Origin: Alphaproteobacteria bacterium
GTDB lineage: Bacteria > Pseudomonadota > Alphaproteobacteria > JANQMY01
Assembly (NCBI GenBank): GCA_028289425.1
Contig: JANQPL010000004.1
Coordinates: forward strand, 124,001 to 188,000
Direction of reading: 5' to 3'
DNA: 64,000 nt
Translations under genes and position numbers: made by a program
The notes under the pieces: model-generated
The model's input: the letters and a program-made list of their open reading frames with translations, nothing else
Told to the model about the DNA's origin: nothing
The model's database searches: none
In this document: positions 1-64,000 of the stretch, in pieces
Layout: each line of letters starts with the position of its first letter
How positions within the stretch are numbered: position 1 is the first letter of the stretch

Positions 1-85
1 CCTGCGCCTTGCCTGCCAATGACAGGCCAAGCGGCCCCGGAAACATTTCCGGATAGAGCGTCAACACCTGGGCACACCACGTCAT
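1..85 (-). CDS. trmD: tRNA (guanine-N1)-methyltransferase TrmD, N-terminal fragment
   Basis: Only the first 28 or so codons lie in the window, reading off its left edge. They translate as [20 protein letters not shown] and on, the conserved N-terminus of TrmD, which methylates G37 of tRNAs using SAM. The ATG (83-85, complement) shares one base with the rimM stop codon (TGATG), so the two are translationally coupled. Position right after rimM matches the usual alphaproteobacterial order. The catalytic knot domain is outside the window, so identity rests on this N-terminus and on context. Confidence 0.9.
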
Positions 86-633
86 CACTCGCTCTCCAGA
101 ACACCGTTCGGCGGATCCACCATGACAATGCCTGCTTCCAGATCGACCTTCGGAACCACGTCCAGGGTGAAGGGGACGAACACAGTCTTTTTCTTGTCCT
201 TGTCCGATCCGACGAGAGCCACTTCCATAAGATCGCCCGCGCCGAAATCGGCCACCTGCACCACGTCGCCAAGCTGGGCACCGGTCCGATCGATCACCCG
301 AAGGCCGATCAAATCGGCGATGTAGAATTCGTCCTCCTCTGCTTCCGGGAGACGGTCGCGCGGCACGTAAAGCCGTGTGCCTTTGAGCGCTTGCGCCTGT
401 TCCCGGGTTTCAATGCCTTCCAATTTGGCCGTGACCCCTGCTTTGGCCCGGCCGGTAATCGTCACCTCAAACGTCTTAGAACCATCTTCGGTTTGCACCG
501 GCCCATAGGCCCCGACCCCGTCGGGATTTTCCGTAAAGGGCTTGATGGTCACTGCCCCGCGCACCCCATGGGCACCGGACACGGCGCCCAGGCAGACACG
601 GTTTGGGTCAGCTTTCGGTCTCGGCTCCTTCAT
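85..633 (-). CDS. rimM: 16S rRNA processing protein RimM
   Basis: 182 residues, normal for RimM, which helps mature the 3' (head) domain of 16S rRNA and binds ribosomal protein S19. The N-terminal RimM barrel runs from about residue 13 ([15 protein letters not shown], the family signature) to 95. The C-terminal PRC barrel begins near 100 ([13 protein letters not shown]) and ends with the typical [13 protein letters not shown] stretch. The chosen ATG makes the gene overlap the end of rpsP by 26 bp. A start further in would lose basic N-terminal residues but not the domain. It overlaps trmD by one base at the other end. The gene is part of the ffh-rpsP-rimM-trmD block. Confidence 0.95.
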
Positions 634-1081
634 TCGTCTCTTCTGTCGGGGCTTCTTCCGCGGGCGCTTCTTCCGCCGGTGCTTCTTCGGCCGGCGCCTC
701 CTCTGCCGGAGCTTCCGCCGCCTCCTTCTCGGCCTGGGCCGCTTCTTCGGCCGCTAGGCGCGCCGCTTCCGCCCGCTCTTGCGCCTTAGCTTTCGGATTT
801 GCTTTTTGCGGATTGTTGCCCGGCTTGAATTCCAAAATGTTGGCATCGCCCAGGAAGCGCGCCACCCGGTCGGTGGGCTTAGCGCCATGGCCCAACCAAT
901 GTTTCACGCGATCCTCATCAAAGGAGATCCGCTTCTCGCTGTCTTTCGGCAGCAAAGGATTGTAGACCCCAAGCCGCTCGATAAAGCGGCCGTCGCGCGG
1001 GCTGCGGCTGTCAGCCACCACAATCCGGTAGAACGGGCGTTTCTTGGTGCCGCCCCGTGCCAATCTAATCTTAAGAGCCAT
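608..1081 (-). CDS. rpsP: 30S ribosomal protein S16 with long acidic/alanine C-terminal tail
   Basis: The first 80-85 residues ([20 protein letters not shown] onward) are a standard bacterial S16, a primary 16S rRNA binding protein needed for 30S assembly. S16 is usually 80-100 residues; this one has 157. The extra 70 residues are Ala/Glu/Lys-rich and end in five or so EEAPA repeats, then NEGAETES. Alphaproteobacterial S16 proteins often carry variable tails, but this one is a clear pentapeptide repeat matched by a 15-bp DNA tandem repeat. It lies 60 bp downstream of ffh and overlaps rimM by 26 bp. Confidence 0.95.
646..722 (-). repeat. 15-bp tandem repeat in the rpsP tail
   Basis: About five imperfect 15-bp units of the form GGCGCTTCTTCCGCC (plus strand) encode the EEAPA repeats of the S16 tail. 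Unit length is a multiple of three, so gain or loss of units would keep the frame. Confidence 0.8.
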
Positions 1082-1121
1082 TGAAAACTTGCCTTCTTTC
1101 GTCGTCGTCTCTTGCGTTGGT

Positions 1122-1136
1122 TAGAACTAAATTCTA
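1122..1136. repeat. TAGAA-N5-TTCTA palindrome, copy 1
   Basis: Exact TAGAA CTAAA TTCTA in the ffh-rpsP gap, five bases past the ffh stop codon. The same 10-base palindrome with a 5-base spacer recurs exactly at 3656 and 12890 and with one change at 7473. Function unknown; the arms are too short and AT-rich for a normal intrinsic terminator. Confidence 0.5.
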
Positions 1137-1141
1137 GTCGT

Positions 1142-2641
<1,500 letters not shown>

Positions 2642-3009
2642 TATCGTACCTGCTTAGCCGTCCCACTCCCCCTTCCCAACCGCCCCTAGGGTACCATCGC
2701 GGGTGGTTGGGAAGGGGGAGTGGGACGGCCAGGCCCAAATCCAAAAAGCCATGCACCAATGGCGCCCGTGGGCGAATCCTCGCTGACGGACGTTGACCCC
2801 GGCCCCCCCAATGCGAACATTGCCGAGCCGCGAGCGGATACATGACACTCCTAACCTGAAGTGGGCGGAACCTACTGCCCGTGTCGACTAAGGTCAAGCG
2901 CAGATCCGCAGACAACCAATTGTGCCGGCCTCAAGCTTACGTTGTTTTAATCAACCTAGGGTATCACCTACCCGGTCGCCTTTTTCGCGAATCCGCTGGA
3001 GTCCCTCAA
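2642..3009. other. intergenic region between divergent ffh and lipoprotein genes
   Basis: 368 bp without a supported gene. It holds the hairpin repeat at 2657-2729 and must contain the promoters of the ffh block (minus) and of the lipoprotein gene (plus). I could not pick a convincing -35/-10 pair for either. Confidence 0.6.
2657..2729. repeat. GC-rich dispersed hairpin repeat, copy 1
   Basis: Perfect 25-bp inverted repeat (arms 2657-2681 and 2705-2729) around a 23-bp centre that includes GGTACC. The arm core CTCCCCCTTCCCAACC and central GGTACC are shared with the second copy at 7815-7879. Both are followed on the right by CGGCC and, 20-30 bp on, by CCATGCACC. This marks a dispersed REP/MITE-like element rather than a terminator. 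It sits directly upstream of the ffh ribosome site. Confidence 0.85.
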
Positions 3010-3612
3010 ATGTCAAAATTCATTCTGTGTTTGCTTGCCGTTGTTTCGGTGGGCCTAGTTTCTTGCGCAACGGCGCCGTCCAAACCCGTTCCCCCAAGTG
3101 TCCAGCGTACCCTCGCGATCAAGGGCGTCGACGTGCGCTTCGAGCCCGATTTCCGTCTGCCCAGCATGGGCGTAAAGATGTTCTATTACGGGGAGTACCG
3201 GAAGCGGTATCCACAATTGGCGCAAAACGCTTCGGCCGACGGTTCCGGCCGCGGCAGACTTACCAAAGAATACATCGCGCTCACCCTGGGCAACGAGGTG
3301 GGGCGGCGCTTCACATCAGAACTCCGCGGACACCGACCAACAAAGATCGTTCTAACGGTGAGCGGCATCAGCCTATCCGGCCCCACTGCCACCATTCTTA
3401 TCGGACGCAATAATGCGGTCAAAGCGACCGCCGAATTCGTAGACCTAAAGACGGGCGCCCTGATCGGACGATATGAAGACATTTACGCCCAGGAAGGTGA
3501 TCAGGGTGGTCTGATCTCGGCCGCCGTCGAAGCTGCTTCCAAATATGGCCCTGCGGACGATGCGGCCCATGCCTTTTCGAACGTGCTGTGGAACAGGTTC
3601 TACAGATCTTGA
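3010..3612 (+). CDS. predicted lipoprotein of unknown function
   Basis: 200 residues from the ATG at 3010. The N-terminus has a basic/hydrophobic signal sequence ending in the lipobox VSCA with Cys19, so the protein should be lipidated and anchored in the envelope. The open frame extends upstream to 2881, but that part lacks signal-peptide character. The mature part is basic, mixed alpha/beta in appearance, with a stretch LTKEYIALTLGNEVGRRFTS and a later hydrophobic KIVLTVSGISL segment resembling DUF4410/LPP-type small lipoproteins. I do not recognise the exact family. It stands alone between ffh (divergent) and a convergent methyltransferase. Confidence 0.75.
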   Translation: MSKFILCLLAVVSVGLVSCATAPSKPVPPSVQRTLAIKGVDVRFEPDFRLPSMGVKMFYYGEYRKRYPQLAQNASADGSGRGRLTKEYIALTLGNEVGRRFTSELRGHRPTKIVLTVSGISLSGPTATILIGRNNAVKATAEFVDLKTGALIGRYEDIYAQEGDQGGLISAAVEAASKYGPADDAAHAFSNVLWNRFYRS

Positions 3613-3655
3613 CGAGACAATAGGATCGCCCGCGGCCCCGCTAGACTGGGCGGAC

Positions 3656-3670
3656 TAGAATAGAATTCTA
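3656..3670. repeat. TAGAA-N5-TTCTA palindrome, copy 2
   Basis: Exact TAGAA TAGAA TTCTA. On the minus strand the first three bases are the TAG stop codon of the methyltransferase gene (3668-3670). It lies in the gap between two convergent genes. Confidence 0.5.
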
Positions 3671-4537
3671 CGCAGGCCGTAGGAACGCCCAGAAATTGTC
3701 GTTCGTCGGCAAGTTGGCGAGCCTTGGAAACCGGGTCGTCAATCCCGCACTCGCCGCCATTTTTTCAAGGCTGCCCTCGGTAAAGTAATTGACGTGGTCC
3801 GGCAGCCTGATCCCGCACCAAGACGAGCGCATGACTTTTGCGTTGAGCGATCCGAAATTCGGCACTTTGACAACGGCGATACCGCTGGGCTTGAGCACCC
3901 GCCGCACCTGGTGCAGCACATCCAGCGGTTGGATTTCATGCTCCAGATAGGAATTCAGCATGGCGCCGTCGAACATGCCGTCCTCAAACTGCTTAAGACC
4001 TTCGGTCGAGGGGGCATGCACGCAATGACCGCCCTTTGACCGGAACAATGCGTCGGCCTGTGCCGCCAGCCCCTTAGACACTTCGACACCGAAGGGGGTC
4101 GTCATTTCCGGCAACCGCAGCACATGCCCCCCGCTGCCGCAGCCCACATCGATCACATTGCCGGCCGGAACGAACTTTGACAGGAACAGCTCTGTTTCCG
4201 GCCGCGGAAAGATGTGGAGCCGCCATCTTGTTTTTTCATCGATCCAGCTGAAGACCGGGCGCTTCTTCTTTCGCCGTTTTGCCTCCACGGCAAAGGATTT
4301 TTCCCAGGCATGATCCTCGGAAAGATCTTCATAGGGCAGCGCTTCGGTGAGGTAAGCGAATCCGCAGGCGCGGCACGCACCAATGGTCCAGTCCGCGTTG
4401 CCCAAGCCTAAATCGTCATAATCGGCCCCGTTACATTGGGGACAGTTTCTGGGGATTTTTGTCTTCCCGCTTGCCAAGGCAATCTCCCGCGCCGCCCGCC
4501 GGCGACTATCCCCCAACGCCCCAAGACCGTCAATCAA
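3668..4537 (-). CDS. class I SAM methyltransferase with N-terminal zinc ribbon
   Basis: 289 residues. Four cysteines in two pairs (C32-x2-C35 and C55-x2-C58) form a probable zinc ribbon. The SAM-binding motif I is VIDVGCGSGG at 128-137, followed by a Methyltransf_23-like core with GAMLNSYLEHEIQPLDVLHQ and an H-V-N-Y-F-T motif (DHVNYFTEGSLEKM) typical of this group. Such zinc-ribbon methyltransferases often act in polysaccharide or natural-product modification; the substrate here cannot be read from sequence or neighbours, as no sugar gene is nearby. It ends on the TAGAA palindrome at 3656-3670. Confidence 0.85.
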   Translation of the reverse strand: MIDGLGALGDSRRRAAREIALASGKTKIPRNCPQCNGADYDDLGLGNADWTIGACRACGFAYLTEALPYEDLSEDHAWEKSFAVEAKRRKKKRPVFSWIDEKTRWRLHIFPRPETELFLSKFVPAGNVIDVGCGSGGHVLRLPEMTTPFGVEVSKGLAAQADALFRSKGGHCVHAPSTEGLKQFEDGMFDGAMLNSYLEHEIQPLDVLHQVRRVLKPSGIAVVKVPNFGSLNAKVMRSSWCGIRLPDHVNYFTEGSLEKMAASAGLTTRFPRLANLPTNDNFWAFLRPA

Positions 4538-4589
4538 GGGGTGCCCAGCTGCACGGCGAAGAAACGACAGCGGTGGCGCGCCAGTGTCC

Positions 4590-4644
4590 CGAATCCGAAG
4601 TTCGTTTCACTGTTGCAGCAAGCGCCGGACGAACTTCGGATTCG
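4590..4644. repeat. 16-bp perfect inverted repeat
   Basis: Arms CGAATCCGAAGTTCGT (4590-4605) and its exact complement (4629-4644) flank a 23-base loop. It lies in the 196-bp gap between the divergent methyltransferase and membrane-protein genes. It has no T-run on either side, so a terminator is unlikely. It could be an operator, a structured 5' leader, or a dispersed repeat; no second copy is visible in the window. Confidence 0.7.
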
Positions 4645-4733
4645 TAAGGACGCTAGCGCACATGTGAGGTGCGCCTACGCACCGGCTGAGATAGACTGCT
4701 GCCAGAACAAAATTCGACTGGGTGGGAAATCTC

Positions 4734-5246
4734 ATGACGCAAAAGTATTTGTGGGGCGCGGCGACCGTGTTGATCGCAACGGCGGCCGCCCTATCGGGGG
4801 CCGGCGCCGAAGAATACGGCAAGGGAAATGGGGCGCTTGAATATTTCGACGCCGAAGGCATCGCCGCATCCCCTCAATGGGTGCAGATCTGGATCTTTGT
4901 CATGCTGGGCACCTTCGCTTTGGGCCTTGTCTTCGTCTGGTGGCGCCCGATCGCCCGTTGGGCCGTGGGCGGCATTCTGGCCAGCCTGTTCTTGGGCGAA
5001 ATCCCCTTTGCCGCGTTGGATCTGCCTTATCTGTCGGGTGCGATTGCCATCGCCCATCTGGTCTGCTGGTCACCCGCGCTCTATTTGCTGCTGACCCGGC
5101 GCCCCTTCCTGCAGGCGGGTGAGGCCGTCGGGTACCGTGTGTGGACCGCCGCGATGACCGGGGTCATCTTGTTTTCGTTCGTCTTTGATTTGCGGGACGC
5201 AGCCATCTACATCGATCACTTCTCAGGACTGGGGCTCATGTCCTAG
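4734..5246 (+). CDS. small multi-pass membrane protein, unknown function
   Basis: 170 residues from the ATG at 4734, preceded by GGTGGGA at a good distance; an in-frame GTG at 4722 lies inside that ribosome site and is less likely. An N-terminal hydrophobic segment (about 5-25, ending AGAEE) looks like a signal peptide. About four further membrane segments follow, near residues 48-67 (IWIFVMLGTFALGLVFVWW), 75-95, 98-117 and 132-152. I do not recognise the family. The gene stands alone, divergent from the methyltransferase gene. Confidence 0.7.
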   Translation: MTQKYLWGAATVLIATAAALSGAGAEEYGKGNGALEYFDAEGIAASPQWVQIWIFVMLGTFALGLVFVWWRPIARWAVGGILASLFLGEIPFAALDLPYLSGAIAIAHLVCWSPALYLLLTRRPFLQAGEAVGYRVWTAAMTGVILFSFVFDLRDAAIYIDHFSGLGLMS

Positions 5247-5259
5247 AACGGTCATTCTG
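5244..5259. repeat. near-match to the TAGAA/TTCTA gene-end palindrome
   Basis: TAGAA CGGTCA TTCTG, spacer six instead of five and one arm change. The TAG is the stop codon of the membrane-protein gene, as in the other copies. Confidence 0.3.
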
Positions 5260-5398
5260 TAACAGAAATATGACGAACGCTCTTCTAGTATGAGGGATTT
5301 GTGACAGTCCGGCTGGGGGCCGTCATAAAACTTTTTTCGGTCCCCCCTCCATTCTCAGATCTTTTGCAGAACGGTCGGAGGGGACGGTTGTCGACCCG

Positions 5399-6301
5399 CT
5401 ACTGGCCTGCCGGGAACCTCGTCTCGATCAAGGCAACGCCGCGACCACGAATGGTTTCTGCCCAGGGTGCGAAATCCGCGGTTCTGACCGCACGGACGCG
5501 GCCTTCGCCCATCGTTTCGAATTCGAACCGTGCGCCTTCATAGTCCAGCGCCGCGCGTCCTTGGCCAATCGGAACCGACACCTTGTCGGCGTTTCCCGTC
5601 TCCAATCGGCTTTGAAATTGGGGGAACGTCACAAGCTCTTCCCGGATGACCACCCAGTCGAGAATGGGCGCGGACACAACAATCTCTGTATCGTTGACCG
5701 CCTCAATCACCAGAACGCGTTTCCAGGCCACCTCTTCCGACAGGCCGGCATCTTCATAGGCCGCAGCCGGCATTTGAACCGGAATGTCGAACAGAGGTGC
5801 CGACTTCTTCGCCTTGTAGCGCACCATGTCCATGCGGCCATCTTTGTCCGAATCGACAATGCAGTAGAAGCCGGCCGGAACGCCATGGGGATTGTTGCGA
5901 TGATCGCTCCGGCAGTAGCTGCCCCGATAGGTGTTGCCGTAAAGATCGAATGTGGTTCCAACCGCCCATGTGCCCTGTTTCTTGGCGGTGTTCTGGAGGG
6001 GCTCCGTCAGGCGGATGGTTTTCTTGCGCAAACGCAACTCTTCGGCATAAAGCACGTCGCCGGCCGCCAGGGTGCGGGCAACATTCGGCGCGGCCGAGGC
6101 CACCGTCCGCACGCCGTCCAGATACCAATCGGGGTAAAGGCCCCGTTGCTGCCCTTTATAGACCGCCTCGAAAGGCCCCGCGCGCATGACTTCTTTGGCA
6201 CCCGGGAACCCCCGAACGTCTTTGGCGACGACGGAAGTACTTCCCAAGGCTCCAAACGTTGACAAACCCACGCACAGATAAGCAACCAAACCCAAACGCA
6301 T
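5399..6301 (-). CDS. predicted exported protein, unknown function
   Basis: 300 residues from the ATG at 6301, which has GAGGAG ten bases upstream; the open frame also runs to a GTG at 6319, which would overlap that site. Residues 1-28 form a signal peptide (hydrophobic, then AKDVRG). The mature chain is mostly beta-rich, with four or five short motifs such as GTTFDLYGNTYRGSYCRSD and an Asp-rich DSDKDGRMDMVRY stretch that resembles a calcium-binding loop (DxDxDG). Two cysteines in the centre could form a disulfide. No family is recognised and the neighbours are unrelated. Confidence 0.7.
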   Translation of the reverse strand: MRLGLVAYLCVGLSTFGALGSTSVVAKDVRGFPGAKEVMRAGPFEAVYKGQQRGLYPDWYLDGVRTVASAAPNVARTLAAGDVLYAEELRLRKKTIRLTEPLQNTAKKQGTWAVGTTFDLYGNTYRGSYCRSDHRNNPHGVPAGFYCIVDSDKDGRMDMVRYKAKKSAPLFDIPVQMPAAAYEDAGLSEEVAWKRVLVIEAVNDTEIVVSAPILDWVVIREELVTFPQFQSRLETGNADKVSVPIGQGRAALDYEGARFEFETMGEGRVRAVRTADFAPWAETIRGRGVALIETRFPAGQ

Positions 6302-6669
6302 CGCCACGCAACTCCTCACTGTTTATGCGCGGGAGTATGGCCAAGGGGTCCTTAAGATTTCGCTTTCCCCGCTTTGGTTTGCCGGCCGGCATGCGTGGCC
6401 GGCGCCAAAAAATTGGCGGATTGAACGTTGTTCCAGCGCGCGGGCCGGTGCGGGCGCCCCTTCGGTCGCCACTGGACGAGTGGCGTTGCCCATGGCGAGA
6501 GGACCGGCCGGCTCTTAAAACGCGTCGGACAAGCTTTCTCCGTTGCCGTCGAGTTCGCGTGTGGGAAACAACGGGGGAGAACGTTCGGCCTTATGATAGA
6601 TGAACAGCTATTCGGGCCGTCCGCAAAACAATCACTAGTAGACCGATTGCCTTATTCCCATTGTGAAGG

Positions 6670-6807
6670 ATGGAGCCCAAGAAACTGCGTGCCAAAGTTC
6701 AGCTCAAGACAGGACGGACCAAATGGTGGTGGCACGGTGACACGCCCATCGAAAAAGACGCTTGCCCCGCCGAACCCGAACAAAATCCCCAAGAAACCCA
6801 TGGATAG
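6670..6807 (+). CDS. possible 45-residue small protein
   Basis: ATG at 6670 to TAG at 6807. The product is basic at the start (MEPKKLRAKVQLKTGRTKWW), has three tryptophans in a row followed by HGDTP, and an acidic, proline-rich end with one Cys. An in-frame stop lies just six bases upstream of the ATG. AAGG overlaps the start too closely to be a normal ribosome site, so translation is doubtful. Listed only because the composition is protein-like. Confidence 0.2.
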   Translation: MEPKKLRAKVQLKTGRTKWWWHGDTPIEKDACPAEPEQNPQETHG

Positions 6808-6825
6808 AAACAGTGTTACCTATTG

Positions 6826-6845
6826 TCACATATGTGAGGTATGCT
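6826..6845 (+). promoter_or_regulatory. palindrome and possible -10 box at the TetR gene start
   Basis: TCACATATGTGA (6826-6837) is a perfect 12-bp palindrome, with TATGCT (6840-6845) just after it as a possible -10 box. TTACCT 18 bp further up could be a weak -35. Transcription would then begin only a few bases before the ATG at 6858, giving a leaderless or nearly leaderless message. The palindrome is well placed for autorepression by the TetR protein. All of this is inferred from position. Confidence 0.4.
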
Positions 6846-6857
6846 ATCACTGGATGC

Positions 6858-7475
6858 ATGAACAGCGACCCTGGTTACGATCTGAAGGCCGAGCGCCAGG
6901 CAGCACATGCCCGCCTGCGCCAGGCGATCTTGGATGCCGCAACGCGCCTTTTGGTAGAAAGCGGACCGGACGGTCTGTCGGTGCGAAACCTGGCCACAGC
7001 AGTGGGGGCGTCGACCAAGGTGGTGTACAGCCATTTCGGCGGCATGCAGGGTGTGGTTTCGGCCGTTTATGGAGAGGGATTCCAGAGACTGACCCAAGCG
7101 CTGGAGGCATCCGACGACATCAATCAACCGCCGCCGGTCAGATTGGCTTCCATTGCAGCCGCCTATCGCCGGTTTGCCCTGACCTATCCGGATTTGTTTG
7201 ATCTTATGTACGGGCCAAATGCGAAATGGCTGGCGCCGTCGAGCGACGACCGCCTGCCGGCAGCGCCGTCCTTGGACATTGTGACAAAAGTCATTCTGAC
7301 CGGGCAAGTCACCCACCATTTCAAACCAGGCGATGCGGTCGAATTGGCCCATCAGTTTTGGGCGACCATGCATGGGCCGGTTGCTCTAGAAGCGACCCTT
7401 TGGCTCGACCGAACACCCGAGAAAACATTTGGACAGGTTGTGGAAGGGGCAATTACGGCGCTGACCCTCGAATAG
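6858..7475 (+). CDS. TetR/AcrR family transcriptional regulator, WHG-type C-terminus
   Basis: 205 residues from the ATG at 6858. The helix-turn-helix lies at about residues 20-66 (ILDAATRLLVESGPDGLSVR, then VGASTKVVYSHFGGM). The C-terminal part has the AYRRFALTYPDLFDLMYG and FWATMHGPVALE motifs of the WHG ligand-binding domain. The open frame extends to 6762, but that part is not TetR-like and contains the palindrome described above. No ribosome site is evident. Nearest plus-strand neighbour is the YbbP-like permease 500 bp on; a regulatory link to it is only a guess. The gene ends in a near copy of the TAGAA palindrome. Confidence 0.85.
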   Translation: MNSDPGYDLKAERQAAHARLRQAILDAATRLLVESGPDGLSVRNLATAVGASTKVVYSHFGGMQGVVSAVYGEGFQRLTQALEASDDINQPPPVRLASIAAAYRRFALTYPDLFDLMYGPNAKWLAPSSDDRLPAAPSLDIVTKVILTGQVTHHFKPGDAVELAHQFWATMHGPVALEATLWLDRTPEKTFGQVVEGAITALTLE

Positions 7476-7487
7476 AACATTGTTCTG
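7473..7487. repeat. TAGAA-N5-TTCTG, one-base variant of the gene-end palindrome
   Basis: TAGAA CATTG TTCTG, where TAG is the TetR gene stop codon. The inner AGAAC-ATT-GTTCT is a perfect 13-base palindrome. Confidence 0.4.
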
Positions 7488-7777
7488 CCATGCCTGGGGA
7501 TCGCCGTCTTGTTCTCAATTGGCTTCTCTTCCGCGACAATATTGGTTAAACTTATTGAAGCCCAGTTTGTGAATGGGAACAGGCATTTATGCACTTGATC
7601 CAGCGCCAAAACCCCATAGATCTGACCAATGCCCTTGCCGGCAACCTTCCCGCCGTCCCTGTCGAGCGCTTTGCCTTGCCGTTCATATCCAGCCAATTGC
7701 CGATTAACACGCCCGCGACGCGAGGTCGTGTCGGCAAAGCATTTGCGATGGGCCTAAGCGCCACGGGTGAAACGGGG

Positions 7778-7919
7778 ATGAACCCCATGCACCCATCTTC
7801 TGAAGGCATCGCCAGCCCTCTCCCCCTTCCCAACCACCCCAACGGTACCCTGGCGGGTGGTTGGGAAGGGGGAGAGGGCGGCCGGGTAATCAAACATCGC
7901 ATGAACCCCATGCACCCAT
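7778..7919. repeat. 19-bp direct repeats flanking the hairpin repeat
   Basis: ATGAACCCCATGCACCCAT occurs exactly at 7778-7796 and 7901-7919, 123 bp apart, on either side of the hairpin. A related CCATGCACC follows copy 1 at 2749. The block may be two tandem repeat units of which one has lost its hairpin. Confidence 0.75.
7815..7879. repeat. GC-rich dispersed hairpin repeat, copy 2
   Basis: 25-bp perfect inverted repeat (7815-7839 and 7855-7879) with a 15-base loop containing GGTACC. Shares the arm core CTCCCCCTTCCCAACC with copy 1 at 2657-2729. Confidence 0.85.
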
Positions 7920-7977
7920 TGTCTTTTGGGCTAAGCCATCCTATGCCGCCCTCTCGACAGGTTGAGCCGGAGGGCAA

Positions 7978-10527
7978 ATGCCGCAACATCTAGCCCTTGC
8001 TGCAAGATTTGCGAGCCGCGAGTTGCGCGGCGGTCTGGCGGGATTCCGTATTTTCCTGGCCTGCCTCACACTGGGCGTGGCCGCGATTGCAGGGGTCGGT
8101 TCCATGAGCGCCGCCTTCTTGAAGGGCCTTGCCGAAGAAGGCCGCATTATCTTAGGGGGCGATCTTGATCTAAGGCTGACGCATCGGGCGGCCACCCCGG
8201 ACGAGGCGGCCTGGCTTGGGGCCAACGCCGCCGCCGTTTCCGAAGTGGCGGAAATGCGCGCCATGACGCGGGGAGCATACGCTGCGTCCGACACGCGCAC
8301 ATTGGTGGAATTGAAGGCAGTCGATGCCGCATACCCTTTGCAAGGGACCGTCGACCTGGCGCCCGCCCAACCTTTATCTCAAGCGCTGCGCCATTCCGAC
8401 GGCGTTTGGGGCGCGGTGGTGGAGCCCAACCTGCTCACCCGCCTTAACGTGGCGGTGGGCGACAGGCTCAAGCTGGGCAATACGGAAGTGGTCGTTCGCG
8501 CCGTGATCGAGGACGAGCCGGACCGCTTGGCCGGGGGTATGGCAATCGGTCCACGACTGATGATCGCCCGTGCGGCGCTCGACGAAACCGGTTTGTTCAC
8601 CGTGGGCAGTCTGATCCGCTTCCATTATCGCGTGTTGCTGCATCCGGACGGTGTGCCTGACGAGGCGCTCACGACGTGGAAAGATAACCTGGAAACAGCG
8701 TTACCGGATGCCGGCTGGCGGGTGCAGGACAGAACCAACGGAGCCCCGGGGGTTCGGCGTTTTGTGGTGCAGGTAACACTGTTTCTGACACTGGTCGGCC
8801 TGACGGCTTTGGTGGTGGGCGGCGTCGGTGTGGGCAACGGCGTGAAGAGCTATCTGGACACGAAGCGGCGCGTGATCGCCACGTTCAAATGTCTGGGCGC
8901 ACCGGGCAGCCTGATCTTCTCTACCTATTTGTTGCAGGTATTGGCGATCGCCGTGGTAGGAATTTTGCTGGGCCTGATTGTCGGTGCCGTCACGCCGTTC
9001 CTCGTCAACACCTTCTTCGGCCACCTGTTTCCTGTCCCGGCGCGCACCGAGATCTATGGGATGCCCCTGGTTCTGGCGACCGTTTTCGGCCTGCTGGCGG
9101 CACTGGCCTTCACGATCTGGCCGCTGGCCCGGGCGCGGGAAATTCCGGCGACCGGTCTGTTTCGGGATATTGTAGCGCCCACACGGCGCTATCCGCGGCT
9201 GCCTTATGGCATTGGCCTGGTTGTCACTTTCGCCCTGTTGACGGTGATTGCTGTGGCCACATCCGCCTATCCGGGATTTGCGGCCTGGTTTGTGGTCGGC
9301 GCGGCCGCCACATTTGCGTTGCTGCTGGCCACCGGATGGGGGGTGATGCGCCTGGCCACCCGTTTACCGCCGGCACGCCATCCGGGGCTGCGCCAGGCGG
9401 TTGCCAATTTGCACCGGCCCGGCGCGCCCACCATCAGCGTCGTGCTGTCCATGGGGCTGGGACTGACCCTACTTGTCACCATCACCCAGATCGACGGCAA
9501 TGTGCAGCGACAAGTGTCGAACGAAATTCCAGAAAAGGCGCCATCGTTCTTCTTTGTCGATATTCAGCGCGACCAATCGGACCCGTTCGAAACCATCGTG
9601 CGCGGCCATGACGGCGTGAGCCAATTTGAAAAAGTGCCGGCCCTGCGCGGGCAGATTAAACTGCTGAACGGGAAGCCCGCGGATCCGGAAGCGGTCTCGC
9701 CGGATGCCCGCTGGGCGTTGCGCGGCGACCGGGGGGTGAGCTATTCGGCAGAACCGCCCAATGAAGGCTCGGAAATCGTGGAAGGCGATTGGTGGGCCGC
9801 CGATTATCAAGGGCCGCCGCTCATCTCGTTTGCCCGCGACCTGGCCCAGGGCATGGGCTTGGCGGTGGGCGACACCATGACCGTGCGGGTGTTGGGTCGG
9901 GACATAATGGGCACCATTGCCAATCTGCGGGACATCGACTTTTCCACCGCTGGGATCAACTTCACCATCATATTCTCGCCGGGGGCCTTTTCGGGCGCAC
10001 CGCACACCTTCTTGGCCACGGCCACCACCAGCCCAGACCAGGAAGAATCCCTTCAGCGCAAGGTGACCGACGCCTTTACCAACATCACCGTGGTGAGCAT
10101 TCGGGACGCCATCGAGGCGATTAACGGCATCCTCCAGAACCTTGTTCTAGCGGTGCGCGGCACCAGCCTGATTACCCTGGCGGCGGGCATATTGGTGTTG
10201 GCTGGCGCTATGGCCGCGGGCCATCGGCACCGGGTCTATGACGCGGTGGTGTTGAAAGTGCTGGGCGCCACCCGGCGGCGCATTCTGGAAGCCTATGTCA
10301 TAGAATATGCCATACTGGGACTGACCACGGCGGTGGTGGCCGGCGCCATCGGCACGCTGGCCGCCTATTTGGTGGTCACTCAGGTCATGGAGGGCAGCTG
10401 GACCTTCATGCCCGGCCTGATGCTGGGGACAGCGGCGCTGGCCACGCTTTTGACGATCCTATTGGGACTTGCCAGCACGTGGCAGGTGTTGAGCCAAAAA
10501 GTCTCGCCGATTTTGCGGTCGGAATGA
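7978..10527 (+). CDS. FtsX-like ABC transporter permease, YbbP type
   Basis: 849 residues with GGAGGG before the ATG. N-terminal membrane helix (FRIFLACLTLGVAAIAGVGS), a large periplasmic MacB-like region, then two sets of FtsX-type membrane helices near residues 265-400 and 715-840 (VYDAVVLKVLGATRRRILEA is the typical coupling motif). This is the YbbP family, whose E. coli member pairs with the ATPase YbbA beside the esterase TesA. No ATPase or esterase gene lies next to it here; the upstream space is occupied by dispersed repeats. It may use an ATPase encoded elsewhere, or the pair may have been split by rearrangement. Confidence 0.85.
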   Translation: MPQHLALAARFASRELRGGLAGFRIFLACLTLGVAAIAGVGSMSAAFLKGLAEEGRIILGGDLDLRLTHRAATPDEAAWLGANAAAVSEVAEMRAMTRGAYAASDTRTLVELKAVDAAYPLQGTVDLAPAQPLSQALRHSDGVWGAVVEPNLLTRLNVAVGDRLKLGNTEVVVRAVIEDEPDRLAGGMAIGPRLMIARAALDETGLFTVGSLIRFHYRVLLHPDGVPDEALTTWKDNLETALPDAGWRVQDRTNGAPGVRRFVVQVTLFLTLVGLTALVVGGVGVGNGVKSYLDTKRRVIATFKCLGAPGSLIFSTYLLQVLAIAVVGILLGLIVGAVTPFLVNTFFGHLFPVPARTEIYGMPLVLATVFGLLAALAFTIWPLARAREIPATGLFRDIVAPTRRYPRLPYGIGLVVTFALLTVIAVATSAYPGFAAWFVVGAAATFALLLATGWGVMRLATRLPPARHPGLRQAVANLHRPGAPTISVVLSMGLGLTLLVTITQIDGNVQRQVSNEIPEKAPSFFFVDIQRDQSDPFETIVRGHDGVSQFEKVPALRGQIKLLNGKPADPEAVSPDARWALRGDRGVSYSAEPPNEGSEIVEGDWWAADYQGPPLISFARDLAQGMGLAVGDTMTVRVLGRDIMGTIANLRDIDFSTAGINFTIIFSPGAFSGAPHTFLATATTSPDQEESLQRKVTDAFTNITVVSIRDAIEAINGILQNLVLAVRGTSLITLAAGILVLAGAMAAGHRHRVYDAVVLKVLGATRRRILEAYVIEYAILGLTTAVVAGAIGTLAAYLVVTQVMEGSWTFMPGLMLGTAALATLLTILLGLASTWQVLSQKVSPILRSE

Positions 10528-10530
10528 TTA

Positions 10531-10603
10531 AAACCTTAAAGGTTTCAAGGTTTTGTTAGGCGCAACCTATCTCGATTTTCCTTGAATTAAGGTTTTGTTG
10601 CGC
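10531..10603. promoter_or_regulatory. repeat-rich control region before the BI-1 gene
   Basis: Contains a palindrome AAACCTTAAAGGTTT (10531-10545), two direct copies of AAGGTTTTGTT (10547-10557, 10589-10599; 42 bp apart) and an inverted pair GCGCAAC/GTTGCGC (10560-10566, 10597-10603). Four helical turns between the direct copies suggests a regulator site; no named family fits. Confidence 0.35.
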
Positions 10604-10652
10604 CAATATTCCTCCCGGAAGTTTTTCGACCATTTGAGAAAGGGTCTATCTC

Positions 10653-11396
10653 ATGGCTGAATTTGACGATCGTCTTGCCCCATCCCGCGCGGATGTGGGC
10701 CGTGTCGAGGTCGATCAGGGTCTCCGCAATTACATGCTGGGGATCTACAACTATATGGCGCTGGGCGTCGCGCTCACGGGTGTTGCTGCTTGGGTTATTG
10801 CCAACACTGAGCTCCGCGACATCTTCTTCGTTTACACGGCGGGAGTTGGCTTTCGTCCAACCATGTTGGGTTGGGTCGGCATGATCGCCCCTATTGGCCT
10901 GGTTCTCACCATGGGAATGGGATTTCAGCGTTTTAGCTCCACAACCTTGCAGGGCGTGTTCTGGCTTTACGCATCCCTTGTGGGGATTGCAATCGCATCC
11001 ATCCTGTTGAATTTCACCGGTGAAAGTGTCGCGCGCGTCTTCTTCATTTCGGCGGCCGCTTTTGGTGCGCTGAGCTTGTATGGCTACACCACAAAATCCG
11101 ATCTGTCCGGATGGGGATCGTTCCTGATCATGGGTGTCATCGGCCTGATAATCGCCATCGTGGTCAACGCATTTCTCCAGTCATCGGCTCTACATTTTGC
11201 GGTTTCGGTCATCGGTGTGCTGGTTTTTGCGGGCCTGACCGCCTATGACACGCAACGGCTGAAGAACACTTACTTTGAAGTGGCCGGCAATGCGGAGGCG
11301 CTGGCGAAGGTGACCATTATGGGCGCGTTGAGCCTATATTTGGACTTCATCAACATGTTCATCTTCCTGATGCAGCTTTTGGGCAATCGCGAATAA
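10653..11396 (+). CDS. Bax inhibitor-1 family (YccA/TMBIM-like) membrane protein
   Basis: 247 residues with about seven membrane segments between residues 25 and 245. The BI-1 hallmark AYDTQRLKN appears near residue 197, in the sixth-seventh helix region, and the N-terminal VDQGLRNYMLGIYNYMALGV motif is typical of alphaproteobacterial members. Family members are pH-gated calcium-leak channels or protease modulators in the inner membrane; the role here is unknown. The ribosome site AAAGGG lies eight bases before the ATG. A strong intrinsic terminator follows at 11429. Confidence 0.93.
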   Translation: MAEFDDRLAPSRADVGRVEVDQGLRNYMLGIYNYMALGVALTGVAAWVIANTELRDIFFVYTAGVGFRPTMLGWVGMIAPIGLVLTMGMGFQRFSSTTLQGVFWLYASLVGIAIASILLNFTGESVARVFFISAAAFGALSLYGYTTKSDLSGWGSFLIMGVIGLIIAIVVNAFLQSSALHFAVSVIGVLVFAGLTAYDTQRLKNTYFEVAGNAEALAKVTIMGALSLYLDFINMFIFLMQLLGNRE

Positions 11397-11428
11397 GCCT
11401 GCAGCTGACAACGACCAATGGTTTCATG

Positions 11429-11462
11429 AAACCCTCCGGCGCACACCGGAGGGTTTCTTTTT
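11429..11462 (+). terminator. intrinsic terminator after the BI-1 gene
   Basis: Perfect 11-bp stem AAACCCTCCGG / CCGGAGGGTTT (11429-11439, 11446-11456) with a six-base loop, followed by CTTTTT. It also separates the BI-1 gene from the TPR gene downstream. Confidence 0.92.
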
Positions 11463-11542
11463 GAAAGCCTCACAGACAGTTCACTTGCTGTTCATCCCGA
11501 ATTGAGGATTGTTGACATCGTCCGTTGACCCTTTCCCCTTAT

Positions 11543-12892
11543 ATGTCGGGTATGCGTAAAGACAGATTTGGAAACACCATTACCGCCGCTGACGCCGACG
11601 CGATTGCGGCGTTCGACATTTACGGGGAAGACTGGCTGGGCTATGGCACCCGTATTCCCAAGATCTTTGAAGCCGCCGATCGGGCGCCCGGCAGCGCCTA
11701 TCTCAATGCCCACGCCGCGGCCGCCCATATGGGTTTGGAAGCGGCGTGCGGCTACCGTGCGGCGCGCCCTTATCTCGAGCACGCGAAGCGCCACGCGGGG
11801 GAGGCCACCGACCGGGAACGCTGTTTTGTGGAAGCCGTCGAAGCCTGGTGGAACGACAATCCCAAGCGGACCATGCAGCTCCAGCGGGAGATGGCCGAGC
11901 GCTGGCCGCAGGATTTGGTCGCCGCCAAATGGGGACAATACTATTGCTTCAATCTGGGCGATGCGGACGGCATGCTCGCCATCGCCGAAGCGGTTCTCCC
12001 CCATCACAGCCACATCCCCCAAGCCCATGGCATGCACGCCTTTGGCTTGGAGCAGTGCCACCGTCTGACCGAGGCGGAGGCCGCGGGACGACGTGCGGTT
12101 CTCATGGAAACCGCTGAGCCTTGGGCGCACCACGCGGTCGCCCATGTGATGGAAACTCAAGGCCGCCTGGAAGAGGGCATCGCCTGGCTCGAAGACCACA
12201 GCGCCACCTGGGAAGATCGCAGCATCTTCATCCGCGGGCACAATTGGTGGCATCTGGCCCTGTTCCACATGGATGTGGAGGATTACGACGCGGCGCTCAA
12301 CATCTTCGACGAGCGGCTGTGGGGCGAGTGGCCGGAATTCGGTCAGGAACAAATCGGCGCCATTTCCATGCTGTGGCGCCTTGAGATGCGGGGCGTGGAT
12401 GTGGGCGACCGCTGGACGCCGATTGCCGCCAAGGTCGCCGAACGCGAGCTGGAACACATTCAGCCGTTTCACGATCTGCACTATGTGTTCGCCCTTTCCC
12501 GCGCCGGCTGGCAGGACCAGGTGGACGCCTTTCTCGACTCCATGAAGCGCCACGCGGCGCGGCGCGACGCCTATTGGCGCCCCGTATGGACCGATGTTGC
12601 CGTCCCAGCAGCCATGGCCATGGCCGATTACGCCGCCGACCGCAATGAAGGCGCCTACCGCTTGCTGAAGGATGTGATGCCGCGCCTGCAGGCCATTGGC
12701 GGCAGCCATGCCCAACGCGACGTGTTCGTGCAAACCTGGATTGACGTTCTGATGCGCACAAGGCGCGAACGGGAAGCAGCGCATTTGCTGACAGAGCGGG
12801 CAAAGGCCCGGCCGGGTGTGCCGGTACTGCAACGGCTGACCCAGGCGGTCAACCAAGCCCTCACCAACGAACCGGTGGGTGCGCTGGCCTAG
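11543..12892 (+). CDS. tetratricopeptide repeat protein, TTC38-like
   Basis: 449 residues from ATG 11543; ATG 11552 is equally possible and a TTG at 11525 starts the open frame. All-helical, without signal peptide. It carries the TTC38 family motifs EPWAHHAVAHVMETQGR and HNWWHLALFHMDVEDY in its centre, where histidines and tryptophans are strikingly dense. The molecular function of this family is not known; bacterial members often sit near lipid or catabolic genes. TTGACA at 11512 might be a -35, but no good -10 follows. The gene runs convergent to DUF2794, and both stop codons lie inside a TAGAA palindrome. Confidence 0.85.
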   Translation: MSGMRKDRFGNTITAADADAIAAFDIYGEDWLGYGTRIPKIFEAADRAPGSAYLNAHAAAAHMGLEAACGYRAARPYLEHAKRHAGEATDRERCFVEAVEAWWNDNPKRTMQLQREMAERWPQDLVAAKWGQYYCFNLGDADGMLAIAEAVLPHHSHIPQAHGMHAFGLEQCHRLTEAEAAGRRAVLMETAEPWAHHAVAHVMETQGRLEEGIAWLEDHSATWEDRSIFIRGHNWWHLALFHMDVEDYDAALNIFDERLWGEWPEFGQEQIGAISMLWRLEMRGVDVGDRWTPIAAKVAERELEHIQPFHDLHYVFALSRAGWQDQVDAFLDSMKRHAARRDAYWRPVWTDVAVPAAMAMADYAADRNEGAYRLLKDVMPRLQAIGGSHAQRDVFVQTWIDVLMRTRREREAAHLLTERAKARPGVPVLQRLTQAVNQALTNEPVGALA

Positions 12893-12904
12893 AACACTAT
12901 TCTA
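12890..12904. repeat. TAGAA-N5-TTCTA palindrome, copy 3
   Basis: Exact TAGAA CACTA TTCTA. The TAG at 12890-12892 is the stop of the TPR gene, and CTA at 12897-12899 is the stop (TAG) of the convergent DUF2794 gene, so both messages end inside it. Confidence 0.5.
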
Positions 12905-13295
12905 CCAACTGAAGCTGGGCCTTCTTCTTGGCGAAGACGCGCAAGACCTGCTTCAGGTCGTGGCCGCGTTTCAAGATAAGGCCGGTCGCCGCGATCACCG
13001 CATAAGCACCTTGGCGCCGGCGCAGTTTCGGGCGCTTCTCGATCCGGTAGATCGGCACTTCGCTGGTGCGCCGGAAGACGGAGAAGGTGGCGCAATTCGG
13101 ATGAAAGTCGATGGCGTAATCGCGCCATTCGCCCTCAGCCACTTTCTGTCCATATACGGAAAGGATTGCGTTGAGTTCGCGCCGGTCGAAGGTGACCGCG
13201 TCGGTGGAAGCCCCGTGAGAGGAGCGTTGCGTTGCGGTCCGGCTGGTGAGCTGCTCCGCCGCCGGACCGAAATATATGGGATCTGTGTCACTCAT
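12897..13295 (-). CDS. DUF2794 family protein
   Basis: 132 residues. From residue 33 it has the near-invariant family sequence: VTFDRRELNAILSVYGQKVA, then EWRDYAIDF, then EVPIYRIEKRPKLRRRQGAY and TGLILKRGHDL. The family is nearly confined to Alphaproteobacteria and has no known function; the conserved basic, aromatic core suggests a nucleic-acid or protein partner. It is transcribed divergently from acpXL and convergently with the TPR gene, leaving only four bases between the two stop codons. Confidence 0.95.
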   Translation of the reverse strand: MSDTDPIYFGPAAEQLTSRTATQRSSHGASTDAVTFDRRELNAILSVYGQKVAEGEWRDYAIDFHPNCATFSVFRRTSEVPIYRIEKRPKLRRRQGAYAVIAATGLILKRGHDLKQVLRVFAKKKAQLQLVE

Positions 13296-13497
13296 TCGTC
13301 ATAGGATCGCCGCTTGCGGCGACAAATTCAACCCCAGGCCGCAACAAACCCCGCGCGCGTGGCGGCACGCTTGCCATTTACTGGCCGTGCCCCTACATTC
13401 CGGCTCTTGAGACGGACAACCCATGCCCCCTGAGGCGGACATGCGCCCGCATTTCTGCGGATTTTCCATCTAGTATGACCGAAGGTTTAGAAGACGT

Positions 13498-13785
13498 ATG
13501 AGCACCACGTTCGAGACGGTTTCCGAAGTGATTTCCGATGTGTGCAACATCGACATGGAGGAAATCAAGGAAGACACCCACGTGATCAATGATCTGGGCA
13601 TCGACAGCCTGGATTTCTTGGATGTGACCTTCGACATCGACAAAAAGTTCGGCATTAAGATGCCGATCGAGACCTGGACCCAGGAGGTCAATGAGGGCAA
13701 AGCCCCGGCCGACCGCTACTTCATTATGAAGAACCTGTGCATGCGCATCGACGAACTGATCGCCGCAAAGCAAGCGGCCAGCTGA
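13498..13785 (+). CDS. acpXL: acyl carrier protein AcpXL for very-long-chain fatty acids
   Basis: 95 residues. The phosphopantetheine site is DSL with Ser37 in NDLGIDSLDFLDVTFDIDKK. The downstream WTQEVNEGK and FIMKNLCMRIDEL segments are specific to AcpXL, the carrier on which 27-hydroxyoctacosanoate-type chains are built before transfer to lipid A in rhizobia, Brucella and relatives. It is first in a run of six same-strand genes with almost no gaps. The gene next door (minus) is DUF2794, so the promoter must lie in 13296-13497; I could not place it with confidence. Confidence 0.93.
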   Translation: MSTTFETVSEVISDVCNIDMEEIKEDTHVINDLGIDSLDFLDVTFDIDKKFGIKMPIETWTQEVNEGKAPADRYFIMKNLCMRIDELIAAKQAAS

Positions 13786-13804
13786 TCGGGGTTTGTGACA
13801 CTCC

Positions 13805-14281
13805 ATGAATCTAGAATATTTCCAGCTTGTCACCGGTGTCGACGAGTTGGACATGGAGACGAAACGCATCGTCACCTTCGCCGAGGTGCCCGAGACATCC
13901 ACCATTTTTGAAGGCCATTTTCCGGGATATCCCATTATGCCCGGCGTGTTGTTGGTAGAGTCCATGGCCCAAACCTCCGGCTATTTATTGCTGGCATTAA
14001 ACGGTTTCACGGAGATGCCGTTCTTAGCCGCGGTTCGTCAGGCCAAGCTGCGCCATTTCGTGGAGCCCAAAACCCGGCTGAAAATAGAAGCGACCTTGGA
14101 GCATCAGAGCTCCGGCTTTGTGGGCACCCGCGCGAGAATATCAGCCCCGAGCGGCCGCATCGCCGACGCAGAACTGAGATTCCGAACGCTGCCATTCCCA
14201 TCGGACGGGATCGAAGAAATGGTGGTTGATTTTGCCAACAAGGTCGGCTTGATGGACCTGGTAAAGAAACCGGTGGAGTAA
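13805..14281 (+). CDS. 3-hydroxyacyl-ACP dehydratase, FabZ family (VLCFA cluster)
   Basis: 158 residues, hot-dog fold. Catalytic His38 lies in EGHFPGYPIMPGV and the partner Glu52 in VESMAQ, both as in FabZ. It would remove water from the 3-hydroxyacyl chain on AcpXL. It matches the gene called fabZXL in rhizobial lipid A clusters by position (second, after acpXL). The gap to acpXL is 19 bp and to the next gene 3 bp. No strong ribosome site is seen, which fits coupled translation. Confidence 0.9.
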   Translation: MNLEYFQLVTGVDELDMETKRIVTFAEVPETSTIFEGHFPGYPIMPGVLLVESMAQTSGYLLLALNGFTEMPFLAAVRQAKLRHFVEPKTRLKIEATLEHQSSGFVGTRARISAPSGRIADAELRFRTLPFPSDGIEEMVVDFANKVGLMDLVKKPVE

Positions 14282-14284
14282 CGG

Positions 14285-15487
14285 GTGGCGCGCGACGTCT
14301 GGATTACGGGAATCGGATTGATATCCAGCCTGGGGGAAGGCACCGATGCCACGTGGGCCGCACTGCAGAGCGGCGGCCTTAGAGACGAGTGGAGCGACCA
14401 TGAATCGCTGGCGCCGTTTCACATCCATCCCATTCGTGACTTGGATGTGAGCAAATACATCCCCAAGCGCGGCGATCAAAGGGCGATGGGCCCCTTCATG
14501 CATTACGGCGCGTGTGCCGCCGGGATGGCACTGGAACAGGCAGGCATTGCGGGCGAGGAAAAGCTGCTGGGAGAAACGCATCTGATCGTCGGCTGTGGCG
14601 GCGGCGAGCGCGACGAAGCGGCCGATCAGACCATCCTCGAGCAGTTGGACAAAACCAACGATAAAGGACCGGCCCTCAACGAATTGCTGCTCAACGAACT
14701 GCGCCCCACATTATTTCTCGCTCAACTGCCCAATTTGTTTGCCGGCAACATCTCGATCGTTCACGGGGTGACCGGGTCGAGCCGCACCTTCATGGGCGAA
14801 GAATCCGCCGGGGTCGATGCCATGCGGATCGCCTTTGAGCGAGTGCAGGCGGATCAGGGCGATCTGTTCCTGGTGGGGTCGGCGTTTAACGCCGCGCGCA
14901 GGGACATTCTGGCCATTTACAAGCCCGGCGGCATGATCGCCGAAGGGCCCCTTGCGCCCTTTTGGGAACGTCCCCAACGGGGCATGTGTTTGGGCAGCAT
15001 TGGCGTCTTTTTGGTGATCGAGGCAGCGCCTCATGCGGAAACGCGCGGCGTCAAACCGATCGCCAAACTGAGCGGCATCTTGAGCGACCGGGCCAACCGC
15101 AAACGGGGCAGCTCGCGGCAATTGGCTGAACATCAGTGGGCTGACTTAAAACCCATGATGCAAGACGCCCCCTTCGGGGTGCTGAGCGGCGCTTGCGGGG
15201 CCGGCAGCCTGTTGCGCGAAGAACTCGGCTTTCTTGAGACCATGGGCAAAAACGCGCGTGTTCGCGGCACAGGGGCGGCCTGGGGGCACGGTGTGGAAGC
15301 AGCATTTCCCGCCAATATCGCCCTGGCAGCCATCGCCGCGCAGCACCAATCGCTCTTCCCCCCATTGTCGCCGGAACAGCCGCTTGAGCGGTCTGCCGCG
15401 AAAGAATCCATCTCCCAGGTCCTGGTTACCCAATGGGGACATCAGCGCGGCGAGGCTTTGGGCCTGGTGGAACACGTGGACGCGTAG
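14285..15487 (+). CDS. degenerate beta-ketoacyl-ACP synthase (fabF2XL-like)
   Basis: 400 residues from GTG 14285 with GGAG seven bases upstream. The thiolase fold is recognisable, but the nucleophile region reads ISIVHGVTGSSRT (around 157-168) where active FabF has ISIxxxC: Val162 takes the cysteine position and no Cys is near. The first catalytic-His motif (HGTGT) is replaced by SGACGAG; the second survives as WGHGVEA. A paired inactive ketosynthase next to an active one is the pattern of the KS/chain-length-factor pairs of type II polyketide synthases, so this subunit may set chain length. It corresponds to fabF2XL of rhizobia. Confidence 0.85.
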   Translation: MARDVWITGIGLISSLGEGTDATWAALQSGGLRDEWSDHESLAPFHIHPIRDLDVSKYIPKRGDQRAMGPFMHYGACAAGMALEQAGIAGEEKLLGETHLIVGCGGGERDEAADQTILEQLDKTNDKGPALNELLLNELRPTLFLAQLPNLFAGNISIVHGVTGSSRTFMGEESAGVDAMRIAFERVQADQGDLFLVGSAFNAARRDILAIYKPGGMIAEGPLAPFWERPQRGMCLGSIGVFLVIEAAPHAETRGVKPIAKLSGILSDRANRKRGSSRQLAEHQWADLKPMMQDAPFGVLSGACGAGSLLREELGFLETMGKNARVRGTGAAWGHGVEAAFPANIALAAIAAQHQSLFPPLSPEQPLERSAAKESISQVLVTQWGHQRGEALGLVEHVDA

Positions 15488-15511
15488 CCGAAAACAGTTA
15501 GGAGGTCTGTC

Positions 15512-16765
15512 ATGTCCAAGAAAGCGGTCGCCATCACCGGCATCGGCATGATCACATCGCTTGGTCAGGGGAAAGAGGAAAACTGGGCGAAATTGTCCGG
15601 CGGCCAATCGGGCATCCATCGGCTGACGCGGTTTAGCATCGACAATATGCGCACGACCGTGGGCGGCTCTGTCGACTTCGTAGATATCGAAAACCTAAGC
15701 GCACCGGCGTTGAGCCATGCCATGGCGCGTCTGGCCATTCTCGAAGCGCTCGGGGAAAGCGGCCTGGTTCAAGACGGCGATTTTCCGGGACAACTCTTTT
15801 TGGCGGCCCCGCCGGTCGAACAGGAATGGACCCAACGGTTCGAGTTTGCCGAAAACGTGCCGGGTGACGGCCGTTCGTATACGGACATCTTGGCCAATAT
15901 GCCGGAAGACCGCGAAGACCTGCATGATGATTTTCTCTATGGCACGATCGCCGACCGGCTGGCCGACGAATTCGGCACCCAAGGCTCGCCCATCACCTTG
16001 TCGACAGCGTGCGCATCCGGGGCCACTGCCATTCAACTCGGTGTCGAAGCGATCCGCCGGGGGTCGTGCAAGGCGGCCTTGTCGGTCGGGACCGACGGCT
16101 CCATGCATCCGGAATCGCTTGTCCGCTTTTCCCTGCTGTCGGCTCTCTCCACCGACAATGAGGACCCCGCCGCGACCGCGAAACCGTTCTCGGTCAACCG
16201 TGGCGGGTTCGTCATGGCCGAAGGGGCCGCGGCGCTGATCCTGGAAGACGTGGATGCAGCCAAAGCGCGCGGAGCCACGATTTTGGGCTATGTGCGGGGT
16301 TGCGGTGAAGCGGCGGATACGTTTCATCGCACGCGCAGCGACCCGAGCGGCAATGCAATTATTCGCTGCCTGGAAAGCGCCCTGTCCGATGCGGGCATGT
16401 CGGCCGCCGACATTGACTACATCAATGCCCACGGGACCGGCACGCCCGAAAACGACAAGATGGAATGTCTGGCCATCGAAAACGTGTTTGGGGAGCACGC
16501 GGCGAAAACGCCCGTCAGCTCCAACAAATCGATGATCGGCCACACACTGACGGCAGCCGGTGCGATTGAGGCGGCATTTTCTTTGTTGACGCTCAAGCAC
16601 CAAACCCTGCCGCCCACGATCAATCACAAGGAGCCCGACCCGGCCATTCCGCTGGATGTGGTGCCCAATGAAGCGCGGACCGCAAACGTCAAATCGATCA
16701 TGTCTAATTCATTTGGCTTTGGCGGTCAGAACGTTTGCCTGATCTTGTCGTCGGAGCCTGACTGA
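15512..16765 (+). CDS. beta-ketoacyl-ACP synthase, FabF type (fabF1XL-like)
   Basis: 417 residues with a near-consensus AGGAGGT ribosome site. All catalytic residues are present: Cys167 in STACASGA, the first His in NAHGTGTPEND and the second in KSMIGHTLTAAGA. It should do the decarboxylating condensation for chain extension on AcpXL, probably as a partner of the degenerate ketosynthase encoded just upstream. The stop TGA shares a base with the ATG of the following reductase gene, so the two are coupled. Confidence 0.92.
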   Translation: MSKKAVAITGIGMITSLGQGKEENWAKLSGGQSGIHRLTRFSIDNMRTTVGGSVDFVDIENLSAPALSHAMARLAILEALGESGLVQDGDFPGQLFLAAPPVEQEWTQRFEFAENVPGDGRSYTDILANMPEDREDLHDDFLYGTIADRLADEFGTQGSPITLSTACASGATAIQLGVEAIRRGSCKAALSVGTDGSMHPESLVRFSLLSALSTDNEDPAATAKPFSVNRGGFVMAEGAAALILEDVDAAKARGATILGYVRGCGEAADTFHRTRSDPSGNAIIRCLESALSDAGMSAADIDYINAHGTGTPENDKMECLAIENVFGEHAAKTPVSSNKSMIGHTLTAAGAIEAAFSLLTLKHQTLPPTINHKEPDPAIPLDVVPNEARTANVKSIMSNSFGFGGQNVCLILSSEPD

Positions 16766-17532
16766 TGACAACAGCAGCGCCCCGCCGGGTGCTGGTGACG
16801 GGGGGCGCCCGCGGCACAGGTGCCGCGATTGTGACGTCCCTTGCTGCATTGGGATACGGCATCGATTTTACCTACGCCACATCGGACGAGGCGGCTCAGA
16901 AACTCATAACATCGTGTACGGAGCATTATCCGGACGCGACCCTTACCGCGACCCGATGCGATTTCGCCGACAAACAAGACGTGGAAGCGCTGGCGAACCG
17001 CTTGGAGAGCGAGGGCAATTATTTCGCTCTGGTGCACAATGCGGGCACCACCTATGACAGCCTGGCGGCGATGGTCGATCAGGCGGCTGCGGAGCGGCTT
17101 ATGCAGGTCAATTTTTGGTCCTTAACCCGGCTTGTTAAGGCGGTGATCCGGCCCATGACCCGCGCGCGCGACGGGCGGATTATTGCTATCGGTTCGATTA
17201 CCGCCATTCGCGGCACCAAAGGCAATGCTATCTACGCAGCCAGCAAGGCGGCGTTAAGCGGATACATCACCACGCTGGCAGGCGAAATCTCACGCCGAAA
17301 TGTGACCGCCAACTACATCGCGCCAGGCTTTATCGATACGGACATGCTGGAGCCTTATGCCGATGTCCGGGACGCCCTGGAAAAACAAATCCCCGCCGGC
17401 CGCTTTGGACGTCCGGAAGAGGTTGCGGGTTGCGTCGCCTTTTTGCTCTCGGATGCGGCAGCTTATATTTCCGGCACGACCCTAACGGTTGACGGCGGAT
17501 TGTCGTCGGCGCTGGCGACCAGCAATGGATAG
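16765..17532 (+). CDS. 3-oxoacyl-ACP reductase-like short-chain dehydrogenase (FabG-like)
   Basis: 255 residues. Rossmann motif TGGARGTG at 12-19, then the HNAG motif (Ala/Asn structural site) near 94-97 and the catalytic Ser144, Tyr157 and Lys161 (AIYAASKAAL). The C-terminus has DGGLSSALA, as in FabG. It should reduce the 3-oxo group after condensation, completing the KR step of the elongation cycle. An SDR is not one of the genes I recall from the best-known rhizobial acpXL-lpxXL run, so this may be an extra or replacement member. It is coupled to the ketosynthase by TGATG. Confidence 0.88.
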   Translation: MTTAAPRRVLVTGGARGTGAAIVTSLAALGYGIDFTYATSDEAAQKLITSCTEHYPDATLTATRCDFADKQDVEALANRLESEGNYFALVHNAGTTYDSLAAMVDQAAAERLMQVNFWSLTRLVKAVIRPMTRARDGRIIAIGSITAIRGTKGNAIYAASKAALSGYITTLAGEISRRNVTANYIAPGFIDTDMLEPYADVRDALEKQIPAGRFGRPEEVAGCVAFLLSDAAAYISGTTLTVDGGLSSALATSNG

Positions 17533-17540
17533 ACGCGACT

Positions 17541-18566
17541 ATGAAATCGTTACAGCTTATTGAGGAAAAAAAACTCGAACTGGTCGACGGACCCGCGCCG
17601 GACGCACCGGCCGAAACGGAAGTTCAAGTGGCCATGAAGTCGATCGCACTTAATCACATTGACGTTTGGGGCTATCGCGGCATGGCGTTTGCCCAGCGGA
17701 CGCTGCCCATCGTGGTGGGCGCAGAGGGTGTGGGCGAAATCGTCGCCATCGGATCGGGCGTTTCCAACTTCAAGCCCGGCGACAAAGTCGCGCTTTACGG
17801 CGGCAAGACCTGCGGGCATTGCCCTGCGTGTACGGAGGGCCGCGATAATCTGTGCGAAAACATCGCCGGTGTCATGGGATTTCACGTGGACGGCATGGCC
17901 GCGGAGCTCATCAACATAGAGGCCCGCCTGGTGATTCCGATTCCCGACGGCATTTCGTGGACCGATGCAGCCTGCGCGCCTGTCACGTTTTCCACGGTCG
18001 AACACATGTTGTTTGACAATGCCAAGCTAAAACGCGGCGAGAAGATCCTAATTCACGCAGCCGGGAGCGGCATCGGGTCCACCGCCATTCGCATGGCCAA
18101 GGACCTTGACTGCGAAGTGTTCACCACGGTCGGGTCCGATGAAAAGGTGGAGAAAGCAAAAGCTCTTGGGGCGGATCATGTGATCAACTACAACGAAAAA
18201 AGGTTCGAAAGCTATGTGCGCCGCCAAACGGGAAAGAAAGGCGTCGATGTGGTGTTCGAACATATCGGCCCCGATACCTGGGCAGGCAGCATATTCGCCC
18301 TTAAACGCGGTGGCCGGCTGGTTACCTGCGGCTCCACCAGCGGCGTCTCCGCCGAAACCAATCTGTTTAGCGTCTTCCAGCAGCAGCTCCACATTTTCGG
18401 CTCATTCGGCGCTTCAATGCGAAATGTGGCCGATGGCCTGGACAAGATGGCGCGCGGTATCCGCCCGGTGATCGATTCCGAGTTTGACGTGGGCGATCTG
18501 CAATCCGGTCTCGACCGGCTGATTAATCGGCAGGTTTTCGGCAAAGTCGTCATCCATATGGGCTAA
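17541..18566 (+). CDS. MDR-superfamily reductase (adh2XL-like), probable enoyl reductase
   Basis: 341 residues. Medium-chain dehydrogenase fold with a structural zinc site Cys91-x2-Cys94-x2-Cys97-x7-Cys105. The usual catalytic zinc Cys near residue 38 is replaced (ALNHIDVWGYRG), so alcohol dehydrogenase chemistry is unlikely. The cofactor motif AAGSGIGSTA is NADPH-type. Enoyl reductases of the MDR class (MECR/ETR1, PKS ER domains) share this loss, and an enoyl reductase is the one step otherwise missing from this cluster. The rhizobial counterpart is called fabXL or adh2XL. It lies 8 bp after the SDR gene and is the last gene of the run. Confidence 0.85.
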   Translation: MKSLQLIEEKKLELVDGPAPDAPAETEVQVAMKSIALNHIDVWGYRGMAFAQRTLPIVVGAEGVGEIVAIGSGVSNFKPGDKVALYGGKTCGHCPACTEGRDNLCENIAGVMGFHVDGMAAELINIEARLVIPIPDGISWTDAACAPVTFSTVEHMLFDNAKLKRGEKILIHAAGSGIGSTAIRMAKDLDCEVFTTVGSDEKVEKAKALGADHVINYNEKRFESYVRRQTGKKGVDVVFEHIGPDTWAGSIFALKRGGRLVTCGSTSGVSAETNLFSVFQQQLHIFGSFGASMRNVADGLDKMARGIRPVIDSEFDVGDLQSGLDRLINRQVFGKVVIHMG

Positions 18567-18753
18567 GGCCGGGTCGAAACCAGGCACCCCGCCGGTGTCA
18601 GCCGCATCCCCGTTCAACCAGCGCTCATGAATATGTGAAACCAATGCGTGTGGCCAAGCCTTTCCTCTGCCCACAACTGTCCTAAAATCTATCTGGCCGT
18701 CCGATCCAAATAAGACAAGCAACAATATAAGGCGCCGCCGGACCAGTCACGAA

Positions 18754-20700
18754 ATGCAACAGCAAACCAAAACCGGCTTCGCCCTGTTCGGCGTTCTGAT
18801 GTGTCTTGCAACGTTCCTTGGAACCATTCGTGCGAGCAGCGCCGTTGAATATCCCGTTTCCGCGTTCGCCAATCTGCCAAACATGGAGTTCCCAGCGCTG
18901 TCTCCCGACGGCCGATATATCGCCTTTCTTCGGCCAGTGAACGGCCGGCGCGCCCTTTTTGTGGGGCGGCGTGGCGTCCCCCATACGGAAGCACGTCATC
19001 TCGAGTTCACGGCGGACATCGATTTCAACATCGATTGGTTCAGATGGGTGAGCAACCGCAATCTGATCTTGGCCACCAACTTTACCGGAAAACGGAACGG
19101 CCTCCAGACGATAGAAACGCGGCTGGTGACGGTTGCCCGTGACGGCGGCTTCATCAAATCGCACGAGCTGCGGCGCGGACGGTACCGTCCGCAAGTGCAA
19201 ACGGACGTCATCGACTTCCTCTACGCTGAGCCAAACCAAATCCTGATCAGCATGGAAGCCAATTCCGATGGCCGCATCGACGCTTTCAGGCTGAACACGC
19301 GATCCGGGCGATTGCGCACGGAAGCGCGGGGTACCGTGAACACGCATCGCTGGGTTACCGATCATCAAGGATTAATTCGTATACGAATTGATGTGGTTGG
19401 CACCGAAAAACGCGTTTTTCTGAGGCAGCCGGGCGGAAATTGGCGTATTCTTCGCCGGTTCGATTTTTTTGACGACCCGGATTTTCAGCCCCACGGGTTC
19501 ATAGATGACGACACGCTTTATGTGGTGTCGACACATGAAAACGACCGACGTGGGCTATACACGTTCAGCATCTCGCAAGACGATTTTCAGGAACACCTTT
19601 TTCTGCATGAAAAGGTGGATGTGTTAAGCCTGGGCCGCTACCGGGACGGTAAGATTTGGGGTGTCCAATACGCTACGGATCACTTTGCCACAAAAACGTT
19701 TGAGCCAGACGCCGCGCGCGTTCATGGGGCGGTCAACCGTTTGTTGCCGGACACCTTCAATTTTTTTCTGAACCACAGCGACGATAAGCAATATTACATT
19801 TTCTATGCCGCAACGGCCAATGATCCCGGTACGTATTACCTCTATGACGACACGTCCGGACAGGTGAGCATGATCAGCCGCCGGTATCCGATCTTGGATC
19901 CGAACAAATTGGGCCGCGTTGCGCCGTTTAAGTTTAAGGCACGAGACGGGCTTGAAATTTCGGCCTATGTCACCTTGCCGGCCGGGGCGCGTCTCTCCGA
20001 CACAACAAAAAAGTGGCCGGTTGTGGTGATGCCCCATGGTGGCCCGCGCAGCCGGGATTATCCAAGCTTTGATTATGCGGCACACTTCCTGGCAAACCGA
20101 GGCTATGCGGTGCTGCGCATCAATTTCCGCGGGTCGCTTGGGTATGGGCGCGCCTTCGAAGCCCTGGGGTTCAGGCAATGGGGCGGGACCATTCAAGAAG
20201 ACATCACGGACGGTTATCGCGCGCTTGTGGCCACCGGGTTTGCGGCGCCGTCGAACGCTTGCATTCTGGGGGGCAGTTTTGGCGGGTACTCGGCCCTGAT
20301 GGGGGCGGCACGATGGCCGGCCCTTTACCGCTGCGCCATCAGCGTCAACGGAGCCACCGATCTGTTGCGTTTTGCCCGGTTCGCCAAGAGTTATCGGTTC
20401 TCGGATTTAGTGGCACGTCGGCTGGGAGACCCCATACGGGATGCCCGTCTATTGCGCGACACATCACCCTTAAATCTGGCGGACCGGATTCGCATTCCTG
20501 TCTTGCTTATCCACGCAGAGAATGACCGGCGCGTAACGCCCGATCACAGCCAAGAGATGTATGACACGCTTTTGGCGTCGGGAAAGCGAGCCGAGCTGTC
20601 GATCATCCCCGGCAGCGACCACGGGCTGAGCAGAAGTGCCTATCGCACACGGTATCTGAGTGATGTGGAACGTTTTCTAGAACAACATCTGAAGCGTTGA
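18754..20700 (+). CDS. S9 family (prolyl oligopeptidase-like) exported peptidase
   Basis: 648 residues. N-terminal signal peptide (about 1-30), then a beta-propeller region with SPDGRYIAFLRPV repeats, then an alpha/beta hydrolase domain from about 410. Catalytic triad is Ser near 508 (GGSFGGYSALMGA), Asp near 591 (HAENDRRVTP) and His near 622 (GSDHGLS). The order and motifs match dipeptidyl/acylaminoacyl peptidases of family S9. It probably trims peptides in the periplasm. It occupies the place where lpxXL normally follows the VLCFA genes, and shows no link to them. No ribosome site is obvious. Confidence 0.92.
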   Translation: MQQQTKTGFALFGVLMCLATFLGTIRASSAVEYPVSAFANLPNMEFPALSPDGRYIAFLRPVNGRRALFVGRRGVPHTEARHLEFTADIDFNIDWFRWVSNRNLILATNFTGKRNGLQTIETRLVTVARDGGFIKSHELRRGRYRPQVQTDVIDFLYAEPNQILISMEANSDGRIDAFRLNTRSGRLRTEARGTVNTHRWVTDHQGLIRIRIDVVGTEKRVFLRQPGGNWRILRRFDFFDDPDFQPHGFIDDDTLYVVSTHENDRRGLYTFSISQDDFQEHLFLHEKVDVLSLGRYRDGKIWGVQYATDHFATKTFEPDAARVHGAVNRLLPDTFNFFLNHSDDKQYYIFYAATANDPGTYYLYDDTSGQVSMISRRYPILDPNKLGRVAPFKFKARDGLEISAYVTLPAGARLSDTTKKWPVVVMPHGGPRSRDYPSFDYAAHFLANRGYAVLRINFRGSLGYGRAFEALGFRQWGGTIQEDITDGYRALVATGFAAPSNACILGGSFGGYSALMGAARWPALYRCAISVNGATDLLRFARFAKSYRFSDLVARRLGDPIRDARLLRDTSPLNLADRIRIPVLLIHAENDRRVTPDHSQEMYDTLLASGKRAELSIIPGSDHGLSRSAYRTRYLSDVERFLEQHLKR

Positions 20701-20776
20701 CCAGTTTTCATTTTTATTAAACTGGGTTCTACTTTTCACCAAAAGACTAATGGTGGGACAACTCTCCATTTTTTTT
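20701..20776 (+). terminator. possible terminator after the S9 peptidase gene
   Basis: A weak inverted repeat CCAGTTT / AAACTGG starts at 20701, and a run of eight T follows at 20769-20776 after an imperfect ATGG/CCAT stem. Neither stem is GC-rich, so confidence is low. Confidence 0.35.
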
Positions 20777-20833
20777 GGCCGAGGTTTTTGCTATGGTTCT
20801 GCAAAAGTCACAATGAAGAGGTGATCGGCGCCA

Positions 20834-21268
20834 ATGGCAGAGAAACAACAGGTTCCCATCGCAGAGGGGCTATTTACCTGGCCCTCCAGCGATCCGCATT
20901 TGATCGGCACGCGCGAAAAATCCACCGGGCGCATCACGTTCCCGCCGATCAAGCGCTATGGCGAAGAACAAGAAGCGCGCTACGAAGATGTGGAACTATC
21001 CACCCGCGGCACGTTGTGGACCTGGACCATTCAGCGGTTCCTTCCCAAATCACCGCCCTATGCGGGGCCTGAAACCATGGAAACCTTCAAGCCGTACCCG
21101 GTGGGCTATGTGGAGCTGCCGGGGGAAGTGAAGGTAGAGAGCCGCCTGGTGGAATGCGAGCCGGAAGACTTGAAAATCGGCATGGAGATGGAACTGGTCG
21201 TGACCAAGTTCAAGGAAGACGACGCCGGCAATGACGTGATGATGTTCGCGTTTCGGCCCGCCCAATAG
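20834..21268 (+). CDS. DUF35 OB-fold protein without zinc-ribbon cysteines
   Basis: 144 residues. The DUF35 layout is present: an N-terminal linker region (FTWPSSDPHLIGTREKSTGR), the FPPIKRY motif, then the OB fold from about 50. DUF35 proteins normally carry a rubredoxin-like zinc ribbon with two Cys-x2-Cys pairs before the OB fold; here the only cysteine is in the OB fold (VECEPED), so the metal site is lost. These proteins pair with thiolase-like SCP2/Ltp proteins in CoA-thioester chemistry such as sterol side-chain aldol cleavage, and the next gene is exactly such a protein. Ribosome site AGAGGTG. Confidence 0.85.
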   Translation: MAEKQQVPIAEGLFTWPSSDPHLIGTREKSTGRITFPPIKRYGEEQEARYEDVELSTRGTLWTWTIQRFLPKSPPYAGPETMETFKPYPVGYVELPGEVKVESRLVECEPEDLKIGMEMELVVTKFKEDDAGNDVMMFAFRPAQ

Positions 21269-21313
21269 ATTTTATATTCAGCACAAAGATTAAAGGCCCA
21301 AGGGAGAATTGAT

Positions 21314-22453
21314 ATGGATGTCGCGATTGTAGGGATTGGAATCCACAAGTTTGGGCGGACCGAAGGTGTTTCCGGCCGCGAGCAGGGCGCATTTGCAGCG
21401 CGCCAAGCGCTGGCGGATGCGGGCGTCGAATGGTCGGACATGAACTTCGCCTATGGCGGCAGCGCGGCGGCGGGAACGGCCGACTCCCTTGTGAATGATC
21501 TAGGCCTGACCGGTTTGCAGTTTGTGAACGTGTCCAATGGCTGCGCGACGGGCGGCAGCGCCCTTCTTTCCGCCTACACGGCGATTAAGTCGGGAGAGTT
21601 CGACATTGGCATGGCCGTCGGCTTCGACAAGCACCCGCGGGGCAGCTTCAACCCGGACCCGGAAGCGTCTGGCCTGGGCAAATGGTATGGCGATGTGGGC
21701 ATGATGCTCACCACCCAGTTCTTCGGCATGAAGATTCAACGCTACATGCATGATTTCGGCATTTCGCGCGAAACCCTGGCCATGGTAGCCGAGAAGGCCT
21801 TCATCAACGGTTCAATGAACCCCAATGCCTGGCGCCAGTCGCCGGTGGATATCGACGAAATCCTCAATGGCATGATGGTGAGTGACCCGCTGACCAAATA
21901 CATGTTCTGCTCGCCGTCCGAGGGAGGTGTGGCTCTTATTCTGGCACGGGCCGATAAGGCGCACCAATACACCGACCGCCCGGTCTATCTGAAAGCGGCC
22001 AGCATTCGAACGCGCCATTACGGATCGTTTGAAGTGTTCAATCCGTCTCTCGCCATTGAGCGCGCCCCGAGTCCGACAGTGTTTGCCGCCAAAGCCGCTT
22101 TTGAGATGGCGGGCATCGGCCCCGAAGATGTGGATGTGGCACAATTGCAAGACACGGAAAGCGGTGCCGAAGTTATGCACATGGCGGAAAACGGCTTCTG
22201 TAAGGACGGGGAGCAAGAAGAGCTGATCAAATCCGGTGCCACACGGATCGGCGGAAAAATGCCGGTCAACACAGATGGCGGGTGCTTGGCGAATGGCGAG
22301 CCCATCGGTGCATCCGGCTTGCGTCAGGTGTACGAGAATGTGGTCCAATTGCGTGGCCATGCGGGCGAGCGCCAAGTGGAAGACGCAAAAGTCGCCTACT
22401 CGCATGTCTACGGCGCGCCGGGCTTGAGCGCGTGCACGATCTTGGTGAACTAA
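21314..22453 (+). CDS. thiolase-like (SCP2/Ltp family) protein
   Basis: 379 residues, with GGGAG before the ATG. The nucleophile-loop Cys77 is kept (VSNGCATGG), but the thiolase catalytic His motif GHP reads GEP (ANGEPIGASG), the HDCF motif is QDTESG, and the C-terminal CxG cysteine is absent (SHVYGAPG). That pattern fits lipid-transfer-protein thiolase homologues such as Ltp2, which catalyse retro-aldol cleavage with a DUF35 partner rather than thiolysis. The DUF35 gene directly precedes it. The pair probably acts on a CoA ester of a branched or steroid-like acid; the substrate cannot be read from sequence. Confidence 0.87.
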   Translation: MDVAIVGIGIHKFGRTEGVSGREQGAFAARQALADAGVEWSDMNFAYGGSAAAGTADSLVNDLGLTGLQFVNVSNGCATGGSALLSAYTAIKSGEFDIGMAVGFDKHPRGSFNPDPEASGLGKWYGDVGMMLTTQFFGMKIQRYMHDFGISRETLAMVAEKAFINGSMNPNAWRQSPVDIDEILNGMMVSDPLTKYMFCSPSEGGVALILARADKAHQYTDRPVYLKAASIRTRHYGSFEVFNPSLAIERAPSPTVFAAKAAFEMAGIGPEDVDVAQLQDTESGAEVMHMAENGFCKDGEQEELIKSGATRIGGKMPVNTDGGCLANGEPIGASGLRQVYENVVQLRGHAGERQVEDAKVAYSHVYGAPGLSACTILVN

Positions 22454-22482
22454 CCGTAAAGATACTTCAGAACTGAATGTTA

Positions 22483-22513
22483 GGCCGCGGCATGTCCGCG
22501 GCCTTTCTTGTTT
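22483..22513 (+). terminator. intrinsic terminator after the thiolase-like gene
   Basis: 8-bp stem GGCCGCGG / CCGCGGCC with a five-base loop, followed by TTTCTTGTTT. 29 bp after the stop codon. Confidence 0.9.
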
Positions 22514-22603
22514 GGCTAGAGCAAGCAACGCACCGCTAGACTGCTGCCTCGGCGTGGTAGGCGCGCGTTTACCTTCACGTGCTAGATGGTACGAATTAAA
22601 CGG

Positions 22604-22624
22604 GCCGATCGGCCGCCGATCGGC
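22604..22624. promoter_or_regulatory. double CCGATCGG palindrome upstream of the beta-lactamase-like gene
   Basis: GCCGATCGGC (perfect 10-base palindrome) and CCGATCGGC sit two bases apart, about 65 bp before the ATG at 22689. Could be a paired operator; a nested hairpin is equally possible. Confidence 0.3.
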
Positions 22625-22688
22625 TATGGTAGCGCCTTAGCCACCCGATAAGGTTTCGTTCAGAGTTAATGACAGACGCATTTCGCCG

Positions 22689-23954
22689 ATGAACAAACGT
22701 CGTTTCTTTACCGCCATGCTCATTCTTGTGGTGCTTATCGGCGCAGTCACCTTCGTGCGTCAGCCGGTCTTTTGGTACCGCTATTTCGCGATCGGCCCCG
22801 ATGTCTGGACGGCGCAACCCATCGTGTTTCGCCCTCGTGAGGTTGTGCGCGGCGCCGAAAATGTCGAACTGCCCTTTGTCGACGGCGACAATTGGGCGAT
22901 CACGCCGCGGGCAATCAATGCGGCGATTAATCACTCGGAAATCCGGGATACCGATGCCCTGATCGTGCTGCAAGGCGGACGGGTGGAGGTGGAGCGTTAT
23001 TGGGGTACCGCCACGCGCGACACAGTCTATAACGGGTCAGCCGTGGCCGCCGTTACCGCGGCGATCGTCACCGGCATTGCCATCGATGAAGGCTTCATCG
23101 GCTCCGTCGACGATCGGATCGGAAACTACATCCCGGCGTGGGAAAACGATAAGCGTGGCGACATCACCCTGCGTCAGGCCCTGCAAATGAGAAGTGGGCT
23201 AAAGCCGATCGATTACCGTGGATGGCCGTGGTCCGAAGGGAGTGCCTATTTGTTCGGAGCGCATTTCGAACGGTCCCTTCTGAGGTCCGAATTGGCGCAT
23301 TCTCCGGGGGCCCAATGGCAATACAATCCAGACGACATTAACTTGGTCGGATTGGTCGTCGAGAAAGCGACCGGTAAGCGGTATGCGGATTATTTGTCCG
23401 AGAAGCTATGGCGGCCGCTAGGCCAAGCCCACAGCCTGGTTTATGTAGACCGGAAGAACGGCACGGCCATGAAATCCTGTTGCCTGATGTCGCGCCCGAT
23501 GGACTGGGCAAAGATTGGGCAACTCATACTCGATGAAGGACGCTTCGGTAGTAAGCAAATCGTTTCCGCTTCTTGGATTCGCCAGATGATCACGCCATCA
23601 TCGGCGTCCGACCGGTTCGGGTTTCAGGTGTGGCTTGGGGATAGCTACATCGATTATTCCGGGGCGACGATTTTTGATCCCAATGCCTACAAGATGCCCG
23701 CCGCGGAGCCATTTTCGGCCAGCAATGTGATCGTGCTGCACAGCCCGGGATTTCAGCGCGTCTGGATCTTCCCGGAATATGAGTTGGTCGTCGTAAGAGC
23801 GTCGAGCCAAACGACGGATAACTGGGACGAAACCTATCTGTCGAACCTGCTCATTGGCGGTTTGACGGCCAACCGCTTGCCGAGCCCGACGGCCGCGCCG
23901 ACAGCACCTATTCGGGTCAACGACCAAACGATCTTCTTGGACGAAGACGAATGA
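22689..23954 (+). CDS. class C beta-lactamase-like serine hydrolase homologue, apparently inactive
   Basis: 421 residues with an N-terminal membrane anchor (7-25). The fold markers of the class C/esterase group are clear: YWGTATRDTVYNGS, GIAIDEGFIGSVDDRIGNYI, ITLRQALQMRSGLK, and a C-terminal FPEYELVVVR. The S-x-x-K nucleophile motif reads S117-A-V-A120, so the essential lysine is gone. The YxN motif appears as YNPDD with Pro in the Asn position, and the third motif is HSPGF. The protein is probably periplasmic and non-catalytic, or works by another mechanism. It is a single-gene unit. Confidence 0.8.
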   Translation: MNKRRFFTAMLILVVLIGAVTFVRQPVFWYRYFAIGPDVWTAQPIVFRPREVVRGAENVELPFVDGDNWAITPRAINAAINHSEIRDTDALIVLQGGRVEVERYWGTATRDTVYNGSAVAAVTAAIVTGIAIDEGFIGSVDDRIGNYIPAWENDKRGDITLRQALQMRSGLKPIDYRGWPWSEGSAYLFGAHFERSLLRSELAHSPGAQWQYNPDDINLVGLVVEKATGKRYADYLSEKLWRPLGQAHSLVYVDRKNGTAMKSCCLMSRPMDWAKIGQLILDEGRFGSKQIVSASWIRQMITPSSASDRFGFQVWLGDSYIDYSGATIFDPNAYKMPAAEPFSASNVIVLHSPGFQRVWIFPEYELVVVRASSQTTDNWDETYLSNLLIGGLTANRLPSPTAAPTAPIRVNDQTIFLDEDE

Positions 23955-23967
23955 GGCTTGTCCTAAG

Positions 23968-24321
23968 CTAGGGCGTACTGCTCGACGTGGCGGACTGGGT
24001 CGATTCCTGACTTTGAGTGTTGATCTCTGTCGACCGATCTATGGCGACCGCTTCGGGATATGGACCCCCATAGCCTGCATCTGCCGGAGCGATGCCGCAT
24101 TTGGGCCGGCGGATCCCACAGTCCCATCGGTAGCCGGCCGGTGTGCCGTGGGCGGCACTGGCGTGGAAATATTTGCATTCGCATGCCACGTCCGCCTGAC
24201 AGCTCAGGCTGCCGGCCACCTCCACCGAACATTTTGGAACCGCTGCCGGTTCGGCATATGCGGGAAGGACAAAAAGCGGCACCAAAATTACAAGGTTCAA
24301 GGGAAGCCGATACATACGCAT
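23968..24321 (-). CDS. small exported cysteine-rich protein
   Basis: 117 residues from ATG 24321 (GTG 24336 and ATG 24315 are alternatives). Residues 1-23 form a signal peptide ending PAYAEP. The mature part has six cysteines in a short region (PKCSVEVAGSLSCQADVACE, then WDCGIRRPKCG), likely disulfide-bonded, and a Ser/Thr/Gln-rich tail. I do not recognise it. It lies 98 bp downstream of the histidine kinase gene on the same strand and may be co-transcribed with it. Confidence 0.6.
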   Translation of the reverse strand: MRMYRLPLNLVILVPLFVLPAYAEPAAVPKCSVEVAGSLSCQADVACECKYFHASAAHGTPAGYRWDCGIRRPKCGIAPADAGYGGPYPEAVAIDRSTEINTQSQESTQSATSSSTP

Positions 24322-24419
24322 TACCCAGTTTTCCACAATTGTTCACGGCGGTCTGATTGGCTGATCGGACCCAGTGTGCAGGCGTAGCATTTACATTTCG
24401 TTGAGATTTGGCCAGGTGC

Positions 24420-25862
24420 TTACGAGGCAATCATGGGCAGTGTCACCCGCACGATCAGGCCGCCCCCGTCCCGGTCGTCCAGTTCAATGTCACCTCCGTG
24501 TTGGCGGGCAATATTGCGCGAGACCGAAAGCCCAAGGCCGGTACCGCCCGTTTCCCGGTTTCTGGACGTTTCCAAACGATAAAACGGCGTAAACACTTTT
24601 TCCCGTTGATCGGCCGGGATGCCGGGCCCCCGATCTTTGAACTCTATGGTGAATAGGTCGGCGGAGGTGATCAGCGCGATGGTGACTTCCCCGCCATAAG
24701 CGATGGCATTGTTGGCCAGATTGGCAAAGGCCCGGCGCAACGCCACGGGGCGTCCCTCAAATACCGCATGCTCCGGCCCTTCATAGGCCGCTGTATGGCC
24801 CATGTCGGAGAGGTCTTCGCTGAGGCTTTGCAGGAGCTGCCCCAGATCGAAGCGGGTGGTTGCTTCCGCCTTACTGTCGTCGCGGGCAAACGCAAGCGTT
24901 TCCGACAACATCTGTTCCATTTCATCCAGATCGGCCAGCGCTTTTGCCTTCTGCTCTTCGTCTTCGATGAATTCGGAGCGCAGGCGCAAGCGCGTAAGCG
25001 AGGTACGCAGATCATGCGAAATGGCGGCAAACATCTGTGTACGGTCTTCAATGAAGCGCCGCAGCCGCTCCTGCATCTGATTGAAGGCATGAGTCGCCCG
25101 GCGCAACTCGCGGGAGCCGCGCTCCGGCAACGGCGGCGCATTCACATCGACACCCAGCCGGTCGGCCGCATGGGCAAACCGGCGCAAGGGCCGCGTCATC
25201 CTATGAGCCGCCCAGAACACGCCGATGATGATAAGCGCCCAGGTGAAGAACCCCCAAAAGCCGGGACCGTCATCCACATCCCACATGTCCGAATCCGCAA
25301 GCCCGAATACCAGATCGCCGTCGCTGACGCCCACCGTGACGACAACCCAATAGGTATCGTCGACCACACTTCCGTCATCGGTGAGAATCAACTCGGCCAG
25401 CTCTGTGTGATGTCTCTTGTTGGCGAACCCGAACGTTACGTCCCTACCCTTCAAATCGGGGATGACTTTATCTGTATACTTATCAATATCCTCGGAGATG
25501 TATTTGGGCACCTCCCACATAGGCGGCAACTGTTGTGTATGCGCAATACGGAAGACAGGGCTGTTCACCGCTCTTAACAGGGAGTCGCGGTTCTCGGGCT
25601 GCTCTTCCCAAAGGGTGACAATCTCAAAGATCTGACGTGCCACCGCCTGCTGCAGCGCGAGCTGTGCGTTCTGATTGCGTTCCCGAAAGATGACGAAATG
25701 GGTGATGACCTCGATCAAAAACAGACTCACCAACAGAACCATGGCGACGCGAAACCCCATGCCGCCGGTAAAACCGCGATCGGAGATACGCCGCCGATGC
25801 TTCTTAAACCACGCCTTACGGCGTTCGTTCCGTGGCGGGGCGGTCGAGTCCGTTGTCATCAA
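24420..25862 (-). CDS. EnvZ/CpxA-type sensor histidine kinase
   Basis: 480 residues. Membrane segments at about 34-58 and 202-221 enclose a periplasmic sensor region of 140 residues. HAMP follows at 222-275, then the phosphoacceptor His283 (AAISHDLRTSLTRLR), the N box with Asn385 (NLANNAIAYGG), the G1 box DRGPGIP and the G2 box GGTGLGLS. It overlaps the response regulator gene by four bases (ATGA), so the two are translated together. The divergent LTXXQ protein gene and the tandem half-sites between suggest an envelope-stress role like CpxA. Confidence 0.95.
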   Translation of the reverse strand: MMTTDSTAPPRNERRKAWFKKHRRRISDRGFTGGMGFRVAMVLLVSLFLIEVITHFVIFRERNQNAQLALQQAVARQIFEIVTLWEEQPENRDSLLRAVNSPVFRIAHTQQLPPMWEVPKYISEDIDKYTDKVIPDLKGRDVTFGFANKRHHTELAELILTDDGSVVDDTYWVVVTVGVSDGDLVFGLADSDMWDVDDGPGFWGFFTWALIIIGVFWAAHRMTRPLRRFAHAADRLGVDVNAPPLPERGSRELRRATHAFNQMQERLRRFIEDRTQMFAAISHDLRTSLTRLRLRSEFIEDEEQKAKALADLDEMEQMLSETLAFARDDSKAEATTRFDLGQLLQSLSEDLSDMGHTAAYEGPEHAVFEGRPVALRRAFANLANNAIAYGGEVTIALITSADLFTIEFKDRGPGIPADQREKVFTPFYRLETSRNRETGGTGLGLSVSRNIARQHGGDIELDDRDGGGLIVRVTLPMIAS

Positions 25863-26578
25863 ACCGGCTCCACTTCCGTCGCCAGGATGTATCCGCCGCC
25901 ACGAACCGTTTTGATGATTTCGGGTTCCTTAGGATCGATTTCGATTTTGCGCCTGAGACGGCTGAGCTGCACATCGATACTGCGATCAAAGGGAATGGCA
26001 GTACGCCCTTTGGCAAGATCCAACAGTTGATCGCGGGTGAGCACGCGATTGGGATGCTCGACAAACGCGACCAACAAATCGTATTCCCCGGCGGTCAAAG
26101 GTACCAAGACATTGTCCGGCGACCGCAGTTCGCGCTTGGTCATGTCCAGCGTCCAATTCGCAAACGACAGAACTTGCTGCCGCAACTCCCCATCCGCGCC
26201 GCTCGCACCATCCGACCGCCTGAGCACGGCCTTTATCCGGGCAAGCAGCTCACGGGGATTAAACGGCTTGGCGATGTAATCATCGGCGCCCATTTCCAGA
26301 CCGATAATGCGGTCCGTCTCTTCGCCAAGCGCCGTGAGCATGATGATGGGGATGCGCGATGTGTTGCGCACTTTGCGGCACAAGGTCAGCCCGTCTTCCC
26401 CAGGCATCATCAGATCCAAGACAATCAGGTCGTACCGGCCTTCGGACATGAGCTGGGACATTTCCCGGCCATTAGCCGCCGCGTCCACACGCAGCTCGTG
26501 TTTTTTTAGAAACCGCGACAGCAAATCGCGGATTTCCCGATCATCGTCGACAATCAAGATATGCGGTGTTCGTGACAT
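25859..26578 (-). CDS. OmpR-family response regulator
   Basis: 239 residues. Receiver domain with acidic pocket Asp11-Asp13, phosphorylation site Asp55 (LIVLDLMMPG) and Lys104 (IAKPFNPRE); winged-helix DNA-binding domain from about 140, with the transactivation-loop and recognition-helix sequence RTAIPFDRSIDVQLSRLRRK and the closing VRGGGYIL. It is the partner of the overlapping kinase gene. It probably binds the 10-bp half-site pairs at 26621-26668, upstream of its own gene, and also controls the divergent LTXXQ gene. Confidence 0.95.
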   Translation of the reverse strand: MSRTPHILIVDDDREIRDLLSRFLKKHELRVDAAANGREMSQLMSEGRYDLIVLDLMMPGEDGLTLCRKVRNTSRIPIIMLTALGEETDRIIGLEMGADDYIAKPFNPRELLARIKAVLRRSDGASGADGELRQQVLSFANWTLDMTKRELRSPDNVLVPLTAGEYDLLVAFVEHPNRVLTRDQLLDLAKGRTAIPFDRSIDVQLSRLRRKIEIDPKEPEIIKTVRGGGYILATEVEPV

Positions 26579-26620
26579 GCCCCTAATCTAGAATAATCGC
26601 AGCCTATTTCCGGGAAAATA

Positions 26621-26668
26621 TGTAACAAACTGTTTCATCCGCCCCGGCTGAAACCACATGTAACAGAA
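26621..26668. promoter_or_regulatory. two pairs of 10-bp tandem half-sites, probable response-regulator boxes
   Basis: TGTAACAAAC TGTTTCATCC (26621-26640) and TGAAACCACA TGTAACAGAA (26649-26668) are each two hexamers of TGTAAC/TGAAAC/TGTTTC type at exactly 10-bp spacing, the arrangement OmpR-family regulators use. The two pairs begin 28 bp apart. They lie in the 202-bp gap between the regulator gene and the divergent LTXXQ gene. Confidence 0.55.
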
Positions 26669-26780
26669 TCAGCCCTTTTTGGACATCAACGCGAAACACG
26701 CCCTTTTCATAGTGGCTCGCAACACGGCGGGCCGACGAGGCCGGCCGCTTTTGCCACCGGAAAATTAAGGGATTCGCAAG

Positions 26781-27302
26781 ATGACCATCAAAAACCTCTT
26801 CATCAGCTTCTTCTTTTTGGGCATCAGCATTGCGCTGACATTTGGCCTTTTCGCAGCTGCCAATCCGGCAACGGCAGCCGAGACCATCAATCGCGTCGAA
26901 ACGGAACATGTGCAGCTTGCCTGGCATTCGCGCGACAATCGTGGGATTGCGCGCCTGTGCCGCGAACCGTCCTCGCGCTGGGCGCGCCACGGCGCCGAGC
27001 ACATCGAAGAGGAGTTGACCCTCGATGAGACACAGAAGGCGGCTCTGGATGTGGTTACCGAACGGCTGAACGATCTGACGGCCGCCGTTTACAAAGCTTG
27101 CACCACCAACGTATCGGAAACGGCTTCTTCGCCGGCGCCGGAAAAGCTGGCCGTGATCGAAAGCATGACAGCAGCCGCCCTCAACGCAATGAAAGGCGTG
27201 CGCGAAGCGTTCGCCAACTTTTATGACGTACTCAACAGCGATCAAAAGGCCCAAGTGGACGACTTCCTCCAACACGGCCGCCGGCGCGGTTGGTGGCACT
27301 AG
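26781..27302 (+). CDS. Spy/CpxP-like LTXXQ periplasmic protein
   Basis: 173 residues. A signal peptide spans about 1-35 (hydrophobic, then ATAAET). The mature part is all-helical and basic, with two LTxxQ-like motifs: LTLDETQKAAL near 85 and LNSDQKAQVDDF near 155, and a His/Arg/Trp-rich end. Spy and CpxP are periplasmic chaperone-like proteins; CpxP also inhibits its sensor CpxA. The gene lies divergent from a two-component system, as in Cpx-type loci, so feedback on that kinase is a reasonable inference. Confidence 0.8.
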   Translation: MTIKNLFISFFFLGISIALTFGLFAAANPATAAETINRVETEHVQLAWHSRDNRGIARLCREPSSRWARHGAEHIEEELTLDETQKAALDVVTERLNDLTAAVYKACTTNVSETASSPAPEKLAVIESMTAAALNAMKGVREAFANFYDVLNSDQKAQVDDFLQHGRRRGWWH

Positions 27303-27330
27303 GCCAAGCCCCAAAGGCGGTCAGCAAACC

Positions 27331-27843
27331 ATGTCCATCGGTCAACAGACACAAGCGCCCGAGAACACGGGCCAAGACGACAAGCCGGGTGTTGTCGTTC
27401 GGCCACCGCTGCTCTATGCGGGCGCGCTTGTGCTGGGACTGGTCATCGAATTTTTGCTGCCGTCCTCGCTGCTTGACCTGACCTGGCTTGAACCCCACCA
27501 ACGGGTGATCGGCGTAGCCATCTCCACTTGTGGGTTCGTCTTGTTGTCGCTGTGCATGATGGAATTCCGCCGGGCGGGAACAAACGTGCCGACAAGCCTG
27601 CCCGCCAACGCGGTCGTCGCCAGCGGCCCTTATGCCTTTTCCCGCAATCCGATTTATGTAGCGCTGTCGCTGATTTATCTGGGGATTGCGGTTGCCGTGC
27701 CCAGCGCCTGGCTTATGGGTTTGCTTGTTCCGGTCCTTGTCATTATGAGGTATGGCGTTATTGCGCGCGAGGAAACCTATCTCGAGCGCAAATTCGGCGA
27801 AGCTTATCTTGGCTACAAAGATCGAGTTCGCCGATGGTTGTGA
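27331..27843 (+). CDS. isoprenylcysteine carboxyl methyltransferase (ICMT/PEMT)-like membrane protein
   Basis: 170 residues from ATG 27331; the longer frame from 27223 overlaps the upstream gene and is not membrane-like. Four membrane segments lie between residues 25 and 140. The family motif GPYAFSRNPIYVAL (about 97-110) and the closing EETYLERKFGEAYLGYKDRV are present, as in the phospholipid/isoprenylcysteine methyltransferase-like group that binds SAM at the membrane. Substrate unknown. It lies 28 bp after the LTXXQ gene and may share its transcript. Confidence 0.87.
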   Translation: MSIGQQTQAPENTGQDDKPGVVVRPPLLYAGALVLGLVIEFLLPSSLLDLTWLEPHQRVIGVAISTCGFVLLSLCMMEFRRAGTNVPTSLPANAVVASGPYAFSRNPIYVALSLIYLGIAVAVPSAWLMGLLVPVLVIMRYGVIAREETYLERKFGEAYLGYKDRVRRWL

Positions 27844-27869
27844 CACAAGCGGCAGTTCGGATTCATTCT

Positions 27870-28286
27870 ATGTCGACCCAGGAAGAACTGTTCATCGAGA
27901 CGAAGCACCGCGGTTTCTACGACATCACCTCGCAAGTGAAGGGACGCGTGGCCGCGCGGCGCATGGACGTGGGCTTGCTGACCCTGTTTATTCCGCATAC
28001 ATCGGCATCGCTCATCATCCAAGAAAACGCCGACCCGGCCGTTCTACACGATCTTGAGAACTTCTTTGCACGGCTTGTGCCCGACGGGTCGCCGAGCTAC
28101 CAGCATCAGTCCGAAGGGCCCGACGATATGCCGGCCCATATTCGCTCCGCGCTCACACAGACAAGCCTGTCCGTGCCCATTTCATCCGGCCGTCTTTGCC
28201 TTGGCACCTGGCAGGGCATTTATGTGTACGAACACCGGACGGCGCCTCACCAAAGGCGGCTTATCCTGAACTTCTCCAGCAACTGA
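27870..28286 (+). CDS. YjbQ/UPF0047 family protein
   Basis: 138 residues from ATG 27870. An upstream in-frame ATG at 27834 overlaps the previous gene and would add 12 residues. The family signature is plain: GFYDITSQV, LFIPHTSASLIIQENADPAV, a long central stretch ending QHQSEGPDDMPAHIRSAL, and LGTWQGIYVYEHR. The histidine/acid cluster suits the metal site seen in YjbQ structures. Some members have weak thiamine-phosphate synthase activity; the cellular role is not settled. It is convergent with the alanine symporter gene, with 11 bases between the stops. Confidence 0.92.
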   Translation: MSTQEELFIETKHRGFYDITSQVKGRVAARRMDVGLLTLFIPHTSASLIIQENADPAVLHDLENFFARLVPDGSPSYQHQSEGPDDMPAHIRSALTQTSLSVPISSGRLCLGTWQGIYVYEHRTAPHQRRLILNFSSN

Positions 28287-28297
28287 CTTTTATCTCG

Positions 28298-29794
28298 TCA
28301 GTCGTCTTCCGCCGTACCACTTTCCAGGGCCGACTTGGTGACGGCGAAGACCGTCCCGCTCAACGCCAGAAGGGCAATCAGATTGGGTATCGCCATCATC
28401 GCGTTGAACGTATCCGAAACCAACAAAATCAGGTCCAGCTCCCAAACCGCGCCAACGGTCAGAAACACCACCCACAACAACCGGTAGGGCATGATGGCCC
28501 CCGTCCCCAGCAGGTATTCCGCAGCCCGCTCGCCGTAGTAGCTCCAGCCTAGAATGGTCGTAAACGCAAAGATGATCAGCCCAATGGCCACCACATACTC
28601 GCCGCCGAACAGGCTGTTGGAGAAGGCAAGCCGTGTCATGCTCGCGCCCTGCACGCAGGTATGCCACACCGTCGACGTTTCAACGGTCTTACCCGTGAGA
28701 GTGCCTGCCGCGACTGCTGCCGTTTCCTCCGAAGTGGGGCAGCGCCATGCCGTCACCTCTTGGCCTTCCGTCGCCTGGGGTACCAGTGTCACGCTGGCGG
28801 GCGCGCTAAGCTGGACCGTGAGGATAACCAAAGCCGTCATGGTACAGACGATAATGGTATCGATAAATGTGCCCAACATGGCGACCGTCCCCTGGCGCAC
28901 CGGGTTGTTGGTGCGCGCGGCGGCATGGGCGATGGCGGCACTTCCAAGGCCCGCTTCGTTCGAGAAGATGCCCCGCGCCACCCCGAACCGAATGGCCTGC
29001 ATGACCGCGGCGCCCGCAAATCCGCCGGCGGCCGCGCTGCCGGTAAACGCGTCGTCCACGATCATCCAAAGGGCTGCCGGCACCACGTCGATGTTCATCA
29101 AGATGACGATCAGCGCTGCCGCCACATATGCCACGGCCATAAAGGGCACCAGGCGTTCGGCCACATAGGCGATCGACCTGATGCCGCCGATGATGACGAT
29201 GAACGACACGATCGACAGGGCAAGTCCGGTCACCAAAGTGGGGACAGAAAAGCTATCCCTCATGACCAAGGCGACATTATTCGCCTGGAACATATTGCCA
29301 ATGCCGAAGCCCGCAATCATGGCAAAAAACGCGAACGCGGCGCCAAGCCATGCCCATCCTGGCCCCATGCCGTTCTTGATGTAATACATGGGCCCGCCTA
29401 CATAGCGGCCGTCTTCGTCAACTTCGCGATACTTCACCGCCAACACGGCTTCTGCGTACTTCGTCGCCATGCCCACAAGCGCGGTGATCCACATCCAAAA
29501 AATAGCGCCCGGGCCACCCACAAAAATAGCCGTAGCAACGCCACCGATATTCCCTGTACCGACGGTTGCCGACAGCGCCGTGGCAAGCGCTTGAAAGGGC
29601 GTGATCTCGCCCTTGGCCGTGTCCGATGCCTTGCGCCCGGCAAATGCCAAACGAAACCCAGCCCCCAACCTGCGGATGGGCATAAACCGCAGCCCAATCG
29701 TCAGGTAGACGCCCGTGCCCAGAAGGAGGACGAGCATGATCGGTCCCCAAACAATCGAATTGATTTCGTTGAAGACGGTCTGAAATGTTTCCAT
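28298..29794 (-). CDS. alanine/glycine:cation symporter, AGCS family
   Basis: 498 residues, about eleven membrane segments. Family signature GTGNIGGVATAIFVGGPGAIFWMW near 95-118 and VGMATKYAEAVLAVKYRE follow the N-terminal IVWGPIMLVLLLGTG. The conserved ARGIFSNEAGLGSAAIAHAA segment is near 274-293. Members import Ala or Gly with Na+ or H+. An insertion with several cysteines (VTAWRCPTSEETAAVAAGTL and a later TCVQG) lies between helices near residues 345-385 and is unusual; it should face the periplasm and could form a disulfide. Single-gene unit. Confidence 0.93.
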   Translation of the reverse strand: METFQTVFNEINSIVWGPIMLVLLLGTGVYLTIGLRFMPIRRLGAGFRLAFAGRKASDTAKGEITPFQALATALSATVGTGNIGGVATAIFVGGPGAIFWMWITALVGMATKYAEAVLAVKYREVDEDGRYVGGPMYYIKNGMGPGWAWLGAAFAFFAMIAGFGIGNMFQANNVALVMRDSFSVPTLVTGLALSIVSFIVIIGGIRSIAYVAERLVPFMAVAYVAAALIVILMNIDVVPAALWMIVDDAFTGSAAAGGFAGAAVMQAIRFGVARGIFSNEAGLGSAAIAHAAARTNNPVRQGTVAMLGTFIDTIIVCTMTALVILTVQLSAPASVTLVPQATEGQEVTAWRCPTSEETAAVAAGTLTGKTVETSTVWHTCVQGASMTRLAFSNSLFGGEYVVAIGLIIFAFTTILGWSYYGERAAEYLLGTGAIMPYRLLWVVFLTVGAVWELDLILLVSDTFNAMMAIPNLIALLALSGTVFAVTKSALESGTAEDD

Positions 29795-29934
29795 GGGGAA
29801 GATCCGTTAAAGGCGGGTCGGATGCGTCAGGCAGACATTTGGCGGGGCTTATCTTTCAAATCGGTTACCCCATTTGGCACTGTGCATTGGGCGATTCTTT
29901 TGTGCAACACCGCCACGAACCGGCAGGTTGAATC

Positions 29935-29968
29935 AAAAAGCCCGGCAAACATGCCGGGCTTTTATCTG
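29935..29968 (-). terminator. intrinsic terminator for the Ala/Asp-rich lipoprotein gene
   Basis: 12-bp stem AAAAGCCCGGCA / TGCCGGGCTTTT with a four-base loop. On the minus strand it is followed by a T-run, 30 bp after the lipoprotein stop codon. Confidence 0.9.
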
Positions 29969-29999
29969 GTTTTGGGGCGCCTAAAGGCGAACGTCCGGA

Positions 30000-30488
30000 T
30001 TAGGGCTGCATTGCATCCCCAACCGCATCCGCCGCATCGTCTGCCGCTCCGTCGGCTGCGTCAGCAGCATCGGCAGCGCCATCGGCGGCATCTGCCGCAG
30101 CTTCGGCGCCGTCAGCAGCTGCATCGGTCGCGCCGTCCGCGGCGTCAGCCGCTGCGTCGGTTGCGCCATCTACAGCGTCAGCCGCAGCATCGGCGGCCGC
30201 ATCCACCGCATCTCCAACCGCGTCTGCAGCACCTTCAACCGCATCGGCTGCAGCATCCGTGGCCGCATCAACGGCTTCGCCGGCGGCTTCCACAGCATCC
30301 TCAGCCGCTTCCGTTGCCGCATCAACTGCATCATCCATGGTGGTACTCTCTTCGGCCGCTGCCGGATCCGGTGCTTCACCGCCGGTCGACCCGGAGTCGC
30401 TTCCCGGATCGCATGCAACCACAAACGCGCCTGCTCCAGCCATAAGACCGGCCAGCATAAGTCGGCGCAAAGATTCCTTCGTCATCAT
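30000..30488 (-). CDS. Ala/Asp-rich repeat lipoprotein
   Basis: 162 residues. Signal sequence and lipobox FVVAC with Cys26, then about 110 residues made almost only of Ala, Asp, Glu, Gly, Val and Thr in DAVDAATEAAEDAV-like near-repeats of seven to eleven residues. The tail is predicted to be one long acidic amphipathic helix or coiled coil, resembling Lea-like or Lpp-like spacer proteins. It should be anchored in the membrane by lipid. Function unknown. GGAGGG precedes the first of two adjacent ATGs. It has its own terminator and lies divergent from the FAH gene. Confidence 0.8.
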   Translation of the reverse strand: MMTKESLRRLMLAGLMAGAGAFVVACDPGSDSGSTGGEAPDPAAAEESTTMDDAVDAATEAAEDAVEAAGEAVDAATDAAADAVEGAADAVGDAVDAAADAAADAVDGATDAAADAADGATDAAADGAEAAADAADGAADAADAADGAADDAADAVGDAMQP

Positions 30489-30518
30489 TCTGATGTCCCT
30501 CCAACAATAAATTCACCG

Positions 30519-30554
30519 CGGCTTGATCAAGAAAACCCTTTCGGGATCAAGCCG
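30519..30554. promoter_or_regulatory. 10-bp inverted repeat between divergent genes
   Basis: CGGCTTGATC (30519-30528) and GATCAAGCCG (30545-30554) around a 16-base centre, about 30 bp upstream of the lipoprotein start. Could be an operator or a leader hairpin. Confidence 0.35.
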
Positions 30555-30727
30555 TACCCCGCACACCAGAAAACACAGAACCGCAAATCCGTCGGATGTT
30601 CCACGTTCTGCTGCTTCCAAACGGCGGAACCAAAAATCGCTCCATTTTTGGCGACACCCAATCCAGTGCCGTTATATTACATGGGTGGCAAAAAATTAAA
30701 GCTTTATTAACCAGAACTGGCGGGCTC

Positions 30728-31615
30728 ATGAGACTGGCAACATTCACCGAAAAAACCGCTGAAAACAGCCAGTTTAGGCTCGGACTCGTGGACGGGGGTT
30801 CCCTCATTGATTTATCCAATAATGCGCCCTCTCTACCGAAAGATATGATTTCGCTGCTAAACGCCGGCGATTCGGCGTTGCAGGCGGCGGCTGACGCCGC
30901 AACCGGAAACGCGCCTCAATACAGCTTAGACGATGTCAGGCTTGGACCACCGGTCACCAATCCCGGAAAGATTCTGGCGATCGGATTGAACTACGCGGAC
31001 CATGTGAAGGAGACCGGCCGGGACCTGCCCAAACACCAGATCTGGTTCAACAAACAACGGAACTGTGTGAACGGGCCGTTCGATCCCATCAACCTTCCGA
31101 AAGTTTCCACCGATTTTCTCGATTACGAAGGCGAGCTTTGTTTCGTCATTGGGCGCCGTTGCAAACATGTGCCTGCAGAGCGCGCTCACGAGGTTATTGC
31201 AGGCTTTTGTGTGGGCAATGATGTGAGCGTTCGCGATTGGCAACGGCGCGTTCCAACGATGCAGATTGGCAAATCCTTCGATTCCCATGGGCCAATGGGG
31301 CCTTGGCTCACCACAAGCGATGAAGTGGGAGACCCCCATAATCTCGAGATCAAAACATGGGTGAATGGAGACCTGCGCCAGCATTCCAACACCAAACACA
31401 TGATCTTCAATTGCTATGAGCAGATCGCCCATCTAACTCAGGTTTTCACACTTGATGTAGGCGACGTGATCTTTACCGGTACACCGGATGGTGTGGGACA
31501 TGCCATGACGCCGCCAGGTCTATTGAAGGTCGGCGATGTGGTCCGTATCGAGATCGAAAAACTCGGCGCCATCGAAAACACGGTTGTGCCGGAGCAAGCC
31601 GAGATGGTGATTTGA
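30728..31615 (+). CDS. fumarylacetoacetate hydrolase family protein
   Basis: 295 residues from ATG 30728; the frame opens at 30596, but the extra part is not FAH-like. C-terminal FAH domain from about residue 75 with the signature GKILAIGLNYADHVKE, the metal ligands in DYEGELCFVIGR and the Asp of GNDVSVRDWQ, then TGTPDGVGHAMTPPGLLKVGD. Members hydrolyse or hydrate 2-keto or acylpyruvate compounds in aromatic and sugar-acid breakdown, using Mg2+ or Mn2+. Exact substrate cannot be read. It is a single-gene unit. Confidence 0.9.
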   Translation: MRLATFTEKTAENSQFRLGLVDGGSLIDLSNNAPSLPKDMISLLNAGDSALQAAADAATGNAPQYSLDDVRLGPPVTNPGKILAIGLNYADHVKETGRDLPKHQIWFNKQRNCVNGPFDPINLPKVSTDFLDYEGELCFVIGRRCKHVPAERAHEVIAGFCVGNDVSVRDWQRRVPTMQIGKSFDSHGPMGPWLTTSDEVGDPHNLEIKTWVNGDLRQHSNTKHMIFNCYEQIAHLTQVFTLDVGDVIFTGTPDGVGHAMTPPGLLKVGDVVRIEIEKLGAIENTVVPEQAEMVI

Positions 31616-31705
31616 CGCGCGCGGCAATGGCCAAATCTGCTGGTATTTGACGGTCAAAAACGCCATATTTACGGGTGTGAGCCACAGACTATTGAGAGGA
31701 TCACA

Positions 31706-31819
31706 ATGTTGATTTCCGGAGCGCTGGCCTTAGGCCTTTTCATCGCCGTGTGGGCGGGACTTGTCGTATCCGGAGGGCGCGCGATCAAGCACAGCGACTA
31801 CGACGGGATTCCCGACTAA
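31706..31819 (+). CDS. 37-residue single-pass membrane peptide
   Basis: ATG at 31706 after AGAGGA with a six-base gap, TAA at 31817-31819. The product begins with MLISGALALGLFIAVWAGLV, a clear membrane helix, then a short tail with GGRAIKHSDYDGIPD. The good ribosome site, the helix and the compact polar tail make it a credible small membrane protein. No family recognised. It sits alone between the FAH gene and an exported-protein gene. Confidence 0.55.
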   Translation: MLISGALALGLFIAVWAGLVVSGGRAIKHSDYDGIPD

Positions 31820-31952
31820 CCACAGCACCAAAGTTTGTGTCTGTTTTGTGACAACCTAATGCGTGGTTGCGCCGAATGCCGCTTTGCGCCAATCAACGGG
31901 ACACGGCATAATCCCGCCCATTCAAGTTAAGAACAGCGAGTTGGAGTACTCC

Positions 31953-32807
31953 GTGTTGCAGGGCATACGCTATTGGCAATCCACCGCCTTTGCCGGCGCA
32001 ATCGCGCTCGTCATCGGGGCGGTATCGATTTCATCTGCATCGGCCGAAGACGATTGCCAGCGCGCGAGGCAAACCTTTAGCGGAGCCAACGAACTGTCGA
32101 AGACGGACGATTTTGTGCGCAGCCCGGTTCGCCTAACCAAAATCCTCACGGCGACGGATGATGCTGGCTACTATGTGAAGATTTGGTGCGAAGACCGAAG
32201 CCGCGAACATGCGGCCATTCAAACCAGCGTGCGCAACCGCCTCGCCAAATCTGTCGCCCAGCTTTCGCCGACGCAATTGCAACAGCATTGCGCACAATCT
32301 CATGAAGACGCCAAGACTTCTGTAGAGCAAAGCAAGAAATTTCTGGAAGAGGATGTTTACAGCAGTGCGCGAATTGAAGCGTCCATTGCGCAGACCCGTT
32401 ACCAGCGGCTCATGTCCCACTGCCAAAAAAGCGATCCGCAATTCTATATGGCTGAGCTGAATGTCGCCCAGTCGCTCAATCGCGTTTCCACATGCCGGGA
32501 ATTGAGCGAGCTTGCAACCCTGACCATGATGCATGGGGACGTGCTCAAATCGCGCGCCGGGCTTGGGGGACGGACGCCCCAATCGGCAAAAGAGGCCTAC
32601 CAAGAATCTGCGGAGTTTCTCAATCGAGCCATTGGCTACTGCCGTGGTGAGGACCGGACGACTCTTGGCGAAAAGATGGCCGAGCTGGACGTGCGCCGCG
32701 GCATCAAACGGCGCACGGTCGACGGTGAAACAACTGCCGTCAGCGATGTCGACTCCTGGTATGCCTCCTGGGCCAGCGGCGGCGAAGACGACGACAACGA
32801 TTTCTAG
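31953..32807 (+). CDS. predicted exported helical protein, unknown function
   Basis: 284 residues from GTG 31953, which has GGAG six bases upstream; the frame opens at 31863. A signal peptide spans about 1-31 (IALVIGAVSISSASAED). The mature part is charged and helical with six cysteines (such as EDDCQRAR, KIWCEDR, SHCQK and STCREL) and a very acidic C-terminus, GGEDDDNDF. The cysteines are spread, suggesting several disulfides. Not recognised as a known family. It converges with the LLM oxidoreductase gene, six bases between stops. Confidence 0.7.
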   Translation: MLQGIRYWQSTAFAGAIALVIGAVSISSASAEDDCQRARQTFSGANELSKTDDFVRSPVRLTKILTATDDAGYYVKIWCEDRSREHAAIQTSVRNRLAKSVAQLSPTQLQQHCAQSHEDAKTSVEQSKKFLEEDVYSSARIEASIAQTRYQRLMSHCQKSDPQFYMAELNVAQSLNRVSTCRELSELATLTMMHGDVLKSRAGLGGRTPQSAKEAYQESAEFLNRAIGYCRGEDRTTLGEKMAELDVRRGIKRRTVDGETTAVSDVDSWYASWASGGEDDDNDF

Positions 32808-32813
32808 CTGGAA

Positions 32814-33821
32814 TTAGGCCGCTTTAAACTCCTGCACCAGGGACGGCACATTCGCCCTGTCGATCGCTGCGAAAGAAACCGACGCCCGATCGATCAACCC
32901 CGTATAGCGTTTCTTGATTCCCGAGATTACGTCTTTCGGCTCGCCGACCACTGCAAAGGCGCTGAGAATGTCGTCATCAATCAGTGTACCCATCTCATCC
33001 CACTGACCGATTTTTGACAGGCGGTTCAACTCCGGTTGGAGATCGCCCCAGCCGTGCAAATCGAGAACGCCTTTGTATGCGGGCGTGGATCCATAGAACG
33101 CTATTTGTTTGCACGTTGCGGTCTTGACTTGTTTGAAGCCTTCTTCCGTGTCCGCGGTCACCGCAAACGCCGGATAGATGAGTTGGAAGTCTTCGCGCTT
33201 TCTGCCCACGTCCTTGAGTGTTTTTTCGACGGTCGGGACCGTGACTTCGCGCAAGTATTTTTCGGTCGTGAACGCATGAATCAGCATGCCGTCCGCAACC
33301 GTCGCCGCCGTTTCGGTCATTTTGGGCCCAACCGCCGCAAGCACGATTTTGGGTTTGCCATGCTGCGTATCGGTCGGCGTGAACATGGGGGTCATCAGCG
33401 TGTGGGTGTAGAACTCGCCCCGGAACTCCAGCGGCTTGCCGTCATACCAGCAATCCCAGATGGCATTGATGGCCTGGATCATCTCTTTCATCCGCGCCGC
33501 CGGATTTGACCACGGCATGGAAAACCTTTTGGTGATATGCGGCTTGATTTGCGATCCCAAACCGAGCGTAAAACGCCCTTTCGAGAAGGCATTCAGGTCG
33601 TGAGCTAGGTTCGCCAGAACCATGGGATTGCGCGCAAACGCAACGGCAATCGATGTGTAGAGCTCAATCCGGCTGGTGTGTTCCGCCGCCAACAACAGTG
33701 GCATGAATGGATCATGAGAGGTTTCGGCAGCAAGGATCCCATCGTAGCCACACTCTTCCAGATATTGGGCGGACGATGCCGCCTTATCCAGTTCAAATCC
33801 GATCCCTGCATCGATCTTCAT
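32814..33821 (-). CDS. luciferase-like (LLM) flavin/F420 oxidoreductase, TIGR03617-like
   Basis: 335 residues. TIM-barrel LLM protein: KIDAGIGFELDKAASSAQYL at the start, ETSHDPFMPLLLAAEHTSRI and SIAVAFARNPMVLANLAHDL, then GRFTLGLGSQIKPHITKRFS in the cofactor-binding region. The combination matches the TIGR03617 group. These enzymes use F420 or FMN; which one cannot be decided from the sequence. Substrate unknown. AGGAG precedes the ATG. The upstream NCS2 permease gene lies on the same strand, 97 bp away. Confidence 0.9.
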   Translation of the reverse strand: MKIDAGIGFELDKAASSAQYLEECGYDGILAAETSHDPFMPLLLAAEHTSRIELYTSIAVAFARNPMVLANLAHDLNAFSKGRFTLGLGSQIKPHITKRFSMPWSNPAARMKEMIQAINAIWDCWYDGKPLEFRGEFYTHTLMTPMFTPTDTQHGKPKIVLAAVGPKMTETAATVADGMLIHAFTTEKYLREVTVPTVEKTLKDVGRKREDFQLIYPAFAVTADTEEGFKQVKTATCKQIAFYGSTPAYKGVLDLHGWGDLQPELNRLSKIGQWDEMGTLIDDDILSAFAVVGEPKDVISGIKKRYTGLIDRASVSFAAIDRANVPSLVQEFKAA

Positions 33822-33918
33822 GGACGCTCTCCTGTCTGTTTCAGTTCATCGTGTTTTTGCTTTGGGGGCAATTTAGATCATTTGAGGCCCACGTCCACTG
33901 CCTTTGTGCGCGACATCC

Positions 33919-35223
33919 CTAGCCATCAAGCCACAGAAATTTGGCCACAAACAGGGCACTGACCACCATCAGTGGGATCGAGACCTGATCGGACCGGCCA
34001 CCCAGCAATTTGAGAGCTGTGTATGCCACAAGCCCGAATCCGATACCATTGGCAATCGAAAATGTGAGCGGCATCGTCAGTACCGTGATAATTCCAGGGA
34101 CGAAGTCGGTCACATCTTCCCAATCGAACTCGGAAATGCCACGCGCCATCACGCAGGCCACATACAAAAGGGCCGGTGCGGTGGCATAGTCTTGGATGGT
34201 GGCCGCCGCGGGCGCCAGAAATATGCAGGCTAAAAACAGTCCCGCGGTGACCACTGCCGTAAGGCCGGTGCGCCCGCCCGCCTTTACACCCGCAGCACTT
34301 TCCATATAGCTGGTGACGGGTGACGTTCCCAAGGCGGCGCCCGCTATTGTCGCGCTGCTGTCGGAAATGAAGGCGCGATTCATGCGCGGCAGATTGCCTT
34401 TGTCGTCCAACAGTCCAGCGCGGTGCGAAACACCGATGAGCGTTCCGGCCGTATCGAAAATATCGACGAACAAAAATGCCAACACGACGCTGACCATGCC
34501 GATCTCTAAGGCGCCCGCCACATCCATGGCCAAAAAGGTCGGTGCAATGTCCGGGGGCAAGGCAACAAGGCCTTCAAAGGGTGAGACGCCCAGAATAATA
34601 CCCAACGCGGTCACAACGCCCATACCGATCAGGATGGCTCCGGGAACGCCGCGTGCTTCCAGTGCGCCGATCAGCACAAAGCACCCGATCGCTAGCAAGA
34701 CCGTCGCCGAAGCAAGATCCCCCAAGCCCACAAGGGTTGCCGGGTGATCCACAACGATCCCAGCGTTGCGCAGCGCTATCAGCCCAAGGAAAAGACCAAG
34801 GCCGGCCGAAATCGCCAGACGCTGCGACCGCGGAATGGCGTTGATGATCCATCCGCGCACCGGCAGGATGCTCAGGATAAGGAACAAAATGCCTGACACA
34901 AAGACAGCCCCCAAGGCGGCTTCCCAACTATGCCCCATGCCGAGCACGACGCCATAGGTGAAAAAGGCATTGAGCCCCATGCCCGGGGCCACCGCGATGG
35001 GATAGTTCGCAATCAGCCCCATCAACGCCGACCCGGCGGCGGCCGCAAGACAAGTCGCCACAAACACCGCGCCTTCGTCCATGCCGGCTTCCGCCAAGAT
35101 CGCCGGATTCACGAAGATGATGTACGCCATGGTGAGGAAGGTGGTTGCGCCGGCGACAATCTCCGTCCGCACGGTGGTACCGGCCTGCGATAAGCCGAAA
35201 TAGTCGTCAATCCAATGAAGCAT
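33919..35223 (-). CDS. NCS2 family purine permease, AzgA/PbuG-like
   Basis: 434 residues with about twelve membrane segments. N-terminal motif FGLSQAGTTVRTEIVAGATT and the TMAYIIFVNPAIL helix are typical of the guanine/hypoxanthine branch. The conserved FVDIFDTAGTLIGV helix near 245 and the GALEIG upstream segment hold the substrate-site acidic residues. It should import guanine, hypoxanthine or adenine with protons. AAGGGG is the ribosome site. It is divergent from the quinone reductase gene and has no purine gene beside it. Confidence 0.92.
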   Translation of the reverse strand: MLHWIDDYFGLSQAGTTVRTEIVAGATTFLTMAYIIFVNPAILAEAGMDEGAVFVATCLAAAAGSALMGLIANYPIAVAPGMGLNAFFTYGVVLGMGHSWEAALGAVFVSGILFLILSILPVRGWIINAIPRSQRLAISAGLGLFLGLIALRNAGIVVDHPATLVGLGDLASATVLLAIGCFVLIGALEARGVPGAILIGMGVVTALGIILGVSPFEGLVALPPDIAPTFLAMDVAGALEIGMVSVVLAFLFVDIFDTAGTLIGVSHRAGLLDDKGNLPRMNRAFISDSSATIAGAALGTSPVTSYMESAAGVKAGGRTGLTAVVTAGLFLACIFLAPAAATIQDYATAPALLYVACVMARGISEFDWEDVTDFVPGIITVLTMPLTFSIANGIGFGLVAYTALKLLGGRSDQVSIPLMVVSALFVAKFLWLDG

Positions 35224-35355
35224 GGGACCCCTTAAGTCGTGGCAGCAGTCATCCTACCGGCTTCGCCAGGGATCACTCAAATTCCCCCACCAAAAAACTC
35301 GCGCGATGCTCTGGCTTGGTTTATGCAGGAGCAAAACAAATCCACGAGGTGCCGC

Positions 35356-36330
35356 ATGCGCGCAGTCGTTTTTTCCGAATATGTTCCGCCGGAGAAGGCC
35401 GAGGTAAAGATTGTGGATGATCCGTTGCCCGGCCCCAACGACGTGGTCATCGACGTGAAAGCGGCCGGTGTTGGCTTTGTGGACGGGCTGATCGTGCAAG
35501 GGCTCTATCAGGTCAAACCACCGCTCCCCTTCACCCCCGGCGGCGAAATCGCCGGTGTTGTAGCCGATGTGGGCCCGGAGGTGAAAACGCTGAAACCAGG
35601 CGACCGGGTGATGACCTTGGCACCGTCCGGCGGATTTGCCGAAAAAGCGAAGGTGCGGGCGGTCGGATGCGTGCCGTTGCCTGAGCAATTGGCGTTCGAG
35701 GCGGCCGCGGGCTTTACCGTCGCCTATTGCACTGGGCTTTATGGGTTGAAGGATCAAGGGAACCTCAAGAAGGGTGAATCCCTGCTTGTGCTGGGCGCGG
35801 CCGGTGGCGTGGGTCTAGCCGCCATCGATATCGCCAAGACCCTCGGGGCCCGCGTGATCGCGGCAGCGTCCACCGATGAAAAACGCGCCCTCTGCGTTGC
35901 CCAAGGCGCGGATGAAACCATCGATTACACAAAGGACGGGTGGCGCCAGGAGATTAAGTCGATGACCGACGGCCATGGGGTCGATTTGGTCTACGACCCG
36001 GTGGGGGGCGACCAGTCGGAGCTTGCGCTTCGCTCACTTGGGCACGGCGGACGGCATCTTGTCATTGGATTTGCGTCGGGCACCATTCCGCGGATCCCGC
36101 TAAATTTACCCCTGCTGAAGCGGTGCCGCATTGTGGGTGTCGACTGGGGCGGGTGGATGCGTGAAGACCCAGCCCGAAACATTCCGATCCTTACACAGTT
36201 GATGGATTGGGTTGCTGAAGGCGAGTTAAAACCGCCGGCAGGCCAAGCCTATTCCCTCGACCAAGCGGGCTTTGCCATGCGCGATCTGTTGGACCGCAAA
36301 GTGGTCGGCAAAGCAATCGTCACCCCATAG
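35356..36330 (+). CDS. zinc-independent NADPH:quinone oxidoreductase family protein
   Basis: 324 residues from ATG 35356, with GAGGTG just upstream; the frame opens at 35239. MDR fold without the structural zinc cysteines. The NADPH motif is LVLGAAGGVGLAAIDIAKTL near 145-164, with the QOR signature GVGFVDGLIVQGLYQVKPPLPF. It should reduce quinones or enones; a role in handling reactive carbonyls is likely but unproven. It lies 9 bp before the FAD monooxygenase gene, so the two probably form an operon. Confidence 0.9.
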   Translation: MRAVVFSEYVPPEKAEVKIVDDPLPGPNDVVIDVKAAGVGFVDGLIVQGLYQVKPPLPFTPGGEIAGVVADVGPEVKTLKPGDRVMTLAPSGGFAEKAKVRAVGCVPLPEQLAFEAAAGFTVAYCTGLYGLKDQGNLKKGESLLVLGAAGGVGLAAIDIAKTLGARVIAAASTDEKRALCVAQGADETIDYTKDGWRQEIKSMTDGHGVDLVYDPVGGDQSELALRSLGHGGRHLVIGFASGTIPRIPLNLPLLKRCRIVGVDWGGWMREDPARNIPILTQLMDWVAEGELKPPAGQAYSLDQAGFAMRDLLDRKVVGKAIVTP

Positions 36331-36339
36331 GGAAGCGGC

Positions 36340-37911
36340 ATGGCGGACAGTCAAACCCCCGTCTTGATCGTTGGTGCCGGACCGACCGGCCTTATGGCCG
36401 CCTGCCAGCTCGCCCGTTTCGGCATCGATTTTCGATTGATCGATTCAAAGCCGGGGCCCACGCGGGAATCCCGGGCGCTGGCCGTGCAAGCGCGCACAAT
36501 GGAAGTGTATCAACAGCTTGGCGTCGCCGATCAAGCGATGGAACAAGGATATGTCATGTCGGGCATGAACATGCACGCCAATGGCAAACATCGCGCCCGT
36601 GTGCCCTTGGGAGACATTGGCAAGGGGCTCAGCCCGTTTCCCTTTCTTCTGGTGCTTGAGCAGTCGTGCAACGAGCAAATACTCACCGATCATCTAACCG
36701 CGCAAGGTATCGAAATCGGATGGAACACCAGCTTCATGTCGCTCGAGCAAAATGAAGAACATGTGGAAGTGACCGTTCAGACCACGGACGGACATCAAGA
36801 AACGATCCGGTCCCAATGGGTCATTGCGGCGGACGGTGCGTCCAGCCCCATGCGGCATGCGCTCGACATGGCCTTTAGCGGCGGCACTTACGACGAACGG
36901 TTCTACGTCGCCGACCTTCAGATCGACGGTAGTATTCCCCATACGGAAGGGTCCGTATTTCTTGCGCAAAAAGGATTTGCGCTCGTCCTGCCCATGGACG
37001 GCGAGCGCCATTTCAGGCTGGTCGGCATTGTTCCCCAAGGCGTCGCGTCGGAGGACCCGACATTCGATGAAATTCGACAGGACCTGGAACCGCTTTTTCA
37101 GCGCACCCTGACCTTTGGCGAGCCCAACTGGTTTACGTCCTATACGGTTCATCACCGGTGCGTTGAGAGTTTCCAATCAGGCCGCGTATTGTTTGCGGGC
37201 GATGCCGCCCACATTCATTCGCCGGCGGGCGGTCAAGGCATGAATACGGGCCTATTAGACGTGCACAATCTGTGTTGGAAGCTGGCGCTCGTGGTGGATG
37301 GGCCCGGCAGCGATCAACTGGTCCAGACGTATAATGAAGAACGCCTGCCCTTTGCGCATCAGTTGTTGCACACCACCGACCGGGCGTTTCAGGCGGCCAT
37401 GTCCCAGCACGCTTTGACAGCATTCGTGCGCCTGCATGTATTTCCGAATGTGATCCGCACCGCCATGCGGTTCGAATTCACACGGCGCCGTTTCTTTGAA
37501 ACACTCTCCCAAACCGGCATTACCCATAAGGGCCGGTCATTGTCGGTGGATCACGGCACCAACGGCAAACCCTTGGCGGCCGGTGACCGAGTTCCCGATT
37601 TCCAGGTAGAAGTGGACAAGCAAACCTGCACAACCCACGACAGGCTTGCGGAACCTGGTTTTGTCATGCTCGATTTCGCCGCACCGGGGCAAGCACGAAA
37701 GAACAGGCAGGCCATTCAAGAGCTTGCAAAGAAACACGCTGTTCCGTTGAAACACGCCGAGGCCATTTGCCTGGACCCCCAATGGCGCGACATCGTGGAA
37801 GGCAACACTTATCTCATCCGGCCGGACATGTATGTGGGGTTCGCCACCACAAACCTGCGCGAAAAGCCGTTGACGGACTATTTCACACAGAAACTTGGGG
37901 CAGGGGCTTAG
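36340..37911 (+). CDS. FAD-dependent aromatic monooxygenase (PheA/TfdB type)
   Basis: 523 residues. FAD-binding GAGPTG at 12-17, the RALAVQARTMEVY motif, and the GD motif VLFAGDAAHIHSPAGGQGMN near 285-302 with Asp288. The C-terminal 130 residues form a thioredoxin-like domain (about 395-523), as in phenol hydroxylase and related class A flavoprotein hydroxylases. It should hydroxylate an aromatic or quinone-type ring using NAD(P)H and oxygen. It shares an operon with a quinone reductase. The stop codon lies in a hairpin shared with the convergent ABM gene. Confidence 0.93.
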   Translation: MADSQTPVLIVGAGPTGLMAACQLARFGIDFRLIDSKPGPTRESRALAVQARTMEVYQQLGVADQAMEQGYVMSGMNMHANGKHRARVPLGDIGKGLSPFPFLLVLEQSCNEQILTDHLTAQGIEIGWNTSFMSLEQNEEHVEVTVQTTDGHQETIRSQWVIAADGASSPMRHALDMAFSGGTYDERFYVADLQIDGSIPHTEGSVFLAQKGFALVLPMDGERHFRLVGIVPQGVASEDPTFDEIRQDLEPLFQRTLTFGEPNWFTSYTVHHRCVESFQSGRVLFAGDAAHIHSPAGGQGMNTGLLDVHNLCWKLALVVDGPGSDQLVQTYNEERLPFAHQLLHTTDRAFQAAMSQHALTAFVRLHVFPNVIRTAMRFEFTRRRFFETLSQTGITHKGRSLSVDHGTNGKPLAAGDRVPDFQVEVDKQTCTTHDRLAEPGFVMLDFAAPGQARKNRQAIQELAKKHAVPLKHAEAICLDPQWRDIVEGNTYLIRPDMYVGFATTNLREKPLTDYFTQKLGAGA

Positions 37912-37938
37912 AGCAAGTCTGACCCAGATTTGCTCTAA
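37908..37938. terminator. hairpin spanning two convergent stop codons
   Basis: Arms TTAGAGCAAGTCTG and CAGATTTGCTCTAA (14 bp with one G-T pair) around ACC. The TAG of the FAD monooxygenase gene (37909-37911) and of the ABM gene (37935-37937) both lie in its arms. It may work as a bidirectional terminator, though neither side has a long T-run, or be a dispersed repeat. Confidence 0.6.
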
Positions 37939-38240
37939 CCGCCGATGTCGCGTTCGCCCTCGATATCGTAAATCTTCGCCTCTACGCCGCGCACATCAGC
38001 ATTTGCGAGCCCCGCTTGGAATTCGGCCATATGGGGCGTCTGAAAATGGTTGTCCAAGGCCGCTTGGCTTTCCCATTTCTCGAAAATCCGGACGAGCGTC
38101 GGCTCTGACAAATCCACCGAGAAGGCATATTCAATGCAGCCCGGCTCTTTGAGGGTTTCAACTGCCATTTTTTGGGCAAGGGGCGTCAGAGTATTGATTG
38201 TGTCGGGTCCGAGGGTCACTTTCGCGGCAACAATGAGCAT
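37935..38240 (-). CDS. antibiotic biosynthesis monooxygenase (ABM)-domain protein
   Basis: 101 residues from ATG 38240, with AGGAAAG upstream; the frame opens at 38369. The ABM fold is shown by MLIVAAKVTLGPDT, the EPGCIEYAFSVDLSEP segment, FEKWESQAALDNHFQTPHM and a short C-terminal strand. Such dimeric ferredoxin-like proteins include quinol monooxygenases such as YgiN. With the adjacent flavin monooxygenase and quinone reductase genes it forms a group of three likely quinone-handling enzymes. Its role is inferred only from this. Confidence 0.88.
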   Translation of the reverse strand: MLIVAAKVTLGPDTINTLTPLAQKMAVETLKEPGCIEYAFSVDLSEPTLVRIFEKWESQAALDNHFQTPHMAEFQAGLANADVRGVEAKIYDIEGERDIGG

Positions 38241-38417
38241 TTTTTTCTTTCCTGGATCGGATTTGGCGTAAGACAATGGCATATTGCTCAGCCGCAGGGG
38301 GAAACCGCAACAAAAAAGAACTGCCGCGTGTCCGCTGACGATGGCGGTCATTGTGGCGCGAACCGCCAAACGAGAATCGTCTGCAAAAGTTATTGCGTCA
38401 ATCAGCCCCTGCGTTGC

Positions 38418-40259
38418 ATGAAACCCTTATTCAACCACCAGACCAAAAGACAAGCCCGCGCGGCGCGGATATGGCTGCTTTTGCCGTTTCTTGTCGCAAC
38501 GCTGATGTTGGCTATTGTCGATCCCGCAGCCGCGCAAAACGACCGGGAAAACGGCTTCACCTATCGTGTCGCCATCGAAGGCGTAAAACAAAACGGACTC
38601 AGGAAGCTGTTGCAGGACAGTTCGCGATTGGTGGCCTTGCGCGACCAACCACCCCCGTCGGCCATTGGATTGCAGAGGAGAATTGATCAGGATCTGGAGC
38701 GGTTTCGAAAAGTACTGCGCAGCGAAGGCTATTACGCGGCTGAGATCGAAACGTCCGTCGATCTGACAGGGCGCCCGGCGCGCATCGTCATCGACATTGC
38801 CCTGGGGACGCCATTCACCATTGATCAGCATACGATTATGTTTGGCGGTGACGGTGCGCCCTCGATCGACGTCTCCGAATCCGTCCTGGAACAAGGGTCG
38901 CGTTTGCGATCTCAACGCATCGTAGATGCTGAACGCCAGCTAATCCGCCAACTTCAGAACAATGGCTACCCCTATGCGGAAATCGCCGAACGGAAGTTGC
39001 GCGTCGATTTCTCAACACGCACGGCGACAGTCCTCACAGTGGTCGACGATGGCGGCTTCCGCACATTCGGGCCGCTGCGTATCGAAGGTGCAAAGCGTGT
39101 GCAAGAAGGGTTCATTCAAAACTTCGTCCCCTGGAAAGAGGGCGATCCGTTCGATGCGCGAAAGGTGGCAGCCTTCGACCAGTCCCTCGAAAATCTGGAA
39201 CTCTTTCAGTCGGTTCGCGTGGAATATCCGCCCAAAGACGACGCCGGTGATAAGACCCAACAGGAATTGCCGATGACGCTTGTGGCCAATGAGCGCAAGC
39301 ATCGGTCTTTTGGACTGGGCGTTCAATACTCCACCAATGAAGGCGCCGGCGGGCGTATTCTGTGGGAAAACCGAAACCTGTTCGGCCGTGGAGAACGGTT
39401 TACGGCGGAAGCGAGCGGCACCCAGTTGCGCCAAGGCCTAGACCTCACTTACCGCGAGCCGGAGTTTGGCCGGTCGGACCAGGTGCTCATTCTGGGGACA
39501 GAATTTCAGCGGGAAGACTCCGATGCGTTCGACGAGCTGAGCGGAACGGTTTCCGCCGGCATTGAGCGCCGTATTAGCCGACGCCTGGTTCTGACGGGGA
39601 TCGTCGAAACCGAATTCTCGGCCATCGAAGACAGTTTTGGATCTTCCGACAGCCAGCTTATCGCCTTTCCGCTCCTTGCGCGTTGGGACTCGACAGACGA
39701 TCTTTTGGATCCCAAGAAGGGCGTGCGTGCTTCCGGTCGCCTTGTTCCGCATTTTGGCAACAATCGCGGACTGCTCACCTTCACCTCGTTCGACGCAACT
39801 GGTTCCACGTATCAAAGCTTTGGCACCAACAAACGGTTCACCGTGGCGGGGCGCCTTCGGGCGAGCGTGGCCGCCGGCGAGCGGACCGAGGACATTCCTG
39901 CAAACCGCCGGTTTTACTCGGGCGGTGCCGGTTCCATCCGGGGGTTTGATTTTCGCGAGGTGGGCCCGCTGGACAGTGTTGGCGACCCTATCGGTGGGCG
40001 GTCGCGCGTCGAGCTTGGGCTAGAGTTGCGGACCAAGATCACAAGGGACATCGGTCTTGTGCCCTTCATAGAGGGCGGCAATGTGTACGATCAGGCTTAT
40101 CCGAATTTCGATGGGGGATTACGTTGGGGCGCCGGCCTTGGCTTGCGATACTTTACGGCCATAGGGCCTTTGCGATTTGATATCGCCACCCCGCTTAATC
40201 CACGTTCCGGCGTGGACGGAAACATCGAATTCTACATTAGTTTGGGACAGGCCTTCTAA
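38418..40259 (+). CDS. tamA: outer membrane assembly protein TamA
   Basis: 613 residues from ATG 38418; the long frame upstream (from 38172) is antisense to the ABM gene. Signal peptide about 1-41 (ending DPAAAQN). POTRA domains at roughly 45-270, then an Omp85/BamA beta barrel to the end with the conserved GGAGSIRGFDFREVGPLD motif near 500, which folds into the barrel lumen, and a C-terminal FYISLGQAF strand. TamA inserts into the outer membrane and works with TamB, whose gene overlaps it by one base (TAATG), to help assemble autotransporters and move phospholipids. Confidence 0.93.
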   Translation: MKPLFNHQTKRQARAARIWLLLPFLVATLMLAIVDPAAAQNDRENGFTYRVAIEGVKQNGLRKLLQDSSRLVALRDQPPPSAIGLQRRIDQDLERFRKVLRSEGYYAAEIETSVDLTGRPARIVIDIALGTPFTIDQHTIMFGGDGAPSIDVSESVLEQGSRLRSQRIVDAERQLIRQLQNNGYPYAEIAERKLRVDFSTRTATVLTVVDDGGFRTFGPLRIEGAKRVQEGFIQNFVPWKEGDPFDARKVAAFDQSLENLELFQSVRVEYPPKDDAGDKTQQELPMTLVANERKHRSFGLGVQYSTNEGAGGRILWENRNLFGRGERFTAEASGTQLRQGLDLTYREPEFGRSDQVLILGTEFQREDSDAFDELSGTVSAGIERRISRRLVLTGIVETEFSAIEDSFGSSDSQLIAFPLLARWDSTDDLLDPKKGVRASGRLVPHFGNNRGLLTFTSFDATGSTYQSFGTNKRFTVAGRLRASVAAGERTEDIPANRRFYSGGAGSIRGFDFREVGPLDSVGDPIGGRSRVELGLELRTKITRDIGLVPFIEGGNVYDQAYPNFDGGLRWGAGLGLRYFTAIGPLRFDIATPLNPRSGVDGNIEFYISLGQAF

Positions 40260-43200
40260 TGGCGCAGCAAGACCGACAAACAAAGCGCGGCGCGCGCTTC
40301 TGGAGCTTGGTAGTCCTTGCTGGAATTGTCCTGGCCGGGGCCGCGGTGTGGCTTCTTTTGCAATTGGACGGCCCGCGCCGCTTCGCCGCCAACACGGCTG
40401 TGTCTGCGATTGGTGATGAAGACCTGCGGATTACCTACGGCGATTTATCCGGAAATTGGCCCTGGCGCATCGGTATCACGGATCTGGAAATTTCTGACGA
40501 GCAAGGGCCCTGGCTGTCGATCGAGACCCTCACGCTCGACTGGTCGCCCTTTGCAATATTGGGTAACCGTGTACGCGCATCGCGCTTGTCGATCGAAAAC
40601 AGCCGCCTCCTCCGGCTGCCCGAGACGCCTCCCGATCCCGCGTCAGATCGCCATGTTCTTCCCGAAATCCCCGACTTGGGAATCGAGATCGCGGTTCAAT
40701 CCCTGTCCATCACCAATCTGGCCATTGCCGAAACCGTTTTCGGGCACGCTGCGGATCTTGACGTCACCGGAACTGTTCAGTGGACAGAGCAAGAGCTGCG
40801 CGGCGACATCGACCTCACCGAACGTGCAGATGGGGGGCTGACGGCAAGCCTCGACTTCTTGCTTCATCAAAAAGACGAGACACTCGACCTTGCCATTGCG
40901 GGAGAAGAATCGGCGTCCGGCTTGATACATAGGCTGGCCGAGGTGGAGCTGGAAGCCCCCTTGGCCTTCAGCCTGGAAGGTAAAGGGCCTTCGCGGGATT
41001 GGCGCGGGAAACTGCGGATCACCGCGGATGGATATGGCAGTTCGGACACGGATTTGAGAGTAACGAACGCCGCACCTCTGGCCATCACAATATCGTCAGA
41101 CATCGACCTGCAGGCGAGAATGCGTGACGACTGGAAACGGCTTTCTGGGTCTGCCGTCAATGTGGCGCTCAGCGCCACCGACGTCACTCTGGATGGGGGG
41201 ACCATCGTTTCATCGGAATTGAGAACCGCAAGCGGCCTGAGCGCCGCTTTGAAAGGACGTATAAATCTGGCCGACAATGCCATCGATGTGGCGCTGGACA
41301 CGTCAGTGGACGATGCAAACATTTTCTCTTCATTCGCGGGGCCCAATTTCGCGGGGCGCGCGGCCGTAACGGCAACCATTACCGGCACGCTGGATGACTC
41401 ATCGGTGAAGGCCGAACTGGCGGGCGAGCAAATCATTGTGGACCGCACCGAATTCGGCAATGTGACCGGGAAGATCGATTGGCCGGGCAGCAAAATCCAA
41501 GCCGGCCAAATCGACATTGTCATCGACAGCCCATTGGGGCCGGGCACGGTCAAATCAGCCATCGCGAGAGACCGGTCAGGGAACCTCACATTCACCGATC
41601 TCAACGCGGACTGGTTGACCACAAAAATCGGCGGAGAGTTTACGCTCACAAGCGATGGACACCCCTATGGCTCCTTGACGTTTGACGTGGGCGCATTGGA
41701 GCAGATTTCCTTTTTGTCCCAGTTTGCGGGCATTCCGAAAATTCGCGGCGCCGCCCTCGGGTCAATCTCCATTCCGGAGCCAAGCCTGTCGCGCGAAAGC
41801 CAATTCCGGCTTGAACTTGCCAACTTTCGCGCCGGCAGCGGCACGGACATGTTTGCGATCAAAAAGCTGGAAGCGTCTGGACGCCTCGAGGCCGAAGCCG
41901 GCGGCGCCGTGAACCTCACGGCAACGGCCGAAGAGGTTGATGCGCCCGGCCTGCTGTCGCCCAACACCATCGGCAAAATTACCCTTAGCGCCGATGGCCG
42001 AAACGACAACGCCAATTGGAATATCGAGACCTCTCAGATTAATCAGAGCAAAGACAGTCTGACGGCGCGTGGGTCATACCGGCGAATGTCAGGCGGTCAG
42101 AAAGTTTCGATTGACCAGCTTTCAGGGGCGCTTGCGGGTGAAGCGATCAAGATCGACCAACCGCTGATCATCGCAGAACAGCAGAACGGTTGGAGTCTGC
42201 AACCGTTCTCTCTGCACTATGGCACCGGCAACGCCGGCGGTTCGGCTGATTTCCGTGAGGCCGGCGCCCAGGCCAAGGTCAATCTTTCCCAATTGCCTGT
42301 GGCCGTTAGTGGGATTGGGTTTGAGACGATCGAAGGAGACCTCTCCGGGTCCGTTACCCTCGACACGCTTTCGGCACAAAAATCCGGCAGCGCATCTTTG
42401 GTTCTGTCGTCGGACGCGGGCCCGCTTGCCACGACAACGATCGATGCGGATTGGGATGGCGCCCGTTTGATCATTGCCGGCAGTTTCGAAGGGGCCGGCA
42501 CATTCGACGGATCACTGCCACTGACATACGAAGACGGTGCGTTCGATATTCCGGGCAATGGCAGCATTGGTCTTGCCGCCGCCCTGCGCGGCCCCATCGG
42601 ACCACTCTGGCGCTTGGGGCCGCTTTCTGAATACGTGCTCACCGGCCTGGGCAGCCTCGATGTGTCTGCATCGGGAACATGGGGAGACCCGATCATCAGC
42701 GGCGTAGCGTCACTCCAGGACGGTTATTTCGAAAGCTACAGCGACGGCATCTTCCTGGCCGACTTGGCCCTTAATCTTCGGGCCGAGAATTCCGAGCGCG
42801 CCACGATGACGTTAACGGCAACAGACGGCAAAAAGGGGCGCGTAAAGGGTGAAGGTGACGTGCGGTTTATCGCGGACCAGAAAATCCCCATGACGATCAC
42901 TGCTGATTTCGATAAAGCGGAGATCGTCCGAGGCGAGACAGTGGACGCCCGCCTTTCCGGACGTGTTACGCTGGCCGGGAACACTGATGCTTTGCGTTTA
43001 ACGGGAGACCTTACCGTCAATCGAATGGATGTCCGCATTCCAAGTGAGCTGCCGCCGACCGTCATTGATCTGCCTGCAGAGCTTGTTAATGTGCCGCCCG
43101 CATTGCGCGACGCAACAACTACCGATGGGGACACGTCCGATACGTCGGTATCACTCGATGTGCGCATTAACGCGCCCAACAGAGTGTTTGTGGAGGGGCG

Positions 43201-43888
43201 TGGGCTTTCGTCGGAATGGAAGGCGAAAGCAACCCTCAAAGGGGATGCTGACCGTCCACGCATCGAAGGACGTGCCAACATCATCAAAGGCAGTTTCGAA
43301 TTTGCCGGCCGGCCTTTCGATCTGGAACGCGGCACCATCACGTTTGACGGCGGCAAAGAAATCGATCCGCAATTGAATGTGCTTGCGACACGCGATGAAG
43401 ATGACATCAAAGTGGGTGTGCAAGTGAAGGGGCCCGCATCGGACCCGACGATTTCTCTCCAGTCCACCCCGGCCCTACCGCAAGAGGATGTGTTGGCACG
43501 CATCCTGTTCGGCAAGCCAGTTGCCGAATTGAGCTACACGGAGCTGGCACAACTCGGCGAATCCATCGCCACCCTTAGCGGCCGCGGCCTAGGCGGTGGT
43601 GGCCGCGGATTGTTCGGTACGGTCCGGCAGTCGCTTGGCATCGATGTGCTGTCCGTGGATGCAGGCTCCATCGCGACCGACAGCACGGATGAAGACGCCG
43701 TAGGCCCGAGCCTCACCGTTGGCAAGTATGTTACCAATCGGGTCTATGTGGGTGTTACCCAAGGGACCGATGAAGATTCAACAGCGGTGGAAGTCGACGT
43801 GGACATCACCCGCCGATTGAGCCTATCAACCGAGGTCGGACAAAAGGCCAACTCGAACATCGGCTTGAATTGGAGTTGGGATTATTAG
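40259..43888 (+). CDS. tamB: translocation and assembly module protein TamB
   Basis: 1209 residues. N-terminal membrane anchor at about 11-35, then a very long AsmA/TamB-like beta repeat region rich in polar and small residues (such as DGGLTASLDFLLHQKDETLD), and the DUF490 domain at the C-terminus (about 850-1209) with NVLATRDEDDIKVGVQVKGP, QEDVLARILFGKPVAELSY and the closing LSLSTEVGQKANSNIGLNWS. The extended groove spans the periplasm and is thought to carry phospholipid or client proteins between membranes. Paired with tamA by a one-base overlap; the next gene follows after one base. Confidence 0.93.
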   Translation: MAQQDRQTKRGARFWSLVVLAGIVLAGAAVWLLLQLDGPRRFAANTAVSAIGDEDLRITYGDLSGNWPWRIGITDLEISDEQGPWLSIETLTLDWSPFAILGNRVRASRLSIENSRLLRLPETPPDPASDRHVLPEIPDLGIEIAVQSLSITNLAIAETVFGHAADLDVTGTVQWTEQELRGDIDLTERADGGLTASLDFLLHQKDETLDLAIAGEESASGLIHRLAEVELEAPLAFSLEGKGPSRDWRGKLRITADGYGSSDTDLRVTNAAPLAITISSDIDLQARMRDDWKRLSGSAVNVALSATDVTLDGGTIVSSELRTASGLSAALKGRINLADNAIDVALDTSVDDANIFSSFAGPNFAGRAAVTATITGTLDDSSVKAELAGEQIIVDRTEFGNVTGKIDWPGSKIQAGQIDIVIDSPLGPGTVKSAIARDRSGNLTFTDLNADWLTTKIGGEFTLTSDGHPYGSLTFDVGALEQISFLSQFAGIPKIRGAALGSISIPEPSLSRESQFRLELANFRAGSGTDMFAIKKLEASGRLEAEAGGAVNLTATAEEVDAPGLLSPNTIGKITLSADGRNDNANWNIETSQINQSKDSLTARGSYRRMSGGQKVSIDQLSGALAGEAIKIDQPLIIAEQQNGWSLQPFSLHYGTGNAGGSADFREAGAQAKVNLSQLPVAVSGIGFETIEGDLSGSVTLDTLSAQKSGSASLVLSSDAGPLATTTIDADWDGARLIIAGSFEGAGTFDGSLPLTYEDGAFDIPGNGSIGLAAALRGPIGPLWRLGPLSEYVLTGLGSLDVSASGTWGDPIISGVASLQDGYFESYSDGIFLADLALNLRAENSERATMTLTATDGKKGRVKGEGDVRFIADQKIPMTITADFDKAEIVRGETVDARLSGRVTLAGNTDALRLTGDLTVNRMDVRIPSELPPTVIDLPAELVNVPPALRDATTTDGDTSDTSVSLDVRINAPNRVFVEGRGLSSEWKAKATLKGDADRPRIEGRANIIKGSFEFAGRPFDLERGTITFDGGKEIDPQLNVLATRDEDDIKVGVQVKGPASDPTISLQSTPALPQEDVLARILFGKPVAELSYTELAQLGESIATLSGRGLGGGGRGLFGTVRQSLGIDVLSVDAGSIATDSTDEDAVGPSLTVGKYVTNRVYVGVTQGTDEDSTAVEVDVDITRRLSLSTEVGQKANSNIGLNWSWDY

Positions 43889-43889
43889 G

Positions 43890-44360
43890 ATGCCGCCAGC
43901 AACAGGTCCGGATCGGGATTTTCTAACCAGCCACTCGGTACTTCTATGCCAGAGCTTTGAACGGCTTGTGGGACGCCCCTTGGTTGACCCCACGCCGGCC
44001 CTCGAAGAAATGGCAGACAGGCTGTTCGACGCACCTTTTGTCGTCGTCTCCCATGGAACCCAAGAAGATCCCATACTGAATTACGGAAATGCGATTGCTC
44101 TACAGCTGTGGGAAATGACCTGGGAAGAACTCACCTCAACCCCATCGCGGATGACCGCAGAGCCCGCCAACCAGGCGGCGCGCGCAGAGGCCATGGAGCG
44201 CGTCAAAGAAGTTGGGTATACGGAGGGCTATCGCGCCATTCGCATTTCCAAGTCGGGTCGGCGGTTTGAAATCGCCAATACGGTCATTTGGAACGTGATC
44301 TCCGAGCAAGGCGATTATGTGGGTCAAGCCGCCACATTTGCCGACTGGACGTTTTTATAG
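43890..44360 (+). CDS. MEKHLA (PAS-like) domain protein
   Basis: 156 residues, one compact domain. The MEKHLA signature is complete: APFVVVSHGTQEDPILNYGN, WEMTWEELTSTPSRMTAEPA, then YRAIRISKSGRRFEIANTVI and a final GQAATFADWTF. In plants the domain ends HD-ZIP III proteins and senses light or redox; in bacteria free-standing forms are common and uncharacterised. The ATG starts one base after the tamB stop codon, so it is translated with tamA and tamB. No signal peptide, so the protein should be cytoplasmic. Confidence 0.9.
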   Translation: MPPATGPDRDFLTSHSVLLCQSFERLVGRPLVDPTPALEEMADRLFDAPFVVVSHGTQEDPILNYGNAIALQLWEMTWEELTSTPSRMTAEPANQAARAEAMERVKEVGYTEGYRAIRISKSGRRFEIANTVIWNVISEQGDYVGQAATFADWTFL

Positions 44361-44428
44361 GAAGGCGATCCCGCGGTAATGTGGTAGGCTCAAAGAACCC
44401 TACTTCCTCCTGAATCAAAGCGCTCTTT

Positions 44429-45559
44429 ATGCAACGTAAAACTGCCGGTTTCTTTCTCGTTTCTCTGTTGCTTGTCGGATGTGGCGATCCGGCAGCGGAT
44501 CAGTCTGAAGAGATCATTCGGGGTCTGAAGGCTTTCCGAATCTCGCAAACGGCGAACACCGAAATCCGCCGGTACCCCAGCATCGTAGAGCCCGCCAAAG
44601 AGAGCAAATTGTCTTTTGAAGTGGCCGGGCAGTTGAAGGAAGTTTCCTTGGAGGTAGGTCAGCGGGTCATCGAAGGAGAAGTGCTCGCCGAGATCAATTC
44701 AACCTCGCTTGAATTACAAGAGCAGGAAGCCCGTGCGCGGCTGGAAGAAGCCGAAGCAAGCGTCAGAAACGCCCAGGCGGATTTTGACAGGAAGCAAAAG
44801 CTTCTGACAGATGGTTTCGTCACACAATCCGAGTTTGACCAAGCCACCAGCACTCTTTCCAGAAGCAAGGCCCAGGTGGACCAAGCGCAAAAACAGTTGA
44901 ACATCGCGCAGGAAAACCTCAGCAAGGCGACACTCATCTCGCCATTTGATGGTGTCGTCTCCAGTGTCGACGTTGAGTCATTCGCTCAAGTGCCGGCGGG
45001 CCAGCAAATCTTGGGCCTGTACAGCGAAGGCTCCTTTGAGATTTCGTTCCGTGTTCCTTCGTCTGTGATCAACATCATTAAGGTTGGCGATGCGGCCGAC
45101 ATTCAGATCGCTGATTTGGGCCATGTGACGTACAAGGGCCATATCAAAGAGATTGGCTCTCGCGCCGCAAGTGTTTCCGCGTTCCCGGTCGTTGTCACCA
45201 TCGACGAAAAAGCGGATGTGCTTCGCGCGGGCATGGCGGCGGAGGTGACGTTGTCGATCACGCTGGGCCGCGAAACCGATGGCTACCTTGTTCCCCTGAG
45301 CGCTTTCTATGTGGGGTCCGACGACATTCAAGGCACACGGCCAATTGGCGGCACCTTGGGCATTCGCAACCGGGCCACCCTATTTCTGTTTGATGAAGAA
45401 ACGTCGACCGTGAAAGCAAAAGAGGTAGACATCGCCGGCATTCGCGAAAACATGGCGATCGTATTTGAGGGGATCAAAGAAGGCGACATTGTTGCATCGG
45501 CCGGTGTGTCTTTCTTGAAAGATGGTCAGAAGGTGCGGCTACTGCCCCTCGACGGATAG
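44429..45559 (+). CDS. RND efflux periplasmic adaptor lipoprotein
   Basis: 376 residues. Lipobox LLVGC with Cys18. Lipoyl/biotinyl half-motifs flank a coiled-coil hairpin at about 88-165 (QEQEARARLEEAEASVRNAQ, rich in Ala, Glu and Gln), then beta-barrel and membrane-proximal domains. It joins the pump to an outer-membrane channel; no TolC-like channel gene lies here. The RND permease gene follows after 12 bp. Confidence 0.92.
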   Translation: MQRKTAGFFLVSLLLVGCGDPAADQSEEIIRGLKAFRISQTANTEIRRYPSIVEPAKESKLSFEVAGQLKEVSLEVGQRVIEGEVLAEINSTSLELQEQEARARLEEAEASVRNAQADFDRKQKLLTDGFVTQSEFDQATSTLSRSKAQVDQAQKQLNIAQENLSKATLISPFDGVVSSVDVESFAQVPAGQQILGLYSEGSFEISFRVPSSVINIIKVGDAADIQIADLGHVTYKGHIKEIGSRAASVSAFPVVVTIDEKADVLRAGMAAEVTLSITLGRETDGYLVPLSAFYVGSDDIQGTRPIGGTLGIRNRATLFLFDEETSTVKAKEVDIAGIRENMAIVFEGIKEGDIVASAGVSFLKDGQKVRLLPLDG

Positions 45560-45571
45560 GAAGTCGAACCT

Positions 45572-48500
45572 ATGTTGATTTCATGGCTAACGCCGTTCGG
45601 CATCGAACGATCCCAATTCACGATCCTGGCCATGATCGGCTTGGTGGTAACGGGATTGCTTCTCTACAACGGCTTCCCGAAACGGGAAGACCCTGAAATC
45701 ACGATCCGCACTGCGCTCGTAACCGCAAACTTCGCGGGTATGACGCCGGAGCGGATGGAACAACTGATTGCCGATCCCGTTGAACGGAAAATTCGTGCCA
45801 TTCCCGAAGTAGAAGACATCGAGACGCTTCTTTCCACGGGCCAAATGCGCATTCAGGTATCGCTGCAAGATCAAATCTTCGATCTGGAACCTGTTTGGCA
45901 GGAACTGCGCGACAAAATGGAAGAAGTAGCGCGCGAATTGCCCGACAACACACAAGGCCCCTTCGTCAACACAGACTTTGGCAATGTGGCGATCGCCACG
46001 GTCGCAATTACGGCGGACGGATTTACCTACCGCGAAATGGAAGAAACGGCAGAGGCCCTGCAACAACATCTGTACACTGTTTCCGGAATCTCGAAAGTTT
46101 CAATCCATGGCATACAAGAAGAGCGCATCTGGCTTGAGCTTGAGGAGGAACGCTTGGCCGCCATTGGCAGCCAAATCGATACGCTGGTCAACGACATCCA
46201 GAAGCAGAACATCATCCTGCCCGGGGGAACGTTGGATGCCGCCGGCACGTCTATCTTGCTGGAAACGTCCGGCGATTTTGAACAGGTCATCGACATCCGC
46301 AATGTGTTGACCCGCGTCGAAAGCATCGATGATTTTGTCAGGCTGAACGATTTGTTGACTGTGCGGCGAGGCTTTGTGTCGCCCCATGAAAACCCGGTCT
46401 ACTTCAATGGCAAGCCCGCCTTGGTGCTGTCGGTCGAGATGCAGTCGGGACAAGATATCTCCCGCGTCGGCAGAGACCTGAAAGCGGCAGTAACCGACTT
46501 CGAGAACGATCAGCCCATCGGCTACCAGATGTCGTTCGCCACGTTCCAGCCGGAGAAAGTCGAATGCTCCGTCAACGACGCGGTGACGAATGTGGCTCAA
46601 ACATTCGTCGTGGTGCTGATTGTCGTCTTTATTTTCCTGACACCCAGAGCGGGCTTCGTGGTCGCGACAATCGTTCCGTTTGCGATCATGTTTTCATTGA
46701 TCGGCATGAACGTGCTGGGCATCGAATTGGAGCAGGTGTCCATCGCCGCCATCATCATTTCTCTGGGCCTGTTGGTGGACAATGGCGTCGTCATTGTCGA
46801 GGACATTCTACGGCGGGTTCAGGCCGGCGCCAAACGCGCCGATGCCGCCCTGGCCGCAGGGCGGCAATTCGCCGTGCCGCTTCTGATTTCGTCCATGACC
46901 ACCGTATTTGCTTTCATGCCGCTGCTTCTCTTGGAAGGGGCAGAGGGGGAATATGCGTTTTCATTAGGCGCCGTCGTGGCCCTAACCCTGCTTGGGTCCT
47001 GGATTTCGGCTTTCTATTTTCTGCCCTTTACGGCCGCTAATCTGCTGCGTCCCCATTCGCAACAGAAGACACGCGATCCGGACAATCCTAGTGGTTTTCT
47101 GAAGTGGCTTTACGACACGTATGAGCGCCTGTTGACGCCGGCACTCAAAGCGCCTCATGCCACCATCGGCGGTTGCTACGCCTTGGTGGGGCTTGCCGCC
47201 TTCCTGTTCGGTCTTGTGCCCAACCAAATGTTCCCGTTGAGTGACCGCAATCAGATCCTCATTTTCATGGATATGCCGAAAGGCACGCACATTACCGCGA
47301 CCGAGGCCTCAGCCTTAGATGTCGGCCAGTGGCTGTCTGACAAGGAGCAAAACCCGGAAGTCGTCGACCACATTGTCTATGTGGGAGACGGTGGCCCCCG
47401 GTTTTATTTATCCCTCAATCCAAACGAACCAAATCCGGCAGCGGCATTCTTCCTTGTAAACACAAACGATCTGGCCGGCGCGCTTGCTCTTTCCGAACGC
47501 GCCGAACAGTACTTTATCGCCAACCATCCAGAAGCGCGATTCAAGCTTAAGCAGCTTTCCATGGGCGCGTCGGAATCGGGGATTGTCGAAATCGAAATCA
47601 AAGGTCCCGATCTAGACCGGTTGTTGGCCCTGGCCCAAGAAGTGGAGGACGCTTTCGCCGAAGCCCCGGGCATCATGCAAAACGAAAACGATTGGGGAAA
47701 CAAAATCATCAAGGCCGCCATCGAAATCAACCAAGACAAAGCGCGGCGCCTTGGCATCACGTCGGAAGATATGGCGCAGTTGCTGAGCGCCTATTTTGAC
47801 GGTTTTCAAGTGTCCGAATATCGGGAAGACGACAAGTCCATCCCCGTCGTTTTGCGTGCGACCGAGCGCAGCCGGGACAGTGTCGAAGACTTGCTGAACA
47901 TCATCGTCGGCGGCAATAACGAAATCGTTTCTCTTGAACAAGTCGCCAACCTGATCCCGCAAATCGAGTTTTCACAGATCCGCCGAAAGAACCAGGAACG
48001 CACCATTATCGTCACGGCCAAGAGCCGAAGCCTTACCGCCGGCGAACTTCTTACTTCCATCCAAGACGATCTGGACGCGCTTGATCTGTCCGGCGGCTAT
48101 GAAGTGAAGATAGAGGGCGAAACCGCCACCAATAGCGAGATCAACGGTAAGTTGGGGGCGGGGCTGCCCGTGGCGCTTATCCTCATGCTGCTGGCGATTG
48201 TTTACCAGTTCAATTCGTTCCGCCGTACACTGATTGTGTTTATGACCATCCCGCTCGTGATTGTCGGCGCACCCGCTGGACTTCTGCTCACCGGCGAACC
48301 CATGTCGTTCTTCGGCACGCTGGGTCTGATCAGCCTGGCCGGCATCATCATCAATAACTCGATCATTCTGATCGATCAGATCGATGTGGAACTAAAAGCA
48401 TCGCCCTTGCGCCAGGCGGTCAAAACCGCCGCGCGACGGCGCTTGCGGCCCATTCTGCTGACCTCGGCAACCACGATCCTCGGGCTCATGCCGCTCTATC

Positions 48501-48658
48501 TTTTCGGCGGTGCCATGTGGTCGCCCCTTGCGGTGGTTATGATGGCCGGGCTCGGCGCAGCCTCTCTCATCACCGTATTCTTTGTGCCCTCCGCCTTCCT
48601 GGTGTTGTTTGAAGGCCGCGAAGAAAAAGTAAAGGCGGCCGCCACCGCAACCGCCTAA
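45572..48658 (+). CDS. RND efflux permease, HAE1-like
   Basis: 1028 residues, standard for the family. About twelve membrane segments: one at the N-terminus, a group at 335-540, one at 530-550 region and a second group at 860-1010. RND features include GLLVDNGVVIVEDILRR in TM4 (Asp pair for proton relay) and ISLAGIIINNSIILIDQID in TM10-11. The porter domains carry REDPEITIRTALVTANFAGM at the start, typical of the multidrug/heavy-hydrophobe HAE1 group. Proton-driven export of lipophilic compounds is the likely role. Forms an operon with the adaptor gene. Confidence 0.93.
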   Translation: MLISWLTPFGIERSQFTILAMIGLVVTGLLLYNGFPKREDPEITIRTALVTANFAGMTPERMEQLIADPVERKIRAIPEVEDIETLLSTGQMRIQVSLQDQIFDLEPVWQELRDKMEEVARELPDNTQGPFVNTDFGNVAIATVAITADGFTYREMEETAEALQQHLYTVSGISKVSIHGIQEERIWLELEEERLAAIGSQIDTLVNDIQKQNIILPGGTLDAAGTSILLETSGDFEQVIDIRNVLTRVESIDDFVRLNDLLTVRRGFVSPHENPVYFNGKPALVLSVEMQSGQDISRVGRDLKAAVTDFENDQPIGYQMSFATFQPEKVECSVNDAVTNVAQTFVVVLIVVFIFLTPRAGFVVATIVPFAIMFSLIGMNVLGIELEQVSIAAIIISLGLLVDNGVVIVEDILRRVQAGAKRADAALAAGRQFAVPLLISSMTTVFAFMPLLLLEGAEGEYAFSLGAVVALTLLGSWISAFYFLPFTAANLLRPHSQQKTRDPDNPSGFLKWLYDTYERLLTPALKAPHATIGGCYALVGLAAFLFGLVPNQMFPLSDRNQILIFMDMPKGTHITATEASALDVGQWLSDKEQNPEVVDHIVYVGDGGPRFYLSLNPNEPNPAAAFFLVNTNDLAGALALSERAEQYFIANHPEARFKLKQLSMGASESGIVEIEIKGPDLDRLLALAQEVEDAFAEAPGIMQNENDWGNKIIKAAIEINQDKARRLGITSEDMAQLLSAYFDGFQVSEYREDDKSIPVVLRATERSRDSVEDLLNIIVGGNNEIVSLEQVANLIPQIEFSQIRRKNQERTIIVTAKSRSLTAGELLTSIQDDLDALDLSGGYEVKIEGETATNSEINGKLGAGLPVALILMLLAIVYQFNSFRRTLIVFMTIPLVIVGAPAGLLLTGEPMSFFGTLGLISLAGIIINNSIILIDQIDVELKASPLRQAVKTAARRRLRPILLTSATTILGLMPLYLFGGAMWSPLAVVMMAGLGAASLITVFFVPSAFLVLFEGREEKVKAAATATA

Positions 48659-48686
48659 CACTTCCCTTGGGCCAAGATGTATTAGA

Positions 48687-49451
48687 TTAGGAAGCCGCTT
48701 TCGCCGCTTCTTGGCGCGCTTTGCGCACACTGTCGTTCGTCTGATTAAACAGCAGATCGCGCCGCCGTTTTTCTTCTTCTTCCGAGAGTTTTTGCTCACG
48801 CAGTTCGCGCTTCACGGCGAAGCCTTTTTCCACCGCATCGCGCGCGCCCACTTCATCCACCCAGCGTTTCAGGTGCGGAAATTTTTCCCACATGCTTTCG
48901 TCGATCAAACGACCGATGGCCATCGCCCAAGGCCAAGTGATGATGTCGGCAATCGTGTAGTCAGGCCCGGCAAGAAATTGATTGGCCGACAATTGCGCAT
49001 CCATCACACCGGACAGCCGGTCCACTTCGCCGACAAACCGTTTTGTGCCGTATTCTAACTGCTTGGGGTCGCCGGCGATGTTCTTGCCGTAGTTCTTGAA
49101 GTGATTGGCATTGCCCATCATGGGGCCCAGATTGGCCATTTGCCAATGCACCCATTGCAGGACTTGATACCTTTCGCGGCCCGACTTGGGCAGGAACTTG
49201 CCGGTCTTGTCCGCCAAATATTCCAGGATTGCACCGGATTCGAAGAGGGAAATCGGTTCGCCGCCGCCAATGGGGTCGTGGTCGACGATCGCCGGCATGC
49301 GATTGTTCGGGCTGATGCGCAGGAAGCCCGGCTTGAACTGATCGCCGCCGCCGATATCGACGGGGATCACGTTATAGGGAAGCCCGCATTCCTCGAGCAT
49401 AATGGTGACCTTCCACCCGTTGGGTGTGGGCCAGTAGTGAACATCGATCAT
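48687..49451 (-). CDS. glutathione S-transferase, Nu-class/YfcG-like
   Basis: 254 residues. N-terminal thioredoxin-like domain with DVHYWPTPNGWKVTIMLEEC and the glutathione-binding NNRMPAIVDHDP and LFESGAILEYLA motifs; helical C-domain from about 95 with TIADIITWPWAMAI. The Thr/Asn of PTPNGWK replace the usual Ser/Cys/Tyr, as in the Nu class, which have disulfide-bond oxidoreductase activity. AGGAGA precedes the ATG. The last 30 residues are very charged (SEEEEKRRRDLL). It is the last gene of a minus-strand run of unrelated enzymes. Confidence 0.9.
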   Translation of the reverse strand: MIDVHYWPTPNGWKVTIMLEECGLPYNVIPVDIGGGDQFKPGFLRISPNNRMPAIVDHDPIGGGEPISLFESGAILEYLADKTGKFLPKSGRERYQVLQWVHWQMANLGPMMGNANHFKNYGKNIAGDPKQLEYGTKRFVGEVDRLSGVMDAQLSANQFLAGPDYTIADIITWPWAMAIGRLIDESMWEKFPHLKRWVDEVGARDAVEKGFAVKRELREQKLSEEEEKRRRDLLFNQTNDSVRKARQEAAKAAS

Positions 49452-49529
49452 GGCAAGCGTCTCCTGTGGATTGAGCGTGGTCTGTGCACAAACATTTACG
49501 ATGGCAAGCTCTCCCCACGCGACCTTGCA

Positions 49530-50321
49530 CTATCTGTTCCGATAAGGGCTCTTGTTGTATTCCTCCAATGCCTGGGGCATCAGCCGCTGCAGATTTTGAA
49601 TACGCGATCCCGGCGACGGGTGCGTCGACAAGAATTCGGGCGGACGGTCGCCGCCATATTTGGCAAAGTTCTGCCACAGCGGAATAGATTGCCGCGGATC
49701 AAAACCGGCACGCGCCATGTATCTGAGGCCAATGGCATCGGCTTCCGATTCCTGGGTTCGGCTAAACGGCAGCACGACGCCGAGGGTCGCCGCCTGCGCG
49801 AGAACGTTTGGATTAATGCCGGTCGCGGCACCGGCCACGCCGACACCGACACCAACGGCCATTTGGCTTGACATACGCTCTTCGCCATGGCGCGCAATGG
49901 CGTGCGCAACTTCATGGGCAAGCACGGTGGCAAGCTGCGCGTCATTCTTCGCAACCTTGAAAAGTCCAGTGTGGACGCCAACCTTGCCCCCTGGAAGCGC
50001 AAAAGCGTTTGGGGTTTCATCTTCGAAGACCGTGAATTCCCATTTGTAGTTGGGGCGCGGGCTGATCGCCGCGATGCGGCTGCCAACCCGCACAACCGGC
50101 TCGGTATATCTGCGATCGCGCGAGATCTTCTTTTGAGATTTGATCTGGCGATAGGCGTCGGCGCCAAGCTGCAGGCCTTGCGCCTCTGAAATCAAGATGA
50201 ACTGGCTGCGGCCCGTTTCCGGCGCAGTCGTACAACTGGCCAGCGTGGTGAGCACGAGCGCGCCCAGCCCCACCAGCTTGCCAATCCAGAAGCCTTTTTT
50301 TGCCATGTGCGAGACGTGCAT
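49530..50321 (-). CDS. M48 family metalloprotease lipoprotein
   Basis: 263 residues. Signal sequence with lipobox LASC (Cys30); GGGGGAG lies before the ATG at 50321. Zinc motif HEVAH at 136-140 and the third ligand Glu near 193 in ESEADAIGLRYM. The upstream NAFALPGGKVGVHTGL strand is typical of M48 (BepA/YggG and Oma1-like) peptidases. It should act on misfolded outer membrane proteins in the periplasm. Its gene lies between GST and haloalkane dehalogenase genes with no clear link to either. Confidence 0.93.
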   Translation of the reverse strand: MHVSHMAKKGFWIGKLVGLGALVLTTLASCTTAPETGRSQFILISEAQGLQLGADAYRQIKSQKKISRDRRYTEPVVRVGSRIAAISPRPNYKWEFTVFEDETPNAFALPGGKVGVHTGLFKVAKNDAQLATVLAHEVAHAIARHGEERMSSQMAVGVGVGVAGAATGINPNVLAQAATLGVVLPFSRTQESEADAIGLRYMARAGFDPRQSIPLWQNFAKYGGDRPPEFLSTHPSPGSRIQNLQRLMPQALEEYNKSPYRNR

Positions 50322-50368
50322 GATCCTGTTCTCCCCCTCACAACACTACGCGCGATCCTGGCGCCATT

Positions 50369-51379
50369 TTATGGCAAAGGATTGTCCTTCATAAAGGCAA
50401 TAACGGCCTTCGCCAGGTCGTCTGGCTTTTCTTCCTGTAGAAAATGCCCAGCGCCTTTGATCGTGACATGGTTTTGGCCTTTTGCGCCAGGCACTTCTTG
50501 CTGGAACCGGGCCTCCCCGCCCGCCGTGACCGGGTCGCTGTCGCTAAACGCCGTGAGGAACGGCTTGTTGAACGATCGAAGGACATCCCAGGCCTGTTTA
50601 TTGGCGGGAATCGAGGGATCGTCCGGGAATATGGGAACCAGGCTTGGGAATTGGCGGGCGCCTGCTTGATAGCTGTCGTCCGGGAAGGGCGCTGCGTAGG
50701 CATCCAGAATGGCATCAGCATCAGACGAAGGTAGCGCCATGGTGGCCATCACGTCGCGCACCTTGAAGTTGGGATTTTCCGAGGCGTACTTGCGCCAATA
50801 GAAAAAGCCCGGAGGTCCATCTTTCGCAGCAAACTTTTCGCCAAGCTCGTGCGCTTCGATCACCGGCAGGCTGTCATAGAGCTCGCGCATGGCCGGGCCC
50901 GCATCTTCCGGAACACCAGTGCCGTCCGGCAGGCCCGTATTGGCAACCACTGCGCGGGCATATCGGTCCGGATGAGCCGTCAGCATGCGCAAGCCGATCA
51001 GGCCGCCCCAATCCTGGCCGAAAAAAGTAATGTTTCGAAGGTCAAGGGCCGTGAGCCACGCGCACATCCAATCCACGTGCCGCTGATAGGTGTAGTCGCC
51101 GCGTTCGGACGGTTTGTCGGACCGGCCAAACCCAACAAGATCCGGCGCAACGACCCGATATCCTGCACCGGTGAGGATTGGGATCATTTTTCGATACAGG
51201 TACGACCAACTGGGCTGGCCGTGCATGCACAGAACCACTTCGCCATCCTTCGGTCCTTCGTCCACATAGTGGATGCGCAGTTCGCTTCCTTCGCCGTCCG
51301 GCACCGTTTGATAGGTCGGTGCGAAATCATAACCGGGAAGATTTGCAAATCTGTCGTCGGGTGTACGGAGGACTTTCAT
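50369..51379 (-). CDS. haloalkane dehalogenase family alpha/beta hydrolase
   Basis: 336 residues. Nucleophile Asp123 in FFGQDWGGLIG with the neighbouring Trp124 that stabilises halide, the oxyanion strand HGQPSWSYLYRKM at 54, a Cap domain around 150-225, and the catalytic His in GAGHFLQEEKPDDL. An Asp in AFSDSDPVTAGG should complete the triad. These features fit subfamily I dehalogenases (DhlA/DhmA-like), which hydrolyse carbon-halogen bonds to alcohols. A true dehalogenase also needs a second halide-binding Trp or Asn; Trp in the cap is a candidate (FFYWRKYA). AGGAGA ribosome site. Confidence 0.87.
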   Translation of the reverse strand: MKVLRTPDDRFANLPGYDFAPTYQTVPDGEGSELRIHYVDEGPKDGEVVLCMHGQPSWSYLYRKMIPILTGAGYRVVAPDLVGFGRSDKPSERGDYTYQRHVDWMCAWLTALDLRNITFFGQDWGGLIGLRMLTAHPDRYARAVVANTGLPDGTGVPEDAGPAMRELYDSLPVIEAHELGEKFAAKDGPPGFFYWRKYASENPNFKVRDVMATMALPSSDADAILDAYAAPFPDDSYQAGARQFPSLVPIFPDDPSIPANKQAWDVLRSFNKPFLTAFSDSDPVTAGGEARFQQEVPGAKGQNHVTIKGAGHFLQEEKPDDLAKAVIAFMKDNPLP

Positions 51380-51409
51380 GTTCAGTCTCCTGCTGGTTGG
51401 TTGGAACGA

Positions 51410-52606
51410 TTAGGCCGCCTCAAAAATCGCCGCAATGCCCTGACCGCCGCCCACGCACATGGTTTCCAGACCATATCTGCCGTCGCGGCGTTTGAGTTCG
51501 TGCATCATGCTGGTGAGAATCCGTGCGCCCGTGGCCCCAATCGGATGTCCTAACGAAATGCCGGAGCCATTGACATTCAACTTGTCGCGATCATCCCAGC
51601 CCCAGCCTTTGAGAACCGACAGGACTTGCGCGGCGAACGCTTCGTTCAGCTCCACAACATCCATGTCGTTCCAGCCAAGACCGGTGCGCTCGAACAATTT
51701 GGCGACTGCCGGCACGGGCCCGATCCCCATGGTGGCCGGGTGACAGCCGGCCGCTGCCCAGCCCACAAAATAGCCCATGGGCTCAAGCCCCAGTTTTTCC
51801 ACTTGATCTTCCGCAACGATAAGGCACGCCGCAGCCGCATCGTTTTGCTGGCTCGCGTTCCCTGCTGTCACAACGCCGTCTTTCATCAGCGCACGAAGTT
51901 TCCCGAGGCTTTCAGGCGTTGCGTCGGGCCGCACCCCTTCGTCCTTGGACACGGTGACGGGGTCGCCCTTGCGTTGCGGCACCTCTACGGTCACCAGCTC
52001 ATCATCAAACAAGCCCGCTTCCCACGCCGCCGCGGCCCGCTTGTGGCTTTCCGCGGAATAGGCATCGCAATCGTCGCGGGTGATTTGATATTCCTTGGCC
52101 AGATTCTCTGCGGTCTCAATCATGCCCGAGATGGGGCCAAAACGGTCCAGCGGCTGAGACCGCTCGCGGCCGCGATCCAAACGATCATAGAGTTTCACAT
52201 TGCCGGATCGCGACCCGCCCCGCATGTCGGTGGTGTAATATTCGATGTTGCTCATGCTTTCGACGCCGCCGGCGATCACCACGTCCGCCGCGCCGGTCTG
52301 CACCATCATCGAAGCATTGGCGATTGCCTGCAGCCCACCGCCGCACCGGCGGTCCACTTGTGTGCCGGGAACTTCAATCGGAAGATCCGCGGCCAGCGCC
52401 GCCCACCGCCCGATGCAAGGCGCCTCGCTGTTGGCATAGCTTTGCGCCAAGACCACATCATCGATCTTTTCCGCATCGATGCCGCTTCGGTTGACGACGG
52501 CCTTGATTGCCGTGGCCGCGAGTTCTTCCGCCGGCACACTTGCCATGCCGCCCAAGAACTTTCCGACCGGTGTCCGTACAGGTGAAACAATTGCCGCGCG
52601 CCTCAT
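51410..52606 (-). CDS. acetyl-CoA acetyltransferase (thiolase)
   Basis: 398 residues, a complete degradative-type thiolase. Nucleophile Cys88 in DRRCGGGLQAIANA, GHPIGATGAR with the catalytic His near 355, and the second Cys in ETMCVGGGQGIAAIFE. Starts with the standard RRAAIVSPVRTPVGKFLG. It should cleave a 3-ketoacyl-CoA to acetyl-CoA plus a shortened acyl-CoA, or run in reverse to make acetoacetyl-CoA. It lies between dehalogenase and GST genes on the same strand, in a group that looks like one catabolic operon with 30-80 bp gaps. Confidence 0.95.
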   Translation of the reverse strand: MRRAAIVSPVRTPVGKFLGGMASVPAEELAATAIKAVVNRSGIDAEKIDDVVLAQSYANSEAPCIGRWAALAADLPIEVPGTQVDRRCGGGLQAIANASMMVQTGAADVVIAGGVESMSNIEYYTTDMRGGSRSGNVKLYDRLDRGRERSQPLDRFGPISGMIETAENLAKEYQITRDDCDAYSAESHKRAAAAWEAGLFDDELVTVEVPQRKGDPVTVSKDEGVRPDATPESLGKLRALMKDGVVTAGNASQQNDAAAACLIVAEDQVEKLGLEPMGYFVGWAAAGCHPATMGIGPVPAVAKLFERTGLGWNDMDVVELNEAFAAQVLSVLKGWGWDDRDKLNVNGSGISLGHPIGATGARILTSMMHELKRRDGRYGLETMCVGGGQGIAAIFEAA

Positions 52607-52687
52607 AAAACCCTCTTTTCTTGCGTATTAGAGCCCGCGCACCCTATCGCGTGCCGACATCCAACACCAGATGGCGACCGGGCGGCC

Positions 52688-53719
52688 TTACCCAGCAAGC
52701 AATGGTTCGCAGCCCGTGCCCGCAAGAACGTCGTCCACATAGGCTCTGTCGTCTTCCGACAAACCTTGGTACGCATCGCGAAGCCATTGCACGCATTTGC
52801 CTTGATACGGGAAAGGTTGCTGGACCCAATCGGCGCCGTCGACTGTCGCGTGCACCATATCTTCGCTTTCCGACAGGGCCCGCAAATTGGCGAGCATGAC
52901 GGGCACGAAGGTGCGGCCCATTTCAGCGAACAGCGGTTGGAGCATTTGTTTGACCTGCGTGCGGCCGGCCCACTGATCGTCAGCCGGTTCCAGCCCAGAC
53001 AGGTCTTCCAGCAGATCGACCCAGGCGTAAACGCGCGGCGCCTGCTGCAATGTCACTCGACTGGGTGTGGGATCGAAATGGGTGAGTTGGGTCAATTGCC
53101 CATAGACTGCAAAGTCGCAAGACGCGGGCCGGTCACCCAAAAGAAAGGGCGCCTGCTGCAAATGAGTCTGGAATATATCCAGGAATCGCTTGTAGCTTGC
53201 CTCGATGATCGGCGCGGTCGTGTCGTTGGACCCAACCACATAGAGCCGGGAGATTTGCCGTTCCGAGAAAAACTTTTTGGCGGCAGCAATGTCGCTTTCA
53301 GAAGCGGTAATGCCGCGCCACCGGGGAAGCACGTCCCCTGCCTGTTCAATGTCGGCGTCGTAGTGCCAACGATAATGGAACATGGCTTTGGTCAGCCATT
53401 CATCACCGTAGTCTTCCAGAAGGTGATCCAAAAACGCCAAGGCGGGATCGGGCGGAATGATGCTTCTGCCGTCAAACTCATCCTCAAACCGCCGGATGAG
53501 CGGAGACGAGTCGACAACCGCTTCCACGTCGCCGGACGCATTTGGGAGATAGAATGTGGGAAGAAGCTGAACCTTAGGCTTCGGTAAGTCGCTGTCACCG
53601 TGATCAATCCCCCACAGAACTTTGTAGGGAATGCGCCGGTAGCGCAGCACGGCCAACATTTTCTTTGTGTACGGAGACCCCGGGGCGCCGCTTAAGGTCA
53701 ATGGTGTGGGCAAACTCAT
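52688..53719 (-). CDS. glutathione S-transferase family protein
   Basis: 343 residues, longer than usual for a GST. N-terminal thioredoxin-like domain (LSGAPGSPYTKKMLAVLRYR, then LLPTFYLPN and SPLIRRFEDEF), a helical C-domain at about 110-250 with HLQQAPFLLGDRPASCDFAV (the typical N-capping box region), and an extra C-terminal 90 residues. The SPYTKK motif gives a Ser or Tyr near the sulfur site. AAGGAGA precedes the ATG, and a good promoter overlapping a palindrome lies at 53764-53793. Confidence 0.88.
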   Translation of the reverse strand: MSLPTPLTLSGAPGSPYTKKMLAVLRYRRIPYKVLWGIDHGDSDLPKPKVQLLPTFYLPNASGDVEAVVDSSPLIRRFEDEFDGRSIIPPDPALAFLDHLLEDYGDEWLTKAMFHYRWHYDADIEQAGDVLPRWRGITASESDIAAAKKFFSERQISRLYVVGSNDTTAPIIEASYKRFLDIFQTHLQQAPFLLGDRPASCDFAVYGQLTQLTHFDPTPSRVTLQQAPRVYAWVDLLEDLSGLEPADDQWAGRTQVKQMLQPLFAEMGRTFVPVMLANLRALSESEDMVHATVDGADWVQQPFPYQGKCVQWLRDAYQGLSEDDRAYVDDVLAGTGCEPLLAG

Positions 53720-53763
53720 GCGACTTCTCCTTCCGGCTCAAATTATTGTTGTCGGCAGCACTC

Positions 53764-53793
53764 TAAATAGGTATTGACATGTATAATGTCAAT
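53764..53793 (-). promoter_or_regulatory. sigma70-type promoter with overlapping operator palindrome
   Basis: On the minus strand, TTGACA (53787-53792), a 17-bp spacer and TATTTA (53764-53769) match a housekeeping promoter. ATTGACAT-N5-ATGTCAAT (53773-53793), an 8-bp perfect inverted repeat, covers the -35 box and spacer and would suit a TetR- or MarR-type repressor. The predicted start leaves a leader of about 38 bases before the GST gene. Confidence 0.75.
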
Positions 53794-53815
53794 TGTTTCG
53801 AGACCTATCCTCCGC

Positions 53816-55075
53816 CTACTTGAAGGCAAAATAGGACCGATCGCTCATGCTGTAGAACACGAATGCGATCGCGGACGCGCCTGCCATGGCCACATAGGCC
53901 GGGCCATATCCCCCGAACGAACTATAAAGCATCCCCATGGCTGCTGGCCCCGAGGCCACGCCAAACATGGTCAAGAAATTGTTTGCGGAAAAGATGCGCC
54001 CATAGGCCACCAGCCCAAATTTCTCCGCGACCAACAAGGGCTGCATCATGAGCAAGTTCCCGACCGTCGCTCCGAAGATCACGGTCGCAATGGTCAAGCT
54101 GAGGGCGGACTCGGAAAACGCAAACATCAAAAGAGAGAGCGATTGGGTCCCTGTCAGAACCAACACGAATGTACGGGAGGAAATGTGGGACAAGAACTGG
54201 CCTCCTGCCAGACGTCCCACGATGCTTGTTGCCGCCAACACCGCCACCAACAAAGACGCCGTTTCCGTGTTGTCCGTGCGCAGGGTAATGAGACGGAAAT
54301 GGTGAGCCAACACGCCCACCTGAGCCATGAAGGCAAAGAAAAAGGCCGCTGTCATGAATGTGAAGAATCGGCTTCGAACAGCAGCGTCGTATGGGACGCC
54401 ACTGACGGTTCGGGGTCCTTCTTGCCGCGGACCGATGAAATCATATCCATCAGGACATAGTCCCAGCGCCTCCGGCGAACTGCGGAAGACCACCACGGCA
54501 ATCGGGGCGACACCCAGAAAGAAACACAAGCCAAGAACCGGGCCGGCGCCATTCATCCCCCAGGCATCGATCATAAAAACGGAAAGCGGGGTGAGCAGCA
54601 CGCCCCCAACGGAAAGTCCGGTTGACGCAACGGAAAGAGCGACGGGCCTTTGTTTGTCGAACCAACGGGTGACAATGGTGGTACACGGAAGAAGCGCGCA
54701 GGCGGCGTATCCGATGCCGAACAAGATGTGAAAGGCATATAGCTCCCACAACGTGTCGACCAACGGGGCTGCATAAAGCGTTACGCCACTGATCGCCGCC
54801 CCGATAACGACGGACCATCGCAAATCGTAGTTCTCGATGAACCGTCCCACGGCCAGCCCCGCAAACCCTGAGGCCAAGAAGAACGTGGCGGTAGCTCCCG
54901 ATGTAACGCCGACCGGGAACGCGCGTTCTTCTACGAATGCATTGAGGTAGACGCCCAAATTGTAAAAGCCGAAGCCGGATGACACCATCATCACCACAAA
55001 CGCTGCGGCGACGATGTACCAGCCATAGAAGATTTGCGGCCATTTCTTGGCCGAGGTGAAGCCTTGCTGAGCCAT
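53816..55075 (-). CDS. MFS transporter
   Basis: 419 residues from ATG 55075; a TTG at 55087 opens the frame. Twelve membrane segments, with the basic N-terminus KKWPQIFYGWYIVAAAFVVM, GLAVGRFIENYDLRWSVVIG in the loop 2-3 region (a variant of the GxLaDrxGrr motif) and VTRWFDKQRPVALSVASTGL, which places it in the oxalate/formate or monocarboxylate-like branch. A small organic acid is the likely substrate. Its gene is divergent from that for the BVMO, so the two may share a control region of 130 bp. Confidence 0.9.
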   Translation of the reverse strand: MAQQGFTSAKKWPQIFYGWYIVAAAFVVMMVSSGFGFYNLGVYLNAFVEERAFPVGVTSGATATFFLASGFAGLAVGRFIENYDLRWSVVIGAAISGVTLYAAPLVDTLWELYAFHILFGIGYAACALLPCTTIVTRWFDKQRPVALSVASTGLSVGGVLLTPLSVFMIDAWGMNGAGPVLGLCFFLGVAPIAVVVFRSSPEALGLCPDGYDFIGPRQEGPRTVSGVPYDAAVRSRFFTFMTAAFFFAFMAQVGVLAHHFRLITLRTDNTETASLLVAVLAATSIVGRLAGGQFLSHISSRTFVLVLTGTQSLSLLMFAFSESALSLTIATVIFGATVGNLLMMQPLLVAEKFGLVAYGRIFSANNFLTMFGVASGPAAMGMLYSSFGGYGPAYVAMAGASAIAFVFYSMSDRSYFAFK

Positions 55076-55205
55076 TCGGCGTCCCAATCTCGAGCTTTTC
55101 TTGCACTTTATTAAGCACGCCAGCTTCGTTGCTCATAGTGATTCAAGAAAAAATCGGCGCTACACTACCGGGCAAAAAAACACACCACCAAGAGGAAACA
55201 AGATT

Positions 55206-57167
55206 ATGGGCATGGATCACACGGATGGCGACGTACCCGAGCAAGGTGGCCAGTGGGTCTTCACGGACAATGACGCCTTCCTGAGGGACGCGCTTAGCGA
55301 AGCCCATATTCCCGCGTTGATGGCCGCACTGGTTCATATCACCGGTGACGCCGACATCATCCGCGGCGAGATCAAGCCCAACTATGCGGTGCTTGGTGAC
55401 ATGCAGGCAGGCATTTCTGAACCTGATCAAGAAAAAATTCGCGCCATCGCATTTGACGCCCTGAAGCAATATCGCGATCGCGGCTGCACCTTGCCAGCGC
55501 CTCCCTCGCCGGAGTTGGTGCTGGAGACCGTCAAGTTTCTGGTGGCCCAAGATATTCCAAACGACTACATCAATTTTTTGCTGGAAGAGTTGGCGCTTTA
55601 TGGGGAAAGCGGGAGTGCCCATGAGGCCGCCCCCATTGAGCTTACCGAAAAAGCAATAAACTTCCGTGTGGTGATCATTGGCGCCGGCATGTCGGGCATT
55701 CTTGCCGGCATCAAATTAAAACAAGCGGGCATCCCCTTCACAATTGTTGACAAAAACGATCAAGTGGCCGGCACCTGGTACGAGAACACATACCCGGGAT
55801 GCAGGGTCGATAGCCCGAACCATTCCTATTCCTATTCGTTCGAACCCAATCACGATTGGCCGCAATATTTTTCGGACCAAGAAACACTGAATGATTATTT
55901 CAACCGATGCGCCGACAAATACGGCATTCGCGATCGCATTGAGCTGAAAACCACCGTGCACACGGCACGGTACGACGAATCCTCGAAGCAATGGGCCGTC
56001 GACGTGGAGCGCGATGGCGGCCAAAGGGAAACGCTAACCTGCGATGCGCTCATCAGCGCCGTTGGACAGCTCAATCGGCCTAAGCTCCCGGATATTCAGG
56101 GCGTGGGCACATTCTCGGGCCCCGCCTTCCACACGGCGGAGTGGGATCATACCGTCGACCTGACAGGCAAGCGCGTTGGGATCATCGGCACCGGTGCAAG
56201 CATCTTTCAGGCCTTGCCGGTCGTCGCGGAGCAGGCCGCGGAAGTGCGCGTGTTCCAACGCACGCCCCCTTGGATGAGCCCGACGCCGAACTACCATGAT
56301 TATGTGCCCGAAAGTTTCAAATGGTTATTGAAGCATGTGCCCTATTTCGCCAAGTGGTTCCGGTTTTGGATGTTCTGGATGACATCCGAAGGAGCACTGT
56401 CGGCGGTGCGTGTGGACCCCGCATGGAATGGCAAAGACGGCACGATCAGCGCCGAGAACGAGTTCCTGCGCACCATGATCGCCGACCACATGACCTCGAT
56501 CCTAGAGGGACATGACGACCTTCTGGAAAAGACGATCCCCAAATATCCGGTCGGCGGCAAAAGAGGCCTTCGCGACGCGGGCAACTATCTGAACGCGTTG
56601 AAGAACGAACACGTACACCTCATCACCGATCCGATCGACGAGATTACACCCGCCGGCATTTCGACCCAAGGCGGCAATGCTTATGACTTTGACGTTTTGG
56701 TCTATGGCACGGGGTTTCAGGCCAATAAGTTTTTGTGGCCCATGGAGATTTACGGCGCCAACGGCGCCAAGCTGCACGAGGATTGGCGGGAGGACCCCCG
56801 CGCCTATCTGGGCATTACCGTACCGGACTTTCCCAACTTCTTTTGTCTGTACGGCCCAAACACCAACATTGTGGTGAACGGCAGCATCATTTTCTTTTCC
56901 GAATGCGAAATGCGTTACATCATGGGCTGCCTCAAACTGCTGGTCGAAAGCGATGTGAAGGCGATGGACGTCAAGAAACCTGTCCACGACGCTTTTAATA
57001 AAAAAATCGATGCCGAAAACGAATTGATGGCCTGGGGTGTGGAGGGTGTCAGCAGTTGGTACAAGAACGACAAGGGGCGCGTCACCCAGAATTGGCCCGG
57101 CACACTGCTCGAATACTGGACGCTGACGAAAGAGCCCAATCCATCCGACTACGAACTGATCCGATAA
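55206..57167 (+). CDS. Baeyer-Villiger monooxygenase, 4-hydroxyacetophenone monooxygenase-like
   Basis: 653 residues from ATG 55206, with AGAGGAAAC upstream; the frame opens at 55101. A helical N-terminal domain of about 150 residues precedes the FAD Rossmann motif GAGMSG (159-164), as in HAPMO. The BVMO fingerprint FSGPAFHTAEW (303-313) and the NADPH Rossmann motif IIGTGASIF follow. The enzyme should insert oxygen next to a ketone to give an ester or lactone. HAPMO itself acts on aryl ketones; the substrate here is unknown. First gene of a three-gene run with an amidohydrolase and a CobW GTPase. Confidence 0.92.
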   Translation: MGMDHTDGDVPEQGGQWVFTDNDAFLRDALSEAHIPALMAALVHITGDADIIRGEIKPNYAVLGDMQAGISEPDQEKIRAIAFDALKQYRDRGCTLPAPPSPELVLETVKFLVAQDIPNDYINFLLEELALYGESGSAHEAAPIELTEKAINFRVVIIGAGMSGILAGIKLKQAGIPFTIVDKNDQVAGTWYENTYPGCRVDSPNHSYSYSFEPNHDWPQYFSDQETLNDYFNRCADKYGIRDRIELKTTVHTARYDESSKQWAVDVERDGGQRETLTCDALISAVGQLNRPKLPDIQGVGTFSGPAFHTAEWDHTVDLTGKRVGIIGTGASIFQALPVVAEQAAEVRVFQRTPPWMSPTPNYHDYVPESFKWLLKHVPYFAKWFRFWMFWMTSEGALSAVRVDPAWNGKDGTISAENEFLRTMIADHMTSILEGHDDLLEKTIPKYPVGGKRGLRDAGNYLNALKNEHVHLITDPIDEITPAGISTQGGNAYDFDVLVYGTGFQANKFLWPMEIYGANGAKLHEDWREDPRAYLGITVPDFPNFFCLYGPNTNIVVNGSIIFFSECEMRYIMGCLKLLVESDVKAMDVKKPVHDAFNKKIDAENELMAWGVEGVSSWYKNDKGRVTQNWPGTLLEYWTLTKEPNPSDYELIR

Positions 57168-57176
57168 GAGAAAAGA

Positions 57177-58820
57177 ATGAGCGAGATCACTGTCTTCACT
57201 GCCCGCAGCATCATCACCATGGACCCTTCCTTGCCGAGGGGAACGGCGATCGCCGTTCGGGATGGCAAGGTTTTGGAAGTGGGCACGTTGGATTCTCTTC
57301 AGCCATGGCTGTCACAACATCCACACACGATTGATGACCGGTTCATCGATCACATCCTGATGCCGGGATTCATCGACCCCCACCTTCATCCCACCATGGC
57401 GGCCATTCTGCTGAACATGCAGTTCATCACCGCCGTCGAATGGCGGCTGCCTTGGGCCACGGTAAAGCCCACAACCACCAAAGAAGGTTTTCTCGAGCGC
57501 TTGGTGGAGCTGGATGGGGAGATGGCAGATCCAGAAGAGCCCTTGTTTACGTGGGGCTATCACCAGCTATGGCATGGCCATGTCCGCCGGCAAGATTTGG
57601 ACGCGTTGCCGATCGAACGACCTGTGGTTTGTTGGCACCGCTCCTTCCACGAAATCGTTGTCAACGGCGCCATGCTCAAATGGATGGGGATCAACGAGCA
57701 GGACACACACGCGCAAACCAATATCGAGGAAGGGCACTTCTTCGAGAATGGATTGCGGGTGGCGATCAATCATCTCAACCCACATATTCTTGCACCCGAA
57801 CGCTACGCGGCCGGCCTTGAGAAGCTGAAACAGGTCGTTCACTTCGGCGGGCACACCACCATCGGCGACATGGCCGCGGGGTTATTCAATCTCGAATCCG
57901 AGCTGCAGGCGGCGTCGATGCTGTTGGATACGGAGGACACACCCTTCCGGACACAGATGATCCCAGCGGGTAATGTGCTGGGGGCCACCTACGACACCAA
58001 CGAAGCTGCCCTGGAATTCATAAAGACATTACCGGAGAAGAATACCCATCGCCTGGAATTCCGCGATCACGTCAAACTTTTCACCGACGGTGCCTTCTTT
58101 TCCGAACTGATGCAGCTGTCGGATCCCGGATACATCGACGGGCATGATGGCGAATGGCTGATGTTGCCGGAACAATTCGAAGCCGCCGTCCGCGTCTATT
58201 GGAATGCGGGCTACAAGATCCATGTACATTGCACCGGCGATCTGGGTTTGGAGATGGCGCTCGATGTTCTCGACAAAATGCAGTTCGCGCGGCCGCGGTT
58301 CGACCACCGCTACACCATCGAACATTTCGGCTTCTGCACAACGGAACAAGTACGCCGTATCAAAGTCTTGGGCGCTCAGGTCTCCGCCAACATCTACTAC
58401 CTCTACGAATTGAGCGACATCTATCGCAACAAAAGCATCGGCAATGAACGGGCATCGCAAATCGGCCGGCTGGGTTCCGTCGTGCGGCACGGCATTCCGT
58501 TGGCCTTTCATTCCGATTTCACCATGGCGCCGGCCTTGCCCCTCAACAGCGCACACATTGCCGTCAATCGCGTCAACGCGGCCGGCGATGTGATGGGCCC
58601 GGAAGAAAAACTTTCCGTCGACGACGCAATGCGGGCCATCACCATTGAAGCCGCCTACATGCTGGGCATGGAGAATGAAGTAGGAAGCCTGCGCGCCGGC
58701 AAGAAGGCGGACTTTACCGTTCTTGAAAAAGATCCGTACAACGTATCCCCCAGCGAGATACGAGACATCCCCATCTGGGGAACGGTGTTCGAAGGCCGGC
58801 CCTTCCCCATCGAACGATGA
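57177..58820 (+). CDS. YtcJ-like amidohydrolase family protein
   Basis: 547 residues. The metal motif near the start of the barrel reads GFIDPHLHPT, further ligands lie in HVHCTGD (about 343-349) and RYTIEHFG, and the closing LRAGKKADFTVLEKDPYNV is typical of this group. Members hydrolyse amide, ester or related bonds with zinc. In this operon it could open the ester or lactone made by the upstream BVMO, from which it is separated by 9 bp. That is inference only. Its stop overlaps the CobW start by four bases. Confidence 0.9.
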   Translation: MSEITVFTARSIITMDPSLPRGTAIAVRDGKVLEVGTLDSLQPWLSQHPHTIDDRFIDHILMPGFIDPHLHPTMAAILLNMQFITAVEWRLPWATVKPTTTKEGFLERLVELDGEMADPEEPLFTWGYHQLWHGHVRRQDLDALPIERPVVCWHRSFHEIVVNGAMLKWMGINEQDTHAQTNIEEGHFFENGLRVAINHLNPHILAPERYAAGLEKLKQVVHFGGHTTIGDMAAGLFNLESELQAASMLLDTEDTPFRTQMIPAGNVLGATYDTNEAALEFIKTLPEKNTHRLEFRDHVKLFTDGAFFSELMQLSDPGYIDGHDGEWLMLPEQFEAAVRVYWNAGYKIHVHCTGDLGLEMALDVLDKMQFARPRFDHRYTIEHFGFCTTEQVRRIKVLGAQVSANIYYLYELSDIYRNKSIGNERASQIGRLGSVVRHGIPLAFHSDFTMAPALPLNSAHIAVNRVNAAGDVMGPEEKLSVDDAMRAITIEAAYMLGMENEVGSLRAGKKADFTVLEKDPYNVSPSEIRDIPIWGTVFEGRPFPIER

Positions 58821-59713
58821 CCCCCATTCCGGTTACCATATTGGGCGGATATTTGGGCGCCGGCAAAACCACATTGATCAACAAGGTGCTGGCGCAGGAA
58901 AGCGATCAGCGCCTTGCCGTGTTCGTTAACGATTTTGGGGAAATCAATATTGATGCGGCCCTGATCGAAAGCCGCGACGACAATGTGGTGGCGCTCACCA
59001 ATGGATGCGTCTGCTGTTCGATCGGAGACGACCTGGGAAAGGCCGTGTTCGAGCTCTTGCAAAGCGACACGCCCACCGATCACGTTGTGATCGAAGCGTC
59101 CGGCGCCGCCGACCCGACCCGCGTCGCGGGCTATGCCCTGGGTGACACCAGGCTAGGCGCGCCTCACGTGATTACGCTTGCCGATGCTGAAACCATCCGT
59201 ACACGCGCAAAAGACAAATTCGTCGGCAAGCTCGTACAGCGCCAAATCAAGGCAGCGCATCTAGTTGCCCTTTCCAAGATCGACTTGGTCGCCCCTTCAG
59301 AGATAGAGCCGGTGCAACGGTGGATTTCAGCCCTTGCGCCGTACGCTTCCGTGATCAATGCGTCTGATCTTTCAAGCCTGCTAGTACAGCAAGTAAGGTC
59401 CAACGCATCTGCCGATGACCTTGAAGCCCCGCCCGAGTTCACGACGTTCACCTTTAGATCCGCCAAGTCCCTCATTCGCGACCGGTTTGAAGAGGCGGTC
59501 CGGTCCTTGCCACCAAAGGTCTGGCGGGCAAAAGGGTTCGTCTCTTTTGACGATGGTCAGCGGGTCGTTTTTCAGAAGGTGGGCAACCGCTGGTCGCTGT
59601 CCGATCCCACGACGGAAACCGGCGACGGCACTGTTTTGGTGTTTATCAGCACGTCGCCTGTTACGGAATCAGCGGGAATCCTCGAAAAACTACAGGCGTG
59701 CGTGGAAAAGTGA
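58817..59713 (+). CDS. CobW/COG0523 family G3E GTPase, putative metallochaperone
   Basis: 298 residues. Walker A GGYLGAGKTT (10-19), the metal-binding motif Cys64-Val-Cys66-Cys67 in NGCVCC, and the guanine-specificity motif SKIDL. The C-terminal domain (about 205-298) is CobW_C-like but lacks the His-rich stretches seen in zinc-stress members. COG0523 GTPases insert Zn, Co or other metals into client enzymes. The ATG overlaps the stop of the amidohydrolase gene (ATGA), so that metal enzyme is the obvious candidate client. Confidence 0.92.
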   Translation: MTPIPVTILGGYLGAGKTTLINKVLAQESDQRLAVFVNDFGEINIDAALIESRDDNVVALTNGCVCCSIGDDLGKAVFELLQSDTPTDHVVIEASGAADPTRVAGYALGDTRLGAPHVITLADAETIRTRAKDKFVGKLVQRQIKAAHLVALSKIDLVAPSEIEPVQRWISALAPYASVINASDLSSLLVQQVRSNASADDLEAPPEFTTFTFRSAKSLIRDRFEEAVRSLPPKVWRAKGFVSFDDGQRVVFQKVGNRWSLSDPTTETGDGTVLVFISTSPVTESAGILEKLQACVEK

Positions 59714-59814
59714 GTACATTTCGCCGCGCCCCATTGAGTTCTGGCGCATTTCGAACAATAGTCCGGCCCGAATTACCTCCCAAAAGCCAATAATCCAGTG
59801 AGTGGAGACAGATT

Positions 59815-61983
59815 ATGAGCGATCGCGTCGACGCAGGCGGCCTGCAGGTTTCGAAAGACCTTTACGACTTCATCAATACCCAAGCCCTGCCCGGCACCGG
59901 CGTGGATCAAACTCATTTCTGGGACAGTTTCGGCGCGATCGTGCGCGATTTGAGCCCCCGCAATAAAGAACTGCTCGCCATTCGCGAAGACATTCAAGCA
60001 AAGATCGACGATTGGCACAAAGAGCGCCGCGGCCAAGAACTCGACCTGAAAGAATACAAGGCGTTCCTGGGCGAGATCGGTTACCTGAAGCCGGAAGGCC
60101 CCGACTTCAAGGTGGAGACCGCCAATGTGGACGACGAGATTGGCCGCATGGCCGGTCCGCAATTGGTGGTGCCGGTGCTCAATGCGCGGTTTGCATTGAA
60201 TGCCGCCAACGCCCGTTGGGGCAGCTTGTACGACGCATTATACGGCACGGACGTCATTTCCGAGGACGGCGGCGCAACGCGCGGCGGTGCCTACAACCCG
60301 GTCCGGGGTGACAAGGTGATCGCCTGGGCACGGAACTTTTTGGATCAGGCCGTGCCGCTTGCCGGCGGATCCCACAAGGACGCGGCACAATATGCCGTCG
60401 CGAATGGGGCACTGTCGGTGAAACTTACCGACGGATCGGAAACAGGGCTTGCAGATTCCGGCGGATTGGTCGGCTACACGGGCGACGCGAGCGATCCGTC
60501 GGCGGTACTTCTCAAGCACAATGGATTGCACATCGAAATCGCCATCGACCGCACCGACAGTGTGGGCAAAGACGACCCGGCGGGTGTCAAGGATGTGTAT
60601 TTGGAAGCGGCCGTCACAACAATCCAAGACTGTGAAGACTCCGTTGCCGCCGTGGACGCGGAAGACAAAACGGGCGTCTACCGCAACTGGCTCGGCCTGA
60701 TGAAAGGCGATTTACAAGACACCTTCCAAAAAGGCGGCGGCACAATGACCCGGCGCCTTAATCCGGACCGTACTTACACCACGCCGGACGGGGGGTCGCT
60801 GACATTGCCGGGACGCAGCCTGCTTCTGGTGCGCAATGTGGGGCACTTGATGACCAACCCGGCAATTCTGGATGGCAGCGGCCATGAAGTGCTCGAAGGC
60901 ATTATGGATGCCATGTGCACCGCGATGATCGCCATGCACGACCTAAAAGGAACCGGTCCGTACAAAAACTCTCGCACCGGCTCCGTTTATATCGTGAAGC
61001 CGAAAATGCATGGGCCCGACGAAGTGGCGTTTACGGATGAATTGTTCGGCCGCGTGGAAGATGCGCTGGGTCTCACGCGCAACACGCTCAAAGTGGGCAT
61101 CATGGATGAGGAACGGCGCACCACGGTGAACCTGAAGGAATGCATTCGGGTTGCCAAGAAGCGGGTATGCTTCATCAATACGGGCTTTTTGGACCGCACC
61201 GGCGATGAAATCCACACCTCCATGGAAGCGGGCCCCATCATCCGCAAGACGGAAATGAAGGCACAGAAATGGATCAACACCTACGAAGATTGGAACGTGG
61301 ATGTGGGTCTTGAATGCGGCTTGCCAGGCCACGCGCAAATCGGCAAGGGCATGTGGGCCATGCCGGATCTGATGGCGGACATGATCGAACAAAAAATCGG
61401 CCACCCGAAATCTGGCGCCACCACGGCATGGGTACCGTCGCCGACGGCTGCCACCTTGCACGCGACCCACTATCACCAGGTCAGCGTCGAAGAAACACAA
61501 GCGAAACTGGCGAGCCGCCCGAAAGCGAAGCTCGACGACATCTTGGCCATTCCCTTGGCGGACCGTCCCAATTGGTCGGACGAAGAGGTAAAGGCGGAGC
61601 TCGACAACAATGCCCAAGGCATTTTGGGCTATGTGGTGCGCTGGGTCGATCAAGGCGTCGGCTGTTCCAAAGTGCCGGACATCAATGATGTCGGGCTGAT
61701 GGAAGACCGCGCTACCTGCCGCATTTCAAGCCAGCACTTGGCCAATTGGCTCCATCACGGCATCTGCACGGAAGAGCAGGTGATGGAAACGTTCAAACGC
61801 ATGGCCGTTGTAGTGGACAAACAAAATGCCGGCGACCCCAGCTACAAACCCATGGCGCCATCCTATGACACCATCGCCTTCAAAGCTGCGTGCGATTTGG
61901 TGTTCGACGGGCGCGTGCAGCCGTCGGGCTATACGGAACCGATCCTCCACCGGCGGCGGCTAGAACTAAAGGCGAGTTCGTAA
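59815..61983 (+). CDS. glcB: malate synthase G
   Basis: 722 residues, the usual length of isoform G. The motif pattern is complete: [20 protein letters not shown] near the start, [18 protein letters not shown] in the catalytic barrel with the Mg-site Glu/Asp, [32 protein letters not shown], and [17 protein letters not shown] near the end. It joins glyoxylate and acetyl-CoA to malate and CoA. With acetyl-CoA from the catabolic genes upstream it would allow growth on C2 units; no isocitrate lyase gene is in the window. GGAGA ribosome site. Confidence 0.97.
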
Positions 61984-62067
61984 CGCACGGTTCGCCTTGA
62001 CGATCTCGCCCTCCATCAGATCTGGCTGCCGCGAGTCTGGCTCTGTAACGCTCTGCTGATTGGACGA

Positions 62068-62106
62068 CTCCCTGATTATTGCTTACGATCAGCCCGAATC
62101 AGGGAG
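62068..62106 (+). promoter_or_regulatory. inverted repeat that would hide a ribosome-binding site
   Basis: CTCCCTGATT (62068-62077) and AATCAGGGAG (62097-62106) form a perfect 10-bp stem with a 19-base loop. The right arm contains AGGGAG of the Shine-Dalgarno sequence of the gene starting at 62116. In RNA this would block ribosome entry until melted. Could also be a DNA operator. Confidence 0.55.
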
Positions 62107-62115
62107 GGCATGACG

Positions 62116-62592
62116 ATGATGAGGGTTATCAGGGTCATTGGCTTGGTGCTCGTGGGCCTGATCGTGGTGGCGGCCTTGGCTTACCAATTCCGCACCGACC
62201 CGATTGGTCCGCTTGCCGGAAAGCGCCTTTCCGGCGAGGAACGACCGTTTCCATCCGACTGGGCTTTTGCCAACGCCCACCCTTATTGTTTTTTCGAGAC
62301 GCGACCGGCAGCACCCCATTCGGTGACGACAATCTGTTTCGTTGTCAACGGAAAGCTGATCGTGCCGTCACTAAACGCACCGGAAAAAAACTGGCCGCAC
62401 TATGTGATGGAAGATCCGAATGTTCGGGTAAAGATTGGCGCCTTCGTTTATCCAGCCCGCGCCGGGCGCATCACGGAATTCTCGCAGGGCGACGTTCGCG
62501 CTGCAATTTTGGGGAAGTACCCGGACTTTGCGGACCGCATTCCCGAAACGCTGCCCGACACCACATGGCTGTTTGAACTGGCGCAGCGGTAG
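62116..62592 (+). CDS. small membrane-anchored protein, unknown function
   Basis: 158 residues from ATG 62116, about eight bases after GGAGG; ATG 62110 overlaps the ribosome site and is less likely. An N-terminal membrane helix (about 5-24, GLVLVGLIVVAALAYQF) is followed by a 130-residue extracytoplasmic domain with two cysteines (HPYCFFETRP and TICFVVNG) and the segments SGEERPFPSDWAFANAHPYC and FVYPARAGRITEFSQGDVRA. The gene resembles small hypothetical proteins seen widely in Alphaproteobacteria; function unknown. Confidence 0.7.
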   Translation: MMRVIRVIGLVLVGLIVVAALAYQFRTDPIGPLAGKRLSGEERPFPSDWAFANAHPYCFFETRPAAPHSVTTICFVVNGKLIVPSLNAPEKNWPHYVMEDPNVRVKIGAFVYPARAGRITEFSQGDVRAAILGKYPDFADRIPETLPDTTWLFELAQR

Positions 62593-62608
62593 GCAGGCAA
62601 GGCCGGCC

Positions 62609-62721
62609 CGTCATTGCGAGGAGGCCCAAGTCAATCTGGGCCGACGAAGCAATCCAGGGCCACCTATGCGGTGCTGGCCGCTCTGGATCGCCGCGCCCGC
62701 TAAAGCGGGCTCGCGATGACG
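62609..62721. repeat. dispersed CGTCATTGCGAG-type palindromic repeat
   Basis: Bounded by CGTCATTGCGAG (62609-62620) and CTCGCGATGACG (62710-62721), with GAAGCAATCCAG inside and a nested hairpin CCCGCTAAAGCGGG (62696-62709). GGCCCA/TGGGCC (62623-62642) forms a further stem. Similar elements with the same ends and inner GAAGCAATCC word are scattered through many proteobacterial genomes and do not encode protein. Confidence 0.85.
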
Positions 62722-62726
62722 TGTTC

Positions 62727-63257
62727 TTATTCACCGATCACAATCAGCTTGTCGCAGGATTTGCCTTCGGCGGCACACAGCGCGCGGTAGGTCTCCAACA
62801 CGCCCTTGGCATCCACGATGCCGGTAACGTTGCCCTGTTCGTCCACATTCACGTTGCTGCCGTAAATGGCGAACCATACGATCGTATCTTCCGGGCAATC
62901 TTCGGGAACCATCAGTGTATGGATGGAATGGGCGGGCTCAAAGAGATATGAGCCCGCTTTATTCACATAATCAGGATACTCTTTGTAGAACCATTGACCC
63001 GACTGGGTCACGGCGAACACCGGACCTGTGTGATAGTGCGTGTCCACTTTGTAGCCTGCCGGGAAATTGGTGCGCAGGATCCAGAGGTTTTGATTGAGAT
63101 CGATGTGGAGGACTTGAATGGACGCGCCATCAGGTGTTGCGATAAACGGCAGCTCTTCGATACCAATGTGGATTGCTTCACGGGCATGTCCCATGGGGAC
63201 GATGCCCGAATGCTGCATAGTTTCCACCATGGTTTGGGTATCGGCCGGCTCGTTCAT
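62727..63257 (-). CDS. cupin protein, 2,4'-dihydroxyacetophenone dioxygenase-like
   Basis: 176 residues. Single cupin with metal ligands His74 and His76 (DTHYHTG), and probably Glu107 and His110 or His113 in EPAHSIHT. The sequence LNQNLWILRTNFPAGYKVDT and the closing DKLIVIGE match the DAD-like cupin group. DAD uses iron to cleave 2,4'-dihydroxyacetophenone to 4-hydroxybenzoate and formate; an aryl-ketone substrate would agree with the HAPMO-like BVMO 6 kb away. Substrate inference is weak. AGGAGGA precedes the ATG. Confidence 0.8.
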   Translation of the reverse strand: MNEPADTQTMVETMQHSGIVPMGHAREAIHIGIEELPFIATPDGASIQVLHIDLNQNLWILRTNFPAGYKVDTHYHTGPVFAVTQSGQWFYKEYPDYVNKAGSYLFEPAHSIHTLMVPEDCPEDTIVWFAIYGSNVNVDEQGNVTGIVDAKGVLETYRALCAAEGKSCDKLIVIGE

Positions 63258-63284
63258 CCTGTCCTCCTGGCGAAGTGCTATATT

Positions 63285-64000
63285 TTAAGCCGCCATTATA
63301 CCGGAAAGACGCTGATTGATAATCTCTTCCGCCTCACCCATGATCCGGTCGATCAGTTCTTTACACGTTGGGATGTCGTGGATGAGCCCGGCAACCATGC
63401 CGCAGCTCCAAGCGCCTGCGTCCATTTCGCCTTCTTTCATGATCCGCGGATAGACGCCGGCCACTTCTTCGATGATATCTTCAAACTTGATGTTGGCGCC
63501 AAGCTCCCGCTCTTTTTCGAGCAACCGCTCGACGGCGTCGTTCGTCAGCACACGTTCCGTATTGCGCAGAGGCCGCATGACCAGACGTGTGTCCAATTCT
63601 GACGCGGCGACGATGGCCTTTTTCACGTTCTCGTGGACCGGCGCTTCTTTGGTGGCAATAAAGCGCGTGCCCATATTCATACCCTCGGCACCCATGGCAA
63701 GCGAGGCGACCAAGGACCGCGCGTCGGCCATGCCGCCGGAAGCCACGAACGGAATCTTCAGCTCCTCCGCGGCACGAGGCAGCAGGATCATGTTGGGGAT
63801 ATCGTCTTCCCCTGGATGACCGCCGCACTCGAAACCGTCCACGGACACCGCATCGCAACCGATCTTCTCCGCCTTCAGGGAATGCCGCACCGATGTGCAT
63901 TTGTGAATGATCTTGCAGCCATTCTCTTGAAGTTTCGGCAGATGCTCCTGCGGGTTGCGCCCCGCCGTTTCCACGATCTTGATGCCGCCATCGATGATCG
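63285..64000 (-). CDS. nitronate monooxygenase (2-nitropropane dioxygenase family), C-terminal part
   Basis: The gene runs off the right edge; about 238 residues are visible. FMN-binding TIM barrel: KIIHKCTSVRHSLKAEKIGC, then DAVSVDGFECGGHPGEDD (the family signature) and PFVASGGMADARSLVASLAM, then MGTRFIATKEAPVHENVKK. These enzymes oxidise alkyl nitronates or act as enoyl-reductase-like FMN proteins. The frame stays open in continuity through 64000 (GGIKIVETAGRNP), so the ATG at 63974 is not the true start. 27 bp separate it from the cupin gene. Confidence 0.92.
   Translation of the reverse strand, partial: IIDGGIKIVETAGRNPQEHLPKLQENGCKIIHKCTSVRHSLKAEKIGCDAVSVDGFECGGHPGEDDIPNMILLPRAAEELKIPFVASGGMADARSLVASLAMGAEGMNMGTRFIATKEAPVHENVKKAIVAASELDTRLVMRPLRNTERVLTNDAVERLLEKERELGANIKFEDIIEEVAGVYPRIMKEGEMDAGAWSCGMVAGLIHDIPTCKELIDRIMGEAEEIINQRLSGIMAA

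Follow-up and report, generated by a model that had tools for sequence, protein, structure and literature searches.

The window, i.e. the whole 64-kb stretch of DNA analysed here, contains two hairpins, one next to ffh and its leader RNA and one framed on both sides by a 20-bp direct repeat (DR) and followed by an open reading frame for a membrane protein which, by inspection only, looks like an FtsX-type permease (Table 1). Three things underlie the name ffh: the original prediction, a look at the protein sequence and the ffh RNA motif that precedes the gene. Both hairpins are real and contain a perfect run of 25 bp, which in copy 1 is followed by 3 further pairs after one mismatch. As originally described, the two copies have the arm core CTCCCCCTTCCCAACC and the central GGTACC in common; they are 85% identical over 73 bp. 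When up to 3 mismatches were allowed, the arm core was found 5 times in the window as compared to 0.77 expected occurrences (0 of 100 shuffles reach 5). RNA folding yielded -74.2 kcal/mol (z -8.3) for copy 1 and -69.6 kcal/mol (z -7.8) for copy 2, with 0 of 200 shuffles as low for either copy. Both window hairpins are far above chance expectation.

Table 1. Features at the two hairpins of the window and the orthologous hairpins in the sister species (G001).
Feature	Position	Strand	Remarks
ffh, signal recognition particle protein	1142..2641	-	ORF; 3' of copy 1
Hairpin copy 1 (without DR)	2657..2729	.	arms 2657-2685 and 2701-2729
Motif in loop of hairpin copy 1	2690-2695		GGTACC
ffh leader RNA motif, Rfam RF01793	2755..2807	-	57.4 bits (gathering score 35)
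First DR at copy 2	7778..7797	-	20 bp; GATGGGTGCATGGGGTTCAT on minus strand
Hairpin copy 2	7815..7879	.	arms 7815-7839 and 7855-7879; GGTACC at 7845-7850
Second DR at copy 2	7901..7920	-	AATGGGTGCATGGGGTTCAT; same orientation as first DR
Gene 3' of the DR-hairpin-DR unit	7978..10527	+	849-aa membrane protein, ORF; 58 nt away
Orthologous hairpin of copy 1	L151:10860-10964		sister species G001
Orthologous hairpin of copy 2	L151:7236-7339		sister species G001

One copy had been placed just upstream of ffh, and indeed the distance from the end of copy 1 to the start codon at 2641 is 15 nt. The ffh leader RNA, a motif described in PMC2704228, precedes copy 1 when read along the ffh strand. Copy 1 sits in the orthologous ffh leader of both species, i.e. 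the genome from which the window is taken (own genome, G000) and G001. An influence on ffh would be possible. In an Rfam scan of the window only the ffh RNA was matched, with nothing above the gathering score at the hairpins or the DR; at 20 additional loci, a TPP riboswitch was the only match to reach the gathering score, and the matches to hairpins were sub-threshold and mainly to miRNA models. The word CCATGCACC had been regarded as a flank common to both copies, which did not hold. At copy 2 it is part of the DR framing the hairpin on both sides. In the case of copy 1, the word (2749-2757) is not a DR and overlaps with the margin of the ffh RNA; its counterpart in G001 is CATGCACC, which departs from the DR dialect. 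The word thus stands for different things at the two copies and is not a shared flank.

The hairpins belong to a dispersed repeat family with many more copies elsewhere in the genome, as predicted; the expected number of hundreds per genome was too high. In the own genome (5.42 Mb), 78 hairpins were catalogued (including 6 with weak or interrupted stems), corresponding to an element of ~100 bases at ~80 places between genes, and the exact arm core occurs 28 times at 17 places. A model search gave at least 149 strand matches in the own genome (150 of 1725 first-look candidates scored), which include all 11 intact copies of a contiguous 488-kb stretch, and at least 131 strand matches at roughly 66 places in the congener G001 (150 of 1615 candidates scored). 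In a survey of the class with 13 candidates scored per genome, matches at E<=1e-8 were obtained in at least 16 of 289 genomes, including 14 from other genera; one locus each was inspected in 13 of these 14 carriers. Viral contigs searched with one pattern and plasmids searched with copy 2 as query gave 0 matches. In literature searches, the arm core was not found, and no description of this hairpin family was recognised among the papers listed.

Stems were resolved in 72 of the 78 hairpins with a stem finder biased toward well-paired stretches; 23 are perfect, and 101 of 2059 cells are mismatched. The arms of these 72 stems are 17-44 bp long, and the element consists of a single GC-rich stem, mostly of 24-35 bp, with a AGGGTACCCT-like loop in the own genome. 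As one inverted repeat, it has terminal inverted repeats, as MITEs do. Single arms do not fold, as seen for one arm sequence and its partner, and inspection of alignments of 17 and 26 rows revealed no constant tag of the GTAG or CGTC (TGTC/CCTC) type at the base of the stem. According to PMC3733652, REPs are 20-40 bp long, with 8-9-bp stems in the CGTC families and a tag at one end, lie near 3' ends where genes are convergent or co-directional and are plausibly transcribed; the CGTC families occur mostly in Alphaproteobacteria, apparently without a dedicated transposase. Like the tagged REPs described there, the hairpins are palindromic, dispersed, extragenic and, when they lack a DR, 3'-proximal; unlike them, they form one long stem without a visible tag and in this genus are often framed by the DR. 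With the MITEs RU-1 to RU-3 (about 100-170 bp; PMC2759123), they share the small size and the intergenic location, whereas no parent element was found, with Y1_Tnp as the one transposase family searched for, and the outer repeats are direct, not inverted.

A RAYT or another transposase had been considered as a possible spreading agent; for a RAYT this was not borne out. The search for a mobilising enzyme, which covered Y1_Tnp only, found none, with two Y1_Tnp matches in the own genome. One of them, the C19 gene, has its ORF end ~360 bp from a hairpin with DR and is bordered by its own, different repeat GGTGACAGTGCACT (of the 7 exact genomic copies of this repeat, 3 lie at the gene); in the 3.2-kb locus of the other match there is no DR. 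No Y1 gene bordered by the hairpin repeat was found, and the RAYT was rejected as mobiliser on the grounds that the nearest Y1 gene is flanked by its own repeat. The hairpins resemble the REPs of RAYT systems (PMC2817692) and REPINs (PMC3116915) in being non-autonomous and dispersed, and differ from them in arms that do not fold singly and in the lack of a Y1 gene bordered by the repeat. That they are REPs spread by a REP-associated tyrosine transposase is very unlikely: their dispersed, palindromic and mostly 3'-proximal nature and the Y1_Tnp gene close to one of them fit this explanation, whereas the missing tag, the long single stem in place of 20-40-bp units and the different repeat around the Y1 gene argue against it. 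With moderate confidence in the explanation as a whole, we regard the family as non-autonomous extragenic palindromes of scattered Alphaproteobacteria, REP- and MITE-like in dispersal and placement and outside the tagged REP families.

Placement was analysed with gene calls from our own simple codon-score gene finder. Among the 41 of 78 hairpins that lack a DR, 10 lie between convergent, 25 between co-directional and 6 between divergent genes (35 of 41 convergent or co-directional). They mostly start just 3' of stop codons: on 32 of 45 3' sides a gene end is found -13 to +9 nt from the model end, as compared to only 7 of 37 5' sides, and a gene start lies within 20 nt on 17 of these 37 5' sides. 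Hairpins framed by the DR, in contrast, are located in gene leaders. A family of intrinsic transcription terminators would be in line with intergenic, GC-rich stems and with 10 convergent cases among the 41; this is extremely unlikely, as four consecutive T in the 12 nt 3' of the stem were present in only 2 of 72 cases for one strand and in 0 of 72 for the opposite strand. Terminator consensus scans cover loops of 3-8 nt only and are therefore uninformative for these hairpins.

Covariation was pronounced, with 40 two-sided cells against a shuffled mean of 13.7 (reached in 0 of 500 shuffles) when the structure was taken from the same alignment. Stem covariation is usually counted as strong evidence for functional RNA. 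The stem might be selected as an RNA hairpin that acts as mRNA 3'-end stabiliser or as translation-limiting leader element (e.g. of ffh), with covariation as the footprint of RNA selection. We consider this possible but doubtful. The strong covariation of the arms, the proximity of gene ends to the model end (about 10 nt) at 32 of 45 3' sides, the position of copy 1 in the ffh leader of both species and the 3'-proximal, plausibly transcribed REPs reported in PMC3733652 point in this direction. On the other side, stem mismatches with an assignable sense strand had no strand bias (20 G-U versus 18 A-C), some loops flip, and G000 lacks the hairpin at 3 of 3 tested G001 sites (see below).

For the comparison with G001, 22 ortholog pairs of hairpins, not randomly chosen, were listed and 20 kept; two supposed pairs (L216/L238 and L196/L264) failed the flank-mapping check and were removed. 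Thirteen of the 20 pairs had resolvable arms and provided 51 arm positions, 28 of which are unchanged. Among the 23 changed positions, 11 show a change in both arms with pairing in each of the two species, and at 12 at least one species is unpaired, so that at orthologs a paired change is not commoner than an unpaired one. The loops of the 20 pairs are inverted in 4, direct in 5, unclear in 8 and unreadable in 3 cases; within the own genome, the loop is oriented one way relative to the DR in 11 hairpins and the other way in 9, with 17 of 37 unclassified. At L158:7053, nearly identical flanks enclose two arms that both differ at one base and a loop that appears to be flipped. A point against template switching is that a joint change of the arms could also arise if another copy took the place of the entire hairpin; L158:7053 alone provides a detailed argument against such replacement. 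Hairpin sites differ between the two species: for each of 3 G001 loci tested, the hairpin is absent from the corresponding G000 site, where the model search finds none either. The flanks of these three sites have strongly diverged from G001 and a target-site duplication is not readable, which is why we infer insertion from presence and absence.

The explanation that we find somewhat more convincing than not is a dispersed non-autonomous palindrome family whose arms are kept matched largely by DNA template switching and which is spread in trans. The hairpin would extrude during replication and the polymerase would switch template to the opposite arm, such that one arm is copied onto the other; the same switch could also flip the loop. 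Template switching would thus yield well-matched stems without the need for RNA selection, and on the sequence data arm matching would largely reflect such repair rather than selection on RNA. Spread in trans would be due to a putative enzyme. In this genus, a separate DR in gene leaders often frames the hairpin, which would be gained and lost between the DRs. For the host, the consequences are probably mainly passive and due to a hairpin at the mRNA 3' end or in the leader, which possibly slows exonucleases or ribosomes. A further point against template switching is that a placement after stop codons is equally expected for RNA hairpins selected there. Arm homogenisation and spacer inversion, both suggested for the hairpin, are likewise features of quasipalindrome and template-switch mutagenesis (PMC8794818, PMC8604942); unlike in those reports, they concern here a dispersed bacterial repeat family and its orthologous copies. 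The family constitutes many natural replicates with covarying arms, loops that are flipped in some cases and wobble pairs free of strand bias, and it can therefore be used to test how much covariation DNA template switching alone yields.

The DR is present in 86 copies in the own genome and at least 41 copies in G001, whose dialect lies 3 mismatches off the search pattern. Both DRs have the same orientation in 31 of 31 DR-hairpin-DR units, and where a neighbouring gene could be assigned (46 cases), the DR reads toward a gene of the same direction in 34. At 23 orthologous loci (G001 loci chosen for carrying the DR, hence not a random sample) the orientation is the same in 23 of 23, mostly with a different species dialect. 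Six loci (L181:3820, L190, L206, L207, L217:1077 and L233), anchored only by short matches across the repeat itself, were left out by eye; at the flank-anchored L186, no DR is found within 600 nt in G001. Three ideas about the DR were discarded. A regulon mark was rejected with downstream neighbours that, by inspection, look like mixed housekeeping genes, and a stem formed by GATG/CATC pairing because the G001 dialect reads GATC there. Seven Chloroflexi matches (Anaerolineae) fall into one conserved, coding-like stretch and are unrelated.

Conserved orientation, species dialects and direction toward genes would fit a DR that is the real unit, a leader element repeated only in this genus, with hairpins inserted into or deleted from its context and the DR either read by a putative trans-acting factor or homogenised by gene conversion. 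This reading, compatible with template switching and not exclusive of it, is rather doubtful: 41 of 78 hairpins lack a DR and hairpins are present in genomes without a repeated DR, so that the hairpin family is independent of the DR, and the neighbouring genes look mixed. Tentatively, and with less than even confidence in the combination, we propose a two-part dispersed element. Its 20-bp leader repeat would be fixed in position and orientation at many loci, gene conversion or co-evolution with a putative trans-acting factor would rewrite the repeat genome-wide into a species dialect, and a self-repairing hairpin would be gained or lost between the copies of the repeat. The co-evolution of REPs and RAYTs reported in PMC2817692 is one possible parallel to the dialect. 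The dialect difference at orthologous sites offers a direct system for studying the genome-wide rewriting of a dispersed repeat.

Both GC-rich hairpins of the original prediction are present in the window, with 85% identity across 73 bp. Copies 1 and 2 fold with z scores of -8.3 and -7.8 against shuffled sequence (0 of 200 shuffles as low), and the core word, at up to 3 mismatches, occurs five times in the window against 0.77 expected, a count that none of 100 shuffles reached. The hairpins belong to a dispersed family that behaves as extragenic palindromes of the REP/MITE kind do. Further copies were indeed found in the rest of the genome: the arm core, counted genome-wide, has 28 exact occurrences at 17 places, and a covariance model built on 26 copies gave at least 149 strand matches (150 of 1725 first-look candidates scored). 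A model search of a contiguous 488-kb stretch returned 11 intact and two weak or interrupted places, and all 11 intact ones were already among the genome-wide matches. Among 78 hairpins catalogued in the host genome, 31 are framed by a 20-bp direct repeat (DR) on both sides, 6 have one DR and 41 have none; weak or interrupted stems account for 6 of the 78. The DR itself (up to 3 mismatches) has 86 matches in this genome and its reversed control 0. At two host loci, L015 and L041, hairpins are broken up by another palindrome (GCGTTTCC...GGAAACGC).

Coordinates of the hairpins and associated features
Feature	Location	Strand
Hairpin copy 1	window 2657-2729	
Hairpin copy 2	window 7815-7879	
Rfam ffh leader RNA	window 2755-2807	
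ffh leader RNA with terminator-like hairpin and T-run at its 3' edge	window 2744-2807	minus
Terminator-like hairpin and T-run at that 3' edge	window 2763-2748	minus
Y1_Tnp transposase gene	L234:1189-1881	
TPP riboswitch (RF00059)	L181:1261-1396	

The arms differ among loci and mostly agree within a locus (97.4% of cells pair), and two-sided changed cells number 40 versus 13.7 in shuffles (0 of 500 shuffles). Stem mismatches on the assigned sense strand comprise 20 G-U, 18 A-C and 38 others, a pattern with no wobble preference for the RNA strand. Relative to the fixed DR, the loops of the 37 hairpins with DR face one way in 11 cases and the other way in 9, with 17 unclassified; in 20 ortholog pairs between the host and its sister species they are inverted in 4, direct in 5, unclear in 8 (including copy 1; copy 2 is direct) and unreadable in 3. 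The two species differ little in the flanks and the asymmetric outer stem of the hairpin locus L158:7053, yet both arms show a change at one base, and the loop, which has a few other differences too, appears flipped. Template switching is reported to leave two marks, arm homogenisation and spacer inversion (PMC8604942, PMC8794818). Judged from sequence, the missing wobble preference, the two loop orientations and L158:7053 point to arm matching that is kept at the DNA level. Arms were resolvable in 13 of the 20 ortholog pairs; of their 51 positions, 28 are the same in the two species, 11 differ in both arms and 12 have an unpaired state, so arm repair is partial, which counts against a clean version of template switching.

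Spread by a RAYT, one of the possibilities suggested for checking, was not borne out, no RAYT fitting the hairpin family being found among the Y1_Tnp matches. The family is not one of the tagged REPs, from which it differs in both tag and size. A MITE origin is no more than possible: no target duplication was seen, and the search for a parent covered Y1_Tnp. The Y1_Tnp gene in L234 is bordered by GGTGACAGTGCACT repeats (7 exact copies in the genome), and L226, L233, L184 and L058 hold palindromes like CGTC REPs (GTCATCCCAAG...CTTGGGATCCAT and similar) beside or between DRs.

The sister species, the sole congener among the relatives drawn for comparison, has at least 131 strand matches to the model. 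Thirty listed loci yielded 20 distinct places there: 7 with a hairpin at the matching host place, 7 unmatched among host hairpin loci and 6 undecided. Three of the 7 unmatched places were checked and the hairpin was absent from the host counterpart in all three (0 model matches there); at one, the leuB-asd gap (genes named by inspection), another palindrome stands in its place. Flanks were adequate at 23 orthologous DR loci: the hairpin is found in both species in 11, in the host only in 9 (two keep weak remnants in the sister species) and intact in neither in 3. Within the syntenic stretch L153/L151, all three hairpins are present in both.

In a survey of 289 genomes of the class (13 candidates scored per genome, stricter filters), 16 matched the hairpin at E<=1e-8, namely the 2 of this genus and 14 others. 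One locus each from 13 of these 14 showed C-rich arms that are alike and variable loops, some with GTACCC or GTATCC and others without; at L278, a non-genus carrier locus, the arms match only partly. The viral contigs and plasmids searched gave 0 matches. As a repeat, the DR is restricted to this genus among the genomes searched (39 non-genus genomes: one match each in 4, none in 35). Seven exact DR matches in Chloroflexi all fell within one conserved, coding-like stretch and were rejected.

DR position 7 is T in 72 and C in 14 of the 86 host matches, and C in 41/41 in the sister species, 33 of which have TAGAT. At 23/23 orthologous loci the DR keeps its orientation with respect to the neighbouring genes. 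Host DRs at L199 and L211:14815 also have C, so rewriting of the species-specific form is incomplete; such rewriting would require gene conversion between the copies, or else a recogniser that co-evolves with them. The word CCATGCACC, proposed as a flank common to both window copies, does not mean the same at both. Copy 2 has it within the DR GATGGGTGCATGGGGTTCAT, on either side of the hairpin; at copy 1 it lies across the edge of the ffh RNA motif. Its sister-species counterpart at copy 1 is CATGCACC, while the two DRs around the orthologous copy 2 have the sister form (CGC + TAGAT).

Genes were called with a simple codon-score finder, by which 90% of the window is coding. Among the 41 hairpins without DR, 10 lie in convergent, 25 in co-directional and 6 in divergent gaps; the comparison set, 77 gaps no shorter than 60 nt in the 7 stretches (of 22) that had gene calls, gave 14, 36 and 27. 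A gene ends between -13 and +9 nt from the model end at 32/45 3' sides versus 7/37 5' sides; with a limit of 20 nt the counts become 32/45 and 17/37. This agrees with the placement of REPs (PMC3733652). DR loci are placed differently: in the gene's reading direction, the DR precedes a co-directional gene in 34 of the 46 cases that could be assigned, 11 of the 34 being 39-64 nt ahead of the start codon, and the 42 nt on its 5' side contain a GGGG word at 34/45 host and 27/32 sister-species places.

Related leaders with CGCTGTTTGACATGTGAATA-like words, which we take to resemble rrn boxA, stand upstream of the DR at L155, L193, L205-L208 and other loci, and are possibly small RNA genes under antitermination. 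A second group of related leaders upstream of the DR (L181, L185, L203, L215, L217, L231) has, in several members, GGGAGG-like words and then a terminator-like hairpin, and is perhaps a multi-copy small RNA. The riboswitch in L181 (above gathering score) lies about 80 nt from a hairpin.

Copy 1 was correctly placed just upstream of ffh: it sits 15 nt 5' of the start codon, between this codon and the leader RNA, a motif previously described (PMC2704228). Copy 1 precedes ffh in both species and is therefore tolerated there, and it might tune ffh. The terminator-like hairpin and T-run lie immediately 5' of copy 1, and together with the leader RNA they form a possible attenuator.
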